In this document: piece by piece, positions 1 to 55,522 of the stretch
Position numbering within the stretch: the stretch's first letter is position 1
How the letters are laid out: the number at the start of each line of letters is the position of its first letter
NCBI GenBank assembly: GCA_018241765.1
Contig: JAFEDD010000019.1
Coordinates: 1 to 55,522 of the forward strand
Source of the DNA: Pseudomonadota bacterium
Lineage (GTDB): Bacteria; Pseudomonadota; Gammaproteobacteria; Burkholderiales; Casimicrobiaceae
DNA length: 55,522 nt
Direction of reading: 5' to 3'
The notes under the pieces: model-generated
Database searches by the model: none
Told to the model about the DNA's origin: nothing
What the model saw: only the letters and a program-made list of their open reading frames with translations
Program-made: the position numbers and the translations under genes

Positions 1-134
1 TGCATGCGCGGGGCGTCGGCGGCCGCCGTCCCCGGCTTGGGTTGCGCGCAGGCGATCGGGCCGAGCGCGCCGGCGAGCGCGAGTGCGCCGAGGCCTCCGA
101 TGGCGCGGCGACGTGCAAGGTGGGGATGGGTCAT
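1..134 (-). CDS. 5' end of an exported protein with Tat-like signal (partial)
   Basis: Only the first 44 codons are present; the gene runs off the left edge. The start is an ATG at 134 preceded by a strong AAAGGAG ribosome site, about 50 bases downstream of the preceding gene's stop, so the two probably share a transcript. The peptide begins MTHPHLARRRAIGGLGALAL, a basic n-region with consecutive arginines followed by an Ala/Gly/Leu-rich hydrophobic stretch and a plausible cleavage site near A-C-A-Q. This resembles a twin-arginine signal peptide, although the SRRxFLK consensus is only loosely met. A Cys in ACAQ could instead mark a lipoprotein. The mature domain is outside the window, so no function is assigned. 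Confidence 0.6.
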   Translation of the reverse strand, partial: MTHPHLARRRAIGGLGALALAGALGPIACAQPKPGTAAADAPRM

Positions 135-187
135 GACGCGGCTCCTTTCGTCAGCGGCGGGTTGGGCGTGGCGTGTTGCGCGCTCGT

Positions 188-1162
188 TCAGGCGGCGAGC
201 GCGGCGAGACGTTCGTGGATCAACCGATGCGCTTCGGCCATGATGCGCTCGATGAGTTCCTGCACGCTCGGGATGTCGTGGATGAGTCCGGCGACCATGC
301 CGCAGCTGAAGGCGCCGGCATCCATATCACCCTCGCGCATGATGCGCGGATAGACACCGGCGACTTCGGTGATGATGTCCTCGAAGCGGAGGTTGGCGCC
401 GAGCTCGCGTTCTTTCTCGAGCAGGCGTTCCACGGCGGCATTTTTCAGCACGCGCTCGGTGTTGCGCAGCGGGCGCATCACGAGACGGGTGTCCAGTTCG
501 CTGGCGGCGACGATGGCGCGCTTCACGTTCTCGTGCACCGGCGCCTCGCGCGTGGCGATGAAGCGTGTGCCCATGTTGATGCCTTCGGCGCCGAGCGCGA
601 GCGCGGCGACCAGCGAGCGGCCGTCCGCCATGCCGCCCGAAGCGACGAACGGAATCGTCAGCTCTTCGGCCGCGCGCGGCAGCAGGATGAAGTTCGGCAC
701 ATCGTCCTCGCCCGGATGCCCGCCGCACTCGAAGCCATCGACGCTCACCGCGTCGCAGCCGATGCGCTCGGCCTTCAGCGCGTGGCGCACCGAGGTGCAT
801 TTGTGGATGACCTTGATGCCGTGCTCCTTCATGAGCGGCATCCACGGCGCGGGGTTGTTGCCCGCCGTCTCGACGATCTTCACGCCGCCCTCGATGATGG
901 CGCGGATGTAGCCCGGATAGTCCGGCGCGTTCACCGTGGGCAGGAAGGTCAGGTTGACGCCGAAGGGCTTGTCGGTCAGCGTGCGACAGCGCGCGATTTC
1001 GGCGGCGAGCAGATCCGGCGTGCGCTGCGTGAGGCCGGTGATGATGCCGAGCGCGCCGGCGTTGGAGACGGCGGCCGCCAGTTCGGCAAAGCCGACGTAG
1101 TGCATGCCGCCCTGGATGATCGGGTGTTGGATGCCGAGAAGCTCGGTGATGCGTGTCTTCAT
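188..1162 (-). CDS. Nitronate monooxygenase / 2-nitropropane dioxygenase family FMN enzyme
   Basis: 324 aa TIM-barrel flavoprotein of the NPD/FabK family. It opens with MKTRITELLGIQHPIIQGGM, the family hallmark with the IQGGM loop at the FMN site. Further family blocks are GVNLTFLP, the SVDGFECGGHPGEDD segment carrying the GGH phosphate-binding glycines, and FVASGGMADGRSLVAALALGA near the C-terminus. Members oxidise nitronates or act as enoyl-ACP reductases; substrate cannot be decided here. The ATG at 1162 is chosen because the family starts directly with this motif, and the frame upstream lacks similarity. It is probably co-transcribed with the exported-protein gene 53 bases downstream. It is divergent from lipA across about 140 bases. 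Confidence 0.88.
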   Translation of the reverse strand: MKTRITELLGIQHPIIQGGMHYVGFAELAAAVSNAGALGIITGLTQRTPDLLAAEIARCRTLTDKPFGVNLTFLPTVNAPDYPGYIRAIIEGGVKIVETAGNNPAPWMPLMKEHGIKVIHKCTSVRHALKAERIGCDAVSVDGFECGGHPGEDDVPNFILLPRAAEELTIPFVASGGMADGRSLVAALALGAEGINMGTRFIATREAPVHENVKRAIVAASELDTRLVMRPLRNTERVLKNAAVERLLEKERELGANLRFEDIITEVAGVYPRIMREGDMDAGAFSCGMVAGLIHDIPSVQELIERIMAEAHRLIHERLAALAA

Positions 1163-1305
1163 GGTGCCTTGTGGACGCAGTGTGCGTTGCCGTGATGGCG
1201 CAATGATCGCATGCACGGACGGTGGCTGCCTCAATGCCATGCGCGCGGTGGGCTTGTTCGGGGTTTGCCTAAAATTCAGGCTGTTCCGTCAAGAGGCCAA
1301 CGCGC

Positions 1306-2346
1306 ATGAGCGACGCCGCCACACCCCCCGTCCGTCCGCCCTCGGGCGCCAAGTTCGTCACGCCGGAGGGCACCCGTGCCGTGATGGATGGGTTGCGCCC
1401 GAGCGAACTCACGCAGGTGCCCGACGTCGGCAGCAAGCCCGCTTGGCTGCGGGTGCGGCTGCCGACCGGCGCGAAATATCAGGAAGTCGCCGAGATCGTG
1501 CGCACGCACCGGCTGTCCACCGTGTGCGCCGAATCGAAGTGCCCGAACATCGCCGAGTGCTGGGGGCGCGGCACCGCCACGCTGATGCTGATGGGCTCGG
1601 TGTGCACCCGCGCGTGCAAGTTCTGCTCGGTCAACACCGGCAACCCGCACGGCTGGCTGGACGCGAACGAGCCGGCCAGCGTGGCCGACGCCGTCGCGCT
1701 GATGGGGCTCAGGTACGTCGTGCTGACCTCGGTCGACCGCGACGACCTGCCCGACCTCGGTGCCGGCCACTACGCACGCTGCATCCGGGCCATCCATGAG
1801 CGCACGCCGGAGACGGCGGTCGAGGCGCTGACGCCCGACTTTCAGGGGCGGCATGATCTCGTCGCCCAGGTGCTCGACGCCGGGCTCGCCACCTATGCGC
1901 AAAACCTCGAAACCGTGCGCCGGCTGACGCATCCGGTGCGCGATGCCCGTGCAGGGTACGAGCAGACCCTCGACGTGCTGCGCTTCGCCAAGAGCCATGC
2001 GCCGCAGACCGTCGTCAAGACCAGCCTCATGCTCGGATTGGGCGAGCGTGACGACGAGATCGAGGAGGCGTTCGTCGACCTGCGCGCCGCCAACGTCGAT
2101 GTCGTCACGCTGGGGCAGTACATGCGCCCCACCAAAAATCACCTGCCGGTGGCGCGCTTCGTCACGCCCGACGAATTCGCGCGGTATCGCGAGATTGCGC
2201 TCGGCATGGGCTTTCTCGAAGTCGTCTCCGGGCCGCTGGTGCGCTCGAGCTATCGCGCCGAGCGGGTGCTCGAAGGCAACAACGTCGGGCTGGAGCCCAC
2301 GCTCGCCGCCATCCGCGAGTCGGCCACGGCATCGCTGCGCTGCTGA
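1306..2346 (+). CDS. lipA: Lipoyl synthase
   Basis: 346 aa radical-SAM enzyme that inserts two sulfurs into octanoyl groups on lipoyl domains of 2-oxoacid dehydrogenases and GcvH. Both iron-sulfur clusters are visible: the auxiliary cluster C74/C79/C85 ([12 protein letters not shown]) and the radical-SAM CxxxCxxC C100/C104/C107 (CTRACKFC). The C-terminal RSSYRA motif supplies the serine ligand of the auxiliary cluster. Length is slightly above the usual 320-330 aa because of an N-terminal proline-rich extension. An AGAGG sequence about ten bases upstream supports the ATG. In many proteobacteria lipA follows lipB; lipB is not adjacent here. A hairpin immediately follows the stop. Confidence 0.97.
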
Positions 2347-2349
2347 GCG

Positions 2350-2366
2350 CCGCCGCAGTGCGGCGG
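2350..2366. terminator. Hairpin between convergent lipA and small gene
   Basis: Perfect 7-bp GC stem (CCGCCGC / GCGGCGG) with an AGT loop, 3 bases after the lipA stop and 14 bases from the end of the convergent gene. There is no T-tract on either side, so an intrinsic terminator is only probable from position. Confidence 0.4.
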
Positions 2367-2379
2367 ATGCCATCGACGG

Positions 2380-2631
2380 CTACGGGTTGCTGATCGCGCT
2401 CGTCGGAGCCGACGGATCCCACGGCGTCGCCGTCGAAAGCAACAGCATCAGGTCGGCATCAGGCAAATCGAGCAGCCAGTGCTCCGCCTCGGCCAGATGC
2501 TCGACCGGCAGCGTCTTGTGGCGGATGCCCTCACCCTCGGCGAGGCTGAACAGCAGCAACACATGCCCGTAGGACGCCTCCAGCGGCGCCACCAGCCACC
2601 GCATCCCGCCGCCATCGATGATTTCGCGCAT
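2380..2631 (-). CDS. Small conserved-looking protein, unknown function
   Basis: 83 aa, beginning MREIIDGGGMRWLVAPLEAS and rich in alternating hydrophobic and acidic residues (HVLLLFSLAEGEG, LAEAEHWLLDLPDADLMLLL). No signal peptide or recognised motif. The composition is protein-like, with no low-complexity arginine runs such as antisense frames in this GC-rich sequence give, which is the main reason to call it. It is convergent with lipA, and its 5' side faces the 108-bp repeat array about 60 bases away. I do not recognise the family. Confidence 0.6.
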   Translation of the reverse strand: MREIIDGGGMRWLVAPLEASYGHVLLLFSLAEGEGIRHKTLPVEHLAEAEHWLLDLPDADLMLLLSTATPWDPSAPTSAISNP

Positions 2632-2693
2632 GGGGCGGTTCTATCACGGCGGGAGGGGTGGTGATAAGGAACGCACCTTCGAACAGGATTCCG

Positions 2694-3114
2694 GAGAAGC
2701 CCGCGCCTGCCTGTCGTCGGCGACGGCTTGACGTCGCTTCTCGTGCGTCGCTTGCAAGCAAGCGCGGTCAAGCCCGCGCCTACGGGGGGCGTATGAGCGC
2801 GGAGAAGCCCGCGCCTGCCTGTCGTAGGCGACGGCTTGACGTCACTTCTCGTGCGTCGCTTGCAAGCAAGCGCGGTCAAGCCCGCGCCTACGGGGGGCGT
2901 ATGAGCGCGGAGAAGCCCGCGCCTGCCTGTGGTAGGCGACGGCTTGACGTCGCTTCTCGTGCGTCGCTTGCAAGCAAGCGCGGTCAAGCCCGCGCCTACG
3001 GGGGGGGCGTATGAGCGCGGAGAAGCCCGCGCCTGCCTGTCGTAGGCGACGGCTTGACGTCGCTTCTCGTGCGTCGCTTGCAAGCAAGCGCGGTCAAGCG
3101 CGCGCCTACGGGGG
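2694..3114. repeat. Four-unit 108-bp tandem repeat, each unit a long hairpin
   Basis: Four near-identical head-to-tail units start at 2694, 2802, 2910 and 3020 with periods 108, 108 and 110. Each unit contains 18-nt inverted arms matching 16/18. In unit 2 these are 2823-2840 (CGTAGGCGACGGCTTGAC) and 2875-2892 (GTCAAGCCCGCGCCTACG), around a 34-nt loop holding the palindrome GCTTGCAAGC. Unit 1 has a mutated left arm (CGTCGGCG). Several frames stay open through the array only because the sequence repeats. This resembles REP/BIME-type intergenic hairpin repeats; no RAYT-type transposase gene is present in the window. Confidence 0.9.
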
Positions 3115-3160
3115 ATCGCTTCCGCGAGTTCCGTCGTGTCTCGGGAAGCCTCCTAACCCA

Positions 3161-3283
3161 AACAACTCCAACGCGCAACCCGCATCCACAACAGGCTTGC
3201 AGCGCAATTTGGCCAAAACTCGACTTTTGATGAAATGGCGTGTGAAGCCCGTTATGGACGTCATTTGACGAAAAAGTTGATTG
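3161..3283 (+). repeat. Dispersed ~120-bp palindromic element, copy A
   Basis: Imperfect palindrome with left half ACCCGCATCCACAAC-AGGCTTG, right half AAGCCCGTTATGGACGTC ending in AAAAAGTTGAT, and a central AACTCGACTTTT. It aligns with three other copies at 4328, 16012 and 51522. It lies directly upstream of the LexA box and start of imuA. Confidence 0.8.
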
Positions 3284-3327
3284 CCTTTTTGAGGTGAGGG
3301 CAGGGCTACGGCATGGCGTTGGGTATA

Positions 3328-3343
3328 CTGTATCGATATACAG
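3328..3343. promoter_or_regulatory. LexA box (SOS operator) of imuA
   Basis: CTGTATCGATATACAG is a perfect CTGT-N8-ACAG palindrome within tatactg...cagt, matching the Escherichia coli-type LexA operator. It ends 12 bases before the imuA ATG, where bound repressor would block transcription. Confidence 0.93.
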
Positions 3344-3355
3344 TTTACGATACCC

Positions 3356-4264
3356 ATGCCGTCCGCCGTTGCCTCAATCTCAGTCGCTGCCGCTGTCACA
3401 TCCGCTGCGCGGGGGGATGAGGGCGCGTTGCGCTCGCTGGTGGGGGCGGGGGTGGCGCAGGGGCAGGGGGGTCTGAGCAGCGGCTTTGCGGCGCTCGATG
3501 CGCAGTTGCCTTGGCATGGCTGGCCGTGCGGGGCGATGACGGAGCTTTTCGTCGATGGCTGCGGGCGCGGCGAGCTGTCGTTGCTGCTACCGGCGCTGGC
3601 GCGGTGCAGTGCGCAGGGCGGGCGCATCGTCGTGGTGGCGCCGCCGCATGGGCTCTACGGGCCGGCGCTGCAACAGGCGGGCGTCGATGCGGCGCGCGTG
3701 CAGCAGGTGCTGTGCGCGGCGCCGGAGGCGGGGGCGGCGCGTCGCGGCAAGGGCCGCCGTGCGCCCGATGCGCTGTGGGCGGCGGAGCAGTGGTTGCGCG
3801 GCGGCGCGGTGGCGGCGTTGCTGCTCTGGAGCCGGCAGTGCCCCGCCGATGCGCTGCGGCGGCTGCAACTGGCGGTGCTGGGGCAGCCGACGGCGTTCTT
3901 CCATTTTCGCCCGCCCGAATGCGCAGCCAACCCGTCGCCGGCCTGGTTGCGCATCGCGCTCGACAGCGACCATCGCGAGCTGCGGCTGCGCTGGATCAAG
4001 TGCCGTGGCCGCTGGCTCGCGCGGCCGCTGCTGACGCTCGACCGCGCCGAAGTGCAGGCGCCGGTGTATCGGCAATGGCGCGGCAACGCCCGCCTCGATC
4101 ACCTCGTGCGCCACGGCGTCGACCACGCCGCTGCGGCGCAGGCGGCGATGCGGGACGGGGAGGTGGTCAGGGCGTCACGTGTCGTGTCGGCAGAGCGTCC
4201 CCAGGCGCCGGAAACCGTGGCGACGGCGCAACTGGCAAGCGATGATGCGATGACCGAGCCGTAA
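3356..4264 (+). CDS. imuA: Translesion synthesis-associated protein ImuA (RecA/SulA-like)
   Basis: 302 aa. ImuA proteins are RecA-like proteins that support the ImuB-DnaE2 mutasome during damage-induced mutagenesis. Family features visible here are the opening LSSGFAALDAQLPWHGWPCG, a degenerate P-loop region (TELFVDGCGRGELSLLLPAL), IVVVAPP, LLLWSRQCPADALRRLQLA, and the C-terminal LRIALDSDHRELRLRWIKCR. A canonical Walker A GxxGxGKT is absent, as usual for the family. The ATG at 3356 sits 12 bases after a LexA box. In most betaproteobacteria imuA and imuB are tightly packed under one operator. Here about 345 bases separate them, filled by a repeat and a second LexA box. Confidence 0.92.
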   Translation: MPSAVASISVAAAVTSAARGDEGALRSLVGAGVAQGQGGLSSGFAALDAQLPWHGWPCGAMTELFVDGCGRGELSLLLPALARCSAQGGRIVVVAPPHGLYGPALQQAGVDAARVQQVLCAAPEAGAARRGKGRRAPDALWAAEQWLRGGAVAALLLWSRQCPADALRRLQLAVLGQPTAFFHFRPPECAANPSPAWLRIALDSDHRELRLRWIKCRGRWLARPLLTLDRAEVQAPVYRQWRGNARLDHLVRHGVDHAAAAQAAMRDGEVVRASRVVSAERPQAPETVATAQLASDDAMTEP

Positions 4265-4327
4265 AACGCGCCATGCCACGACGCCCGGATACGGGGGCGT
4301 GTTCGTGGAGTGTCCACAGAAATTCGT

Positions 4328-4450
4328 CATCAACTTAAAAATGAAACCCGCATCCACAACGGGCTTGGCGCTCGATTATGCCGAAAGTCGACATATTGGA
4401 AAATCGCGCTCCAAGCCCGTCATAGACGCCATTTTCTTGAAAAGTTGATG
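4328..4450 (+). repeat. Dispersed ~120-bp palindromic element, copy B
   Basis: Begins with CATCAACTT (4328-4336) and ends with its exact reverse complement AAGTTGATG (4442-4450). The inner arms are ACCCGCATCCACAACGGGCT and CCAAGCCCGTCATAGACGCC, with a central AAAGTCGAC. It lies between imuA and imuB, with its TTGAT motif at the same 51-base distance from the LexA box as in copy A. Confidence 0.85.
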
Positions 4451-4495
4451 CCGTTTTGAAGGGAGGTGCGGGCGGTTTTTGTGGCGTTGGGTATA

Positions 4496-4511
4496 CTGTA
4501 TTGATATACAG
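4496..4511. promoter_or_regulatory. Second LexA box, in front of imuB
   Basis: CTGTATTGATATACAG differs from the imuA operator at one spacer base. The preceding bases GGCGTTGGGTATA are identical at both sites. It indicates a separate SOS promoter for imuB-dnaE2. Confidence 0.92.
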
Positions 4512-4514
4512 GTC

Positions 4515-4598
4515 ATGCTCATGTCGCTCGTTGTCTTTCTGTCGTTGGCTGCTGCTTCGTCCGCCGTGCGGGCGGGTGCCGTGGCGGCGTGGCGTTGA
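4515..4598 (+). other. Vestigial leader reading frame upstream of imuB
   Basis: A 27-codon frame starting 3 bases after the second LexA box and ending at a TGA 12 bases before the imuB ATG, in the same frame as imuB. Its peptide (MLMSLVVFLSLAAASSAVRA...) weakly resembles the imuA N-terminus (MPSAVASISVAAAVTSAARG), and the DNA aligns over roughly 50 bases with a small gap. It may be a remnant of a duplicated imuA 5' end or a chance leader frame. Translation is unproven. Confidence 0.35.
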
Positions 4599-4610
4599 GC
4601 GGGGTGGGGC

Positions 4611-6077
4611 ATGCGCTGGCTTGCGTTGTATCTGCCCGCTCTGCCATTGCAGGCGTTTTCGCGGCCGCTGGTGGAGCATGGCCCGGTGGCGGTGTTTGCC
4701 GACGATGGGCGGCGTTCGCGCATCGTGGCGCGCAACCGGGCTGCGGCGCGGCTCGGGGTGCGGCCGTGGCTGACGCTGGCCGAGGCGCACGCGCTGGCGC
4801 GGGATCTGCTGACGCTGCCGCGCGAGCGCTCGCGCGAGCAGGCGTTGCTGCGGCGGCTGGCGCTGGCGCTGACGCCGCTGACGCCGAACATCCATATCGA
4901 TGCGGACTACGGGTTGTTGCTCGAGGTGGGCGCTTCGTTGCGGCTGTTCGGCGGCGCGGCGGCGCTGCTGGCCGAGGCGCTGCGCCGGGTGGAGGCGAAC
5001 GCGGCGAGCGCACATGCGGTGTTGGCGCCGACGGCGCTGGCGGCGCGCTGGCTCGGGCGCACGCAGCGCTCGTTGTGTCTGGAGACACCGGCCGAGGCAG
5101 CGGCGTGGCTCGATGATCTCGCCATCGGTCACGCCGATTGGTCGCCCGCGTTGCTGACGGCCCTGCGATCGCTCGGGCTGCATGTGCTGCGCGAGGTGCG
5201 GGCGCTGCCGTCGGCGGCGCTGCGCCAGCGCTTCGGCGAGGCGCTGACGATGCCGCTCGCGCAGGCCTATGGCGAGGCGCCGCTGATGCTGCCGTTCTGG
5301 TCGCCGCCCGACGCGTTCGCCGAGCATGTCGAGTTTGCCGAGCCGGTGACCGAGGCGGGCCAGTGGATGCCGGGCGTGACGACGCTGCTCGAGCGCTTGC
5401 AGTGCTTTCTCGAAGCGCGGGCGTCGGTGACGACGGCGATCCGGCTGCATTGGAGCGCCGGGCGTCGCCACGGCACGGCGATCACGCTCGAGGCCGGGCA
5501 GCCGTTGCGCGAAGCGCAGCACTGGCAGCGGCTGCTCGCCGCGCGGCTCGAACGCGAGCCGGTGCCGCACGAAGTCTCGCGCATCGAGCTGCATTGCACG
5601 CAGATCGAGGTGGCCGGCGGCCACGTCGATGATCTCTTCGAGCGCAGCGGCCAGCGCGAGCGGCAGGGGCAGGCGCTGGGCGCCGTGCTGCGGGCGCGGC
5701 TGGGCGAGGCGGCGCTGCGCGCGCCGCATCAGCCGCACGGCCCGCTGCCGGAGTCGCGGGCGGTGGAGGCGGAGGCACCTGCGCCGATGCCCGCATCGAT
5801 GCCTGACCAAGCGGCGCCGGAGCCCGCCGCCATCGACGTGCGCCCGACCTGGCTCATCGAGCCGCCGCGCCGTTTGAGCGAGCGCGAGTTGCGTGGACTG
5901 CTGCCGCAATTGCCGCTGCGCACGCCCGAGCGGCTGCGCGAGGATTGGTCGCAGCCGGAAGGGGCACCGCCCGCCGAGCGCGATTACTACGTCGCGCGCA
6001 CGCCGGATGCGCGGCTGTGGTGGGTGTTCCGCGAGCGTGCGGGCAACGCCTGGTTTCTGCACGGCGTGTTCGGTTGA
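4611..6077 (+). CDS. imuB: Translesion synthesis protein ImuB (catalytically dead Y-family polymerase homologue)
   Basis: 488 aa. ImuB is the hub of the mutasome, contacting the beta clamp, ImuA and DnaE2. The N-terminus MRWLALYLPALPLQAFSRP occupies the position of the Y-family active-site strand but lacks its acidic residues, consistent with a non-catalytic role. A palm-like block follows (LTPNIHIDADYGLLLEVGAS, LRLFGG), then a helix-hairpin and little-finger-like region. The C-terminal domain ends RDYYVARTPDARLWWVFRER ... WFLHGVFG, typical of ImuB. Q433-L-P-L-R is a possible but imperfect clamp-binding motif, lacking the usual terminal aromatic. Only four bases separate the stop from the dnaE2 start, so the two are translationally linked. 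Confidence 0.93.
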   Translation: MRWLALYLPALPLQAFSRPLVEHGPVAVFADDGRRSRIVARNRAAARLGVRPWLTLAEAHALARDLLTLPRERSREQALLRRLALALTPLTPNIHIDADYGLLLEVGASLRLFGGAAALLAEALRRVEANAASAHAVLAPTALAARWLGRTQRSLCLETPAEAAAWLDDLAIGHADWSPALLTALRSLGLHVLREVRALPSAALRQRFGEALTMPLAQAYGEAPLMLPFWSPPDAFAEHVEFAEPVTEAGQWMPGVTTLLERLQCFLEARASVTTAIRLHWSAGRRHGTAITLEAGQPLREAQHWQRLLAARLEREPVPHEVSRIELHCTQIEVAGGHVDDLFERSGQRERQGQALGAVLRARLGEAALRAPHQPHGPLPESRAVEAEAPAPMPASMPDQAAPEPAAIDVRPTWLIEPPRRLSERELRGLLPQLPLRTPERLREDWSQPEGAPPAERDYYVARTPDARLWWVFRERAGNAWFLHGVFG

Positions 6078-6081
6078 ACTC

Positions 6082-9000
6082 ATGTTGCCGGTCTACGCCG
6101 AACTCTTCTGCCGCAGCAACTTCAGCTTCGGGGTGGGCGCTTCGCACACCGAGGAACTGGTGGCGCGGGCGCACGCGCTCGGCTATCGCGCGCTCGCGCT
6201 CACCGACGAGGCTTCGCTCGCCGGCATCGTCCGCGCCTGGAGCGCCGCGCGCTCGCTGCCGTCGCAAGCCGCAGGCGAGCGCTGTCGGCTGCTGACCGGC
6301 GTGAGCTTCGTGCTGGGCGAGCAGCGCCGCGACAGCGCGCCCGAGGCCGCGCCGGGCGCACGCGTGGTGCTGCTGGCGCACACGCGACGCGGCTATGGCG
6401 ATCTCGCAGCGCTGATCAGCCGCACGCGGCAGCGGGTGGCGAAGGGTGGCTATCGACTCGAACTCGATGACTTCGCCGCCGTGGCCGAGTGCTCGGCGCT
6501 GATCGTGCCTGCGGCTACCGGCGATGGCGCGACGACGGCGGCGCTGCTCGAGGCCTGCGCGCATCTGCCGCGCACGCTCGGCTACAGCCGTCTGCTGCGC
6601 GCCGACGATGGCATCCGCGCCGAGGTGCTGCTCGCGCTGTCGCGGCGGCACCGGCTGCCGATCGCCGCCTGCGGCGATGTGCTGATGCACGAGCCTTCGC
6701 GCAAGCCGCTGCACGATGTGCTGACCGCCGTGCGTCTGGGCACCACGGTGGCGGCGCTCGGGCCACGCATGAGCGCCAACGCCGAGCGCGTGCTGCGGCC
6801 GCTGCCGGCGCTGGCCGCGCTGTACCCAGCCGAATGGCTGCTCGAGAGCGTGAACGTCGCCGAGCGCTGCACGTTCACGCTCGACATGCTGCGCTACGAA
6901 TACCCCGAGGAAATCGTGCCGCCGGGGATGACGCCGAGCGACTATCTGCGCGGGGAGACGTGGGCCGGCGCCCGCCGCCGCTATGGCGACGCGATTGCGC
7001 CGTCGGTCGCCGCGCTCATCGAGAAGGAACTCGCGCTGATTGCCGAACTGCGCTATGAGGCGTACTTCCTGACCGTGTACGACATCGTGCGCTTCGCCCG
7101 CGCCCAGGGCATCCTGTGTCAGGGCCGGGGCTCGGCCGCCAACTCCGCCGTGTGCTATTGCCTGCACATCACCGAGGTCGACCCGGCGCGCATGAACATG
7201 CTCTTCGAGCGCTTCGTGTCGAAAGAGCGCAACGAACCGCCCGACATCGATGTCGATTTCGAGCACCAGCGCCGCGAGGAGGTGATCCAGTACATCTACC
7301 GCAAGTACGGCCGCGAGCGTGCGGCGCTGTGCGCGAGCGTCACCACCTATCGGCGCAAGGGCGCGCTGCGCGACGTCGGCCGCGCGCTCGGCTTCGCGCC
7401 CGATCAGCTCGATCGCATCAGCGGCAACCTGAGCCGCTGGGACGGCCGCGAGGACACCGCGACGCGCCTCGAAGAGCTCGGCTTCGACGGGCAGAGCCGC
7501 AAGGTGCGGCAACTGGTTGCGCTGGCCGGCGAGCTCGAAGGCTTTCCGCGTCACCTGTCGCAGCATCCGGGCGGCTTCGTCATCGCCCGCGAGCGGCTCG
7601 ACCGTCTGGTGCCGATCGAGGACGCGGCGATGCCCGAGCGCACCGTGATCCAGTGGGACAAGGACGACATCGACGCGCTCGGCCTGATGAAGGTCGACGT
7701 GCTCGGCCTCGGCATGCTGAGCTGCATCCGTCGCGCACTCGCGCTGGTCGGCGCAGCGCTCGGCCGCACGCCGCAGCGCCCCTTCACGCTCACTGACATC
7801 CCGCCGGAAGACCCGGCCGTCTACGACATGCTCTGCCGTGGCGAGAGCACCGGCGTGTTCCAGATCGAATCGCGGGCGCAGATGAACATGCTGCCGCGGC
7901 TCAGGCCGCGCAACTACTTCGATCTCGTCGTCGAGGTCGCCATCGTGCGGCCGGGGCCGATTCAGGGCGGCATGGTGCATCCCTACCTGAAGCGTCGGCA
8001 GGGCCTCGAAGCGGCGAGCTATCCGAGCGCGGCGGTGAAGGCGGTGCTCGAGCGCACGCTCGGCATCCCGATTTTTCAGGAGCAGGTCATGCAGCTCGCG
8101 ATGGTGGCGGCCGGCTTCAGCGCCGGCGAAGCGGACCAGTTGCGCCGCGCGATGGCCGCCTGGAAGCGGCAGGGCGGGCTCGGGCACCTGAAGGACAAGC
8201 TCACGCGCGGCATGCTCGCCAACGGCTACCGGCCCGAGTTCGCCGAGGCGATCTATCGCCAGATCGAAGGCTTCGCCACCTACGGCTTTCCGGAGTCGCA
8301 TGCCGCGAGCTTCGCGCTTCTGGTCTATGCCTCGGCGTGGCTCAAGTGCCACCATCCGGCCGCGTTCTGCGCCGCGCTGCTCAACAGCCAGCCGATGGGT
8401 TTCTATTCGCCCTCGCAGCTCATTCAGGACGCGCGCCGCGCTGGCGTCACCGTGCTCGCCATCGATGTGCTGCAAAGCACGTGGGAGGCGCATCTCGTGC
8501 TGCCGCCGCGGGCGGCGGATGGGGATGGCGGTGCGCCGATGCTGCGGCTCGGGCTGCAACAGGTGGCGGGGTTGCCCGAGGCGGCGGGGCGACGCATCGA
8601 CGCGGCGCGTGCGGTGCGGCAGTTTCGCAGCGTGCGCGACCTGCTCGAACGGGCCGCGCTCGGGCGCGACGAGGCGGCGCTCCTCGCCCGCGCCGATGCG
8701 CTGCGCGAGCTTGCCGGGCATCGCCATCAGGCGCTGTGGAGCGCTGCGCTCGCCGCCGTGCCGGCGTTGCCGCTGGCGCCGCCCGACACCGAGACGCCAC
8801 CGGCGCTGGCGCCGCTCGCGCCCGGCGAAGAGGTGCTGGCCGACTACGCGAGCACCGGCCTCACGTTGCGTGAGCACCCACTCTCGCTGCTTCGCCCGCA
8901 ACTCAGCGGCGTCTGTCGCGCCGCCGATCTCGCTGGTCTCACCTCCGGCCGCCGCGTCCGCGTGGCGGGGCTGGTCACCTGTCGGCAACGACCCGCCACG

Positions 9001-9231
9001 GCGAGCGGCGTCACCTTCGTCACGCTCGAGGACGAAAGCGGCAACAGCAACATCATCGTGTGGCGCGATGTCGCCGAGCGCGACCGCCGCGTGCTGCTGA
9101 CGGCGCGACTGATGCTCGTCACCGGCACGCTCGAGCGGCAAGGGCCGGTCACCCACCTCATCGCCGCACGGCTCGACGACCGCAGCGAGCTGATCGGCTC
9201 GCTCGCCGTGGCGAGCCATGATTTCCATTGA
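6082..9231 (+). CDS. dnaE2: Error-prone DNA polymerase DnaE2 (ImuC)
   Basis: 1049 aa C-family polymerase performing mutagenic translesion synthesis. An N-terminal PHP domain starts [18 protein letters not shown]. The catalytic centre shows [20 protein letters not shown] (aspartates near residues 388-390) and the third aspartate in [12 protein letters not shown] (near 538). Other family blocks are [35 protein letters not shown] and [14 protein letters not shown]. The C-terminal part carries the OB domain ([28 protein letters not shown]). Length fits DnaE2 (about 1030-1090 aa) rather than replicative DnaE1 (about 1160). The ATG at 6082 lies 4 bases after imuB, giving the order imuA-imuB-dnaE2 under LexA control. 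Confidence 0.97.
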   Translation: [1049 protein letters not shown]

Positions 9232-9374
9232 GCCCGTGAAGCCGGGCTGGCGCGCGCCGCCTGTGATTCGCACCAACAATCGTGCCATTCGTCGCAGCGG
9301 CGCTGCAAAGCGCCCGCCGATCGCCGACACTGCGCGCTGTTGCCTGCACTTGCGCGCCCCTGGCGCTCACCACG

Positions 9375-10298
9375 ATGATGAACCTCCGCGCCTCTGCCGT
9401 CTCCCACGCGATCCTGATCCTCGCCGCCACGTGCCTGCTTGGCGCCGCCGTCGGCGGCCCGGTGAACGCGCAGACGCCCGCCCCCGCTCCGGCCGCCGCT
9501 GCGGCGCCCGTCACCGCCCCGGCGCCGGCGAAGCCACGCAACTTTGCGCTGGTTTCCGCCGTGGGAGACCAGTTCCAGTACGTGCGGCAGAAGGAATCGG
9601 TCGGCTCGAACTTCATCGACCACTTCGTCAGGAAGACGCTGGTGGTGCCCGACCATGCGCTGAACTACGCCGTGCTGCGCGGCCTCGACCGCGCCGTCGC
9701 GCAGGAATATCCGGACAGCGAGCGCGTGCTGCTCGCCATGCGCGGCGTGCCCGACATCCAGAACGCGCTGCCGCAGGATCGCGAGGCGCTCACGATGCAG
9801 CACGTGCTCTCGGTGCTGGAAGCGAACCCCGCGCGCAAGGACTGGGACCAGATCATCGTCGTCGTGCCGAAATGGCTGATGAGCGAGCGCCAGGGCATGG
9901 GCGGCAAACTCACCGGCATCGGCATTTACGTGCAGCCGCTCGGCAATGACTGGGACACCTCCGGCGATCTGGTCGAGGATGCCGTCGAGGACACCGCCCG
10001 CGAGCAGGTGCGCTCGAAGAAATTCGTCGCCCCGTTCTTCTATGTGCAGGTCGTCACGCTCGACGCCAAGACGCTCAAGGTGCTGCGCAGCGAATCGCGC
10101 TACGACTTCCGCAAGATCGTCAACAAGGACTCCGCCGCGCTCGACGTGCAGGCGCAGTTCACGCCCGAGCAGCTCGCAGCGCACGTGCAGCGCTTCGTCG
10201 AGACCTCCGCGCTGAAGGCCGTCAACGAACAGGCCGACACCGGCACCGTGCAGGTCGGCCCGGTGCGCGAAGTGAAGCCGGAGCCGAAGAAGCCGTAG
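9375..10298 (+). CDS. Secreted or periplasmic protein of unknown function
   Basis: 307 aa. Starts MMNLRASAVSHAILILAATC followed by a clear signal peptide with probable cleavage after VNAQ, then an Ala/Pro-rich linker (TPAPAPAAAAAPVTAPAPA). The mature part is a globular alpha/beta-looking domain (FALVSAVGDQFQYVRQKESV, DQIIVVVPKWLMSE, GIGIYVQPLG, FFYVQVVTLDAKTLKVLRSE) ending in a Pro/Lys tail. No catalytic motif was recognised. Two adjacent ATG codons (9375, 9378) are both possible starts; an upstream in-frame start would precede the signal peptide and is less likely. It lies about 140 bases after dnaE2 and has its own downstream hairpin, so it is probably not part of the SOS operon. Confidence 0.8.
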   Translation: MMNLRASAVSHAILILAATCLLGAAVGGPVNAQTPAPAPAAAAAPVTAPAPAKPRNFALVSAVGDQFQYVRQKESVGSNFIDHFVRKTLVVPDHALNYAVLRGLDRAVAQEYPDSERVLLAMRGVPDIQNALPQDREALTMQHVLSVLEANPARKDWDQIIVVVPKWLMSERQGMGGKLTGIGIYVQPLGNDWDTSGDLVEDAVEDTAREQVRSKKFVAPFFYVQVVTLDAKTLKVLRSESRYDFRKIVNKDSAALDVQAQFTPEQLAAHVQRFVETSALKAVNEQADTGTVQVGPVREVKPEPKKP

Positions 10299-10316
10299 CG
10301 CGATGACGACCGGGTC

Positions 10317-10352
10317 CGCGCCCCGACGCCGAGTCGTGAAACTCGGGGCGCG
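10317..10352 (+). terminator. Strong hairpin after secreted-protein gene
   Basis: Perfect 10-bp arms CGCGCCCCGA (10317-10326) and TCGGGGCGCG (10343-10352) begin 19 bases after the stop. An inner alternative pairing exists between GAGT and ACTC. There is no T-run, so it is terminator-like rather than canonical. Confidence 0.5.
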
Positions 10353-10455
10353 TTCGAAGCCGTTGGTGCGGTCCGAGATGCTCGCCTGTCGCAAAACGTC
10401 GCGTCCGTACGTCTGATACGGACAGGCGCTCTTCCGCTGAGGACGAAGCGTCGAC

Positions 10456-11256
10456 GTGCCATGCAATGTCAACGACTCCCCGGTGTCCGTCATGCCTGCT
10501 CCCGCTCAACCCCGGTTCACGGAAAAAAACCTGTATACGCGGTTTGGGCCGCGTGCGACGGACGTCAAACAAGATGCGCTCGGGGATTGCTATTTCGTCG
10601 CCACGCTCGCGGCGGTGGCACGCCAGCGCCCGCAGTACATCAAGAGCTCGATCGCTTACGACCGCGCGTCGCACCATTTCATCGTCCGCCTGTTCGACAT
10701 GAAGGGAAAGATCAAATACGTCCATGTGACGCAGACGGAACTGGCCGACAACATCAATCGCCAGGGCGGCAGCTACATGGACAACACCAACAAGGACGAG
10801 AATGCGTGGCCCGCCGTGTTCGAGACGGCCTACGCCAAGATGTTCGACTCCAACCCGAAGGACGGGCTGGCCGAGGGCTACAACAAGATCGCCAACGGTG
10901 GCTGGCCGAAGGACGCGATGATGGCGATCACCGGATTTCTGGGTACCGAGATTGCGTTCACGATGGAGCCGCCATTGACTCGCGAACAGGCGATCGAACT
11001 GCTCGGTTCGCGCGTGGCGCTGGCGCTCAAGCAGAAGAAATTCGTCACCTTGTGGTCGGTGCCCGAAATCGACAAGCGGAACTGGCTTGAGAAGGCGCTC
11101 GGAACACCCGTGCCGCAGGACGGTCTGGTCGACGATCACGTCTATACCGTGCTGTCGAGACGCAGGCTGGGCACGGCGCGTGGACGGTCAATCTGCGCAA
11201 CCCCTGGGGCACCAACATGGGCGTCGGTGAAGGCAAAGATGCCGCCTCGGCATTGA
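10456..11256 (+). CDS. Calpain-like cysteine protease, frameshifted before the catalytic Asn
   Basis: 266 aa as it stands. The catalytic Cys is in DALGDCYFVATLAAVA (C45), preceded by KQ that can form the oxyanion hole, as in the C2 peptidase QxGDCW motif. The catalytic His is in DDHVYTVLS (H228). The Asn motif is missing from this frame but appears in the -1 frame just downstream as WTVNLRNPWGTN, the calpain N-P-W block. One extra base near 11157 would join them into about 292 aa. No signal peptide is present. The GTG at 10456 has a GAGGA 12 bases upstream; an ATG at 10492 is the alternative start. It could be a pseudogene, a sequencing error, or a programmed frameshift. Confidence 0.75.
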   Translation: MPCNVNDSPVSVMPAPAQPRFTEKNLYTRFGPRATDVKQDALGDCYFVATLAAVARQRPQYIKSSIAYDRASHHFIVRLFDMKGKIKYVHVTQTELADNINRQGGSYMDNTNKDENAWPAVFETAYAKMFDSNPKDGLAEGYNKIANGGWPKDAMMAITGFLGTEIAFTMEPPLTREQAIELLGSRVALALKQKKFVTLWSVPEIDKRNWLEKALGTPVPQDGLVDDHVYTVLSRRRLGTARGRSICATPGAPTWASVKAKMPPRH

Positions 11257-11333
11257 TCTCGGTGCCGTTGCGGACGTTGGTCGACACCGGTGGGTTACGG
11301 TCATTCCGCGTCAGCGATCGGCGCTTGCGTTGA
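11157..11333 (+). pseudogene. Out-of-frame C-terminal part of the calpain-like gene
   Basis: Continuation in the -1 frame: 58 codons starting ETQAGHGAWTVNLRNPWGTN and ending SFRVSDRRLR before a TGA at 11331. The NPW motif and the spacing from the active-site His match C2 peptidases. It is most simply read as the displaced 3' end of the gene at 10456. Confidence 0.7.
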
Positions 11334-11342
11334 AAGCGTTCG

Positions 11343-11780
11343 ATGATCAAGCAAACTTTCTTTGTGACAACCGCCGTCTTGGCGCTATTTTCGTCGGGGT
11401 GCAGCATGGCTGATACGGTAACCGCTATCTCTCCGGTCAACGAGCATGTGCAGCCGGTTGACGCTGCCACGGCGTCGGCTGACGTGGCAGCGCTCGATGC
11501 TGAGGTGACCGCGTTCCTGCGCGGCCGCTACACGATCGAGTCGGCAAGCTATTACCACTTTGCGGGCGAGATTCCGTGGGTCGCGATCGCCAAGAGCGTG
11601 CAGAACCAGATGCGCGAGAAGGCGATCGAGCGCGTGGTCTTCGACTGGAACAACCCGGGCTACGACTTCGTCGAGGTCTACCCGCAAGGCAAGAGCGCGT
11701 TCGCGGTGGCGATGTACACGAAGAGTTCGCGCAGCAAGCAAAAGTTGGTCGGCTATTTCGTGTTGAGCGCCGCCAGGTAG
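11343..11780 (+). CDS. Small putative lipoprotein
   Basis: 145 aa beginning MIKQTFFVTTAVLALFSSGC, a lipoprotein signal with lipobox SSGC, so the mature protein is predicted to be membrane-anchored. The mature domain (VAALDAEVTAFLRGRYTIES, VFDWNNPGYDFVEVYPQG, KQKLVGYFVLSAAR) looks like a compact alpha/beta fold but matches nothing I recognise. It starts 9 bases after the true stop of the displaced calpain-like reading frame, so the two were probably co-transcribed. A protease/inhibitor or effector/immunity relationship is conceivable but rests on adjacency only. Confidence 0.7.
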   Translation: MIKQTFFVTTAVLALFSSGCSMADTVTAISPVNEHVQPVDAATASADVAALDAEVTAFLRGRYTIESASYYHFAGEIPWVAIAKSVQNQMREKAIERVVFDWNNPGYDFVEVYPQGKSAFAVAMYTKSSRSKQKLVGYFVLSAAR

Positions 11781-11891
11781 TTCGCTTGCGGTTGGCCTTC
11801 GGCGTTGCGCGCACGGCGGCATTCGCGCAGCGCGCTGCGACCGCTGCGTTCTCTACAATGCCCGCTCAATCGATGAGCGAGCGCCTGTCCA

Positions 11892-14068
<2,177 letters not shown>

Positions 14069-14092
14069 GTTCGCGTCTTCGGCGCGGTGCCG

Positions 14093-14362
14093 CTATTCGC
14101 CTTCGCCGAACTTGTCCTCGATCAGCGCAACCAGCGCCTGCATGGCGTCGGCTTCATCGGGGCCGTCGGTTTCGATCTGGATGGTGATGCCCTTGCCGGC
14201 GGCGAGCATCATGACGCCCATGATGCTCTTGGCGTTGACGCGGCGGTCGTTGCGAAGCAGGTTCACCTCGCACTGGAAGCGGGTGGCGGTCTGGGTGATC
14301 TTCGCGGAGGCGCGGGCGTGCAGTCCGAGTTTGTTGGTGATCTCGATGTCGCGCTTTTGCAT
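14093..14362 (-). CDS. ptsH: Phosphocarrier protein HPr
   Basis: 89 aa. The phosphoacceptor His15 lies in KLGLHARASAK and the regulatory Ser46 in NAKSIMGVMML, both at canonical positions. HPr passes phosphate from enzyme I to EIIA components. In betaproteobacteria it typically lies between an EIIA-mannose-family gene and ptsI. Here the EIIA gene is upstream on the same strand (63 bases), but downstream lies the convergent tgt, so no enzyme I gene follows. No sugar permease (EIIB/C) is nearby, suggesting a regulatory rather than transport PTS. Confidence 0.95.
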   Translation of the reverse strand: MQKRDIEITNKLGLHARASAKITQTATRFQCEVNLLRNDRRVNAKSIMGVMMLAAGKGITIQIETDGPDEADAMQALVALIEDKFGEGE

Positions 14363-14425
14363 ATGCGCCGTGTTTTATCAGGCCCGGCGCCACGCTCGGG
14401 TGTCGCGTTGCGTTTCAATGTGGGT

Positions 14426-14881
14426 TCAATGCGGTTTGAGTGCGGGCAACCCTTCGTTGGCTGCGGAGTGCGCGACCTGCGGGCCGCGCACGGGGTCGGC
14501 TTCGATCTGGAACACGCCCTCGCAGCCACCACCGACCACGCGCTTCAAGAGCATGTCCATGCCGCGGTCACGGTAGCTCAGCGCGCGCACGAGCATCGGC
14601 ACGTTGACGCCGGCGACCGCTTCGACGTGGCCCGGTGCCAGCAGCCGGCAGGCGAGGTTGGCGGGGCTGGCGCCGAAGATGTCGGTGAGGATCAGCACGC
14701 CGTCGCCATCGTCGATCTCGTGGATCAGGCTGCGCGCGGCGTCGACCAGATCCGAGGGGCACTGGTTGGCCGCCACCGGCAGCGCCGCGAGCGCGTCGGG
14801 ACGGCGCCCAAGCACGTGCGAGGCGCACTGGATCAGCGCCTCGCCGAGCTGATCATGGGTGATGAGGAGAATACCGACCAT
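14426..14881 (-). CDS. PTS EIIA component, mannose/fructose family
   Basis: 151 aa. Begins MVGILLITHDQLGEALIQCA; His9 in THDQLG is the phosphorylation site expected for EIIA-Man domains. Other features are the GVLILTDIFGASPANLACRL block and NVPMLVRALSY, both diagnostic of the family. The ATG at 14881 is chosen because the family begins with this strand; codons further upstream are not conserved-looking. It is followed by ptsH and preceded, about 150 bases away, by gshB on the same strand, matching the common betaproteobacterial order gshB-EIIA-ptsH. Without EIIB or EIIC partners it probably works as a signalling phosphoacceptor. Confidence 0.92.
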   Translation of the reverse strand: MVGILLITHDQLGEALIQCASHVLGRRPDALAALPVAANQCPSDLVDAARSLIHEIDDGDGVLILTDIFGASPANLACRLLAPGHVEAVAGVNVPMLVRALSYRDRGMDMLLKRVVGGGCEGVFQIEADPVRGPQVAHSAANEGLPALKPH

Positions 14882-15034
14882 GCCGCACCCTCGATTCGGC
14901 CTCGTGGCGAGCGCGTCGCTGCCGAGGCGGAAAGTCAATCATCGCGCGATCCGGCCGTGCTGTCCACGGTCACCGGCGTGCGCATGAATTCATGCTAACA
15001 GGTAAATTGCTGCGCTGCGGCAAAAATCCAGGGC

Positions 15035-15979
15035 TCAGCGCTGGAGCGCGGACTCCAAGTTGCGAATAAACATCGCCGCGACGTCGAAACCGGTTTGCCG
15101 GGTGATCTCGACGAAACCGGTGGGGCTGGTGACGTTGATTTCGGTGACCTTGTCGCCGATGACGTCGAGCCCGACCAGAAAGAGCCCTTCGGCCGACAGC
15201 CGCTTGGCCATCGTTTCCGCGATGCGGCGGTCGTCCGCGCTGAGCGGGCGCGCCTCGGGGCGACCGCCGGCGGCCATGTTGCCGCGTGTCTCGCCGCTCA
15301 TCGGAATGCGGGCGAGGGCGAAGGGCACGACCTCGCCGCCGATCAGCAGGATGCGCTTGTCGCCGGCGGCGATCTCGGGCAGGTAGCGCTGCGCCATGAT
15401 GCTCTGCGTGCCGAGGTGGGTCAGCGTCTCGATGATGACCGAGAGGTTGCGGTCGCCGTCGCGGACGTGGAAGATGCCGCTGCCGCCCATGCCGTCGAGC
15501 GGCTTGAAGATCGCCTCGCCGTATTCGTGCACGAATTCGCGCAGCACGGCCGCCGAGCGCGTGACGGTGGTCGCGGCGATCATGTCCGGGTGCTTGAGGA
15601 TCGCCATCTTCTCGTTGTTGTCGCGGATGGCGCCGGGGCGGTTGAAGACATGGGCGCCCTGCTCGCAGGCACGCTCGAAGAGGTAAGTGTGATAGATGTA
15701 CTCCATGTCGAACGGCGGGTCCTTGCGCTCGATGACGGCGTCGAAGGCAGAGAGCGGCTGCGCCGCGCGTTCGTAGAGCTCGTACCAGTCGTGCTCGTCG
15801 TCGTTGACGGCGATCGGCTGCGCGAAGGCCTGCACGATGCCGTGGCTGGCGAAGACGTTGCCGGGTTCGATGACGAAGAGCTGGTGGCCGCGCGCCTGGG
15901 CGGCGCGCATCATGGCGACCGAGGAATCCTTGTATGCCTTCAGCCGGGCGACCGGGTCGACGTGAAACGCGATTTTCAT
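15035..15979 (-). CDS. gshB: Glutathione synthetase
   Basis: 314 aa ATP-grasp enzyme joining gamma-glutamylcysteine and glycine. Visible features are the N-terminal MKIAFHVDPVARLKAYKDSS, RKDPPFDMEYIYHTYLFERA, NRPGAIRDNNEKM, the ATP-grasp lysine segment AIFKPLDGMGGSGIF, and GLDVIGDKVTEINVTSPTG near the C-terminus with the metal-binding Asn. Length agrees with proteobacterial GshB (about 315 aa). The promoter side faces dispersed repeat copy C, whose edge is 32 bases upstream of the ATG. gshA is not in this window. Confidence 0.96.
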   Translation of the reverse strand: MKIAFHVDPVARLKAYKDSSVAMMRAAQARGHQLFVIEPGNVFASHGIVQAFAQPIAVNDDEHDWYELYERAAQPLSAFDAVIERKDPPFDMEYIYHTYLFERACEQGAHVFNRPGAIRDNNEKMAILKHPDMIAATTVTRSAAVLREFVHEYGEAIFKPLDGMGGSGIFHVRDGDRNLSVIIETLTHLGTQSIMAQRYLPEIAAGDKRILLIGGEVVPFALARIPMSGETRGNMAAGGRPEARPLSADDRRIAETMAKRLSAEGLFLVGLDVIGDKVTEINVTSPTGFVEITRQTGFDVAAMFIRNLESALQR

Positions 15980-16011
15980 GGGCGTGGAGGATAACCCTCG
16001 CCGTCTTGGAT

Positions 16012-16132
16012 CATCAGCTTTTCACGTCAAGGCGCATCTACAACGGGCTTGGCGGCACGAATCACGAAAAGTCGACTTTTGGTGAAATCGCGCTCTGAGC
16101 CCGTTTTGAATGCGGGTTTCACTCAAAAGATG
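16012..16132 (+). repeat. Dispersed ~120-bp palindromic element, copy C
   Basis: Starts CATCAGCTTTTCACG and ends with the corresponding AAAAGATG. The inner arms are GCATCTACAACGGGCTTGGC and GAGCCCGTTTTGAATGCGGG, and the centre is the perfect palindrome AAAAGTCGACTTTT. It lies just upstream of gshB. There is no LexA box next to this copy. Confidence 0.82.
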
Positions 16133-16228
16133 TAGGGCAATTTGGTGGTCGTTGCGACGGCTTTTCGTCCCCGGCAACGGCGAAAAACCGTAAGTATTTG
16201 ATTTTCAAGGAAAACTCACGCCGACACG

Positions 16229-16246
16229 GCGCGGCGTGCGCCGCGC
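16229..16246 (-). terminator. Probable terminator hairpin of DUF4124 gene
   Basis: Perfect 8-bp GC arms (GCGCGGCG / CGCCGCGC) 17 bases beyond the stop at 16263. On the minus strand a short T-run (GTTTTCC) follows about ten bases later, making a weak intrinsic terminator plausible. Confidence 0.4.
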
Positions 16247-16262
16247 GTCGCCCTGTTCGGAC

Positions 16263-17063
16263 TCAGCGCTTGCTGCCCTTCGGGTCGGGCAGGGGCTTGG
16301 CGGGCGTGGCGGCGGGCGGCGCCTTGGCTGCGGCGAGGCGGGCTGCCTCGGCCTCGAGCAGGGCCGCCAGCCGGGTGTGCTCGGCGGCGTTGCTGGCCGC
16401 GAGCTCGGCGCGCTCGCGGCGTTTTCGTGAGAGCAGCTCGCTGACGCGCGGCAGTTCGGCCTTGGCGTCGAGCGTCTGACCGGAGCCCGACTTGGCGCTG
16501 GCGGCGGCCTTGCCGGGCGCCGTCTTCGCGTCACCCTCGGACTTGCTGGTGGCGAGCAGGCGCGCCTGTTCGGGCGCGGTCAAGGCCACGCCCTGGGCCG
16601 CCTTCGTGAGCAGCGCCTCGCGCTCGGCGAGGGCGGCGATGTCGGTGTCGAGCGTGGCCAGCGCGCGGCCACGGGCGCGGTCGTGGTCGAGCAGCGTGGG
16701 GTAGGTGGCCATCAGCGCGCGGTCCTTGCGCTCCTGCTCGCGCTGCGCTTCCTGCGCTTTTGCTTCTTCGGCCGCGCGCAGCGCGGCGGCGCGCTTCTCT
16801 TCGGCGGTCAGCGCGCGCTCGACGCTGCCCTTCACGGTGCCGTCGGTGCGCAGTTCCTTGCGCGCGCGGTCGGTGGCGCTCGGCGGCACGCTGTCGCTGT
16901 ATTGCACGCGACCGTTCTCATCGACCCATTTGTAGAGCTGCGCTTGGGCGAGCGTTGCGGTCGTTGCGAGCGTCAGCGCGGTGAGCAGCGCGCAAGGCCG
17001 CCACGGCCGAAGGGGTCGGGGGCGAGACGGGACGCGGTCAGGACGGGACGCCGTATTGGGCAC
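16263..17063 (-). CDS. DUF4124-domain exported protein with long coiled coil
   Basis: 266 aa. A signal-like segment ([19 protein letters not shown]) leads into [20 protein letters not shown], the DUF4124 signature found in many beta- and gammaproteobacterial envelope proteins. The rest is Ala/Glu/Arg/Lys-rich and predicted coiled coil ([20 protein letters not shown] onward), ending in an Ala/Pro/Lys tail. The GTG at 17063 is the only start codon upstream of the signal segment without going far into pyrE. It overlaps the pyrE 3' end by 26 bases, so it is likely translated from the same message. Molecular role unknown; probably periplasmic or envelope-associated. Confidence 0.78.
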
Positions 17064-17700
17064 GGTAGCTCTCGATCTTTTGCTGATGGGCGTGCAGCGC
17101 GGGCTCGGTGGCCACCAGTTCCAGCACATCAGGCAAGGACGCAATGGCGACGACGGGGATGCCAAACGTCGCCTCTACCTCTTGCACTGCAGAGAGCGTG
17201 CCAGTGCCGCGTTCGCGGCGGTCGAGCATGATCAGCACGCCCGCCGGCGTGGCGCCTGCCGCCCGAATCAGCGCCACCGACTCGCGTACGCTGGTGCCGG
17301 CGGTGATCACGTCATCGACGATCAGCACGCGACCGGCCAGCGGTGCGCCGACGATGAGCCCGCCTTCGCCGTGATCCTTCGCCTCCTTGCGGTTGAAGGC
17401 ATACGGCAGATTGTGACCTTTTTCGGCAAGTCCGATGGCCAGCGCCGACACCAGCGGAATGCCCTTGTACGCGGGGCCGAAGGTCATGTCGAAGGGTACG
17501 CCGGCGGCGAGGACGGCGTCGGCGTAATACGCGCCGAGCCGGCGCAGCGATTCGCCGCTGTTGAAGAGCCCGCTGTTGAAGAAGTACGGCGACAGCCGCC
17601 CCGATTTCGTCTTGAATTCGCCAAAACGAAGCACGTCGCAATCGAGCGCGAAGCGCAGGAATTGCTGGCGGAAGGAGAGGGTTGGCGGCGGCTGCGTCAT
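17038..17700 (-). CDS. pyrE: Orotate phosphoribosyltransferase
   Basis: 220 aa enzyme of de novo pyrimidine synthesis making OMP from orotate and PRPP. The PRPP-binding motif is [16 protein letters not shown]. Other conserved blocks are [31 protein letters not shown] and [14 protein letters not shown] with the catalytic lysines. Length is normal (213-220 aa). It is divergent from xthA with 72 bases between the starts and is followed, overlapping, by the DUF4124 gene. The pyrE-xthA divergence is seen in several betaproteobacteria. Confidence 0.97.
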
Positions 17701-17772
17701 GATTCGGGGCGATCGAAGAAAATTCGATTTTCACCCAATTGCCGCGCCTTCGATGGCGCCATCGCCCTTCCC

Positions 17773-18549
17773 ATGCGCATCGTGACCCTGAACGCCAATG
17801 GCATCCGCTCCGCCCACGACAAGGGGCTCGCCGAATGGATGCACGCGCTGCGCGGCTGGGACGTCTTTTGCGTGCAGGAGCTTCGGGCCACACCCGAGGA
17901 CGTGCCCGAGGCGCTGCAACGCCCCAAGCGCAGCCATGCGATCTTCAACCCGGCCGAGCGCCGAGGCTACGCCGGCACCGCGCTGTGGTCGCGGCGCGCG
18001 GCGAGCGGGGTGTGCACCGGCTTCGGGGTGCCCGAATTCGACCGTGAGGGGCGCTATCTCGAAGCGGATTTCGGCGCCGCGACGGTCGTCTCGCTGTATC
18101 TGCCGTCCGGGTCGGCGGGGCCGGAGCGCCAGGCGAGCAAGGACCGCTTTCTGCTCTCCTTTCGCGAGCATCTGAGGGCGCTGCGCGCCAGCGGCCGCGA
18201 GATCGTCATCGTCGGTGACTTCAACATCGCGCACCGCGAGATCGACCTGCGCAACTGGCGCAGCAACCAGAAAAACTCAGGCTTCCTGCCGCACGAGCGC
18301 GCCTGGCTGACCGAAGTGTTCGACGAGATCGGGTTTGTCGATGTCTTTCGCCGCCTCGACCCTCGGCCCGAGCAATACACATGGTGGAGCAACCGCGGCA
18401 ACGCCTACGCCAACAACGTCGGGTGGCGCCTCGACTATCAGATCGCGACCCCCGGCATCGCCGCCACCGCCCGACGAGCGCAGATCTATCGCGAACGGAA
18501 ATTCTCGGACCACGCGCCGCTAATCATCGATTACGACTTCGCGCTCTAG
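17773..18549 (+). CDS. xthA: Exodeoxyribonuclease III / AP endonuclease
   Basis: 258 aa EEP-fold nuclease acting at abasic sites and removing 3' blocking groups in base-excision repair. The family residues are Asn7 (LNANGIRSA), Glu36 (VFCVQELRA), the DxN pair in IVIVGDFNIAHREIDLRNW, and the C-terminal SDHAPLIIDY with the catalytic Asp-His. FRRLDPRPEQYTWWS and WRLDYQIAT fit the XthA/ExoA subgroup. The start at 17773 aligns the N-terminal beta strand with the family; reading further upstream would enter the antisense of pyrE. Confidence 0.95.
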   Translation: MRIVTLNANGIRSAHDKGLAEWMHALRGWDVFCVQELRATPEDVPEALQRPKRSHAIFNPAERRGYAGTALWSRRAASGVCTGFGVPEFDREGRYLEADFGAATVVSLYLPSGSAGPERQASKDRFLLSFREHLRALRASGREIVIVGDFNIAHREIDLRNWRSNQKNSGFLPHERAWLTEVFDEIGFVDVFRRLDPRPEQYTWWSNRGNAYANNVGWRLDYQIATPGIAATARRAQIYRERKFSDHAPLIIDYDFAL

Positions 18550-18853
18550 GGAAGCGCTGATCCAAAGCCCCTTTCGCGCTGATGTTCGCGACGCTCGCCG
18601 TGCCTGGGATTCACGGAGCGCACGCCAATGCTGCCTGGGCGCTGCCTGCCGAGCTTGGCGCGCTGCGCGGCACCGGTAACCGCCGGATCGATGCTGCTTG
18701 AATGCAACGTAGAGCAGGGGGTCGACTGCGACGCGGTCGGCACATGACACATGTCAACGACCTCGCGTGGCGAAGTCCATAGCCTAATCAAGGACAAAAG
18801 CGCCGCGCGGTGCATATCGTCGGCGGCTGCTGAAACCGGGCTCGGAGGTTGCT
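18550..18853. other. 304-bp intergenic region, no gene seen
   Basis: No convincing reading frame or RNA is visible. It holds a short inverted repeat TGACA-ca-TGTCA near 18745 and, at its right edge, the GGAGG ribosome site of the following gene. The composition is somewhat less GC-skewed than flanking genes. A promoter for the downstream secreted protein must lie here but no clear -35/-10 pair was found. Confidence 0.5.
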
Positions 18854-21649
18854 GTGGGTGACTCTGTTTCGACTGGATGGTGCTGGCGAGTATGGCCGCA
18901 ACTGGCCTGCGCCGTTATCTCCGCCACGATGGCCGCGCTTGCCGCCGCGCAACCTATCGCGCACTGGCCGGCAGAAGGCAACGCGCTCGATGCCATCGGT
19001 ACCCATCATGGCAACTTGCACAACAGCACGACGTTTGCTGCAGGTATCACGGGCCAGGCGTTCAGCCTCAACGGCGTCAACGATTACGTGTCGATCCCGG
19101 CGTTCGGCATGTCCGGTGACTGGACGATCGAGGGCTGGATGAACCCGTCGCTGTGCAGCGACGGCATTGCCTGCCCGCTGCTCAACCGCGGCACGTTGAC
19201 CGTTGGTTACTGGCAGACCGGTGGTTCCCAGCGCACGCGCTTCGGGCTCTACATTTACGACGGTGGACCGGCGGGTATTTCCCTGTTCAGCAGCCGCAGG
19301 GGCTTTGCGCTGAACGAATGGCACTACCTTGCGATCACCCGTGCCGGCGACACCTTCTCGCTCTACGTCGATGGGGTACTGGAAAACCAGCAGACAGTCG
19401 CCGGTGCCACGACCAGCTACCTGGCAAGCGACTTCTATTTGGGCTACTGGCCGTACGGGGGCATTTGTCCGGTTGGCTGCACCGTCACCAACACGGGCGG
19501 CCGCATCGACGAGGTCAAGGTTTGGGATCGGGCGCTGTCGGCGAGCGAGGTCGCAGCGGCAGCACGCGCCGGCGTTGCCAGCTCCGGCGCGCTGGCGCTT
19601 GCGGTCAATGCCAACCCGGTGGCGGCCGGTGAGCCGATGGTGTTGACGGCGTCACCCCCGGCCAACAGCACGGGCGGCAGCGTCACCTTCGTCGTCAACG
19701 GCGAGGTGTGGTGCGACCGCGTAGCCGTGGCGTCGGGCAAAGCGGCGTGCACCATCAGCTATCCTGCCGCAGGAGCCTACAGCGCGTGGGCAATCTGGTC
19801 AGGCAGTGGCGGCAATCTGCCGGCAGCGAGCGTGCCGATTGCCGTGACGGTTGGCGGGCCGGCCGTTGCACTCGATGTTTGTACTGCCTGCCCGCACACC
19901 ACGATCCAGAGCGCTGTCGATGCGGCACCGGCTGCCAGCGTGGCGACGATCCGTGTCGCACAGGGCACCTACAGCGAAAAGGTCACCATTCCCGAAGGAC
20001 GGCGCTACCTGCTTCGAGGCGGATGGACGCAGGATTTCTCGTCACGCAGCAACGATCCATCGACGACTGTTATCACCTTGCCGGTGCCAGGAATTGTTGT
20101 CGTCAAAGCCATTGCCGGGCAAAACGTCGCGCTGAACCTGGATGGTTTTCGCGTCACCGGCGGTAGCGGTGACAGCTATGAAATCGGCATGGGGGTGACC
20201 GCCGCGGCCAACGGCGGTGGTGTCGTTGACCTCACGCTGGACAATTGCCTGATCGACAACAACAGCGCTGGCCACGGTTATGGCGCGGGTGTGGGCGCCC
20301 AAGCGCATGGTGCTGGCAGCGTGCTCAACCTCACACTCAACCGCGTTCGCGTGGTGCACAACACCATCACCTTCTACGCCGGCGCCGGGCTTTACTTGGC
20401 TGCCGACAACGCCGCCGTGCTCAATGCACAGCTGACGAACACGCTGGTCGCCCGCAACACCGCGATGTACGGCGCCGGCTTTTATGTTGCGGCAGCCGCG
20501 CCTGATGGCTACGGCGGCTTGATCAATCCGGGCACGGTCAACCTGTCGCTGCTGAACGGTACGGTGACGGCCAACCACGCCTTCCAGTACAGCTACTACG
20601 GGGGTGGCTATGGCGGCGGCATGTCGGTGGACGGACTGATCGGCACCGTCAACATCACGGCAAAGAATTCAATCGTGTATGGCAACACCGCGACCAACCC
20701 CGCAGCGACCGACTTTTATCTCGATCACCGTGCCGCCGGCCAATTGACTATCGATGCCACGTTCTCCGACATCGGGACGATCTACAACGAGCCGGCGTCA
20801 CCGGCCACCGTTACGCTGGGCAGCGGTACCATCAGCAGTGATCCCTTGTTTGTCAGCCCGGCAGTGGACAACTTCCGGCCCCAGGGTGGTTCACCCGTGG
20901 TCGACACCGGCACCGCGAGCGGCGCGCCATCGGGCGATCTTGATGGCGCGCCAAGGCCAGTGGGCTCCGGCATCGATATGGGTGCCTATGAAATCGACGC
21001 GACGCCGGACGCGATCAGCTTTGCGGCGCAGACCGCTGTCCCGCTTGAAAGCTGGATTGAATCCGCCAGTGCAACGGTCAGCGGTATCACCGTGCCGGTC
21101 GCGGTCTCGACAACGGGCGGTGAATACGCCGTTTCGACCGATGCCGGTACATCGTGGAGCGCGTGGAGCGCAGCCGCCGGCAGCGTGTCTGCGGGGGATT
21201 TGATCAAGCTGCGCGTGCTGTCATCCATGAGCTATTACGATGTATCGTCAGCGGCAGTGCGGCTTGGCAGCGTCAATGCGAGCTTCGCTGCGACCACGCT
21301 GAGCGGCTCGCTTGACATTGACCAGGATGGCAGCTTCGACGCGGCGACTGACGGTGTACTGGTGTTGCGCTATCTGTTCGGCCTCCGTGGTGACGCGCTC
21401 GTCGCCGGCGCAGTCGGCGCCAATGCGCAACGCTCGGACGCCACCGCGATCGTGGCCTATCTCGATCGCCTGCGCCTGCAGCTAGACGTTGATGCTGACG
21501 GCAGCGCGCTTGCCTTGACCGACGGTCTGCTCGTCTTGCGCCATGTGCTGGGGCTGCGCGACAGCTCCCTGGTCAACGCGGCGACAGGTAGCGGCGCCAC
21601 GCGCGACGCGGCCGGCATCGACGCCGCGATCGGGCGCATGCGACCGTAG
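18854..21649 (+). CDS. Large secreted LamG / right-handed beta-helix protein with dockerin-like C-terminal repeats
   Basis: 931 aa. A signal peptide ends near residue 32 (CAVISATMAALAAAQ). Residues about 35-235 form a LamG/concanavalin-like domain (HWPAEGNALDAIGTHHGNLH, AFSLNGVNDYVSIP, GRIDEVKVWDRALSASEVAA). About 240-330 looks Ig-like. About 340-700 resembles a pectate-lyase-type beta-helix (TIQSAVDAAPAASVATIRVA, repeated NNSAG / HNTIT / RNTAM turns, then PVVDTG and IDMGAYEID). Near 820 and 878 are two EF-hand-like dockerin-type repeats (DIDQDGSFDAATDGVLVLRY; DVDADGSALALTDGLLVLRH). GTG start with GGAGG five bases upstream. Probably an extracellular carbohydrate-binding or adhesive protein; no catalytic residue can be assigned. 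Confidence 0.85.
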   Translation: MGDSVSTGWCWRVWPQLACAVISATMAALAAAQPIAHWPAEGNALDAIGTHHGNLHNSTTFAAGITGQAFSLNGVNDYVSIPAFGMSGDWTIEGWMNPSLCSDGIACPLLNRGTLTVGYWQTGGSQRTRFGLYIYDGGPAGISLFSSRRGFALNEWHYLAITRAGDTFSLYVDGVLENQQTVAGATTSYLASDFYLGYWPYGGICPVGCTVTNTGGRIDEVKVWDRALSASEVAAAARAGVASSGALALAVNANPVAAGEPMVLTASPPANSTGGSVTFVVNGEVWCDRVAVASGKAACTISYPAAGAYSAWAIWSGSGGNLPAASVPIAVTVGGPAVALDVCTACPHTTIQSAVDAAPAASVATIRVAQGTYSEKVTIPEGRRYLLRGGWTQDFSSRSNDPSTTVITLPVPGIVVVKAIAGQNVALNLDGFRVTGGSGDSYEIGMGVTAAANGGGVVDLTLDNCLIDNNSAGHGYGAGVGAQAHGAGSVLNLTLNRVRVVHNTITFYAGAGLYLAADNAAVLNAQLTNTLVARNTAMYGAGFYVAAAAPDGYGGLINPGTVNLSLLNGTVTANHAFQYSYYGGGYGGGMSVDGLIGTVNITAKNSIVYGNTATNPAATDFYLDHRAAGQLTIDATFSDIGTIYNEPASPATVTLGSGTISSDPLFVSPAVDNFRPQGGSPVVDTGTASGAPSGDLDGAPRPVGSGIDMGAYEIDATPDAISFAAQTAVPLESWIESASATVSGITVPVAVSTTGGEYAVSTDAGTSWSAWSAAAGSVSAGDLIKLRVLSSMSYYDVSSAAVRLGSVNASFAATTLSGSLDIDQDGSFDAATDGVLVLRYLFGLRGDALVAGAVGANAQRSDATAIVAYLDRLRLQLDVDADGSALALTDGLLVLRHVLGLRDSSLVNAATGSGATRDAAGIDAAIGRMRP

Positions 21650-21738
21650 GCGGGTTGCGCCAGCACGCTGCCCGCAGGTACAGCCTGCGCCAAGCCCGCT
21701 GCATGCTTCGTTACGCGACCATCACCCGTCACATACGT

Positions 21739-21903
21739 TCAGAAAAACCGCTGCGTTGCGGCGATCAAGTCCGGGTCGACGCACTCGCTGAGCAGGGGCA
21801 GATGTTCGGCGTGCTGCGTGGCGACCCATCTACCCCACGCGCGGGCTGAATCCGAACGTGCGCGGCCCCTGAACTGCTCGCGTGCTGGAGCAATGATGAA
21901 CAA
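21739..21903 (-). other. Possible 54-codon reading frame downstream of glmS
   Basis: A TTG-started frame 12 bases after the glmS stop, encoding LFIIAPAREQFRGRARSDSA and ending HLPLLSECVDPDLIAATQRF-F. The second half reads like a genuine globular protein tail, so this could be a decayed gene end or a small protein. There is no ribosome site and no recognised family. Confidence 0.25.
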
Positions 21904-21914
21904 GCCCCCGGCAC

Positions 21915-23738
<1,824 letters not shown>

Positions 23739-23841
23739 GAGAGCGATGCCTTCCTTCCGGTGCCGTATGGGACGAACGCGCCGCGCGTGCCGACGGCGAT
23801 GTCGACCACGCGAGCGCGGCGCAAGCATAGCGATAATGACG

Positions 23842-23915
23842 TGCAGTAAAATTGCAAAATCCAAACGATAATGAATGAATTTGCTTGTCAATGCATTGTG
23901 TGCAATAAAATTCCA
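23842..23915. promoter_or_regulatory. Two related AT-rich motifs between glmS and lrp-like gene
   Basis: TGCAGTAAAATTGCA (23842-23856) and TGCAATAAAATTCCA (23901-23915) are 13/15 identical, 59 bases apart, in the only strongly AT-rich patch of this divergent region. The first has TGCA ends like Lrp-family operators. They are candidate binding sites for the adjacent regulator; this is inference from position and symmetry. Confidence 0.4.
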
Positions 23916-24042
23916 TGGTGGTGCGAATGATGCATGAAAAATGCGGCAACACCGTCCGCTCAAGCGTTCGCGGCGAACCGGTCCGATGTCACGATGGGCA
24001 CGTTTCGGGCGCGGCCGTCCAAGCGCATGCAGCGCCGACACC

Positions 24043-24534
24043 ATGGCGCGTGCGGCCGTGACGGCGACGCTCGACGCCCTCGATTGGCGCCTGTTGGCCG
24101 AATTGCAACGTGACGCCGCGCAGACCAATGCCGAACTCGCCGCGCATGCGTTCACTTCGCCAGCGACGGCGCTGCGCCGCGTGCGGGCGTTGCGCGAGCA
24201 CGGCATCATCGAGCGCTCGGTCGCCCTGCTCTCGCCCGAGGCGCTCGGTGCGTCGCTGTCCGCGATCATCGACGTCACGCTCGATGTGCAGAACGCGGAG
24301 GCCTTCGTCGCGTTCGAGCGGCTCGTCGCGCCCGAGGCGGCCATCACGCAGGTCTATCAGACCGGCCCGGCCGTCGATTTCACGGTGTTTGTCGTGGTGA
24401 GCACGATGGCCGACTATCAGAGCCTCGTGCGACGTGTGTTCACCGCCGAGCACAACGTGCGCAATATTCGCACCCGCTTCGTCAGTCGCCGCTGCAAGTT
24501 CGAACCCGCATTGCCGTTGCCGTTGGTTTCATGA
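24043..24534 (+). CDS. Lrp/AsnC family transcriptional regulator
   Basis: 163 aa. An N-terminal winged helix-turn-helix ([40 protein letters not shown]) is followed by a C-terminal RAM effector-binding domain ([37 protein letters not shown]). The arrangement and length match AsnC/Lrp proteins, which sense amino acids or related small molecules. It is divergent from glmS and may regulate it or itself; two similar AT-rich motifs lie between them. The ATG at 24043 is preferred because the HTH begins within 15 residues; the upstream extension is arginine-rich and unlike the family. The effector is unknown. Confidence 0.9.
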
Positions 24535-24539
24535 GCCGG

Positions 24540-25487
24540 TTACGGATCGATCGTGTAGACGCTGCCTTCCCAGTCGCCGAAGTCGAGTTCGCCGGAGAGC
24601 AGATCGATCGAGTAGAACTGCGTCGCCGATGACGCGCGAACGGGCGTGCGTGTCTGTGTGGCAATCGCCTTGCACAGCGCCCAGCCGTCGCCGGGGCTGG
24701 CGAGCCCGCTGACGACGCCGGGTTCGATGTAGGCCGGACCACAGGCATACAGTGTGATGAGATCGAACAGGCCAGCCCACTGCCCGAAGCCGACGCTCAT
24801 GACGTTTCGATGGGTGACCAGGTCGGCGCCGAGCACCAACCCGGCGCCGCCTTGACCGTTGGCGCCGAACGCGGCCAGAAAGAGCTGGCGCAACCAGTCG
24901 GCGTTGCGGTTCATCGGGCGATCGACGGCGCGCAGTTCGAGTCCGTGGCAGTACACCTCGAGCCGAAGAGGCAGACCGGTGGGCTCGCGCTGCAGCGCAC
25001 GCGCGGCCGCGGTGACGTTGCGGATGGTCTGACCGGTCGAAATCGCCTCGCTCGTCTCGACCGTACGCTGGCGGGCGTTGGAGCGCGGCAACATGCCAAG
25101 CAGGCGGCGGTCGTGCAGGCGAACCGTGAGGTGTCCTCCGCCGCCACCACCGGCGCCGCTGACGCGCACATGGATGCGCGCCCAGACACTGCCATTGCTG
25201 GGCAACTTCGCGACGATGTCGGTGGTGCCTTCGCGGCGACCGATGATGGAGATGCCGTGCAGATGCCCGTTGCCATCGCTCGACCAGGTTGGCACGTTGC
25301 TGCGCCCGAACGGGTCCTGCGCGACGTAGGCGATCGAATCGTCCTCGCTTTGCGGCACCAGCATCTCGCGGCCGACCCGACCGCCCCACAACCCGAGCGA
25401 GCGTACACCGCCGGTGCGCGCGGTGGCCTCCGCGGTCGGCGGCATCGTCGCGGCGCTCGCGCCCTCGTCGATGAAAAAGTGAGCCAT
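24540..25487 (-). CDS. Unknown protein: Ig-like domain plus possible clan-CD (caspase/DUF4347-like) fold
   Basis: 315 aa. Residues about 45-110 look like a bacterial Ig-like (Big_2-type) domain (PTWSSDGNGHLHGISIIG, TTDIVAKLPSNGSVWARIHV). A Gly-rich linker (SGAGGGGGG) follows. Residues about 150-315 have a pattern recalling DUF4347 or caspase-like folds: LRLEVYCHGLEL (His181), GLFDLITLYACGPA (Cys249), CKAIATQTRTPVRASSATQ and a closing FGDWEGSVYTIDP. The His-Cys spacing is compatible with a clan-CD dyad, but I cannot confirm it. No signal peptide. The ATG at 25487 has a GGAGG site; a GTG one codon upstream is also possible. Convergent with the Lrp gene (stops 6 bases apart). Confidence 0.7.
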   Translation of the reverse strand: MAHFFIDEGASAATMPPTAEATARTGGVRSLGLWGGRVGREMLVPQSEDDSIAYVAQDPFGRSNVPTWSSDGNGHLHGISIIGRREGTTDIVAKLPSNGSVWARIHVRVSGAGGGGGGHLTVRLHDRRLLGMLPRSNARQRTVETSEAISTGQTIRNVTAAARALQREPTGLPLRLEVYCHGLELRAVDRPMNRNADWLRQLFLAAFGANGQGGAGLVLGADLVTHRNVMSVGFGQWAGLFDLITLYACGPAYIEPGVVSGLASPGDGWALCKAIATQTRTPVRASSATQFYSIDLLSGELDFGDWEGSVYTIDP

Positions 25488-25785
25488 CACGCGCCTCCGT
25501 TCGGTAGTCCAGCGTCATCGATACAGACGTCGTGGCGCCTGCGGATGCGACGTCCGTGATCGCGATGGTGGCGATGGTCATGTCGGCGTCGGCCATGGAT
25601 GCCGGGTTCGTGACCTTGGTCACGATCGCGTGGGCGCCGTCAACGTGCCCACGCGGCCTGCCGTTTCGAGAGCACCTGCGATGCCATCGAGCCCGGCGCC
25701 TCCTGCGTCGGGTCGGCGACGTCGGTGTCCGGCACAAGGGGGGCAGGACGCTACGGCGCGACGTCGCGATTCAATGGAGTTTGCC

Positions 25786-27219
25786 ATGACCACAACCACT
25801 ACCCTTCGTCGGCACCGCGACAGCGTTGCCGCCCGCCCCACCATGCGAGTCCCGTCGACGCTGACGCTGTGCGCCGCAGGCGTTCTCGTCAGCCTGCTCG
25901 GCGCCTGCACCGTCATCGAGCGGCCCGTCGTCGTGCGCGAGAGCCCGCCGCCGGTGGCCGCCACCGTGCCCGCCGTGGCGCCGCCTCCCGTCGTCAGCGT
26001 TTACGAGGACATGGTCATCGGCCAGCCCGATCCGATCTTCGTGCCATGGGCGCCGCCACCGCTTCTCGTCCAGGTGCCGCCTGCGGAGCCGTTTCCGGGC
26101 GCCGTATGGGTAGGGGGGTACTGGGTCTGGCACCAACGCTGGGTCTGGTCGTCAGGCTACTGGGCTCGCCCGCCGACGCTGGGTTACGTCTGGTTCGACC
26201 CGTACTACGAGCATCGTGGCGACGGCGTGGTCTTCGTCAACGGCTTCTGGGCGGCACCGGGCGTTCGCTTCGTAGCGCCGGCACCCACACTGCGATTGAC
26301 GTTGTCGGTCACCGCGGCGGGGGCGTTTGGTACCGCTGCCATCGGGCCACAGGGGGTTTTCGTGCCTGCGCCTCCGGGTTCGCGTGCCGGATTGATCGTT
26401 CCAGCGCCGATCGGGACGGCGCCGGCTGTCGTCGTCAGCGCTCCTGCTCTGATCAACCCGGGCATGCGCGTCGTACAAAACACCCACGTGACGATCAACG
26501 AACGGACGACGATCAACAACACCACGAACATCACCAACGTTCGCAATGTGACGGTGATGGCGCCCGCCACCGCGACGGCAAACCATGCCGCGTTTTCGTC
26601 GGAGGTGCCGTCGCAGGCGGCGCTCGCGGCGGCGCGACCGGCGCACGTTGCGTGGCAGGCGCCGGTGCCGCAATCACGCGAACGCGTGCAGCTTGCCGGC
26701 GTTGCCAACCACGCGCCACTTGCGTTACCTCCGGCGCAGCGCGTGAATGTCGGGCCACCGACCACGGCGGTACACACCGCACCGCGTGAACTCGCGCCGG
26801 CCGCGGAGCGGCTCGCTCCACCGAGTGCGCAGGAAAACCACGCCGTGCAGGAGCGTGAGCGTGTCGTACGCCCTGCGGACGCGGCGAGTGGCCGCATGGA
26901 GCCGCTGCGCGCCGGTGAAGCGCGGCCGGCGGTGACCGAGTCGCGCCCGGTTACGGAACGTACGCAGGAATCGCGGCCGACTCCCGCCGTTTCAGCGCCG
27001 GCGCTGGAACCGCGTCAGATGCCAGCTGCCGAGCGCGCGCGCGAACGCGCTGCGGAATCGGCGGAGCGCGCGAAAGCGGCTGCGCAACAGCGCGAAGTGA
27101 AAGCCGAGCAGCGTGAGGCGGCGCGCGCGAAAGCCGAGGAGCGAGCGGCGCCGCGTGCGAAGCCCGAGCACCGCGAACCGCCGAAAGAAGAGAAGGGCGA
27201 GAAGCGTCCAAAAGAATGA
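25786..27219 (+). CDS. YXW-repeat envelope lipoprotein with charged C-terminal tail
   Basis: 477 aa. Lipoprotein signal with lipobox LLGAC (Cys41). A tryptophan/tyrosine-rich stretch at about residues 110-150 (YWVWHQRWVWSSGYWARPP) marks the YXWXXX/YXWGXW-type family of proteobacterial outer-surface proteins. Then comes a Thr/Asn-rich segment (INERTTINNTTNITNVRN), and about 200 residues rich in Ala, Pro, Arg and Glu, ending as a probable coiled coil (ERAKAAAQQREVKAEQREAA) with a Lys/Glu tail. The ATG at 25786 has GGAG six bases upstream. Divergent from the Ig-like protein gene. Function unknown; envelope structural role is inferred. A good terminator follows. Confidence 0.82.
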   Translation: MTTTTTLRRHRDSVAARPTMRVPSTLTLCAAGVLVSLLGACTVIERPVVVRESPPPVAATVPAVAPPPVVSVYEDMVIGQPDPIFVPWAPPPLLVQVPPAEPFPGAVWVGGYWVWHQRWVWSSGYWARPPTLGYVWFDPYYEHRGDGVVFVNGFWAAPGVRFVAPAPTLRLTLSVTAAGAFGTAAIGPQGVFVPAPPGSRAGLIVPAPIGTAPAVVVSAPALINPGMRVVQNTHVTINERTTINNTTNITNVRNVTVMAPATATANHAAFSSEVPSQAALAAARPAHVAWQAPVPQSRERVQLAGVANHAPLALPPAQRVNVGPPTTAVHTAPRELAPAAERLAPPSAQENHAVQERERVVRPADAASGRMEPLRAGEARPAVTESRPVTERTQESRPTPAVSAPALEPRQMPAAERARERAAESAERAKAAAQQREVKAEQREAARAKAEERAAPRAKPEHREPPKEEKGEKRPKE

Positions 27220-27257
27220 CGCACGGGCAAGGTCGCCACGACCCTGTCGCGGCACCA

Positions 27258-27286
27258 AAAAAAAGCCGGCTCGGAGCCGGCTTTTT
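27258..27286. terminator. Bidirectional intrinsic terminator
   Basis: Stem AAAAAGCCGGC / GCCGGCTTTTT with TCGGA loop. It carries an A-run on the left and T-run on the right, so it can end transcripts from both the lipoprotein gene and the convergent binding-protein gene. Confidence 0.9.
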
Positions 27287-27300
27287 CGTGTGCCCGCGCG

Positions 27301-29103
27301 TCAGGGTTTCGCCGTGCGCTTCGCTTCGTCGATGTCCATCAAATGCCAGAAGTGCTGACGGTAGGGCATGCGCTTGTAGTTCAGCAGCCACGGCTGAATC
27401 AACACGTTTTGGTAGCGGAACACGCCCGGACTCCAGACGGAGTAGACGGTGGCGATCTGGTTCATCGCGCGATAGAGCGCCCAGCGTTCAGCACCGAGCG
27501 GCAGCGTTTGCGCCTTGTCGTAGAGTTGGTCATAGAGCGGGAGCTTCATGCGGGCAAAATTCGACTGCCCGATGTTCTTGCTGTAGAGAAGTTGGACGAA
27601 TGAGTTGCCGTCGGTCGAATTGGAGATCCAGCCCAGGCCCCAGAACTGGAGCTGCCCGGCGCGACCCTGCTTGAGCAGGTCCGGCCACTTCTGCGTATTG
27701 ATCGCGAGTTTGATTTTCAGCGAGTCGAGCGCCTTCTTCCAGAGCTCGTCGGCCTCACGATCCGTGGAGCGCGGGGTCGAGGAGCGCGTGATGACGAGTG
27801 GCGAGCCATCGGGCATGTCGCGCCAGCCGTCGCCGTCGCGGTCCTTGTAACCAAAGTAGTCGAGCAGCGCGTTGGCGAGTGGAATATCCTGTTGATTGAC
27901 GTTCGGCAGATTCGGCACGTAGCCGGTCTGTGTCGGCGGGATGATCTGGTTGGCCGGCTCGGCCTGATTGCGAAAGACGACGCGAACATAGTCGTCGGTC
28001 GGGAAGGCCATGATGATCGCCCGCCGCAGCGCGATCTTGTCCGGGCTGTAGCCACCGACGATCGGATCATCGAGATTGAAGTAGTCGTAGCTCAACGCGG
28101 GTTCGATGGCGCGCTGATGGCGCACGCCACGCTCGACATATTCCGGAAGCAATTTGCCGTCGCTGAGCACGTTGCCGATCAGGTCGTTGCCGACGAACTC
28201 ATAGTCGAGTCCGCCCGCCTTGAAGGTCAGCAGTCGCGGATTCGACTCCTCGATGATGCTCACTTCGACATTGCCGACGAGCGGCATTTCCGCACCACGG
28301 TATTTCGCGATGATCGCGCGATCTTCGGCCGTTTCGCCCTCGGTCAGCGGATAGCTGCGGTGATAGTTCGGGTTCTTCGTCAGGATGACCTTGTTGCCCT
28401 TGATCCACTCCTTGATGCGGTATGGACCGACCCCGACCGGGTGATTCATGACGCGGCCGCCGGGGTCGCGGTAGGCTTCGACCACTTCGCGTGCCACGGG
28501 TGACCAGTTGTAGTTCAGCATCAGCTCCGTCAGCAGGTAGTCCGGTTGCTTCAGCTTCAATTGCACGGTGTAGCGATCGAGCGCCTTGAGACCGGCGATC
28601 GGCTTGTCGTAGTTGAACTTGCCGCTCGCCTTGGCCTCGGCCACCAATTCGTCGGCACCCACCAATTTGCCGTCGATGTGCCACAGCGAAGGCGACAGCA
28701 TCTTCGGATCGAGCATGCGCTTCCAGGCGTAGATCAGATCGTCCGCCACCAGTTCGCGCTTCTTGCCCTTGAACGCGGGATCATCGGCGAAATAGCTTCC
28801 CTTGCGCAGCCGGATCGTCCAGGTCAGCCCATCGGCAGAAATCTCGGGCATCGCTTCGGCGAGCACCGGGCGCAGTTTGGATGGGCGAACGTAATAGTCA
28901 TACTCGTAGAGCACATCGAAGATGGCCGTATTGATGTGCGCCGAATAGAGGTCGTTGGTCGCCTGCGGGTCGAAACCGGTGACGTCGACCGGGAACGCAA
29001 CGCGCAGCGTCTTCGACATGTCGGTGGCCGCGGCGTTCGTGCTGGCGCTGGCAAGCGCCGTGCCGAGGATCAGTGCGGCGAACGAGGCAAGGGTGGGCTT
29101 CAT
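27301..29103 (-). CDS. ABC-type oligopeptide substrate-binding protein (SBP family 5)
   Basis: 600 aa periplasmic binding protein. Signal peptide MKPTLASFAALILGTALASA, then the SBP_bac_5 pattern: TLRVAFPVDVTGFDPQATND, AIFDVLYEYDYYVRPSKLRP, ADGLTWTIRLRKGSYFADDP, MNHPVGVGPYRIKEWIKGNK and a long C-terminal lobe (GYKDRDGDGWRDMPDGSPLV). These proteins deliver peptides or related solutes to ABC permeases. No permease or ATPase gene is adjacent, so it is either an orphan receptor or works with a transporter elsewhere. The ATG at 29103 begins the signal peptide exactly. Confidence 0.92.
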   Translation of the reverse strand: MKPTLASFAALILGTALASASTNAAATDMSKTLRVAFPVDVTGFDPQATNDLYSAHINTAIFDVLYEYDYYVRPSKLRPVLAEAMPEISADGLTWTIRLRKGSYFADDPAFKGKKRELVADDLIYAWKRMLDPKMLSPSLWHIDGKLVGADELVAEAKASGKFNYDKPIAGLKALDRYTVQLKLKQPDYLLTELMLNYNWSPVAREVVEAYRDPGGRVMNHPVGVGPYRIKEWIKGNKVILTKNPNYHRSYPLTEGETAEDRAIIAKYRGAEMPLVGNVEVSIIEESNPRLLTFKAGGLDYEFVGNDLIGNVLSDGKLLPEYVERGVRHQRAIEPALSYDYFNLDDPIVGGYSPDKIALRRAIIMAFPTDDYVRVVFRNQAEPANQIIPPTQTGYVPNLPNVNQQDIPLANALLDYFGYKDRDGDGWRDMPDGSPLVITRSSTPRSTDREADELWKKALDSLKIKLAINTQKWPDLLKQGRAGQLQFWGLGWISNSTDGNSFVQLLYSKNIGQSNFARMKLPLYDQLYDKAQTLPLGAERWALYRAMNQIATVYSVWSPGVFRYQNVLIQPWLLNYKRMPYRQHFWHLMDIDEAKRTAKP

Positions 29104-29192
29104 GGGCGGCGCAGCGGCTCCGTCAGGGCAGATGGTGCGCGGATTATCGCCAAAGCGCCGTGCCGCGGGCGCTTGCGGACACCGGGCTCGCG

Positions 29193-30398
29193 TCAGGAGC
29201 CCTTCGCCGCCTCGTCGACGGCGGCTTGCACCGCCTGATAGAACGCTTCGCGCGCGGCCATGGCCTTCGGGTCACGCGCACCGCCACCCCAATCGGCGTT
29301 GGAGACGATCACCAGTTGCCGCTTCGGGTCGATGAAGATGCCTTGACCGAAGATGCCGCGCGCGGCGAAGCTGCCGTCGTCATAGGTCCACCACTGGTAG
29401 CCGTAGCCACGGCCGGGGAGGCCGATGTCGGCTTGCTTGTGGGTGGCCTGCGCGAGCCAGTCGTCGGGAACGATGCGCTGGCCCGCGACGATGGCGCCGT
29501 CGAGGATGAATTGACCGAAGCGGGCGAAGTCGCGCGGCGTGGCTTGCAGGCAGCAGCCACTGATTTCCTGGCCGGTCTTGCTGAGGAGCCACGTGGCCTC
29601 CTGCTCCATGCCGAGCGGTTGCCAGATTTTTTCCTGGAGGTATTGCGCGAGCGGCCGCTTCGTTGCCTGTGTGACCAGGACGCCGATCAGGTTCGTCTCG
29701 CCGGTGCTGTAGTTCCAGCGCGTGCCGGGCGGGGCCGCGCGCGGCAGCTGGCGCATGTAGCCGACCAGTGCGTCGACGCCGGGTTCGGGTTGGTAGTTGT
29801 TGAAACGCGCGACATCGGACTGCGGGTCGGCGTAGTCCTCGTTCCAGCGTACCCCGGAGGTCATCGTCAGCAATTGCCGCACGCTGACGTCGTCATAGGC
29901 CGACCCTTTCATCGCCGGGATGTAGTCGCTTACCTTGTCGTCGAGGCTGCGGATGTAGCCATCGCGCAAGGCCGCGCCCACCAACGTGGAGGTGAACGAC
30001 TTGGCGACGGAAAAGCTCGTCCACCGCCCGCTGCCGTCAAAGCCGAGTCCGTAGCGCTCCAGTCGCAGGCGTCCGCCCTGCATGATGAGCAGCGCGGCGC
30101 TGCGCTGCCCCTCCATGTAGCGATCGATATCGACCTTGATCGCCAGCGGCGTCCCGGTGGGCAGGGCGCGCGGCGTGCCGGATGGCTTGGCCGTGTGCCA
30201 GCGGGCGAGCAGCGGAATGCGGTCCATCGCGCGGAAGGCGGCATCCCGTTGCGCTTCGTTCCAGAAGAGCAGATCGCGGTTGGTCGGCAACGTCTTCAGC
30301 AGCCCACGGGCTTCACGATCGAGGCTGAACCAGCCTCCGAGCGCTGCGAGAACGAGCACGATCAGTGTGCCGAGAGCGATTTTCTTGATACGTTTCAT
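29193..30398 (-). CDS. Serine hydrolase of the beta-lactamase / class C family, membrane-anchored
   Basis: 401 aa. An N-terminal transmembrane or uncleaved signal segment (KKIALGTLIVLVLAALGGWF) places the domain in the periplasm. The active-site SxxK is S130-V-A-K133 in WTSFSVAKSFTSTLV; the tyrosine motif is WNYSTGETN. SVRQLLTMTSGVRWNEDY and PLGMEQEATWLLSK are typical of the esterase/EstB-like and D-aminopeptidase-like branch. A true beta-lactamase role is not implied; esterase, carboxypeptidase or amide hydrolase are all possible. It is last in the same-strand run metC-gpx-thioredoxin-like-hydrolase, 53 bases after its neighbour. Confidence 0.88.
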   Translation of the reverse strand: MKRIKKIALGTLIVLVLAALGGWFSLDREARGLLKTLPTNRDLLFWNEAQRDAAFRAMDRIPLLARWHTAKPSGTPRALPTGTPLAIKVDIDRYMEGQRSAALLIMQGGRLRLERYGLGFDGSGRWTSFSVAKSFTSTLVGAALRDGYIRSLDDKVSDYIPAMKGSAYDDVSVRQLLTMTSGVRWNEDYADPQSDVARFNNYQPEPGVDALVGYMRQLPRAAPPGTRWNYSTGETNLIGVLVTQATKRPLAQYLQEKIWQPLGMEQEATWLLSKTGQEISGCCLQATPRDFARFGQFILDGAIVAGQRIVPDDWLAQATHKQADIGLPGRGYGYQWWTYDDGSFAARGIFGQGIFIDPKRQLVIVSNADWGGGARDPKAMAAREAFYQAVQAAVDEAAKGS

Positions 30399-30451
30399 CG
30401 TGGCTTTCCGGAGTCTGGGTGCGGAGTATGCGGCGAACCGTGCTGGGTGCG

Positions 30452-30937
30452 TCAGGTTGCACGCGCCTCGGTCAGCAGTTGCCCGATCACGGCGCCGAGC
30501 GCGAGGTCTTCGATGCGACCGAAATGATGGAGGCGCAGCGCCCCTCGCGCGTCGAACAGGATCAGGCTTGGCGTGCCGCGCAGGCCCCACGCCGCCATCG
30601 TGCACGGCAGCCGGTCGCCCTCGGGACCGGGCCGGTCGATGGCGACCGGGAAGCCGATGCGGTACTCGTGCAGGAAGGCGCGCAGCGCGACCTCGGTCAT
30701 TGCCTCGTGATGCTCGAACACGGAGTGCAGTCCGATGACGCGCACCCCCTCACCGCGGAATGTTCGCTCGACGGCGAGTGCCTGCGGAATGCCGTGCGCC
30801 ACGCAGCTGGGGCAGAGCATCTGGAACGCATGCACGAGCACGACCTGCCCGCGCAGCTCCCGCCATTCGAGCGGCGCTTCGACGTTGAGCCAGGTGGCGA
30901 TCTGCCACTCGGGAAGGACGTCGGGTTCGCGCAGCAT
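30452..30937 (-). CDS. Thioredoxin-like (AhpC/TSA-redoxin type) protein
   Basis: 161 aa thioredoxin-fold protein. The CxxC redox pair is C42-P-S-C45 in AFQMLCPSCVAHGIPQ. The following GVRVIGLHSVFEHHEAMT and the cis-Pro-like LRGTPSLILFDARGALRLHH fit TlpA/peroxiredoxin-type folds. No signal peptide, so it is probably cytoplasmic, unlike TlpA/ResA. It lies 9 bases after gpx and before the serine hydrolase. Its likely role is a thiol-disulfide oxidoreductase or atypical peroxidase supporting the glutathione peroxidase next door; the partner is inferred from context. Confidence 0.85.
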   Translation of the reverse strand: MLREPDVLPEWQIATWLNVEAPLEWRELRGQVVLVHAFQMLCPSCVAHGIPQALAVERTFRGEGVRVIGLHSVFEHHEAMTEVALRAFLHEYRIGFPVAIDRPGPEGDRLPCTMAAWGLRGTPSLILFDARGALRLHHFGRIEDLALGAVIGQLLTEARAT

Positions 30938-30946
30938 GGGAGTCGA

Positions 30947-31426
30947 TCAGCCGAGGGACCGCTCGATGTCGGGGGCAATCGATGCCGGTGTGTCCTGCGG
31001 CGCAAAGCGCTTCACCTTGCCGTCTGGCGTGACGAGAAATTTCGTGAAGTTCCACTTGATCGCTTCGCTGCCGAGCAGGCCGGGCGCGGCCCTCTTCAGG
31101 AATTGGAAGAGCGGTTCCGCGCCCTCGCCATTGACGTCGATCTTGGCGAACACCGGAAACTGAATGTGGTAATTGAGGTCGCAGAACTGTGCGATCGCGT
31201 GGGCGTCGCCCGGCTCCTGCGCGCCGAACTGGTTGCAAGGAAACGCCAGCACCTCGAAGCCGCGCGCGTGATAGGCGTCGCGCAGCGCCTGCAGCCCTTC
31301 GTATTGCGGCGTGAAGCCGCACTGGCTTGCCGTGTTGACGATCAACAGCGTTTGTCCGCGATATTTCGACAGGCTCTGCGCCTTGCCGTTGCCGGTCTTG
31401 ACGGTGAAATCGTAGACACGGGTCAT
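30947..31426 (-). CDS. Glutathione peroxidase family protein
   Basis: 159 aa. Peroxidatic Cys36 sits in LLIVNTASQCGFTPQYEGLQ, with the catalytic Gln in LAFPCNQFGAQEPG and the Trp/Asn pair in IKWNFTKFLV: a complete Cys-Gln-Trp-Asn tetrad. The enzyme reduces hydroperoxides using glutathione or, commonly in bacteria, thioredoxin. Its start overlaps the metC stop by four bases, and a thioredoxin-like gene follows after 9 bases, a compact unit mixing sulfur metabolism and peroxide defence. gshB for glutathione synthesis is elsewhere in the window. Confidence 0.94.
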   Translation of the reverse strand: MTRVYDFTVKTGNGKAQSLSKYRGQTLLIVNTASQCGFTPQYEGLQALRDAYHARGFEVLAFPCNQFGAQEPGDAHAIAQFCDLNYHIQFPVFAKIDVNGEGAEPLFQFLKRAAPGLLGSEAIKWNFTKFLVTPDGKVKRFAPQDTPASIAPDIERSLG

Positions 31427-32616
31427 TGCGCCGGTCCTTCGCTGTGATGCAGGGCGGCCAGGCCGCGCTCGAGGTCTTCGCGCAGGTCGCGCTCATCCTC
31501 GAAGCCGATGGCAAGACGCACCAGCGCGCCGCGGTGCGGCCAGTGGCTGCGTGACCGGTCGAGATCGTAGGTGAGCGCGAGCGATGCGCTCCCGCCCCAG
31601 CTCGCGCCGATGCCGAAGTACTGCAACGCCTCGATGAAGCGGGCGGCGGCGTCGGCGCCGTAGTCGTCTTGCAGCACGATCGAGAAAATGCCGGTGGAGC
31701 CGGTGAAGTCGCGCTTCCAGATGTCGTGACCGGGACAGTCGGGGAGCGCCGGATGGAGCACCAGTTTCACCTCCGGGCGCGTCTTCAGCCATCGAGCCAG
31801 CGAAAGCGTTACCTGTTCGGCGTGCCGGATGCGCAGCGGCATCGTGGTCATGCCGCGCAACACGAGATAGATGTCGTCGGGCGCGCAGCATTGCCCGGTT
31901 TGCATGGCCATGTCCTTGACCGCCCGCCACGTCGCCTCGTCGCGCGTGGTGACCGAACCCATGACGAGATCGCTGTGGCCGGCAGGATATTTGGTCAGCG
32001 CATGGACGGAGAGGTCGGCGCCGAGTTCGAAGGCGCGCAGATACCAGCCGGCACTGTAGGTGTTGTCGACGACCACCAAGGCACCGGCGGCGTGTGCGGC
32101 GCGCGCGATGGCGGGCAGATCGCTCACCTCCATCGTGATTGAACCCGGCGTTTCCACCCACACGACGCGCGTGGTGGGCTTGATTTGCGCGGCAATGCCG
32201 GCTCCGACCAGCGGGTCGTAGGCCTCCACGGCGACGTTCATGCGCTTGAGCAGGCCGTTGGCCAACGTCCGCACCGGGTCGTATACGTTGGCGGGCACGA
32301 GCACGTGATCCCCGGGGACGACGAAGGGAAGCAGCGCGTAGACCACCGCCGCCAAACCCGAGGGGAACAGCACCGTCGCAAACCCGCCCTCCCACTCGGC
32401 GATGCGGTTCTGCAAGTCGCGCGTCGTCGGTGTGCCGGTCGTCCCGTAGGTGTAGGTCGACTCGTCGAAGCCGGAGCGATTGCGCCACTTGGCCACGCTG
32501 TCGAACAGCACCGTCGACGCACGCTCGGTGCCCGGTACCAGTGAACGAAAGCCGCCGGCGACCGGGCGTGGCGGGTGGATGAGCGCCGTTTCCGGCAAGG
32601 GTTTTTTGTGAGCCAT
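31423..32616 (-). CDS. metC: Cystathionine beta-lyase-like PLP enzyme (Cys/Met metabolism)
   Basis: 397 aa PLP-dependent trans-sulfuration enzyme. The cofactor lysine is K209 in DLSVHALTKYPAGHSDLVMG. Other blocks are YTYGTTGTPTTRDLQNRIAE, VLFPSGLAAVVYALLPF, VYDPVRTL, VWVETPGSITMEVSDL and the C-terminal GASWGGSASLAL, which is more MetC-like (GYSWGG/GASWGG) than MetB-like. It cleaves cystathionine to homocysteine, pyruvate and ammonia. The four-base overlap with gpx shows translational coupling. It is divergent from the phosphatase gene. The assignment within the family rests on the GASWGG segment. Confidence 0.88.
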   Translation of the reverse strand: MAHKKPLPETALIHPPRPVAGGFRSLVPGTERASTVLFDSVAKWRNRSGFDESTYTYGTTGTPTTRDLQNRIAEWEGGFATVLFPSGLAAVVYALLPFVVPGDHVLVPANVYDPVRTLANGLLKRMNVAVEAYDPLVGAGIAAQIKPTTRVVWVETPGSITMEVSDLPAIARAAHAAGALVVVDNTYSAGWYLRAFELGADLSVHALTKYPAGHSDLVMGSVTTRDEATWRAVKDMAMQTGQCCAPDDIYLVLRGMTTMPLRIRHAEQVTLSLARWLKTRPEVKLVLHPALPDCPGHDIWKRDFTGSTGIFSIVLQDDYGADAAARFIEALQYFGIGASWGGSASLALTYDLDRSRSHWPHRGALVRLAIGFEDERDLREDLERGLAALHHSEGPAQ

Positions 32617-32674
32617 GGGTCAGTGTAGCGCGCGAGCCACTTCTACAATCGGCTCGCATTTCAAGGAGACGTCG

Positions 32675-34369
32675 ATGGTTCGGACATGGTTGCGCGTGGT
32701 GGCTCTGATGGCGGTGTTCGGCGGTCTCGCCTCGGGGGCGGCGGCGAAGGACGCGGTCGCGGCGGGCGGCATCGCACCGCCGAAACTGCTGGTCGTCGTG
32801 CTGATCGACGGCTTGCCGCAGGAGCAGTTGCTGAAAAACTATGATCTCTTCGTGCCCGGAGGCATTCGGCGATTGATGGATCAGGGCGCCTGGTTTTCCG
32901 ACGCTCACCAAGCTCACGCGTTCACCGTGACCGCGGTCGGTCATGCCACGATTCTCTCGGGAGCCTATCCGTATCAGACCGGAATCATCGGCAACAGTTG
33001 GAAGTCGCGCGAAGGCAAGACGGTGTACAACACGGCGGATGCGCGCTATCGCTATCTCGACGGCACGCCTACGACCGACGACGATGGCGTGAGTCCGAAG
33101 AACCTGCAGGTCAGTCTGCTCGGTGACGAACTGCGCTACGCCAACATGAACGCGAGTCGGGTCTTCTCGGTGTCCGGGAAGGATCGCGGCGCCATCCTCA
33201 TGGCGGGCCGGGGCGGTAGCGCGTACATGTACTCGACCAAGACCGGGCGGTTCACCAGCACGAGCTACTACATGGAGAAGCATCCGGCGTGGTGGGAGGA
33301 GTATTACGCCAAATCACCGCAGAATCGCTGGTTCGGGGCACAGTGGAACGTGCTGCTCGACGATGCCCGCGCCTATGCGCGGGCTCTGCCGGAGGGGCAG
33401 AAGGCGGCCGTCTATCACCAGATGACGTCGCAGATGGGCTACCGCTACGGCACCGGCGAAACGGAACCGGGCCCGATCTACTACCGCATGCTGCTGCCGA
33501 GCCCTTATGGCGACGAGATGACGGCCGACTTTGCGCTCGCCTTGATGAGGGCGGAGTCGGTTGGCCGAAACCCGAAGGGGGTGACCGACATCCTGACCGT
33601 CAGCTTTTCCAGTCATGACTACATCAATCACAACTTCGGGCCGGAAAGCGTGCAGTCGATGGACCATCTGCTGCGCCTCGATCGCACGCTGGCGCGGTTC
33701 TTCTCGGAAGTTGAATCCTGGGCTGGACGCGACCGTGTCCTGACCGTGTTCACGGCCGACCATGGCTTCATGAATACACCGGAATTCAGCGCCGCGCGTG
33801 GGTTCGACTCGACGCGCATCGATCCGACCGACGTGCGCAACGCGGTCAGTGCACTCGCGGAAAAGAAGTTTGGGCTGCCGAAACTCGTCACGCAGCACAT
33901 GACGGGCGGCTGGACGCTCGATTACGCCGCGATCGATGGCAAGGGACTCAACCGCGAGGAAGTTGAAACGTTCATCGCGCGCGCTGCCATGGCGCAACCC
34001 GGTATCGCGTTCGCGTTCACCCGAACCCAGCTCGAACGGGGCGATCTGCCGCGCCATCGCGTGGGGGTGCTCGCGCAGCGTGCGTGGTACCAACCTTCGG
34101 CCGTCGACATCATGGTGATCCCGAAGCCGTTTCACTATTTTCAGTCGAAGAACGCGAACCCGGGCAGCGCCAGCTCACACGGTTCGCCCTACAGCTACGA
34201 CACCAACGTCCCGCTCTTGATGCACGGGCCGAAGTGGCTGAAGGCCGGCCGCTATACGCGCTATGTCGAGACGGTGGATATCGCGCCGACGCTTGCGCAG
34301 CTCTTGAATGTCCGCATGCCGAGCGCGAGCGAGGGGCGCGTGCTGACCGAGGCTCTGGTCGGACGTTGA
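32675..34369 (+). CDS. PafA-like alkaline phosphatase family protein
   Basis: 564 aa periplasmic phosphatase or phosphodiesterase with a signal peptide (WLRVVALMAVFGGLASGAAA). The active site fits the PafA/threonine-nucleophile group: metal Asp44 in VVLIDGLPQ, nucleophile Thr86 in AFTVTAVGHATILSG, Asn107 in GIIGNSW, and the phosphate-binding K169-x-R171 in SVSGKDRGAILMAGR. Downstream metal ligands appear in SSHDYINHNFGP and FTADHGF, and a final His in SSHGSPYSYDTNVPLL. The ATG at 32675 has AAGGAG six bases upstream. It would release phosphate from organic monoesters. No Pho box or phosphate-transport genes were seen nearby. Confidence 0.9.
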   Translation: MVRTWLRVVALMAVFGGLASGAAAKDAVAAGGIAPPKLLVVVLIDGLPQEQLLKNYDLFVPGGIRRLMDQGAWFSDAHQAHAFTVTAVGHATILSGAYPYQTGIIGNSWKSREGKTVYNTADARYRYLDGTPTTDDDGVSPKNLQVSLLGDELRYANMNASRVFSVSGKDRGAILMAGRGGSAYMYSTKTGRFTSTSYYMEKHPAWWEEYYAKSPQNRWFGAQWNVLLDDARAYARALPEGQKAAVYHQMTSQMGYRYGTGETEPGPIYYRMLLPSPYGDEMTADFALALMRAESVGRNPKGVTDILTVSFSSHDYINHNFGPESVQSMDHLLRLDRTLARFFSEVESWAGRDRVLTVFTADHGFMNTPEFSAARGFDSTRIDPTDVRNAVSALAEKKFGLPKLVTQHMTGGWTLDYAAIDGKGLNREEVETFIARAAMAQPGIAFAFTRTQLERGDLPRHRVGVLAQRAWYQPSAVDIMVIPKPFHYFQSKNANPGSASSHGSPYSYDTNVPLLMHGPKWLKAGRYTRYVETVDIAPTLAQLLNVRMPSASEGRVLTEALVGR

Positions 34370-34619
34370 GTGTGCGCCGTTGACGGCGCTGAAGACGCAG
34401 ATCGGCCTCATCGTCGGTGACCCCTCGCGGTGTCGATACGCGAGCGCTCGAGCGCCTTGGTTGCGACCATGATCTGATGCGCATCTGTGCTGGCGCGCCC
34501 GGGCACCACTTCGCCAGAGTCATGCGCAGCGCGCTGCGCGGCGAACGCCCGGATGCCGCGCAGCTGGGTTCGCTGAAAACTACGCCGGATTTCCGTTCCG
34601 GGTAATGCGCACGCTGTCG

Positions 34620-36455
<1,836 letters not shown>

Positions 36456-36759
36456 GGCATTCGGGATAGGGGCGCCCCAGGCGGGCACAGGAGAGCGCCT
36501 GAGACTCGGCACGAGTCAGGCGCGGCGAAGAGAGGGGTCGAATTCTACCGAGTCGGCACGGTGCGACGAGCGCTCGGTCGCGCCAGGCGCGGGGCGGCGT
36601 CGATCGCTTCGGGACGTATGCCGTGATCATATGCGCGGGGAATCGTCTGATTCACCATTCTGAAAGAGGCTGCGCGCCAAGCCATAGGCGTGTTCACGGT
36701 GGTGGTTGCCACCTAACATCGGCCGTAGCGGCGCCTTCATCGCTCCGCAGCACAACCCC
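36456..36759. other. 304-bp divergent intergenic region (typA / degV)
   Basis: No gene is visible. It contains the typA leader with a stable hairpin at 36495-36523, and a smaller inverted repeat GGTGG-TTG-CCACC near 36703. Divergent promoters for typA and the first DegV gene must lie here, but no clear -35/-10 pair was identified. Confidence 0.5.
36495..36523 (-). promoter_or_regulatory. Stable hairpin in the typA 5' leader
   Basis: Outer arms GCGCCTGA / TCAGGCGC (8 bp), one bulged G, inner arms ACTCG / CGAGT and loop GCA. It lies 40 bases upstream of the typA ATG and lacks a T-run. It could be a protein-binding palindrome or an mRNA structural element; the role is unknown. Confidence 0.4.
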
Positions 36760-37827
36760 ATGCCTTCCTCCCCCGCCTACGCCTTCCTTTCCCCGCTGGA
36801 CGCCAATACCGCCGCCAATGATCGCCGTTTTGCGACGCTCGACGAGGTGGTCGCCACGAATGTCGTCGAGCGCTCGCAAACCGATCGCGCGCGCACGCTG
36901 CTCGTGGTCGATGCCGCATGCGATTTGCCTGCGGCGTGGCTGCGCGAACACGGCGTTTGTGTGTTGCCGATCCATGTTCGCGTCGATGGCTGCACGCTGA
37001 TCGACGGCCGCGACGAGGAAACCGCCGTCGAGTTCTTCGCCAGCGACCACGCCGGGCACGACGTGGCGGCATCGACGCAACCGATGACGCCTGCGGACAC
37101 CTGCACGTTCCTGCTGTCGCACCTCACATCGGAGATCGACTTCGCGCTGCAGATATCGATCGCGTCGAGCCGTAGCCGCATCTACCTCAATTCGCTGGCC
37201 GCGATGCAGGCGCTCACGACACCGCACAACCGCGCCCGGCGCGAGCTCGGGCGGCGCGACCCGTTCCGCAGTTGGGTGATCGACAGCGGCACCGGATTTA
37301 CCGGCCAGGGCGTGCTGGTGACGGAGGCGGTTCGCCTGCTCGATGCGGGTATGCCGACACCGGCCGTGGCCGCTCGCATTCGCGAGCTTGCACCGCAGGT
37401 GCATACGCTGGTGGTGCCGAAAGATCTGTTTTGCCTGTACAACCGCGCCCGCGACAAGGGCGACCGCTCGCTGTCCTGGCTTGGCTACAACGTCGCGCAG
37501 CGGCTCGACATCAAGCCGGTGATCCACGCCAACGCCGGAGACACCCGACCGCTCTTCAAGGTGCGTGGACACGCCGAGGCCATCGAGCGCACGCTCGAAC
37601 TGTGCACCAAGCACGTCCAGCAGGGTCTTGCGGTGCCCACGATCTGTGTCAGCTACGCCGGGCCGATCGACGTGATCGAGGCCTGGCCCGGATTCGCCGA
37701 CTTGCGCGCCGCCTGCGAGTGGCGCGGCGTCGAGCTCTTGTGCTCGACGATGAGCCTGACCGGTGGCGTCAGCGTGGGTTCCGAAGCCTTCTCGGTGGCA
37801 TTCGCGACCAAACGCCCCGTGCTTTGA
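36760..37827 (+). CDS. DegV family fatty-acid-binding protein, paralogue 1
   Basis: 355 aa. DegV proteins bind a fatty acyl chain; in Gram-positives (FakB) they present fatty acids to a kinase. Seen here: LLVVDAACDLPAAWLREHGV, PIHVRVDG, the ligand-carboxylate motif in VAASTQPMTPADTCTFL, DSGTGFTGQGVLVTEAVRLL, YNVAQRLDIKPVIHANAGD and the C-terminal SLTGGVSVGSEAFSVAF. It is longer than typical DegV (about 280-300 aa) owing to an N-terminal extension. The ATG at 36760 is chosen over an in-frame start 18 codons upstream lacking a ribosome site. No FakA-type kinase is in the window. It is followed by a diverged paralogue. Confidence 0.85.
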   Translation: MPSSPAYAFLSPLDANTAANDRRFATLDEVVATNVVERSQTDRARTLLVVDAACDLPAAWLREHGVCVLPIHVRVDGCTLIDGRDEETAVEFFASDHAGHDVAASTQPMTPADTCTFLLSHLTSEIDFALQISIASSRSRIYLNSLAAMQALTTPHNRARRELGRRDPFRSWVIDSGTGFTGQGVLVTEAVRLLDAGMPTPAVAARIRELAPQVHTLVVPKDLFCLYNRARDKGDRSLSWLGYNVAQRLDIKPVIHANAGDTRPLFKVRGHAEAIERTLELCTKHVQQGLAVPTICVSYAGPIDVIEAWPGFADLRAACEWRGVELLCSTMSLTGGVSVGSEAFSVAFATKRPVL

Positions 37828-37974
37828 CGCGGAGCGGCGCCGAACTGGCGCAACGCGGCGCGCCATTGCGTTTTTCCCTTTAGCGGCGCGTGCACTCACG
37901 TCGGCTCGCCGGGCGACGGCCCGCGCGCGCGAGTGCGTCGGCGCCCCTGGGGAAAACGCATCGTGGCCGCCGTC

Positions 37975-39060
37975 ATGAATCCGCCATACGCAGTCACTGT
38001 CACCCGTTCGGGTGAGGGTGTCGTTGCACCGAGCGTGGCAGGCGCGGCACGTGCGCCGTCTCCGCCGGATCCGCCGCATGGTGTCGCTCCGTCCGCGGCG
38101 GCGCGCGAAGCCCGCCCAACTGGCGCGACGCTGATCACGACCGACGCCAGTTGTGATCTGCCCGATGGTTGGCTCGCGCAGCGGGGCATCGTCGTGCTGC
38201 CTTTGCGCGTGCGCAACGTCCGCGGCAGCCGTACCGATGGGCGCCGCGGCGCGGCCGATGGCGATCGCCGACGGGAGTTCTTCAGCCACGACTTGATCGC
38301 TGCGGAGGACGCTGGCGAAGCGCTTCCTCTCAGTTCGGTCGGCATCGTCGACTGTGTCGAAGAGCGGCTTGGCAACGCCGATTGCGTCATCGTCATCGTG
38401 CGCTCATCGCGGCCCGACGGCGCCTACGCCAACGCGCTCGCAGCGGCGCATGAGCTGATGCTGCGAAGAGGCAGGCAACAGGCCGCCGGCGACCCCGCGA
38501 ACGCGCTCCAGGTGCTGGTGGTTGAAGCCGCGACGGCGCTCAACGGCCACGGCGTGCTGGTCAGCGAGTGTTGGCGGCTGCTCGATCACGGCGCACCTGC
38601 CCCGCGGGTGGTCGCTCGGCTCGACCATCTGCGGCAACAGGTGCAAACGATCATCGCGCCGGGGGACACGACGTACTTTCGGCGGCGCGGTGAGCTCGCG
38701 GTCGAGCGTGGCGCACCGTGGTTCGCGTTGGGCCTGGGGCGCGTGTTCGAGCGAACGCCGCTGCTGTTGGTGCATCGTGGCGATCGTCGGCTGCTGGGGC
38801 AGCTATCTGACCATGACGCGGCGATCGAGCGTGCGGTGGCCTGCACGCGCGAGCGCATCGAGCATGGCCTTGCGTCGCCCGTCGTCTGCCTCAGTTTTGC
38901 CGGTGACGTCGCCGCGATCCGCGAGTGGCCACCGATCAGCGCGCTGGCCGCAACCTGTCGCCGGCACGACGTTGAGCTTCAGGTGACCGAGATGAGCATG
39001 GCGAACGCGCTGGCGGTCGGGCGCGGTGCGGTCGCGCTGAGTTTCGCCACCGCGCGCTGA
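37975..39060 (+). CDS. DegV family protein, diverged paralogue 2
   Basis: 361 aa. The DegV entry motif is clear (LITTDASCDLPDGWLAQRGI, LPLRVRNVRG), as are ATALNGHGVLVSECWRLLDH and the C-terminal CRRHDVELQVTEMSMANALA, parallel to paralogue 1. The carboxylate-binding T-Q-P segment is replaced by ALPLSSVGIVD, and the hydrophobic IKP-type block by FERTPLLLVHRGD. This suggests altered or lost ligand binding. The N-terminus carries about 50 low-complexity Ala/Pro residues. It lies 147 bases after paralogue 1 on the same strand, consistent with tandem duplication then divergence. Start at ATG 37975 (MNPPYAVTV). Confidence 0.8.
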   Translation: MNPPYAVTVTRSGEGVVAPSVAGAARAPSPPDPPHGVAPSAAAREARPTGATLITTDASCDLPDGWLAQRGIVVLPLRVRNVRGSRTDGRRGAADGDRRREFFSHDLIAAEDAGEALPLSSVGIVDCVEERLGNADCVIVIVRSSRPDGAYANALAAAHELMLRRGRQQAAGDPANALQVLVVEAATALNGHGVLVSECWRLLDHGAPAPRVVARLDHLRQQVQTIIAPGDTTYFRRRGELAVERGAPWFALGLGRVFERTPLLLVHRGDRRLLGQLSDHDAAIERAVACTRERIEHGLASPVVCLSFAGDVAAIREWPPISALAATCRRHDVELQVTEMSMANALAVGRGAVALSFATAR

Positions 39061-39259
39061 TCGGCATGCCGGTACCGTAACGTCTGCGCTCATGCGAAAC
39101 CGGCATGAGTCAAAATGGCCGCAATCGGCCTGCTTGCACCTAAAATGGGCGCGTCAATCACCGCGCAAAACCGCGCAAAACATTGCGCCACCGACCGGAA
39201 CACGGGCCGGCAGGTTCACGCGGACATTCCTTTCAGCAGCAACCGGAGGATTTCACACG

Positions 39260-40225
39260 ATGAAACGTTCATTGATCACGACCCTGATCGCCGCAGCGGG
39301 CATTGCCCTGGTCGGCGTCGGCAGCGCCTCGGCGCAGACGTTTTTCCGCATCAACACGGGCGGCACGGCGGGCACCTATTACCCGATCGGCGGGCTGATC
39401 GCCAACGCCATTTCGCAGCCGACCGTGCCCGGCCTCGTCGCCACCGCGGTTGCGTCGAACGGTTCGGTCGCCAACATCAACGCGATCCAAAGCGGCAGCG
39501 CCGAAGCCGGGTTCTCGCAGGCCGACGTGGCGTACTGGGCGTATACCGGAACGGGCACGTTCGAAGGCAAGCCGAAGGTGACCGACGTTCGCCTGATCGC
39601 CAACCTCTACCCGGAGAGTTTCCATCTGGTGGCGCGCAAGGCGGCCAACATCAAGTCGATCGCGGACCTCAAGGGCAAGCGCGTTTCGCTCGATGAGCCG
39701 GGATCGGGGACGCTGGTCAACGCGCGGGCGATCCTCGCGGCGTACGGGATTTCCGAGAAGGACATCAAACCGGAATTCCTGAAGCCCAATGCCGCAGGCG
39801 AAAAGCTGAAGGACAACTCGCTCGATGCGTTCTTCTTCGTCGGTGGCTATCCGGCCGGCGCCATCGCCGAACTCGCCGCGACGGGTGGCATCGATCTGTT
39901 GTCGATCAGCGGGCCGGAAGCCGACAAGCTCGTCAAGCAGTATGGCTTCTACTCGGTCGACACCATCCCCGCCGATACCTACAAGGGTGTGGGCGTCGTG
40001 AAAACGCTGGCCGTCGGTGCGCAACTCGTCACCAGCGCCAAGCAGGACGCCACGCTGATCTACAACATCACCAAGGCGCTGTGGAACGACAACACGCGCA
40101 AGGCGCTCGACTCGGGCCACGCCAAGGGCAAAGCCATCGTGCGCGCCAATGCGGTGGCGGGCGCCGGCATTCCGCTGCATCCGGGCGCCGAGAAGTACTA
40201 CAAGGAAGTCGGCCTCATCAAATAG
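39260..40225 (+). CDS. TAXI-family TRAP transporter solute-binding protein
   Basis: 321 aa periplasmic receptor. Signal peptide MKRSLITTLIAAAGIALVGV ... ASAQ, then FFRINTGGTAGTYYPIGGLI, the TAXI hallmark (TGGxxGTYYP), SNGSVANINAIQSGSAEAGF, LYPESFHLVARK, LKGKRVSLDEPGSGT and DAFFFVGGYPAGAIAELAAT. TAXI receptors bind small carboxylates such as glutamate or other organic acids; the ligand here is unknown. The ATG has GGAGG ten bases upstream. A terminator-like hairpin separates it from the fused permease gene 114 bases downstream, which may give more receptor than permease. Confidence 0.94.
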   Translation: MKRSLITTLIAAAGIALVGVGSASAQTFFRINTGGTAGTYYPIGGLIANAISQPTVPGLVATAVASNGSVANINAIQSGSAEAGFSQADVAYWAYTGTGTFEGKPKVTDVRLIANLYPESFHLVARKAANIKSIADLKGKRVSLDEPGSGTLVNARAILAAYGISEKDIKPEFLKPNAAGEKLKDNSLDAFFFVGGYPAGAIAELAATGGIDLLSISGPEADKLVKQYGFYSVDTIPADTYKGVGVVKTLAVGAQLVTSAKQDATLIYNITKALWNDNTRKALDSGHAKGKAIVRANAVAGAGIPLHPGAEKYYKEVGLIK

Positions 40226-40243
40226 AGGTTTCGACGCGATAAG

Positions 40244-40272
40244 AAAAGGGGCCGCACGTTCGGCCCCTTTTT
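40244..40272 (+). terminator. Intercistronic terminator between TAXI receptor and permease
   Basis: AAAAGGGGCCG / CGGCCCCTTTTT stem with CACGTT loop and T-run, 18 bases after the receptor stop. It is a strong intrinsic terminator in form, likely giving partial read-through into the permease gene. Confidence 0.88.
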
Positions 40273-40339
40273 CATTTTGGGGCGCCTCGATTGCGATGTG
40301 TTACGGTCGCGGTCATGCCATGACAAGAAGGAGGGACGC

Positions 40340-42526
40340 ATGGCCACCACGCCGATCGACGCAGACAAGCTCGCCGAACTCGAATCGAAGTACGACAGCG
40401 AGATGCGCTTTCGCCCGATGGCGAACCTCGCGGCCACCACCGTCACGGTGCTGCTCATCGCGCTGTCGTGTTTCCATTACTACACGGCGGGTTTTGGCCT
40501 GCTGCGAGAGGCGACGCATCGCGGCGTGCACCTCGCGTTCGTGCTGGCGCTGATCTTTCTGGTCTTTGGTTTCAACAAGAACGCCTCGGCGCAGCAGCGC
40601 GCGAGCTGGCACCACCCGCTCGGGCTGCCGCTCTACGATTGGCTTTGTGCGATCGCCGTCGCCGCCGCCTCGCTCTACATTCCCTGGGTCTTCGATGATC
40701 TCGCCTTTCGCATCGGTAACCCCGATACGTCGGACGTCGTCATGGGCACGGCGTTGATCGTGCTGATGCTGGAGGCGACACGACGCTCGATGGGTTGGCC
40801 GTTGCCAATCATCGCCATCGCCTTCATGGTCTATGCGTTGTGGGGGCAGCAGTTTCCGGGGCTGCTCAAGCATCCGGGCGCGACGTGGGCGCAGCTGGTC
40901 AACCACGAGTACCTGACCAGTCAGGGCATCTACGGCGTCGCGGTGGGCGTCGTCGCGACCTACGTCTTCCACTTCGTGCTCTTTGGCGTGCTCGCCACGC
41001 GCATCGGGCTTGGTCAGCTTTTCCTCGACGCCGCGTCGGTGGTGGCCGGGCGCTATGCCGGTGGGCCGGCCAAGGTCAGCGTGTTTGGTTCGGCCATGTT
41101 CGGCATGCTCTCCGGCTCCTCCGTGGCCAATGCGGTGACGGTCGGCTCGCTCACCATTCCGGCGATGATTCGCGTGGGCTACCCGCGCCACTTTGCCGGC
41201 GCGGTCGAAGCGGCCGCGTCCACCGGCGGCCAGATCACACCGCCGATCATGGGCGCCGCCGCCTTCCTGATGATCGAGTTTCTGGGCCTGCCCTACATGA
41301 CGATCATCATCGCGGCCATCGTGCCCGCGTTCATGCATTTCTTTGGCGTGTTCTGGCAGGTGCACTTCGAAGCCAAACACACCGGGCTGCGCGGCCTCAC
41401 GGAGGAGGAGTTGCCCGATATTCGCGACAGCTTCCGGCGCCGGTGGCCCACCCTGCTGCCGCTGATCCTCTTGGTCGGCACGCTGATGAATGGCTTCACG
41501 CCGTACGTGTCGGCGTTCGCCGGTATCACCAGTTGCATCATCGTCGGTCTCACCACGTCGGAGACGCGCAACACGAAGCTCGGGCTCGCCGTCATGGCGG
41601 CGCTGCACATCGTGCTCGGCATCGTCATCTCCGGGCAACTCGAGAACTACGGCGTCGTGCTGTTCGGTATCGCGGCGGTCGTCTTCCTCGGCTTGCTGCG
41701 CGCGCTCGACATGCCCTCGCGGATGACCGGACGCGAGCTGATCGACACCTTTGCGACGGGCGCCAAGTACGCGCTCGCCGTGGGCGCGGCGGCGGGTACC
41801 GTCGGCATCGTGATCGGCGTCGTCACCCTCACCGGCGTGGGCTTCAAGGTGAGCTACATCGTCAACGCCTGGTCGGCGGCCATTGCCGACTTCCTGATCC
41901 ACGTGCTGCCGGCGTGGTTGGCCAGCAAGCAGGCGTTGATGTTGCTGGCCGCGCTCTTCATGACCGGCTTCGTGTGCATCCTGATGGGCTCGGGCATTCC
42001 CACCACCGCGAACTACCTGATCATGGTCACCGTCGCCGCACCCGCGTTGGTGCAGATGGGGGTCGAGCCGATCGTGGCGCACTTTTTCGTCTTCTATTAC
42101 GGCGTGCTCGCGGACATCACGCCACCGGTGGCGCTCGCCGCCTATGCGGCAGCCGGCATGGCGAACTCGGATCCATTCAAGACGGGCAACACGGCGTTCC
42201 GGCTCGGGCTCGGCAAGGCGCTGGTGCCCTTCGTGTTCGTCTTTTCGCCGGCGTTGCTGATCGTCACCAAGGGCTTCACGTGGTGGGATTTCAGCGTTGC
42301 CTTCGTCTCCTGCGCGGGCAGCATCATGCTGCTCGCGGCGGCCATGTCGCGCTTCATGCTGGTCGAGATGCGCCTTTGGGAGCGTCTGGTCGCCGTGCTC
42401 GGGGCGCTGATCATGATCGCACCCGGCCTCACTGCGCTGTGGATCGGTCTCGCAGTCGTCACTCCCGTGCTGCTCGTTCAGTGGTGGGGGTATCGCAGCG
42501 GGCGGGTTGCGCTCGTCGAAAAATAA
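40340..42526 (+). CDS. TRAP transporter fused permease (4TM-12TM, TAXI type)
   Basis: 728 aa integral membrane protein combining the small DctQ-like and large DctM-like TRAP subunits, as usual for TAXI systems. Numerous hydrophobic helices are visible (VTVLLIALSCFHYYTAGFGL, GVVATYVFHFVLFGVLATRI, LLAALFMTGFVCILMGSGIP). The conserved DctM motif region is GSAMFGMLSGSSVANAVTVG ... STGGQITPPIMGAAAFLMIE, and a second copy is GSGIPTTANYLIM ... ITPPVALAAYAAAGMA. It imports an organic anion with sodium using the receptor encoded upstream. The ATG at 40340 is preceded by an AAGGAGG ribosome site. Confidence 0.95.
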   Translation: MATTPIDADKLAELESKYDSEMRFRPMANLAATTVTVLLIALSCFHYYTAGFGLLREATHRGVHLAFVLALIFLVFGFNKNASAQQRASWHHPLGLPLYDWLCAIAVAAASLYIPWVFDDLAFRIGNPDTSDVVMGTALIVLMLEATRRSMGWPLPIIAIAFMVYALWGQQFPGLLKHPGATWAQLVNHEYLTSQGIYGVAVGVVATYVFHFVLFGVLATRIGLGQLFLDAASVVAGRYAGGPAKVSVFGSAMFGMLSGSSVANAVTVGSLTIPAMIRVGYPRHFAGAVEAAASTGGQITPPIMGAAAFLMIEFLGLPYMTIIIAAIVPAFMHFFGVFWQVHFEAKHTGLRGLTEEELPDIRDSFRRRWPTLLPLILLVGTLMNGFTPYVSAFAGITSCIIVGLTTSETRNTKLGLAVMAALHIVLGIVISGQLENYGVVLFGIAAVVFLGLLRALDMPSRMTGRELIDTFATGAKYALAVGAAAGTVGIVIGVVTLTGVGFKVSYIVNAWSAAIADFLIHVLPAWLASKQALMLLAALFMTGFVCILMGSGIPTTANYLIMVTVAAPALVQMGVEPIVAHFFVFYYGVLADITPPVALAAYAAAGMANSDPFKTGNTAFRLGLGKALVPFVFVFSPALLIVTKGFTWWDFSVAFVSCAGSIMLLAAAMSRFMLVEMRLWERLVAVLGALIMIAPGLTALWIGLAVVTPVLLVQWWGYRSGRVALVEK

Positions 42527-42684
42527 GGAAATTCGGAAACGAAACCAAAACCGTCGCTATACTGCATGGCACTGCCGCTGGCGCGTTGCTCGTCCAGAAG
42601 TCCAATCACGCAACTGACCAGCGGTGACGTCACGGGATGACGTGCTCTGCCCGTCGTCTCGTCGCCTAATTTTCGGGGGTTACC

Positions 42685-45600
42685 ATGACTGAAGACCGCG
42701 CGCTTGGCTGGCGCAGGACGTTCCGCAATCTCTCCATTCATTTCGCCGCGGCGGCTTGGCTGTTCGGCGCATGCCTCGTCGCGCCCGTGTCGGCGCAAGA
42801 GCTTTCCGAGCTGCCCGCGACGGGAACCGAGGCGCATCGGGTTCCCGTGCTCGTTGAATTGAGCGGCGCCCCAGCGGCGCGCGTCTACGGCTCGACTTAT
42901 GACGCGAACAGCGCACTCGGCCGCGTCAGCGCGACCGCGGCAGCGGTCAGCGCCGCGAGCGCTCAGGTCAATCGCAACCTCAGCGAGCAGGCAGCGGTGC
43001 GTTCGGCGATCGTCAGTCGCGGCATCGCGGCAGCGCAGATCTACGCGGTGAGCAAGGCGGTCAACGGAATCGCCTACTACGTCATGGAGTCGGACATTGC
43101 GACGCTTCGCAGTCTTCCGGGCGTCAAGGCCGTTCACGTCATCGAGCAGGAATATCCCACGCTATCGACTAGCGTGCCATTCATCGGCGCACCCAACGCC
43201 TGGGCCGGCACCACGCCGATGGGGGTGACGGGCCAGGGTGTCCGTGTCGGCGTCATCGACACCGGCGTCGATTACCAGCATGCGACCTTCGGCGGAACGG
43301 GGTTGCTGGCGGACTATCAGGCGAACAATCGCACCGTCATTACCGACACGATTGGTGGACAACCGATTTTCCCCACCGCGCGGGTGGTCGGCGGCATCGA
43401 TCTGGTGGGCGACGCCTATACCGGCAGCAACGCGCCGGCGCCTGACCCCGATCCGATGGACTGCAATGGGCACGGCACCCACGTCGCGTCGACGGTTGGC
43501 GGCGGTGGCGTCAAGAGCGATGGCACGCCGTTCACCGGCCCCTATGACACGTCGACCCCGTTCTCCTCGCTGAAACTCGGCCCGGGTGTCGCTCCACAGG
43601 CCAAACTCTATGCGATTCGTGTCTTTGGTTGCGGCGGAAGCACCGCCGTCACGGTTCAGGGCATCGACTGGGCGCTCGATCCGAATGGCGACAACGATCT
43701 GTCGGATCATCTCGACGTCATCAACATGTCGCTCGGCTCGAACTACGGGTCGCTTTCGAACACGAGCAGCATGGCGGCTGACAATGCGGCGCGCATGGGT
43801 GTCATCGTCGTCGCATCGGCGGGCAACGCCGGGGATACCTACACGATCAGCGGGGCGCCCGGCGCTGGGCAGCGGGTGATTGCGACGGCGGCCGTGGGCG
43901 ATGCCGGTGTTCCTGGCGCTTTCGTTCGGGTCAACGCGCCGGCCAGCATCGCCGGTGACTATGTCGCCGGAGCGAGCTCCATGGTGGATGCGAGCAACAA
44001 TCCGACGGCGGCCTCGGCGGGACAAACCGGCGACGTCGTGCTCGCGCTCTCAGGCTCATCGACGCTCGCCTGTGCGGCGCTCACCAACGCGAGTGCCGTT
44101 TCCGGCAAGATCGCCTTGGTCGACCGCGGCACCTGCGGGTTTGGCGTGAAGTACGAGATGGCGCGCGCGGCGGGAGCGATTGCCGTGATCGTGGGCAACA
44201 ACGCGGCCGGTTCTCCGATTGCAATGGGCGGGACAGTCAATGGACCGGTCGACATTCCCGCGGCGATGATCACGCTGGACGCGGCGAATGCACTGAAAGC
44301 GCGCCTTGCTGCGTCGGATACGGTCAATGCGACATTCCCTGCGACGTCGCAGGGCGATATCCTGGCCTCGTTTTCTTCGCGCGGGCCTCGCACCGGACTC
44401 AATGGGGTGAAGCCGGATCTTTCGGCGCCGGGCATCTCGATTACCGCGGCGCAGACCGGCGTCACCTGCACTGGCACCGCCCCGAGCACGGGTTGCCAGA
44501 CAGCCAACGCCTCCGGCTATCTTGCCGGCAGCCAGAATCTGGTCCTGTCAGGCACGTCGATGGCGGCCCCGCATGCCGCAGGGATGATGGCTTTGCTGAA
44601 GCAACGCTTCCCCGACCGCAGCGTCGAGGAAATGAAGGCGATGGCGATGAACACATCGCTGCATGACGTCTATCAGTTCGCGGGCAACATCAATCGGATC
44701 GGGGTCGATCGGTCCGGCGCCGGACGAATCGATCCGGTGAAGGCGCTTCAAAGCACGGTCGCAGCGTTCAACGCCGATGAGCCCGGCGCCGTGAATCTTG
44801 CCTTTTTTGGAGAAGTCGTGGGCACGCAGACGCAGGTCAAGCGCATTCGCGTCGTGAACTACGGCACCACGGCGCAGTCGTTTTCGCTTGCCTTTGACGT
44901 CGCCAACGATGCGCCCGGCATCGCGTTTTCACTGCCCGGTGGCAGCAGCATTACCGTGCCCGCGGGTGGCACGGCGTTCGTCGACGTCCAGGTGGCCGGC
45001 ACGGCGGCGCAGATGGATCACGTTCGTGACGTCAGCGCCGATGCCGCGCAGTCGGTCACGGCACCGTCCGCGCTCGCAGCGCTTGGCGGCATGCCGCGCC
45101 ACTACCTGACCAACAAGAGCGGATACCTGAATCTCAGTCAGGCCGGGAACGTCGTGCTGCGGGTTCCGGTGTATGCGGCGCTTCGTCCTGCGTCCGATAT
45201 GGCGACGGCCAGCGTCGTCAATACCGGCGGAAACCCCACTGGGAGCACGACACTCGCGTTGACGGGGGCCGACGTGTGCACCGGTACGCTCGGTGCCGGC
45301 CCGAGTTGTTCCGGCACGTTCCCGGTGACCGATGTGTCGCGCGTCTCTCCGTTCGAGCTTCAGGTGAGCCGTCCGCGCAACACGAGCATTCCCGCCGCGC
45401 TGAACGTTCGCTATGTCGGCACCGCCTATGATCCGGTCAACAACCTCGTGTTGTTCGGCATTGCGACGTGGGGCGATTGGGGCAGTCCGACCGACGTCTC
45501 GTTCAACATCCACGTCGATAACGACTCGAATGGCTCGTTCGATCGCATCCTGTTCCACTCGAACACCGGGACGCTGTCGAATCTTTTCGGCACCACGACC

Positions 45601-47715
45601 TCGGGTCAGGATGTGTTCGTCAATGGCGTGTTCATCCCACCTGGTTCCGTGTCGTCCGCCGGGCCGGCCGCCTATGTGAACCGCCTCAGCGCGGCGCAGG
45701 CGAACAGCGCGCTGTTCGGCAACAACGTCATCATCCTTGCGGCAACGCCCGCCCAGCTGGGCCTCGCGGCAGGGGTGACCTCGTTCCGCTACAAGGTGCA
45801 GACCTGCTTCGGCAACAACCCGATCTGCGGGCGCACCTCGGGGGCCAACGTCGACGAGGCGCCGGGCCCGTACGCATGGAACTACGCTGCACAGGGCCTC
45901 AATTTCGGCGGGACGCACATGGCGCAGGATCTCAATGGCGCCTCGCTGCCGGTGGCTTGGAACATCGCCAACATGGCGACGAACGCATCACTCGGCGCCT
46001 TGATCCTGCATCACCACAATGCAAGTGGCAAACGCGCGCAGGTGGTCACGTTGCAAGGAGCTGCGACGGCCGATCTCGGCGTTGCGATCGCCGCAAATCC
46101 GGCTGCGCCGACGCAAGGTCAGAACGTCACGCTGACCTATACCGTGAACAACTACGGGCCGGCGGCGGCGACCGGGGTGGTGATGACCGCCCCGCTGCCC
46201 GCAGGGCTGACCTATGTCTCGGACAATGGCGGCGGCGCATTTGCGCCCGGTGCGGGTGTGTGGACGATCGGCAATCTGGCCAGCGGTGCCACGCAAACAC
46301 TCACGGTGATCGCGACGGTGACAGGAAGCGGCATCATCTCTGTCGCCGCGCAGGTCGCGGGCAACGAGCCGGATCCGGTGGCGTCCAACAACTCGGCAAG
46401 CCAAGCCTTCACGGTCGCTGCGCAAACGAGCCTGTCGATCACCAACGTGCTGCAGACGGCCGCCAACGTCAACCCGGGGGCGAGTTCGGTGTTTCGCATC
46501 ACGCTGCGCAATACGGGAGTCGACACGCTGTTGAACATCAGCGTCAATGCCAATCGGAATCCTGCCGCCACGATCCTGTCTGGCGCCGCAAGCTCCGGCA
46601 GCTTCGCGGCAGGCACGGGCATTTGGACGTTGCCCAGCCTCGCTGCGGGTGCGACCGCGCAACTCGACGTTACCGTGACGGTGCCTGCCATGATCGGCAC
46701 GCTGACGCTTTCCGCCAACGCGACGGCGGAGAATGCACCGGCCGCACACGCCGATGCATCGACGACGGTATCGTCTCCGGCGAACATCACGGCGACGAAA
46801 GTGGTCAGTGGCGCGAGCTTTGCGCTAGGAACGAACGTCACCTACACGGTGGTTCTGCGCAACACGCTCGCGACGGCGCAATTCGACAATCCGGGAGACG
46901 AATTCACCGACGTGTTGCCATCGTCGCTCACCCTGGTCAGCGCCAGCGCCTCCTCCGGTACGGCGGTTGCCAACGTGTCCTCCAGAACGGTGACCTGGAA
47001 CGGCAGCATCCCCGGCAACGGCAGTGTCACGATCACCATCGTGGCCAGCATCGGAAGCAGCGCGCCGGGCGCGGTGATCAGCAACCAGGGAACGGCAAGG
47101 TTCGACGCCGATGGCAACGGCACCAACGAGTCGTCTGCCCTGACCGACGATCCGGCCGTATCGGGCAGCGCGGACCCGACGAGCTTCACGGTTCAGGAAG
47201 CGCTGGTCGGCGTGACCAAGACCGTATCGGTTCCGCGTTCGCCGGTGCCCATCGGCGCAGCGGTCGTCTACACGATCACGATGACCAACACCGGCAACGC
47301 GCCAACGCTCAACAGCTCCACGCTGGGCCTGCTCGACGTGGTTCCGGGGGTGCTGACCGTCACCGGTGTGACGGCGAGCGCCGGCACCGCTGCGGCGAGT
47401 GGCAATACGGTGACATGGCACGGCTCCGTGCCGGCCGGTGGCAGCGTGACCGTGACCATTCAGGCGACGGTCACGGCGGCCGCCTCGGGCAGCCGCATCA
47501 GCAATCAGGCCGAGTTCTCGTACCAAACGGTGGCTGGCGCCGGCTCGACATCCGTGCTTTCGGATGATCCGGCGTTGCCGGGTGTCGCCGATGCGACGAC
47601 CTTCCTGGCCGAGTTCATGACGGTTCCAACGCTCTCGACGTGGCTGCTCTGGATCCTGACGCTGGTGCTGCTGGCGAGCGCGGGAGCCCGGTTGCGGGCG
47701 CGGAACCGCAGCTAA
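42685..47715 (+). CDS. Giant secreted S8 subtilase with PA insert, DUF11 repeats and IPTL-CTERM-type tail
   Basis: 1676 aa. Signal segment ends near APVSAQ (residue 38), then an I9-like propeptide (about 50-160). The catalytic triad is Asp192 (VGVIDTGVDYQHA), His263 (CNGHGTHVAST) and Ser625 (LSGTSMAAPHAAG), with oxyanion Asn381 (SAGNAGD). A protease-associated insert (about 445-545, KIALVDRGTCGFGVKYEMAR) sits before the Ser. After a Fn3-like and middle region, four DUF11-type repeats start near 1129, 1250, 1366 and 1507. The C-terminus from about 1646, VPTLSTWLLWILTLVLLASA followed by RLRARNRS, is an IPTL-CTERM sorting signal (motif, helix, basic tail). It is probably anchored or processed at the outer envelope. 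A strong terminator follows. Confidence 0.95.
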   Translation: MTEDRALGWRRTFRNLSIHFAAAAWLFGACLVAPVSAQELSELPATGTEAHRVPVLVELSGAPAARVYGSTYDANSALGRVSATAAAVSAASAQVNRNLSEQAAVRSAIVSRGIAAAQIYAVSKAVNGIAYYVMESDIATLRSLPGVKAVHVIEQEYPTLSTSVPFIGAPNAWAGTTPMGVTGQGVRVGVIDTGVDYQHATFGGTGLLADYQANNRTVITDTIGGQPIFPTARVVGGIDLVGDAYTGSNAPAPDPDPMDCNGHGTHVASTVGGGGVKSDGTPFTGPYDTSTPFSSLKLGPGVAPQAKLYAIRVFGCGGSTAVTVQGIDWALDPNGDNDLSDHLDVINMSLGSNYGSLSNTSSMAADNAARMGVIVVASAGNAGDTYTISGAPGAGQRVIATAAVGDAGVPGAFVRVNAPASIAGDYVAGASSMVDASNNPTAASAGQTGDVVLALSGSSTLACAALTNASAVSGKIALVDRGTCGFGVKYEMARAAGAIAVIVGNNAAGSPIAMGGTVNGPVDIPAAMITLDAANALKARLAASDTVNATFPATSQGDILASFSSRGPRTGLNGVKPDLSAPGISITAAQTGVTCTGTAPSTGCQTANASGYLAGSQNLVLSGTSMAAPHAAGMMALLKQRFPDRSVEEMKAMAMNTSLHDVYQFAGNINRIGVDRSGAGRIDPVKALQSTVAAFNADEPGAVNLAFFGEVVGTQTQVKRIRVVNYGTTAQSFSLAFDVANDAPGIAFSLPGGSSITVPAGGTAFVDVQVAGTAAQMDHVRDVSADAAQSVTAPSALAALGGMPRHYLTNKSGYLNLSQAGNVVLRVPVYAALRPASDMATASVVNTGGNPTGSTTLALTGADVCTGTLGAGPSCSGTFPVTDVSRVSPFELQVSRPRNTSIPAALNVRYVGTAYDPVNNLVLFGIATWGDWGSPTDVSFNIHVDNDSNGSFDRILFHSNTGTLSNLFGTTTSGQDVFVNGVFIPPGSVSSAGPAAYVNRLSAAQANSALFGNNVIILAATPAQLGLAAGVTSFRYKVQTCFGNNPICGRTSGANVDEAPGPYAWNYAAQGLNFGGTHMAQDLNGASLPVAWNIANMATNASLGALILHHHNASGKRAQVVTLQGAATADLGVAIAANPAAPTQGQNVTLTYTVNNYGPAAATGVVMTAPLPAGLTYVSDNGGGAFAPGAGVWTIGNLASGATQTLTVIATVTGSGIISVAAQVAGNEPDPVASNNSASQAFTVAAQTSLSITNVLQTAANVNPGASSVFRITLRNTGVDTLLNISVNANRNPAATILSGAASSGSFAAGTGIWTLPSLAAGATAQLDVTVTVPAMIGTLTLSANATAENAPAAHADASTTVSSPANITATKVVSGASFALGTNVTYTVVLRNTLATAQFDNPGDEFTDVLPSSLTLVSASASSGTAVANVSSRTVTWNGSIPGNGSVTITIVASIGSSAPGAVISNQGTARFDADGNGTNESSALTDDPAVSGSADPTSFTVQEALVGVTKTVSVPRSPVPIGAAVVYTITMTNTGNAPTLNSSTLGLLDVVPGVLTVTGVTASAGTAAASGNTVTWHGSVPAGGSVTVTIQATVTAAASGSRISNQAEFSYQTVAGAGSTSVLSDDPALPGVADATTFLAEFMTVPTLSTWLLWILTLVLLASAGARLRARNRS

Positions 47716-47752
47716 GCGTTGATCGCTGCGCCGGTGTTTCCGGCGCGCACGG

Positions 47753-47782
47753 AAAGCGGGGCCGCGGGCCCCGCTTTTTTTT
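47753..47782 (+). terminator. Intrinsic terminator of the subtilase gene
   Basis: Stem AAAGCGGGGCC / GGCCCCGCTTT with GCG loop followed by eight T residues, 37 bases after the stop. Confidence 0.93.
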
Positions 47783-47865
47783 GTCGCATCGCGCCGTGCG
47801 GATGCGTCTACCATCCATGCTGCGCCAGATGAGGCGCACGGGGTTTCGTCGCCATTTTGATCAAC

Positions 47866-49587
47866 ATGGTTTTCTCCTTTCGTTGTGCGCAGCGCTGGTT
47901 GGCGGTGTGGGCCGGCTGTGGCGCCGTGGCGTTTGCCGCCCACGCGGTCGACGCCGTGCCGCCCTCGCTGGAGGGCCGCTTCGCCGTTGGCTGCAGCAAC
48001 GTGGAGCAGGATTTTTCGCGGCTGCGGCCCGGCGAGTCCGGCCCGGATTACTGGGAGGGCAACCCCGGCCCGACCGCGCCGCGCTACGTGACCGATCTGC
48101 TGGTCGACCCGGCGCATGCGCTGACCTATCCGGTGGTGGTGCCGGCACGCGCCGACAACGACGTGTTCGAACGGCAGGGTGGGCGCACGTTGGCCTATGC
48201 GGCCATCGTCTGCTACCCGACGCGCTCCGACAACACGCGGGCGGACTATGGGTTGCCGTCCGGGGCGCGGGTGCCGAGGATGCAGCGCGGGGCGGACATG
48301 CCGATCTTTGCCGCGAACCCGGATTCCGCCGACGGCCGCTGGCCTCTGCTGGTGCTCAGTCACGGGTTGGCCGGCTCGCCGCTCGGTGATGACTACGTGC
48401 GGGTCATGGGGCGCCTTGCGGCCGAGGGCTACATCGTGTTGGCGCCGTTCCACGCCGATGCCCGCTATTCGCGCATCAAGCTCAATGATTTCTCCGATTA
48501 CTGGTATGTGCTCACGCGCTATGCGGAGATTGCCGAGATGCAGGCCATCCGCCCGCTCGGGTTGAAGCAGGGGCTCGATGCGCTGCTCGCGCGGCCCGAG
48601 TACGCTGCGGCGATCGACGAGGATCAGATCGTGGGCTTCGGCGCGTCGCTCGGCGGCATGGCGATGATGCTGGTGCAGGGCGCCAAGATGACCACGAGCT
48701 GGGGCGGCGCTGAACGGGTCATCGTGCGCGATCCTCGCTACAAGGCCGTGGTGGGCTACGTGCCGTTTTCCGGCTATTCGTTTCAGGCGATGTTCGGTGC
48801 CAGCAATCAGGGCGTGCGCTCGGTGCGCGTGCCGTACCTTGGCATCGGCGGCACGGCGGATGTCGTCGCCCCGATCAGCCGGACCTCGCAGATGGTCGAG
48901 GCGCTGGGCGCAAGCAAATACTTCGTCACCATCGAGGGCATGGAGCATGGCTTTCGCGTGGAGGACGCGCCCGACGTCTTCGGCTGGACCTTCGCGTTTC
49001 TGCGCGCCGAGCTTTCGCGCCAGCAGGCCGACCGCACCGCGTTTTCGATGATCGAGCGCGTAGCCGGTGGCGCGGATGATCGCCTGCGTATCCGGAAAAC
49101 GCTGGCGTGGGGCCCGCGCGACGAACTCGAGGTCGTCGAGTACGTCGGCACGCCGTCGGGGCGATACTTCATGACCGGTCGCCGCAACGAAATCGCGCTG
49201 CTCGACAGCTACCCCGCGCTCTGGAGCCGCACCGGCCAGCGCTTCGCCGCGTTCCGCACCGACAGTGCGATGGGCACGCCGATGTGCCGCTTCTATGCGT
49301 TCGATGGCGGCACGCTGAACACGCATTTCTACGGCGCGACCGCGAGCGACTGCGCGCTGGTGGTCGCGCAGCCCTGGGCGCGCGACGAAGGCTCGCCACT
49401 GCGGGTGCAGCCGGTGCTGACGCCGGGCATGACCTGCCCGCCCGACATGGCGGCGGTGACACGGCTGTTCAACTCCGCCAGCGTGAACCATCGCTACGTC
49501 ATCGACGGTTTCAACGCGCGCCTTCCGGCGTCTGCGGTGTGGAAGAACGAGGGCGCCGTGTTCTGCGCCGCCCGCTACGACGATTGA
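47866..49587 (+). CDS. Secreted alpha/beta hydrolase with Burkholderiales-type C-terminal repeat domain
   Basis: 573 aa. Signal peptide (WLAVWAGCGAVAFAAHAVDA). The hydrolase core shows LLVLSHGLAGSPLGDDYVRV (oxyanion HG), nucleophile Ser261 in VGFGASLGGMAMML, an Asp in GIGGTADVVAPI and His361 in EGMEHGFRVED, a dienelactone-hydrolase/PAF-acetylhydrolase-like layout. Residues about 420-573 form a cysteine-containing module (EYVGTPSGRYFMTGRRNEIA, WSRTGQRFAAF, MCRFYAFDGGTLNTHFYGAT, NHRYVIDG) seen in many secreted Burkholderiales proteins. The ATG at 47866 is chosen; a TTG three codons upstream is possible. The substrate is probably a lipid or polyester, but that is a guess. Confidence 0.85.
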   Translation: MVFSFRCAQRWLAVWAGCGAVAFAAHAVDAVPPSLEGRFAVGCSNVEQDFSRLRPGESGPDYWEGNPGPTAPRYVTDLLVDPAHALTYPVVVPARADNDVFERQGGRTLAYAAIVCYPTRSDNTRADYGLPSGARVPRMQRGADMPIFAANPDSADGRWPLLVLSHGLAGSPLGDDYVRVMGRLAAEGYIVLAPFHADARYSRIKLNDFSDYWYVLTRYAEIAEMQAIRPLGLKQGLDALLARPEYAAAIDEDQIVGFGASLGGMAMMLVQGAKMTTSWGGAERVIVRDPRYKAVVGYVPFSGYSFQAMFGASNQGVRSVRVPYLGIGGTADVVAPISRTSQMVEALGASKYFVTIEGMEHGFRVEDAPDVFGWTFAFLRAELSRQQADRTAFSMIERVAGGADDRLRIRKTLAWGPRDELEVVEYVGTPSGRYFMTGRRNEIALLDSYPALWSRTGQRFAAFRTDSAMGTPMCRFYAFDGGTLNTHFYGATASDCALVVAQPWARDEGSPLRVQPVLTPGMTCPPDMAAVTRLFNSASVNHRYVIDGFNARLPASAVWKNEGAVFCAARYDD

Positions 49588-49824
49588 ACCTGGAAACCGC
49601 AGTTGACCGCTCTCAAACTTCTCAAAAATCGCATGGATATCGACTTCATCGGCTCTGATCACGCTCATCGGTTGGGTGATCGCGCTATGCACCCGTCAGC
49701 ACCATCCACGACGCGCCGTGCGGCGTTGATCCTCCTTGCGCACGGCAGTGCGCGGCGTCGTCGCGCCTTGCCCGGCACGCCGTGGCCGGCACCGACGGGC
49801 GCATCCAACTGCGGTTTCCAGGTT
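49587..49824. repeat. 238-bp segment bounded by a perfect 19-bp inverted repeat
   Basis: AACCTGGAAACCGCAGTTG at 49587-49605 and its exact reverse complement at 49806-49824. The left arm begins on the last base of the hydrolase stop codon; the right arm ends 14 bases before the next gene's ATG. The 200-bp interior holds no convincing gene, only a 79-codon frame with a chance-looking LILLAHGSA stretch. It could be a MITE-like insertion, an invertible segment, or a long-loop transcript structure. Confidence 0.8.
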
Positions 49825-49838
49825 GTGAAGGTGATCTC

Positions 49839-50303
49839 ATGAAGCGTCTTTCTCTGTGTCTGGCCTGTCTCCCCCTCATGCTGGTCGGCACGCTTGCGCT
49901 CGGGCAGACGGCCTACCGCTGCGATCAAGGCGGGCAGACGACCTACAGTGACAAGCCCTGTCCGGCGGGCACGGCGGTCACGCCGACGCAGGACAGCGCC
50001 GAGCAGCAGGCGCGGGCGAAAGAGAGCAATGCCCAGATGCGTCGCGACGATGCCGCGCTGAACCAGCGTCTGAGTGAGCGCGAAAAGCTCGCCGCGCAGG
50101 AGCGCGCCTCGATGCGCAAGGCGGGGCAGGCGGGGGCGGGGCAAAAGGACGCGTCGACGGCCAAACGCACGAACGCCAAGGCAGCGAAGCCGCCGAAGGC
50201 ACCGAAAGCACCGAAGGCATCCAAAGCCGCGGGCAAGCGCGGCGGGAAGGGCGGTGCAAGATCAGGAGCGGCGGGCGATCCCGTCAGCAAGCCCGCGAAC
50301 TAG
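49839..50303 (+). CDS. Small DUF4124 exported protein, Lys/Ala-rich tail
   Basis: 154 aa. Signal peptide MKRLSLCLACLPLMLVGTLA, cleavage near LGQ, then TAYRCDQGGQTTYSDKPCPA, a DUF4124 domain with the usual paired cysteines (YRC ... KPCP). The remainder is a charged helical region (SAEQQARAKESNAQMRRDDA) and a Lys/Ala/Pro tail of KAPKAPKA type. It is a second, shorter DUF4124 protein in addition to the one beside pyrE, which lacks these cysteines. The ATG at 49839 has a weak AAGGTG ribosome site and lies just beyond the 19-bp inverted repeat. Function unknown. Confidence 0.85.
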   Translation: MKRLSLCLACLPLMLVGTLALGQTAYRCDQGGQTTYSDKPCPAGTAVTPTQDSAEQQARAKESNAQMRRDDAALNQRLSEREKLAAQERASMRKAGQAGAGQKDASTAKRTNAKAAKPPKAPKAPKASKAAGKRGGKGGARSGAAGDPVSKPAN

Positions 50304-50307
50304 TGCC

Positions 50308-51471
50308 ATGACTAGCGCTACGCTCAACGTCATGCGCCGGCGACGGCGTCACGGTGGTGTCATCGCGGGCGCGTTGGCCGCAGCGCTGCTGCTTGCCGGG
50401 TGCAGCATCTTCACGGCGCCGGAGCGCGGTGTCGACTATCCCGCGCCGGCGGCTACGGCGGTGCCGGAGCGTCCCGCGGCGTCACCGCCGAGCGTTCGCC
50501 CACGGCAGTCGGTGGGGGCAGGGCAGGATGCCGAATTCGAGCGCAGCGCGTTTCTTGCCGATACGTTCTATCACCAGCCCGATGTGTTGCTGCATCAGGT
50601 CGAGCGCTCCGGGGCGATGGGTGTCAACCGCGGCTTCGAGATCGCGGCACGCAAGGGCGGCGAGTGGTACATCGAAGAGCAGCGCTTTGCCGACACCATC
50701 ATCGGTGCCGGCGTCAACCACAACCGGCGCGACCTGATCGACGCCGGTCTGCGTGCGCTGGAATGGGGCTATGCACGGCAGGCGGCCGATGGCAGCTTTC
50801 CGTGCCCCGACCCCTACCTCGGCGCGAGTTACTTCGTCGCGGCGACCGCGCACTCGCTGTGGCTGCTCGAGGCGAGCGGTCTCGCCGCATCGTATCGTGA
50901 GCGCATCGACGCGATGCGCCCGAAGCTTGCGCGCGCGGCCCACTGGATCGCCGACGGCACGCACCCGGCCGCCGTGCTGGCGCAACAGGATGTCTACAGC
51001 TCGCGGCGCTTCGTGACCGGCTACGCGCTGGCCGCGAGCGGGCGTGACCTCGGCGACACCGAACTCGTGCAGGTCGGCGACGACATGGTCGCGCGGGGGC
51101 TGAAGCGACAGCAGGCGGCGGGCTACTTCCTCGAGCGCGGCGGCTTCGACAGTGGTTTTCAGGCCGAAGGGCTCGTCTATCTGCTGCGCTATTACGACCA
51201 CGCGGCGTCGCCCGAGATGCAGCGGCGGGTGGAGCCCGCGCTGCGTCGCGCTCTCGCCTGGCTCGCCTCCCGCGTGACGCCGCGCGGCGTCATCCGCATC
51301 GTTGGCAACACGCGCAGCGGCGGCAATCAGGAGCGCGACCGCACCGGCGCGCCGCGCCGCGTCAGCGCGGTGGCCGTCGTGCGTGCCTTCGGTCTGGCGC
51401 GCTACGTGTTTGGCGACGCCAAGTTCGAAACGCTCGCGCGCACGGTGGCGACGGCACGGCAGGCGGGTTGA
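50308..51471 (+). CDS. Lipoprotein with probable (alpha/alpha)-toroid domain
   Basis: 387 aa. A basic N-terminus (MRRRRRHGG) and lipobox LLLAGC (Cys32) mark a lipoprotein. The mature region resembles an alpha/alpha-barrel: paired helices with glycine turns such as RRDLIDAGLRALEWGYARQA, DGSFPCPDPYLGASYFVAAT, HSLWLLEASG and GFQAEGLVYLLRYYDHA. This pattern occurs in polysaccharide lyases, heparinase-like enzymes and terpene-cyclase-like toroids; I cannot choose among them or assign catalysis. It starts 4 bases after the DUF4124 stop, so the two are co-transcribed. ATG 50308 is used; ATG 50332 just before the arginine run is the alternative. Confidence 0.78.
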   Translation: MTSATLNVMRRRRRHGGVIAGALAAALLLAGCSIFTAPERGVDYPAPAATAVPERPAASPPSVRPRQSVGAGQDAEFERSAFLADTFYHQPDVLLHQVERSGAMGVNRGFEIAARKGGEWYIEEQRFADTIIGAGVNHNRRDLIDAGLRALEWGYARQAADGSFPCPDPYLGASYFVAATAHSLWLLEASGLAASYRERIDAMRPKLARAAHWIADGTHPAAVLAQQDVYSSRRFVTGYALAASGRDLGDTELVQVGDDMVARGLKRQQAAGYFLERGGFDSGFQAEGLVYLLRYYDHAASPEMQRRVEPALRRALAWLASRVTPRGVIRIVGNTRSGGNQERDRTGAPRRVSAVAVVRAFGLARYVFGDAKFETLARTVATARQAG

Positions 51472-51521
51472 CCGGGCGCGGCGACCCGTCGTCACCGTGG
51501 CATGTTCAGCACGTTCCGAAC

Positions 51522-51646
51522 GATTGGCTTTTCGTTGAAAGCCGCATCCATGACGGGCTCCACGGCCAATTCATGCGTGTCTCGACTTTTGGCGATATCA
51601 AGCGCCAAGCCCGTTGTGGATGCGGGTTCCAGCAAAAAGCTGATGC
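51522..51646 (-). repeat. Dispersed ~120-bp palindromic element, copy D
   Basis: The conserved arm is on the right: CAAGCCCGTTGTGGATGCGG followed by AAAAAGCTGATGC. The diverged arm on the left is ATTGGCTTTT then GCCGCATCCATGACGGGCT, and the centre is CTCGACTTTTGG. It is therefore inverted relative to copies A-C. It lies between the convergent ends of the lipoprotein gene and acuI. Confidence 0.82.
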
Positions 51647-51706
51647 ATCCCGTTGGGGGGATGGTCCGGCGCGGAGCGCGCGCCGGAGCGTTCGCCGATC
51701 CGGCGC

Positions 51707-52693
51707 TCAGGCGATTTTCACGACCGTCCGGCCGGTCACCGCGCCCTTGACGTAGGCATCGAAGACGCCGGGCAGTTCGGCGAAGGACACGGTGCGGCAA
51801 TGGCTCGCCAGCGCCGCGCACTTCCACTCGCCGGCGAGGCGCTGCCACAGCTCGCGCCGCAGCGACATCGGGCAGTTCACGCTGTCGATGCCGAGCAGCA
51901 GCACGCCGCGCAGGATGAAGGGCATGACCGTCGTCTTCACTTCCCAGCCCTGGGCGAGCCCGACGCTGGCGAGGGTGCCGCCGACCTTCATGACCCGCGT
52001 GAGCCACGACAACTGCTCGCCGCCGAGGTTGTCGACGGCGCCGGCGTAGGTCTCCGGCCCGAGCGGCTTCTCCGTCATCTCGAACTGTCCGCGGACCAGC
52101 ACCTCGGCGGCACCGATGCCCTTGAGCAGTTCGACATCCTTCTCCTTGCCGGTCACGGCGACGACGTGATGGCCGAGCTTCGCGAGGATCTCGATCGCCA
52201 CCATGCCGACGCCGCCCGTCGCGCCGTTGACCAGCACCGGCCCGTTGCCGGGGCGCAGCCCGTCGTGCAGCATGCGATGCACGGCGAGCGCCGCCGTGAA
52301 GCCGGCGGTGCCGTAGCTCATGGCGTCGAAGCTCGACATGCCCGCGGGCATCGGCACCAGCCACGACGCCGGCAGCCGCGCCTTCTGCGCGTAGCCGCCG
52401 TGGTGCGCGACGCCGATGTCGTAGGAGGTGCCGATGACGCGATCGCCCGGCTTGAAGGCCGGATCGGTCGACGAGGCAACCGTGCCGGCGAGGTCGATGC
52501 CGCCGATGCACGGAAAGCGCCGGATGATGCGACCGGCGCCGGTGGCCGACAGCGCATCCTTGTAGTTCACCGTCGAATACTCGACATCGATGACCACCTC
52601 GCCCGGGTCGAGCTGATCGATCGTCATGTCGACGCACTCGGTCTTCACCGCCTTGCCGTCCTGCGACGTCAGCCAAGCCTTGAAACTTTCCAT
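51707..52693 (-). CDS. acuI: AcuI/YhdH-type NADPH-dependent acrylyl-CoA reductase-like MDR protein
   Basis: 328 aa medium-chain dehydrogenase/reductase of the YhdH/AcuI group. Signatures are ESFKAWLTSQDGKAV, VIDVEYSTVNYKDALSATG, GIDLAGTVASSTDPAFKPGD, the nucleotide-binding VLVNGATGGVGMVAIEILAK, and GIDSVNCPMSLRRELWQRLA, characteristic of the group. AcuI reduces acrylyl-CoA to propionyl-CoA in propionate/3-hydroxypropionate and DMSP breakdown. Zinc ligands are absent, as expected. It is the last gene of the same-strand run dctQ-dctM-dctP-acuI, 37 bases after dctP, which hints that the transporter imports a related short carboxylate. That link is inferred. Confidence 0.88.
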   Translation of the reverse strand: MESFKAWLTSQDGKAVKTECVDMTIDQLDPGEVVIDVEYSTVNYKDALSATGAGRIIRRFPCIGGIDLAGTVASSTDPAFKPGDRVIGTSYDIGVAHHGGYAQKARLPASWLVPMPAGMSSFDAMSYGTAGFTAALAVHRMLHDGLRPGNGPVLVNGATGGVGMVAIEILAKLGHHVVAVTGKEKDVELLKGIGAAEVLVRGQFEMTEKPLGPETYAGAVDNLGGEQLSWLTRVMKVGGTLASVGLAQGWEVKTTVMPFILRGVLLLGIDSVNCPMSLRRELWQRLAGEWKCAALASHCRTVSFAELPGVFDAYVKGAVTGRTVVKIA

Positions 52694-52730
52694 CTGCGTT
52701 GTCTCCCCGCCCACGGCGGCCTCGTTGCGA

Positions 52731-53768
52731 TCAATGCTTGCGCGCGGCGATGGCTTTTTCGGCCGCGTTGACCAGATCGGCGCCGACCTGCGGCTTCCAT
52801 TTGTCGTAGACCGGGCGCGTTGCCTTGACGAACGCCTCACGCTCGGCCGGCGTGAGCTGCGTCACGGTGACGCCGAGGCCCTCGATCTCCTTCAAGAGCG
52901 GGCGCCCGGCTTCGACCAGACCCTTGCGCGCCAGCGCGATCTCCTCGCGGCCCGCCTCGATGGCCGCCTGCCGCACGGCCTCGCGATCGGCGGGTGTCCA
53001 CGAGTTCCAGACCTCCTTGTTGACGACGAAGATCAGCGGGTCGGCCACATAGCCCCACATCGTGATGTATTTCTGGCTGACGTTTTGCAGCTTCGCCGCC
53101 GTGAAGATCGACAGCGGGTTCTCCTGCCCGTCGACGGCGCCGCTTGCGAACGCGGGCTGCGCATCGGCCCAGCTCATCTGCGTCGGATTGGCACCCAGCG
53201 CCGTAAAGGTGTCGAGGAAGAGCGGCGAGCCGACGACGCGGATCTTCAGTCCCTTCAGGTCGGCCGGCGTCTTCACCGCGTGCTTCGAGTTGGAGAGCTC
53301 ACGGTAGCCGTTCTCGCCCCAAGCGAGCGGCACCACGCCCGACTTGTCGAGCGTGTCGAAGATCTGCTTGCCTACCTCGCCCTGCGTCAGCGCATCGATG
53401 GCGGCGTAATCGGGCATCAGGAACGGCATCGAAAAGAGATTCAACTGCTTCACCTGCGGCGACCAGTTGATCGTCGAGCCGATCGCCATGTCGATCACGC
53501 CTTGGCGCAGCGCCGAGAACTCGCGCGTCTGGTCGCCTTGCAGCAGCGAGACGCCCGGATAGAGCTTGATGTTGATGCGCCCCTGCGTCTTCTCCTTGAC
53601 CTTGTTGGCCCAGATCTCGCCGCCCTTGCCCCACGGAAAGGCGGGGCCGAGCACGAGCGACATGCGGTATTCGGCCTTGTAACTGGGCGCCTGCGCGGCG
53701 GCGGGCAGCGCCACCGTCAAGGCCGCAGCGGCGGCGACGGCGAGCAGGGTGCGGCGGGGTTTCATCAT
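52731..53768 (-). CDS. dctP: TRAP transporter substrate-binding protein DctP
   Basis: 345 aa periplasmic receptor with signal peptide (RTLLAVAAAAALTVALPAAAQ). DctP family blocks are WANKVKEKTQGRINIKLYPG, GVIDMAIGSTINWSPQ, FSMPFLMPDYAAIDAL, LKGLKIRVVGSPLFLDTFTA (with the conserved carboxylate-binding Arg), MSWADAQPAFASGAVDGQEN and VADPLIFVVNKEVWNSW. The ATG at 53768 is favoured by a GGAGG ribosome site six bases upstream; a second ATG follows directly. It is 66 bases downstream of dctM, an order (Q-M-P) less common than P-Q-M. The ligand is probably an organic acid. Confidence 0.95.
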   Translation of the reverse strand: MMKPRRTLLAVAAAAALTVALPAAAQAPSYKAEYRMSLVLGPAFPWGKGGEIWANKVKEKTQGRINIKLYPGVSLLQGDQTREFSALRQGVIDMAIGSTINWSPQVKQLNLFSMPFLMPDYAAIDALTQGEVGKQIFDTLDKSGVVPLAWGENGYRELSNSKHAVKTPADLKGLKIRVVGSPLFLDTFTALGANPTQMSWADAQPAFASGAVDGQENPLSIFTAAKLQNVSQKYITMWGYVADPLIFVVNKEVWNSWTPADREAVRQAAIEAGREEIALARKGLVEAGRPLLKEIEGLGVTVTQLTPAEREAFVKATRPVYDKWKPQVGADLVNAAEKAIAARKH

Positions 53769-53834
53769 CGGTAGCCTCCAGAGCATCATGAGTTGAACGG
53801 ACGTGTGAACGAAAAGCGGGAGCCGCGCGCTCCC

Positions 53835-55133
53835 TCAAAAACCCAGCGCGGCGGGCAGCCACAGCGCGAGTGCGGGCCAGACGATGACCATCAGCACCAC
53901 CACGCCCATCGCCAGCACCATCGGCACGACCCAGCGCACGGTCGTCTCCATGCTGACGCCGGCGATGCGGCACGACACCATCAGGTTCACCGCCATCGGC
54001 GGCGTGAACTGACCCATCGCCACCATCAGCGTCAGCAGCACGCCGAACCAGACGGCGTCCCACCGATAGTGTTGCATGATCGGCCACAACAGTGGCACGA
54101 AGATGAGAAAGATCGAAATGCCATCGAGGAACATGCCGGCCACCACCAAGAGCAGCACGATCAGCGTCAGCACGCCGTACTCGCCGAGACCGGAGTTCAC
54201 GATGGCGCGCGTGATCGGGTCGATGACGCCGAGTGTGGACAGCGAGAACGCGAAGATGCCGGCCAGCGAGACGACGATCAGGATCACCGCGGAGAGTTCG
54301 CCCGACTCCTTCAGGATCGGAAACAGGTCGCGCACGCCCATCGAGCGATGCACCACCATGCCGACGAAGAGACCATAGAACACCGCCACCACCGCCGCCT
54401 CGGTCGGCGTGAACCAGCCCATGCGCATGCCGCCCAGGATCACCACCGGCGCGGCCAGTCCCCACACCGCCGCGCGCAGGCTGCGCCAGAACGGCGGCCG
54501 CGGCAGGTCGGCCTCCTTCGCCCCCATGCGATGGCGGCGCGCGAGCCACACGGCCGGCACGATCAGCGCGAGCCCAACGAGCACGCCCGGGATCATGCCC
54601 GCCGCGAACAGTGCCGGCACCGAGGCGCCCGGCACCAGCACCGAATAGACGATGAAGGCGATCGACGGCGGAATCAGGATGTCGGTCGCCGCCGCCGCGC
54701 CGACCACGCTGGCCGAATAGGCGCCCGGATAGCCCGCCCGCGTCATCGCCGCGATCATCGCGCCGCCGACGGCGGCCGCCGTCGCCGGCCCCGAGCCGGA
54801 AATGCCGCCGAGGAACATGGCCACTGCGATGGCGATCAGCGGCAGCATGCCCGGGCCGCGTCCGACGATGGCCGTGGCGAGATCGACCAGCCGCGAGGCC
54901 ACCCCCGAGCGATCGAAGATGGAGCCGACCAGCACGAACATCGGAATGGCCAGCAGCGGATATTTGCCCAGCCCCGCATAGAAATTCTGCGGCACCGCGA
55001 GGAGCCCGAACCACGTCGTCTCACCATTGGCCAGTGCGATGGCGGTGATGCCCGCCAGCCCGAGCGCTGCCCCCATCGGCACGCCGAGCAGCATGGTCAC
55101 GATGAAGAGCGTGAAGAGCAGCGTGGCGATCAT
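53835..55133 (-). CDS. dctM: TRAP transporter large permease DctM
   Basis: 432 aa with about 12 hydrophobic helices. Opens MIATLLFTLFIVTMLLGVPM; the DctM signature MFLGGISGSGPATAAAVGGA and the companion IPPSIAFIVYSVLVPGASVP are present, as is the second-half TPPMAVNLMVSCRIAGVSME. It forms the sodium-driven transport channel with DctQ, taking solute from DctP. Length is standard (about 425-435 aa). Its ATG overlaps the dctQ stop by four bases, so the two membrane subunits are translationally coupled. Confidence 0.96.
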   Translation of the reverse strand: MIATLLFTLFIVTMLLGVPMGAALGLAGITAIALANGETTWFGLLAVPQNFYAGLGKYPLLAIPMFVLVGSIFDRSGVASRLVDLATAIVGRGPGMLPLIAIAVAMFLGGISGSGPATAAAVGGAMIAAMTRAGYPGAYSASVVGAAAATDILIPPSIAFIVYSVLVPGASVPALFAAGMIPGVLVGLALIVPAVWLARRHRMGAKEADLPRPPFWRSLRAAVWGLAAPVVILGGMRMGWFTPTEAAVVAVFYGLFVGMVVHRSMGVRDLFPILKESGELSAVILIVVSLAGIFAFSLSTLGVIDPITRAIVNSGLGEYGVLTLIVLLLVVAGMFLDGISIFLIFVPLLWPIMQHYRWDAVWFGVLLTLMVAMGQFTPPMAVNLMVSCRIAGVSMETTVRWVVPMVLAMGVVVLMVIVWPALALWLPAALGF

Positions 55134-55522
55134 GGCGCGCGCTCCTCGTCGCGCACGGCGGCCGACGTTGCCAGCGCGCCCTCATCCGGCGCCGGCTGGC
55201 CACCGCGCCGCCACAGGCCGATGGCGCGCAGCGTGATCGCCGCGCACAGGATCGGCAGCCACATCGTGTACCACCATTGCGGCACGCCGATGCCGGGCGA
55301 GGTCTCGCCGAAGCGCACGTCGTCCCACAGCACGCGCGCCGACAGCACAGTGAGCGTCGCGAACAGCAGCACCATCGCCGCCGCGCCCAGCCGCGCCAGC
55401 GCGCGCTGGCGCGCGGGTGAGCCGGCATCGGCAAAGAACTCGATGCGGATGTGCCGTCCGCGCGCCACGGCGGCCGAGCTCGCCACCAGCGTCAGCACGA
55501 TCATCAAAAAGATCGACACTTC
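55130..55522 (-). CDS. dctQ: TRAP transporter small permease DctQ (partial, 5' end outside window)
   Basis: The last 130 codons are present; the reading frame continues past the right edge. VASSAAVARGRHIRIEFF is the DctQ-typical segment between helices 2 and 3, and two further helices follow (AAMVLLFATLTVLSARVLW; TMWLPILCAAITLRAIGLW) before a hydrophilic tail. DctQ is the four-helix partner of DctM. The stop overlaps the dctM start (ATGA). A GTG at 55519 is an internal codon, not a believable start, because the family has about 50 more N-terminal residues. Confidence 0.88.
   Translation of the reverse strand, partial: EVSIFLMIVLTLVASSAAVARGRHIRIEFFADAGSPARQRALARLGAAAMVLLFATLTVLSARVLWDDVRFGETSPGIGVPQWWYTMWLPILCAAITLRAIGLWRRGGQPAPDEGALATSAAVRDEERAP

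Follow-up and report, generated by a model that had tools for sequence, protein, structure and literature searches.

Contiguous cassettes encoding ImuA, ImuB, and DnaE2, proteins that are thought to act together, usually have one LexA site for all three genes. The imu operon in the stretch of bacterial DNA analyzed here (55,522 nucleotides in full, hereafter the window) carries two LexA-type boxes, one before imuA and one between imuA and imuB, raising the question of where the second site came from and whether it provides imuB and dnaE2 with a promoter of their own. The original prediction for this locus answered that a block of about 180 bases, made up of a palindromic repeat, a spacer, and an operator, had been duplicated, placing a second SOS promoter within the operon, which could free ImuB/DnaE2 dosage from that of ImuA. 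Below we examine the operator, spacer, downstream leader, and palindrome in turn, and compare the locus with other imu loci and with known repeat classes.

The imu operon and its second LexA box

The genes of the window run in the order lipA, imuA, imuB, dnaE2, all on the + strand (Table 1), and imuB ends 4 nt before the start of dnaE2. In gene order, in protein families, and in the LexA-type box before imuA the locus is like the LexA-regulated imuA-imuB-dnaE2 cassette: the three genes are adjacent and codirectional, an operator of LexA type precedes the first of them, and the genome encodes lexA (LexA DNA-binding domain at G000:C55:75881-76075), with a box of its own (CACTGTATCTATTTACAG) 32 nt ahead of the domain match. 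It differs from the usual cassette by what has been added between imuA and imuB, namely a second LexA box, a leader ORF, and a palindrome; possession of one operator is the usual state of a contiguous cassette without being strictly defining. The gap between imuA and imuB is 346 nt, as against 10-178 nt in the 12 same-genus loci for which both ORFs were listed and did not overlap. The imuB product is 42-49% identical to those of the twelve nearest same-genus loci and at most 50% identical to that of any relative. Because ImuA and ImuB of the window both find their best matches within their own genus, imuA is not a foreign replacement.

Table 1. Features of the imu region, in window coordinates
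Feature	Position	Strand	Details
lipA	1306-2346	+	
E1, palindromic repeat upstream of imuA	3159-3287	+	RNA-model match 127.3 bits, model 1-129/129
Spacer copy 1	3282-3314	+	33 nt, element to operator core
Operator core 1	3315-3343	+	GGCGTTGGGTATA + LexA box CTGTATCGATATACAG (3328-3343)
imuA	3356-4264	+	302 aa; NCBIfam NF033429 ImuA_translesion, 166.8 bits (cut-off 150)
E2, second repeat copy	4327-4455	+	RNA-model match 126.0 bits, model 1-129/129
Spacer copy 2	4450-4482	+	33 nt
Operator core 2	4483-4511	+	GGCGTTGGGTATA + LexA box CTGTATTGATATACAG (4496-4511)
Leader ORF	4515-4598	+	27 codons; putative remnant of the start of a second imuA
imuB	4611-6077	+	488 aa; Pfam IMS, 27.9 bits (cut-off 23.2)
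dnaE2 (imuC)	6082-9231	+	1049 aa; NCBIfam NF004225 error-prone DNA polymerase, 1404.2 bits (cut-off 939)

Perfect CTGT-N8-ACAG boxes stand before both imuA and imuB, as had been claimed, and the claimed common 13-base context, GGCGTTGGGTATA, lies immediately to the left of each (3315-3327 and 4483-4495); the two 16-bp boxes differ solely within the central N8. The CTGT-N8-ACAG pattern has exactly two sites in the 55.5-kb window, against 0.32 expected from shuffles (two or more sites in 6 of 100 shuffles). Elsewhere in the 3.24-Mb assembly the 13-base context is absent at 0 or 1 mismatches and has 16 sites at 2 mismatches, and among 399 genomes of the order the 29-nt operator core, with up to 3 mismatches allowed, was found in one genome, solely at these two places. 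We predict that both cores should be LexA sites.

To place the second box among imu loci at large, 72 loci were assembled (43 from named genomes, 29 unnamed), and the 65 with adjacent imuA and imuB were scanned (n = 7 dropped: L031, L033, L037, L038, L044, L080, and L086), a box being called if strict or if matching at least 15 of 20 positions of a LexA consensus. A box between imuA and imuB was seen in 0 of these 65 other loci, several of which come from close species and are not independent. Before imuA, a box was present in 39 of the 65 (38 called by script plus L068, which fell outside the script's bounds); in the remaining 26 none was seen there either, so other operator types would escape the scan. 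Within the genus, ImuB was found in 15 of 16 other genomes, and each of the 15 same-genus loci has one box-like site before imuA (11 strict, 4 approximate), none of them preceded by GGCGTTGGG. L076 carries an extra strict box, which lies ~570 nt upstream and outside the imuA-imuB gap. In nine of the same-genus loci (within L065-L074) the imuA ATG lies 1-2 nt 3' of the LexA box, which suggests that the imuA mRNA of those loci is very short-leadered or leaderless.

The proposal of a second SOS promoter between imuA and imuB is therefore borne out as regards a LexA-type site at a position where such sites are uncommon (0 of 65), and the promoter activity of that site is predicted from sequence. 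A consensus scan found no sigma-70-like promoter on the + strand at either box. A search for intrinsic terminators between imuA and imuB gave none on the + strand; on the - strand it gave two terminator-like sites, where 2.0 were expected.

Alignment of the two blocks and the leader ORF

The two blocks are colinear at a constant offset of 1168. At this offset, ungapped identity is 86/121 in the element, 14/33 in the spacer, and 29/30 in the core, and it is 35/100 in the flank after the box and 32/100 in the flank before the element. The TTGAT motif begins at 3277 and 4445, exactly 51 bases upstream of each box as first reported, and AAGTTGAT and GGCGTTGGG are separated by 33 nt in both blocks. 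In the best gapped alignment of the spacers, 20 of 25 columns agree, the rest being 3 mismatches and 2 one-base gaps; the score of this alignment was attained by 15 of 2000 shuffles and by none of 22,196 other windows in the 55 kb, apart from self-overlapping ones and the imuA spacer. Pairwise alignment, which the original prediction had named as its check, hence yields a match that goes beyond the box. In a BLAST search, other copies of the element cease to match by window position 3290 at the latest, and an alignment of 18 other copies shows the spacer and operator to be common to the imu pair only. As judged from these alignments, it is the spacer and operator core, not the palindrome, that tie the two blocks together. 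The duplication of a block of ~180 bases accordingly stands for the operator region; the palindrome is a dispersed repeat (see below) and is no proof of block copying, and on the other side the homology may extend ~85 nt past the box into the imuA start, which the comparisons suggest but do not settle.

The position and near-identity of the second core would also suit a mainly repressive role, a double lock in which LexA at site 2 chiefly stops leaky transcription arriving from imuA, so that imuB-dnaE2 stays silent in undamaged cells, and any promoter activity of its own is secondary. Site 2 lies within the transcribed path from imuA to imuB, its core is 29/30 identical to the first, and neither site has recognizable sigma-70 hexamers on the + strand; but the 13 bases left of the box are identical as well, as expected if promoter parts had been kept, and we consider this explanation unlikely.

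Downstream of box 2, the leader ORF contains two in-frame ATGs, one at 4515, which follows the box by 3 nt, and one at 4521, which follows it by 9 nt; the present imuA ATG is 12 nt 3' of box 1, and in 9 of 15 relatives it follows the box by the 1-2 nt noted above. Read from 4521 (MSLVVFLSLAAASSAVR), the leader can be fitted without gaps to seven same-genus ImuA N-termini, while read from 4515 it fits the relatives' N-termini poorly. The start codon, the length, and the relatives for the test of this fit were all chosen post hoc; 7 of 15 relatives were used, L070 and L073-L079 being omitted from the profile for N-termini unlike in length or sequence. Over 17 residues, 5 of 20,000 shuffles were as good and the leader stood alone among 8,760 ATG windows; over 12 residues, 60 of 20,000 shuffles and 2 other windows equaled it, and over 23 residues, 29 of 20,000 shuffles and 15 other windows did so. 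Against the N-terminus of the present ImuA, itself a poor fit to the relatives, 70 of 5000 shuffles and 19 of 8,760 windows were as good. At the DNA level, the score of the leader against the 5' end of imuA was attained by 1 of 2000 shuffles and was equaled at 4 other places in the window and by 3 of 950 other ORF starts. Taken as a whole, we regard the leader as a probable, unproven remnant of a second imuA.

The degree to which the cores have stayed alike bears on whether the second one does anything. At a divergence of 0.31, the probability of at most one change in 30 is 0.0002; for a neutral core 2 facing a fully constrained core 1 it is 0.01-0.04, a range that depends on assumed divergences of 0.2 and 0.155. 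Because of this latter value, that core 2 has been kept by selection is only suggested. The second operator might thus be a leftover of the duplication without an effect of its own, flanked as it is by a diverged element and a broken leader, and the neutral probability of 0.01-0.04 leaves room for such a relic; but a core 29/30 identical amid surroundings where ungapped identity is no more than 14/33 (spacer) and 35/100 (after the box) argues against it, and we hold it to be quite improbable.

A dispersed palindrome beside each operator

The element upstream of each operator is present in the same orientation in both blocks, E2 lying 62 bp 3' of the imuA stop codon. That it might be specific to imu was ruled out, the repeat being dispersed through the genome. 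BLAST with the first block returned 55 matches in the genome, both strands counted, and a model built from 20 copies returned at least 150 matches representing at least 116 distinct places, each 128-130 nt long. A 400-kb sample of the genome, taken at arbitrary positions in contigs known to be large, held 15 places (one cut by the end of a stretch, and one weak and 118 nt long), which scales to ~120 per genome. Two more copies lie in the window at 16007-16140 and 51517-51650.

The repeat has inverted ends, CAACTTTT/AAAAGTTG, arms GGGCTT/AAGCCC, and a GTCGAC center. Within the genus, 11 of 17 genomes have matches to the model, and of 60 genomes sampled from the family, under stricter filters and with 57 candidates scored per genome, 10 matched, all of the same genus. 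In one relative (G001), with 14 places in 220 kb, the consensus retains the skeleton CAGCTTTT, GGGCT, GTCGAC center, GCCC, AAAAGCTG with unchanged spacing. Weak copies were also seen near the imu genes of two relatives: L066 has one past the 3' end of imuB (L066:1366-1493, E 8.5e-5), and L065 has one ahead of the imuA box (L065:3905-4034, E 0.018). According to gene calls from a simple codon-usage caller of our own making, 40 of 43 copies lie outside genes; for the 37 copies with both neighbors called, the neighbors are tandem in 24 cases, convergent in 9, and divergent in 4.

Predicted folds of the four window copies, on both strands and taken with no shuffle baseline, range from -36 to -64 kcal/mol. 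No Rfam match at gathering level was obtained near the imu blocks, and three weak matches to unrelated families (E 0.07-0.98) were taken as chance. The consensus fold has no more than 6 pairs, and a compensatory change was seen at 1, so that covariation gives no support to a role as RNA.

The identity of E1 to E2 is 69%, compared with 64% on average in the family; the two rank 155th of 1,035 pairs among 46 copies, so that their likeness was rejected as proof of block duplication. A mosaic by thirds, with the closer right end expected after unequal crossing over, was likewise rejected, none of the left, middle, and right thirds standing out. Since the palindrome is dispersed and the pair is not specially close, the palindrome match does not prove that a block was copied, and since no third is outstanding either, the element may lie outside the duplicated unit. 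Alternatively, the palindrome could have inserted twice, independently, next to two LexA boxes, with no block duplication. This would agree with a repeat that is common between genes and with the unexceptional closeness of E1 and E2, but is very hard to reconcile with the identical orientation of the elements, whose distance to the box is exactly 51 nt in both cases, with the similarity of the spacers, or with a 13-nt context confined, at 0 or 1 mismatches, to these two places in the assembly.

ERIC elements are palindromic in architecture. At ~127 bp, dispersed, and intergenic, the 129-nt element is similar to RU-1/ERIC of enterobacteria, which are of comparable size with many intergenic copies (RU-1 is 127 bp in the accessible text of PMC2759123); the hosts differ, and the likeness drawn here is one of size and distribution. 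REPINs, in the accessible text of PMC3116915, consist of inverted conserved motifs able to form a hairpin, and the 129-nt element likewise has two inverted motifs with hairpin potential. Copies adjoining a RAYT (Y1_Tnp) gene of the same genome, a further mark of REPINs, were not found: in 17 of the 30 Y1_Tnp loci of the genus, scanned over ~1.5 kb on each side and including both loci of the present genome, the element gave 0 matches at E up to 1, leaving a RAYT as its mover unsupported. In titles and the opening parts of abstracts of the open-licence literature we found no description of the ~129-nt palindrome.

Directly upstream of the imu block, at 2692-3114, is a different repeat, a 110-bp hairpin in four tandem copies. 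Its relatives make up 26 BLAST pieces in a 3.3-kb locus (L190) around a Y1_Tnp gene (G000:C24:7282-7605), one of two such genes in the genome, and the 20-kb loci L148 and L140 contain 36 and 22 more. This tandem repeat looks REPIN-like and, unlike the 129-nt element, does adjoin one Y1_Tnp gene.

Proposed origin and working of a second promoter

According to the accessible text of PMC3901139, imuABC cassettes are LexA-controlled, the cassette of P. putida being under LexA2 control as a single transcription unit, and split loci in which imuA, imuB, and imuC have separate SOS boxes have already been described. In split cassettes such as the mycobacterial imuA'-imuB and dnaE2, parts of the mutasome are, as here, under separate LexA sites (accessible text of PMC3901139 and PMC10421592). 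In contrast to these, the genes of the present locus are contiguous and the extra site lies inside the operon, parting imuA from imuB-dnaE2. The titles and opening parts of abstracts in the open-licence literature yielded no account of an additional LexA site within a contiguous imu cassette.

The explanation that we favor, with moderate confidence, is an operon with two promoters, the usual one before imuA and one derived by duplication before imuB. An old direct duplication would have included the upstream palindrome, or at least its right end, together with the spacer and operator core, and would probably have taken in the first imuA codons. It would most likely have arisen by unequal recombination between two copies of the repeat lying in the same direction on either side of imuA, giving a tandem [operator-imuA] arrangement, after which the redundant second imuA may have decayed to ~27 codons, leaving its LexA promoter before imuB-dnaE2. 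The operator cores would have remained nearly identical as their surroundings diverged. Upon cleavage of LexA both sites would open, and imuB-dnaE2 would consequently be covered both by transcripts starting at its own promoter and by those reading through from imuA across the E2 hairpin.

A broader idea, which we put forward tentatively and as something of a long shot, is that the fixed-length ~129-nt palindrome of this genus serves as a recombination handle that rewires nearby regulation. Here it would have duplicated an SOS promoter together with the 5' part of imuA. The imuB and dnaE2 genes would thereby have gained a LexA promoter of their own, along with a leader peptide built from a fragment of a gene, and the balance between ImuA and the error-prone polymerase could then change in the course of the damage response.

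A palindrome family of near-constant length across species of one genus merits study in itself, and the imu locus offers a readable case of such a dispersed palindrome at the edge of a promoter duplication. Lastly, a LexA site between imuA and imuB would constitute a natural experiment on whether the relative amounts of ImuA, ImuB, and DnaE2 affect damage-induced mutagenesis.
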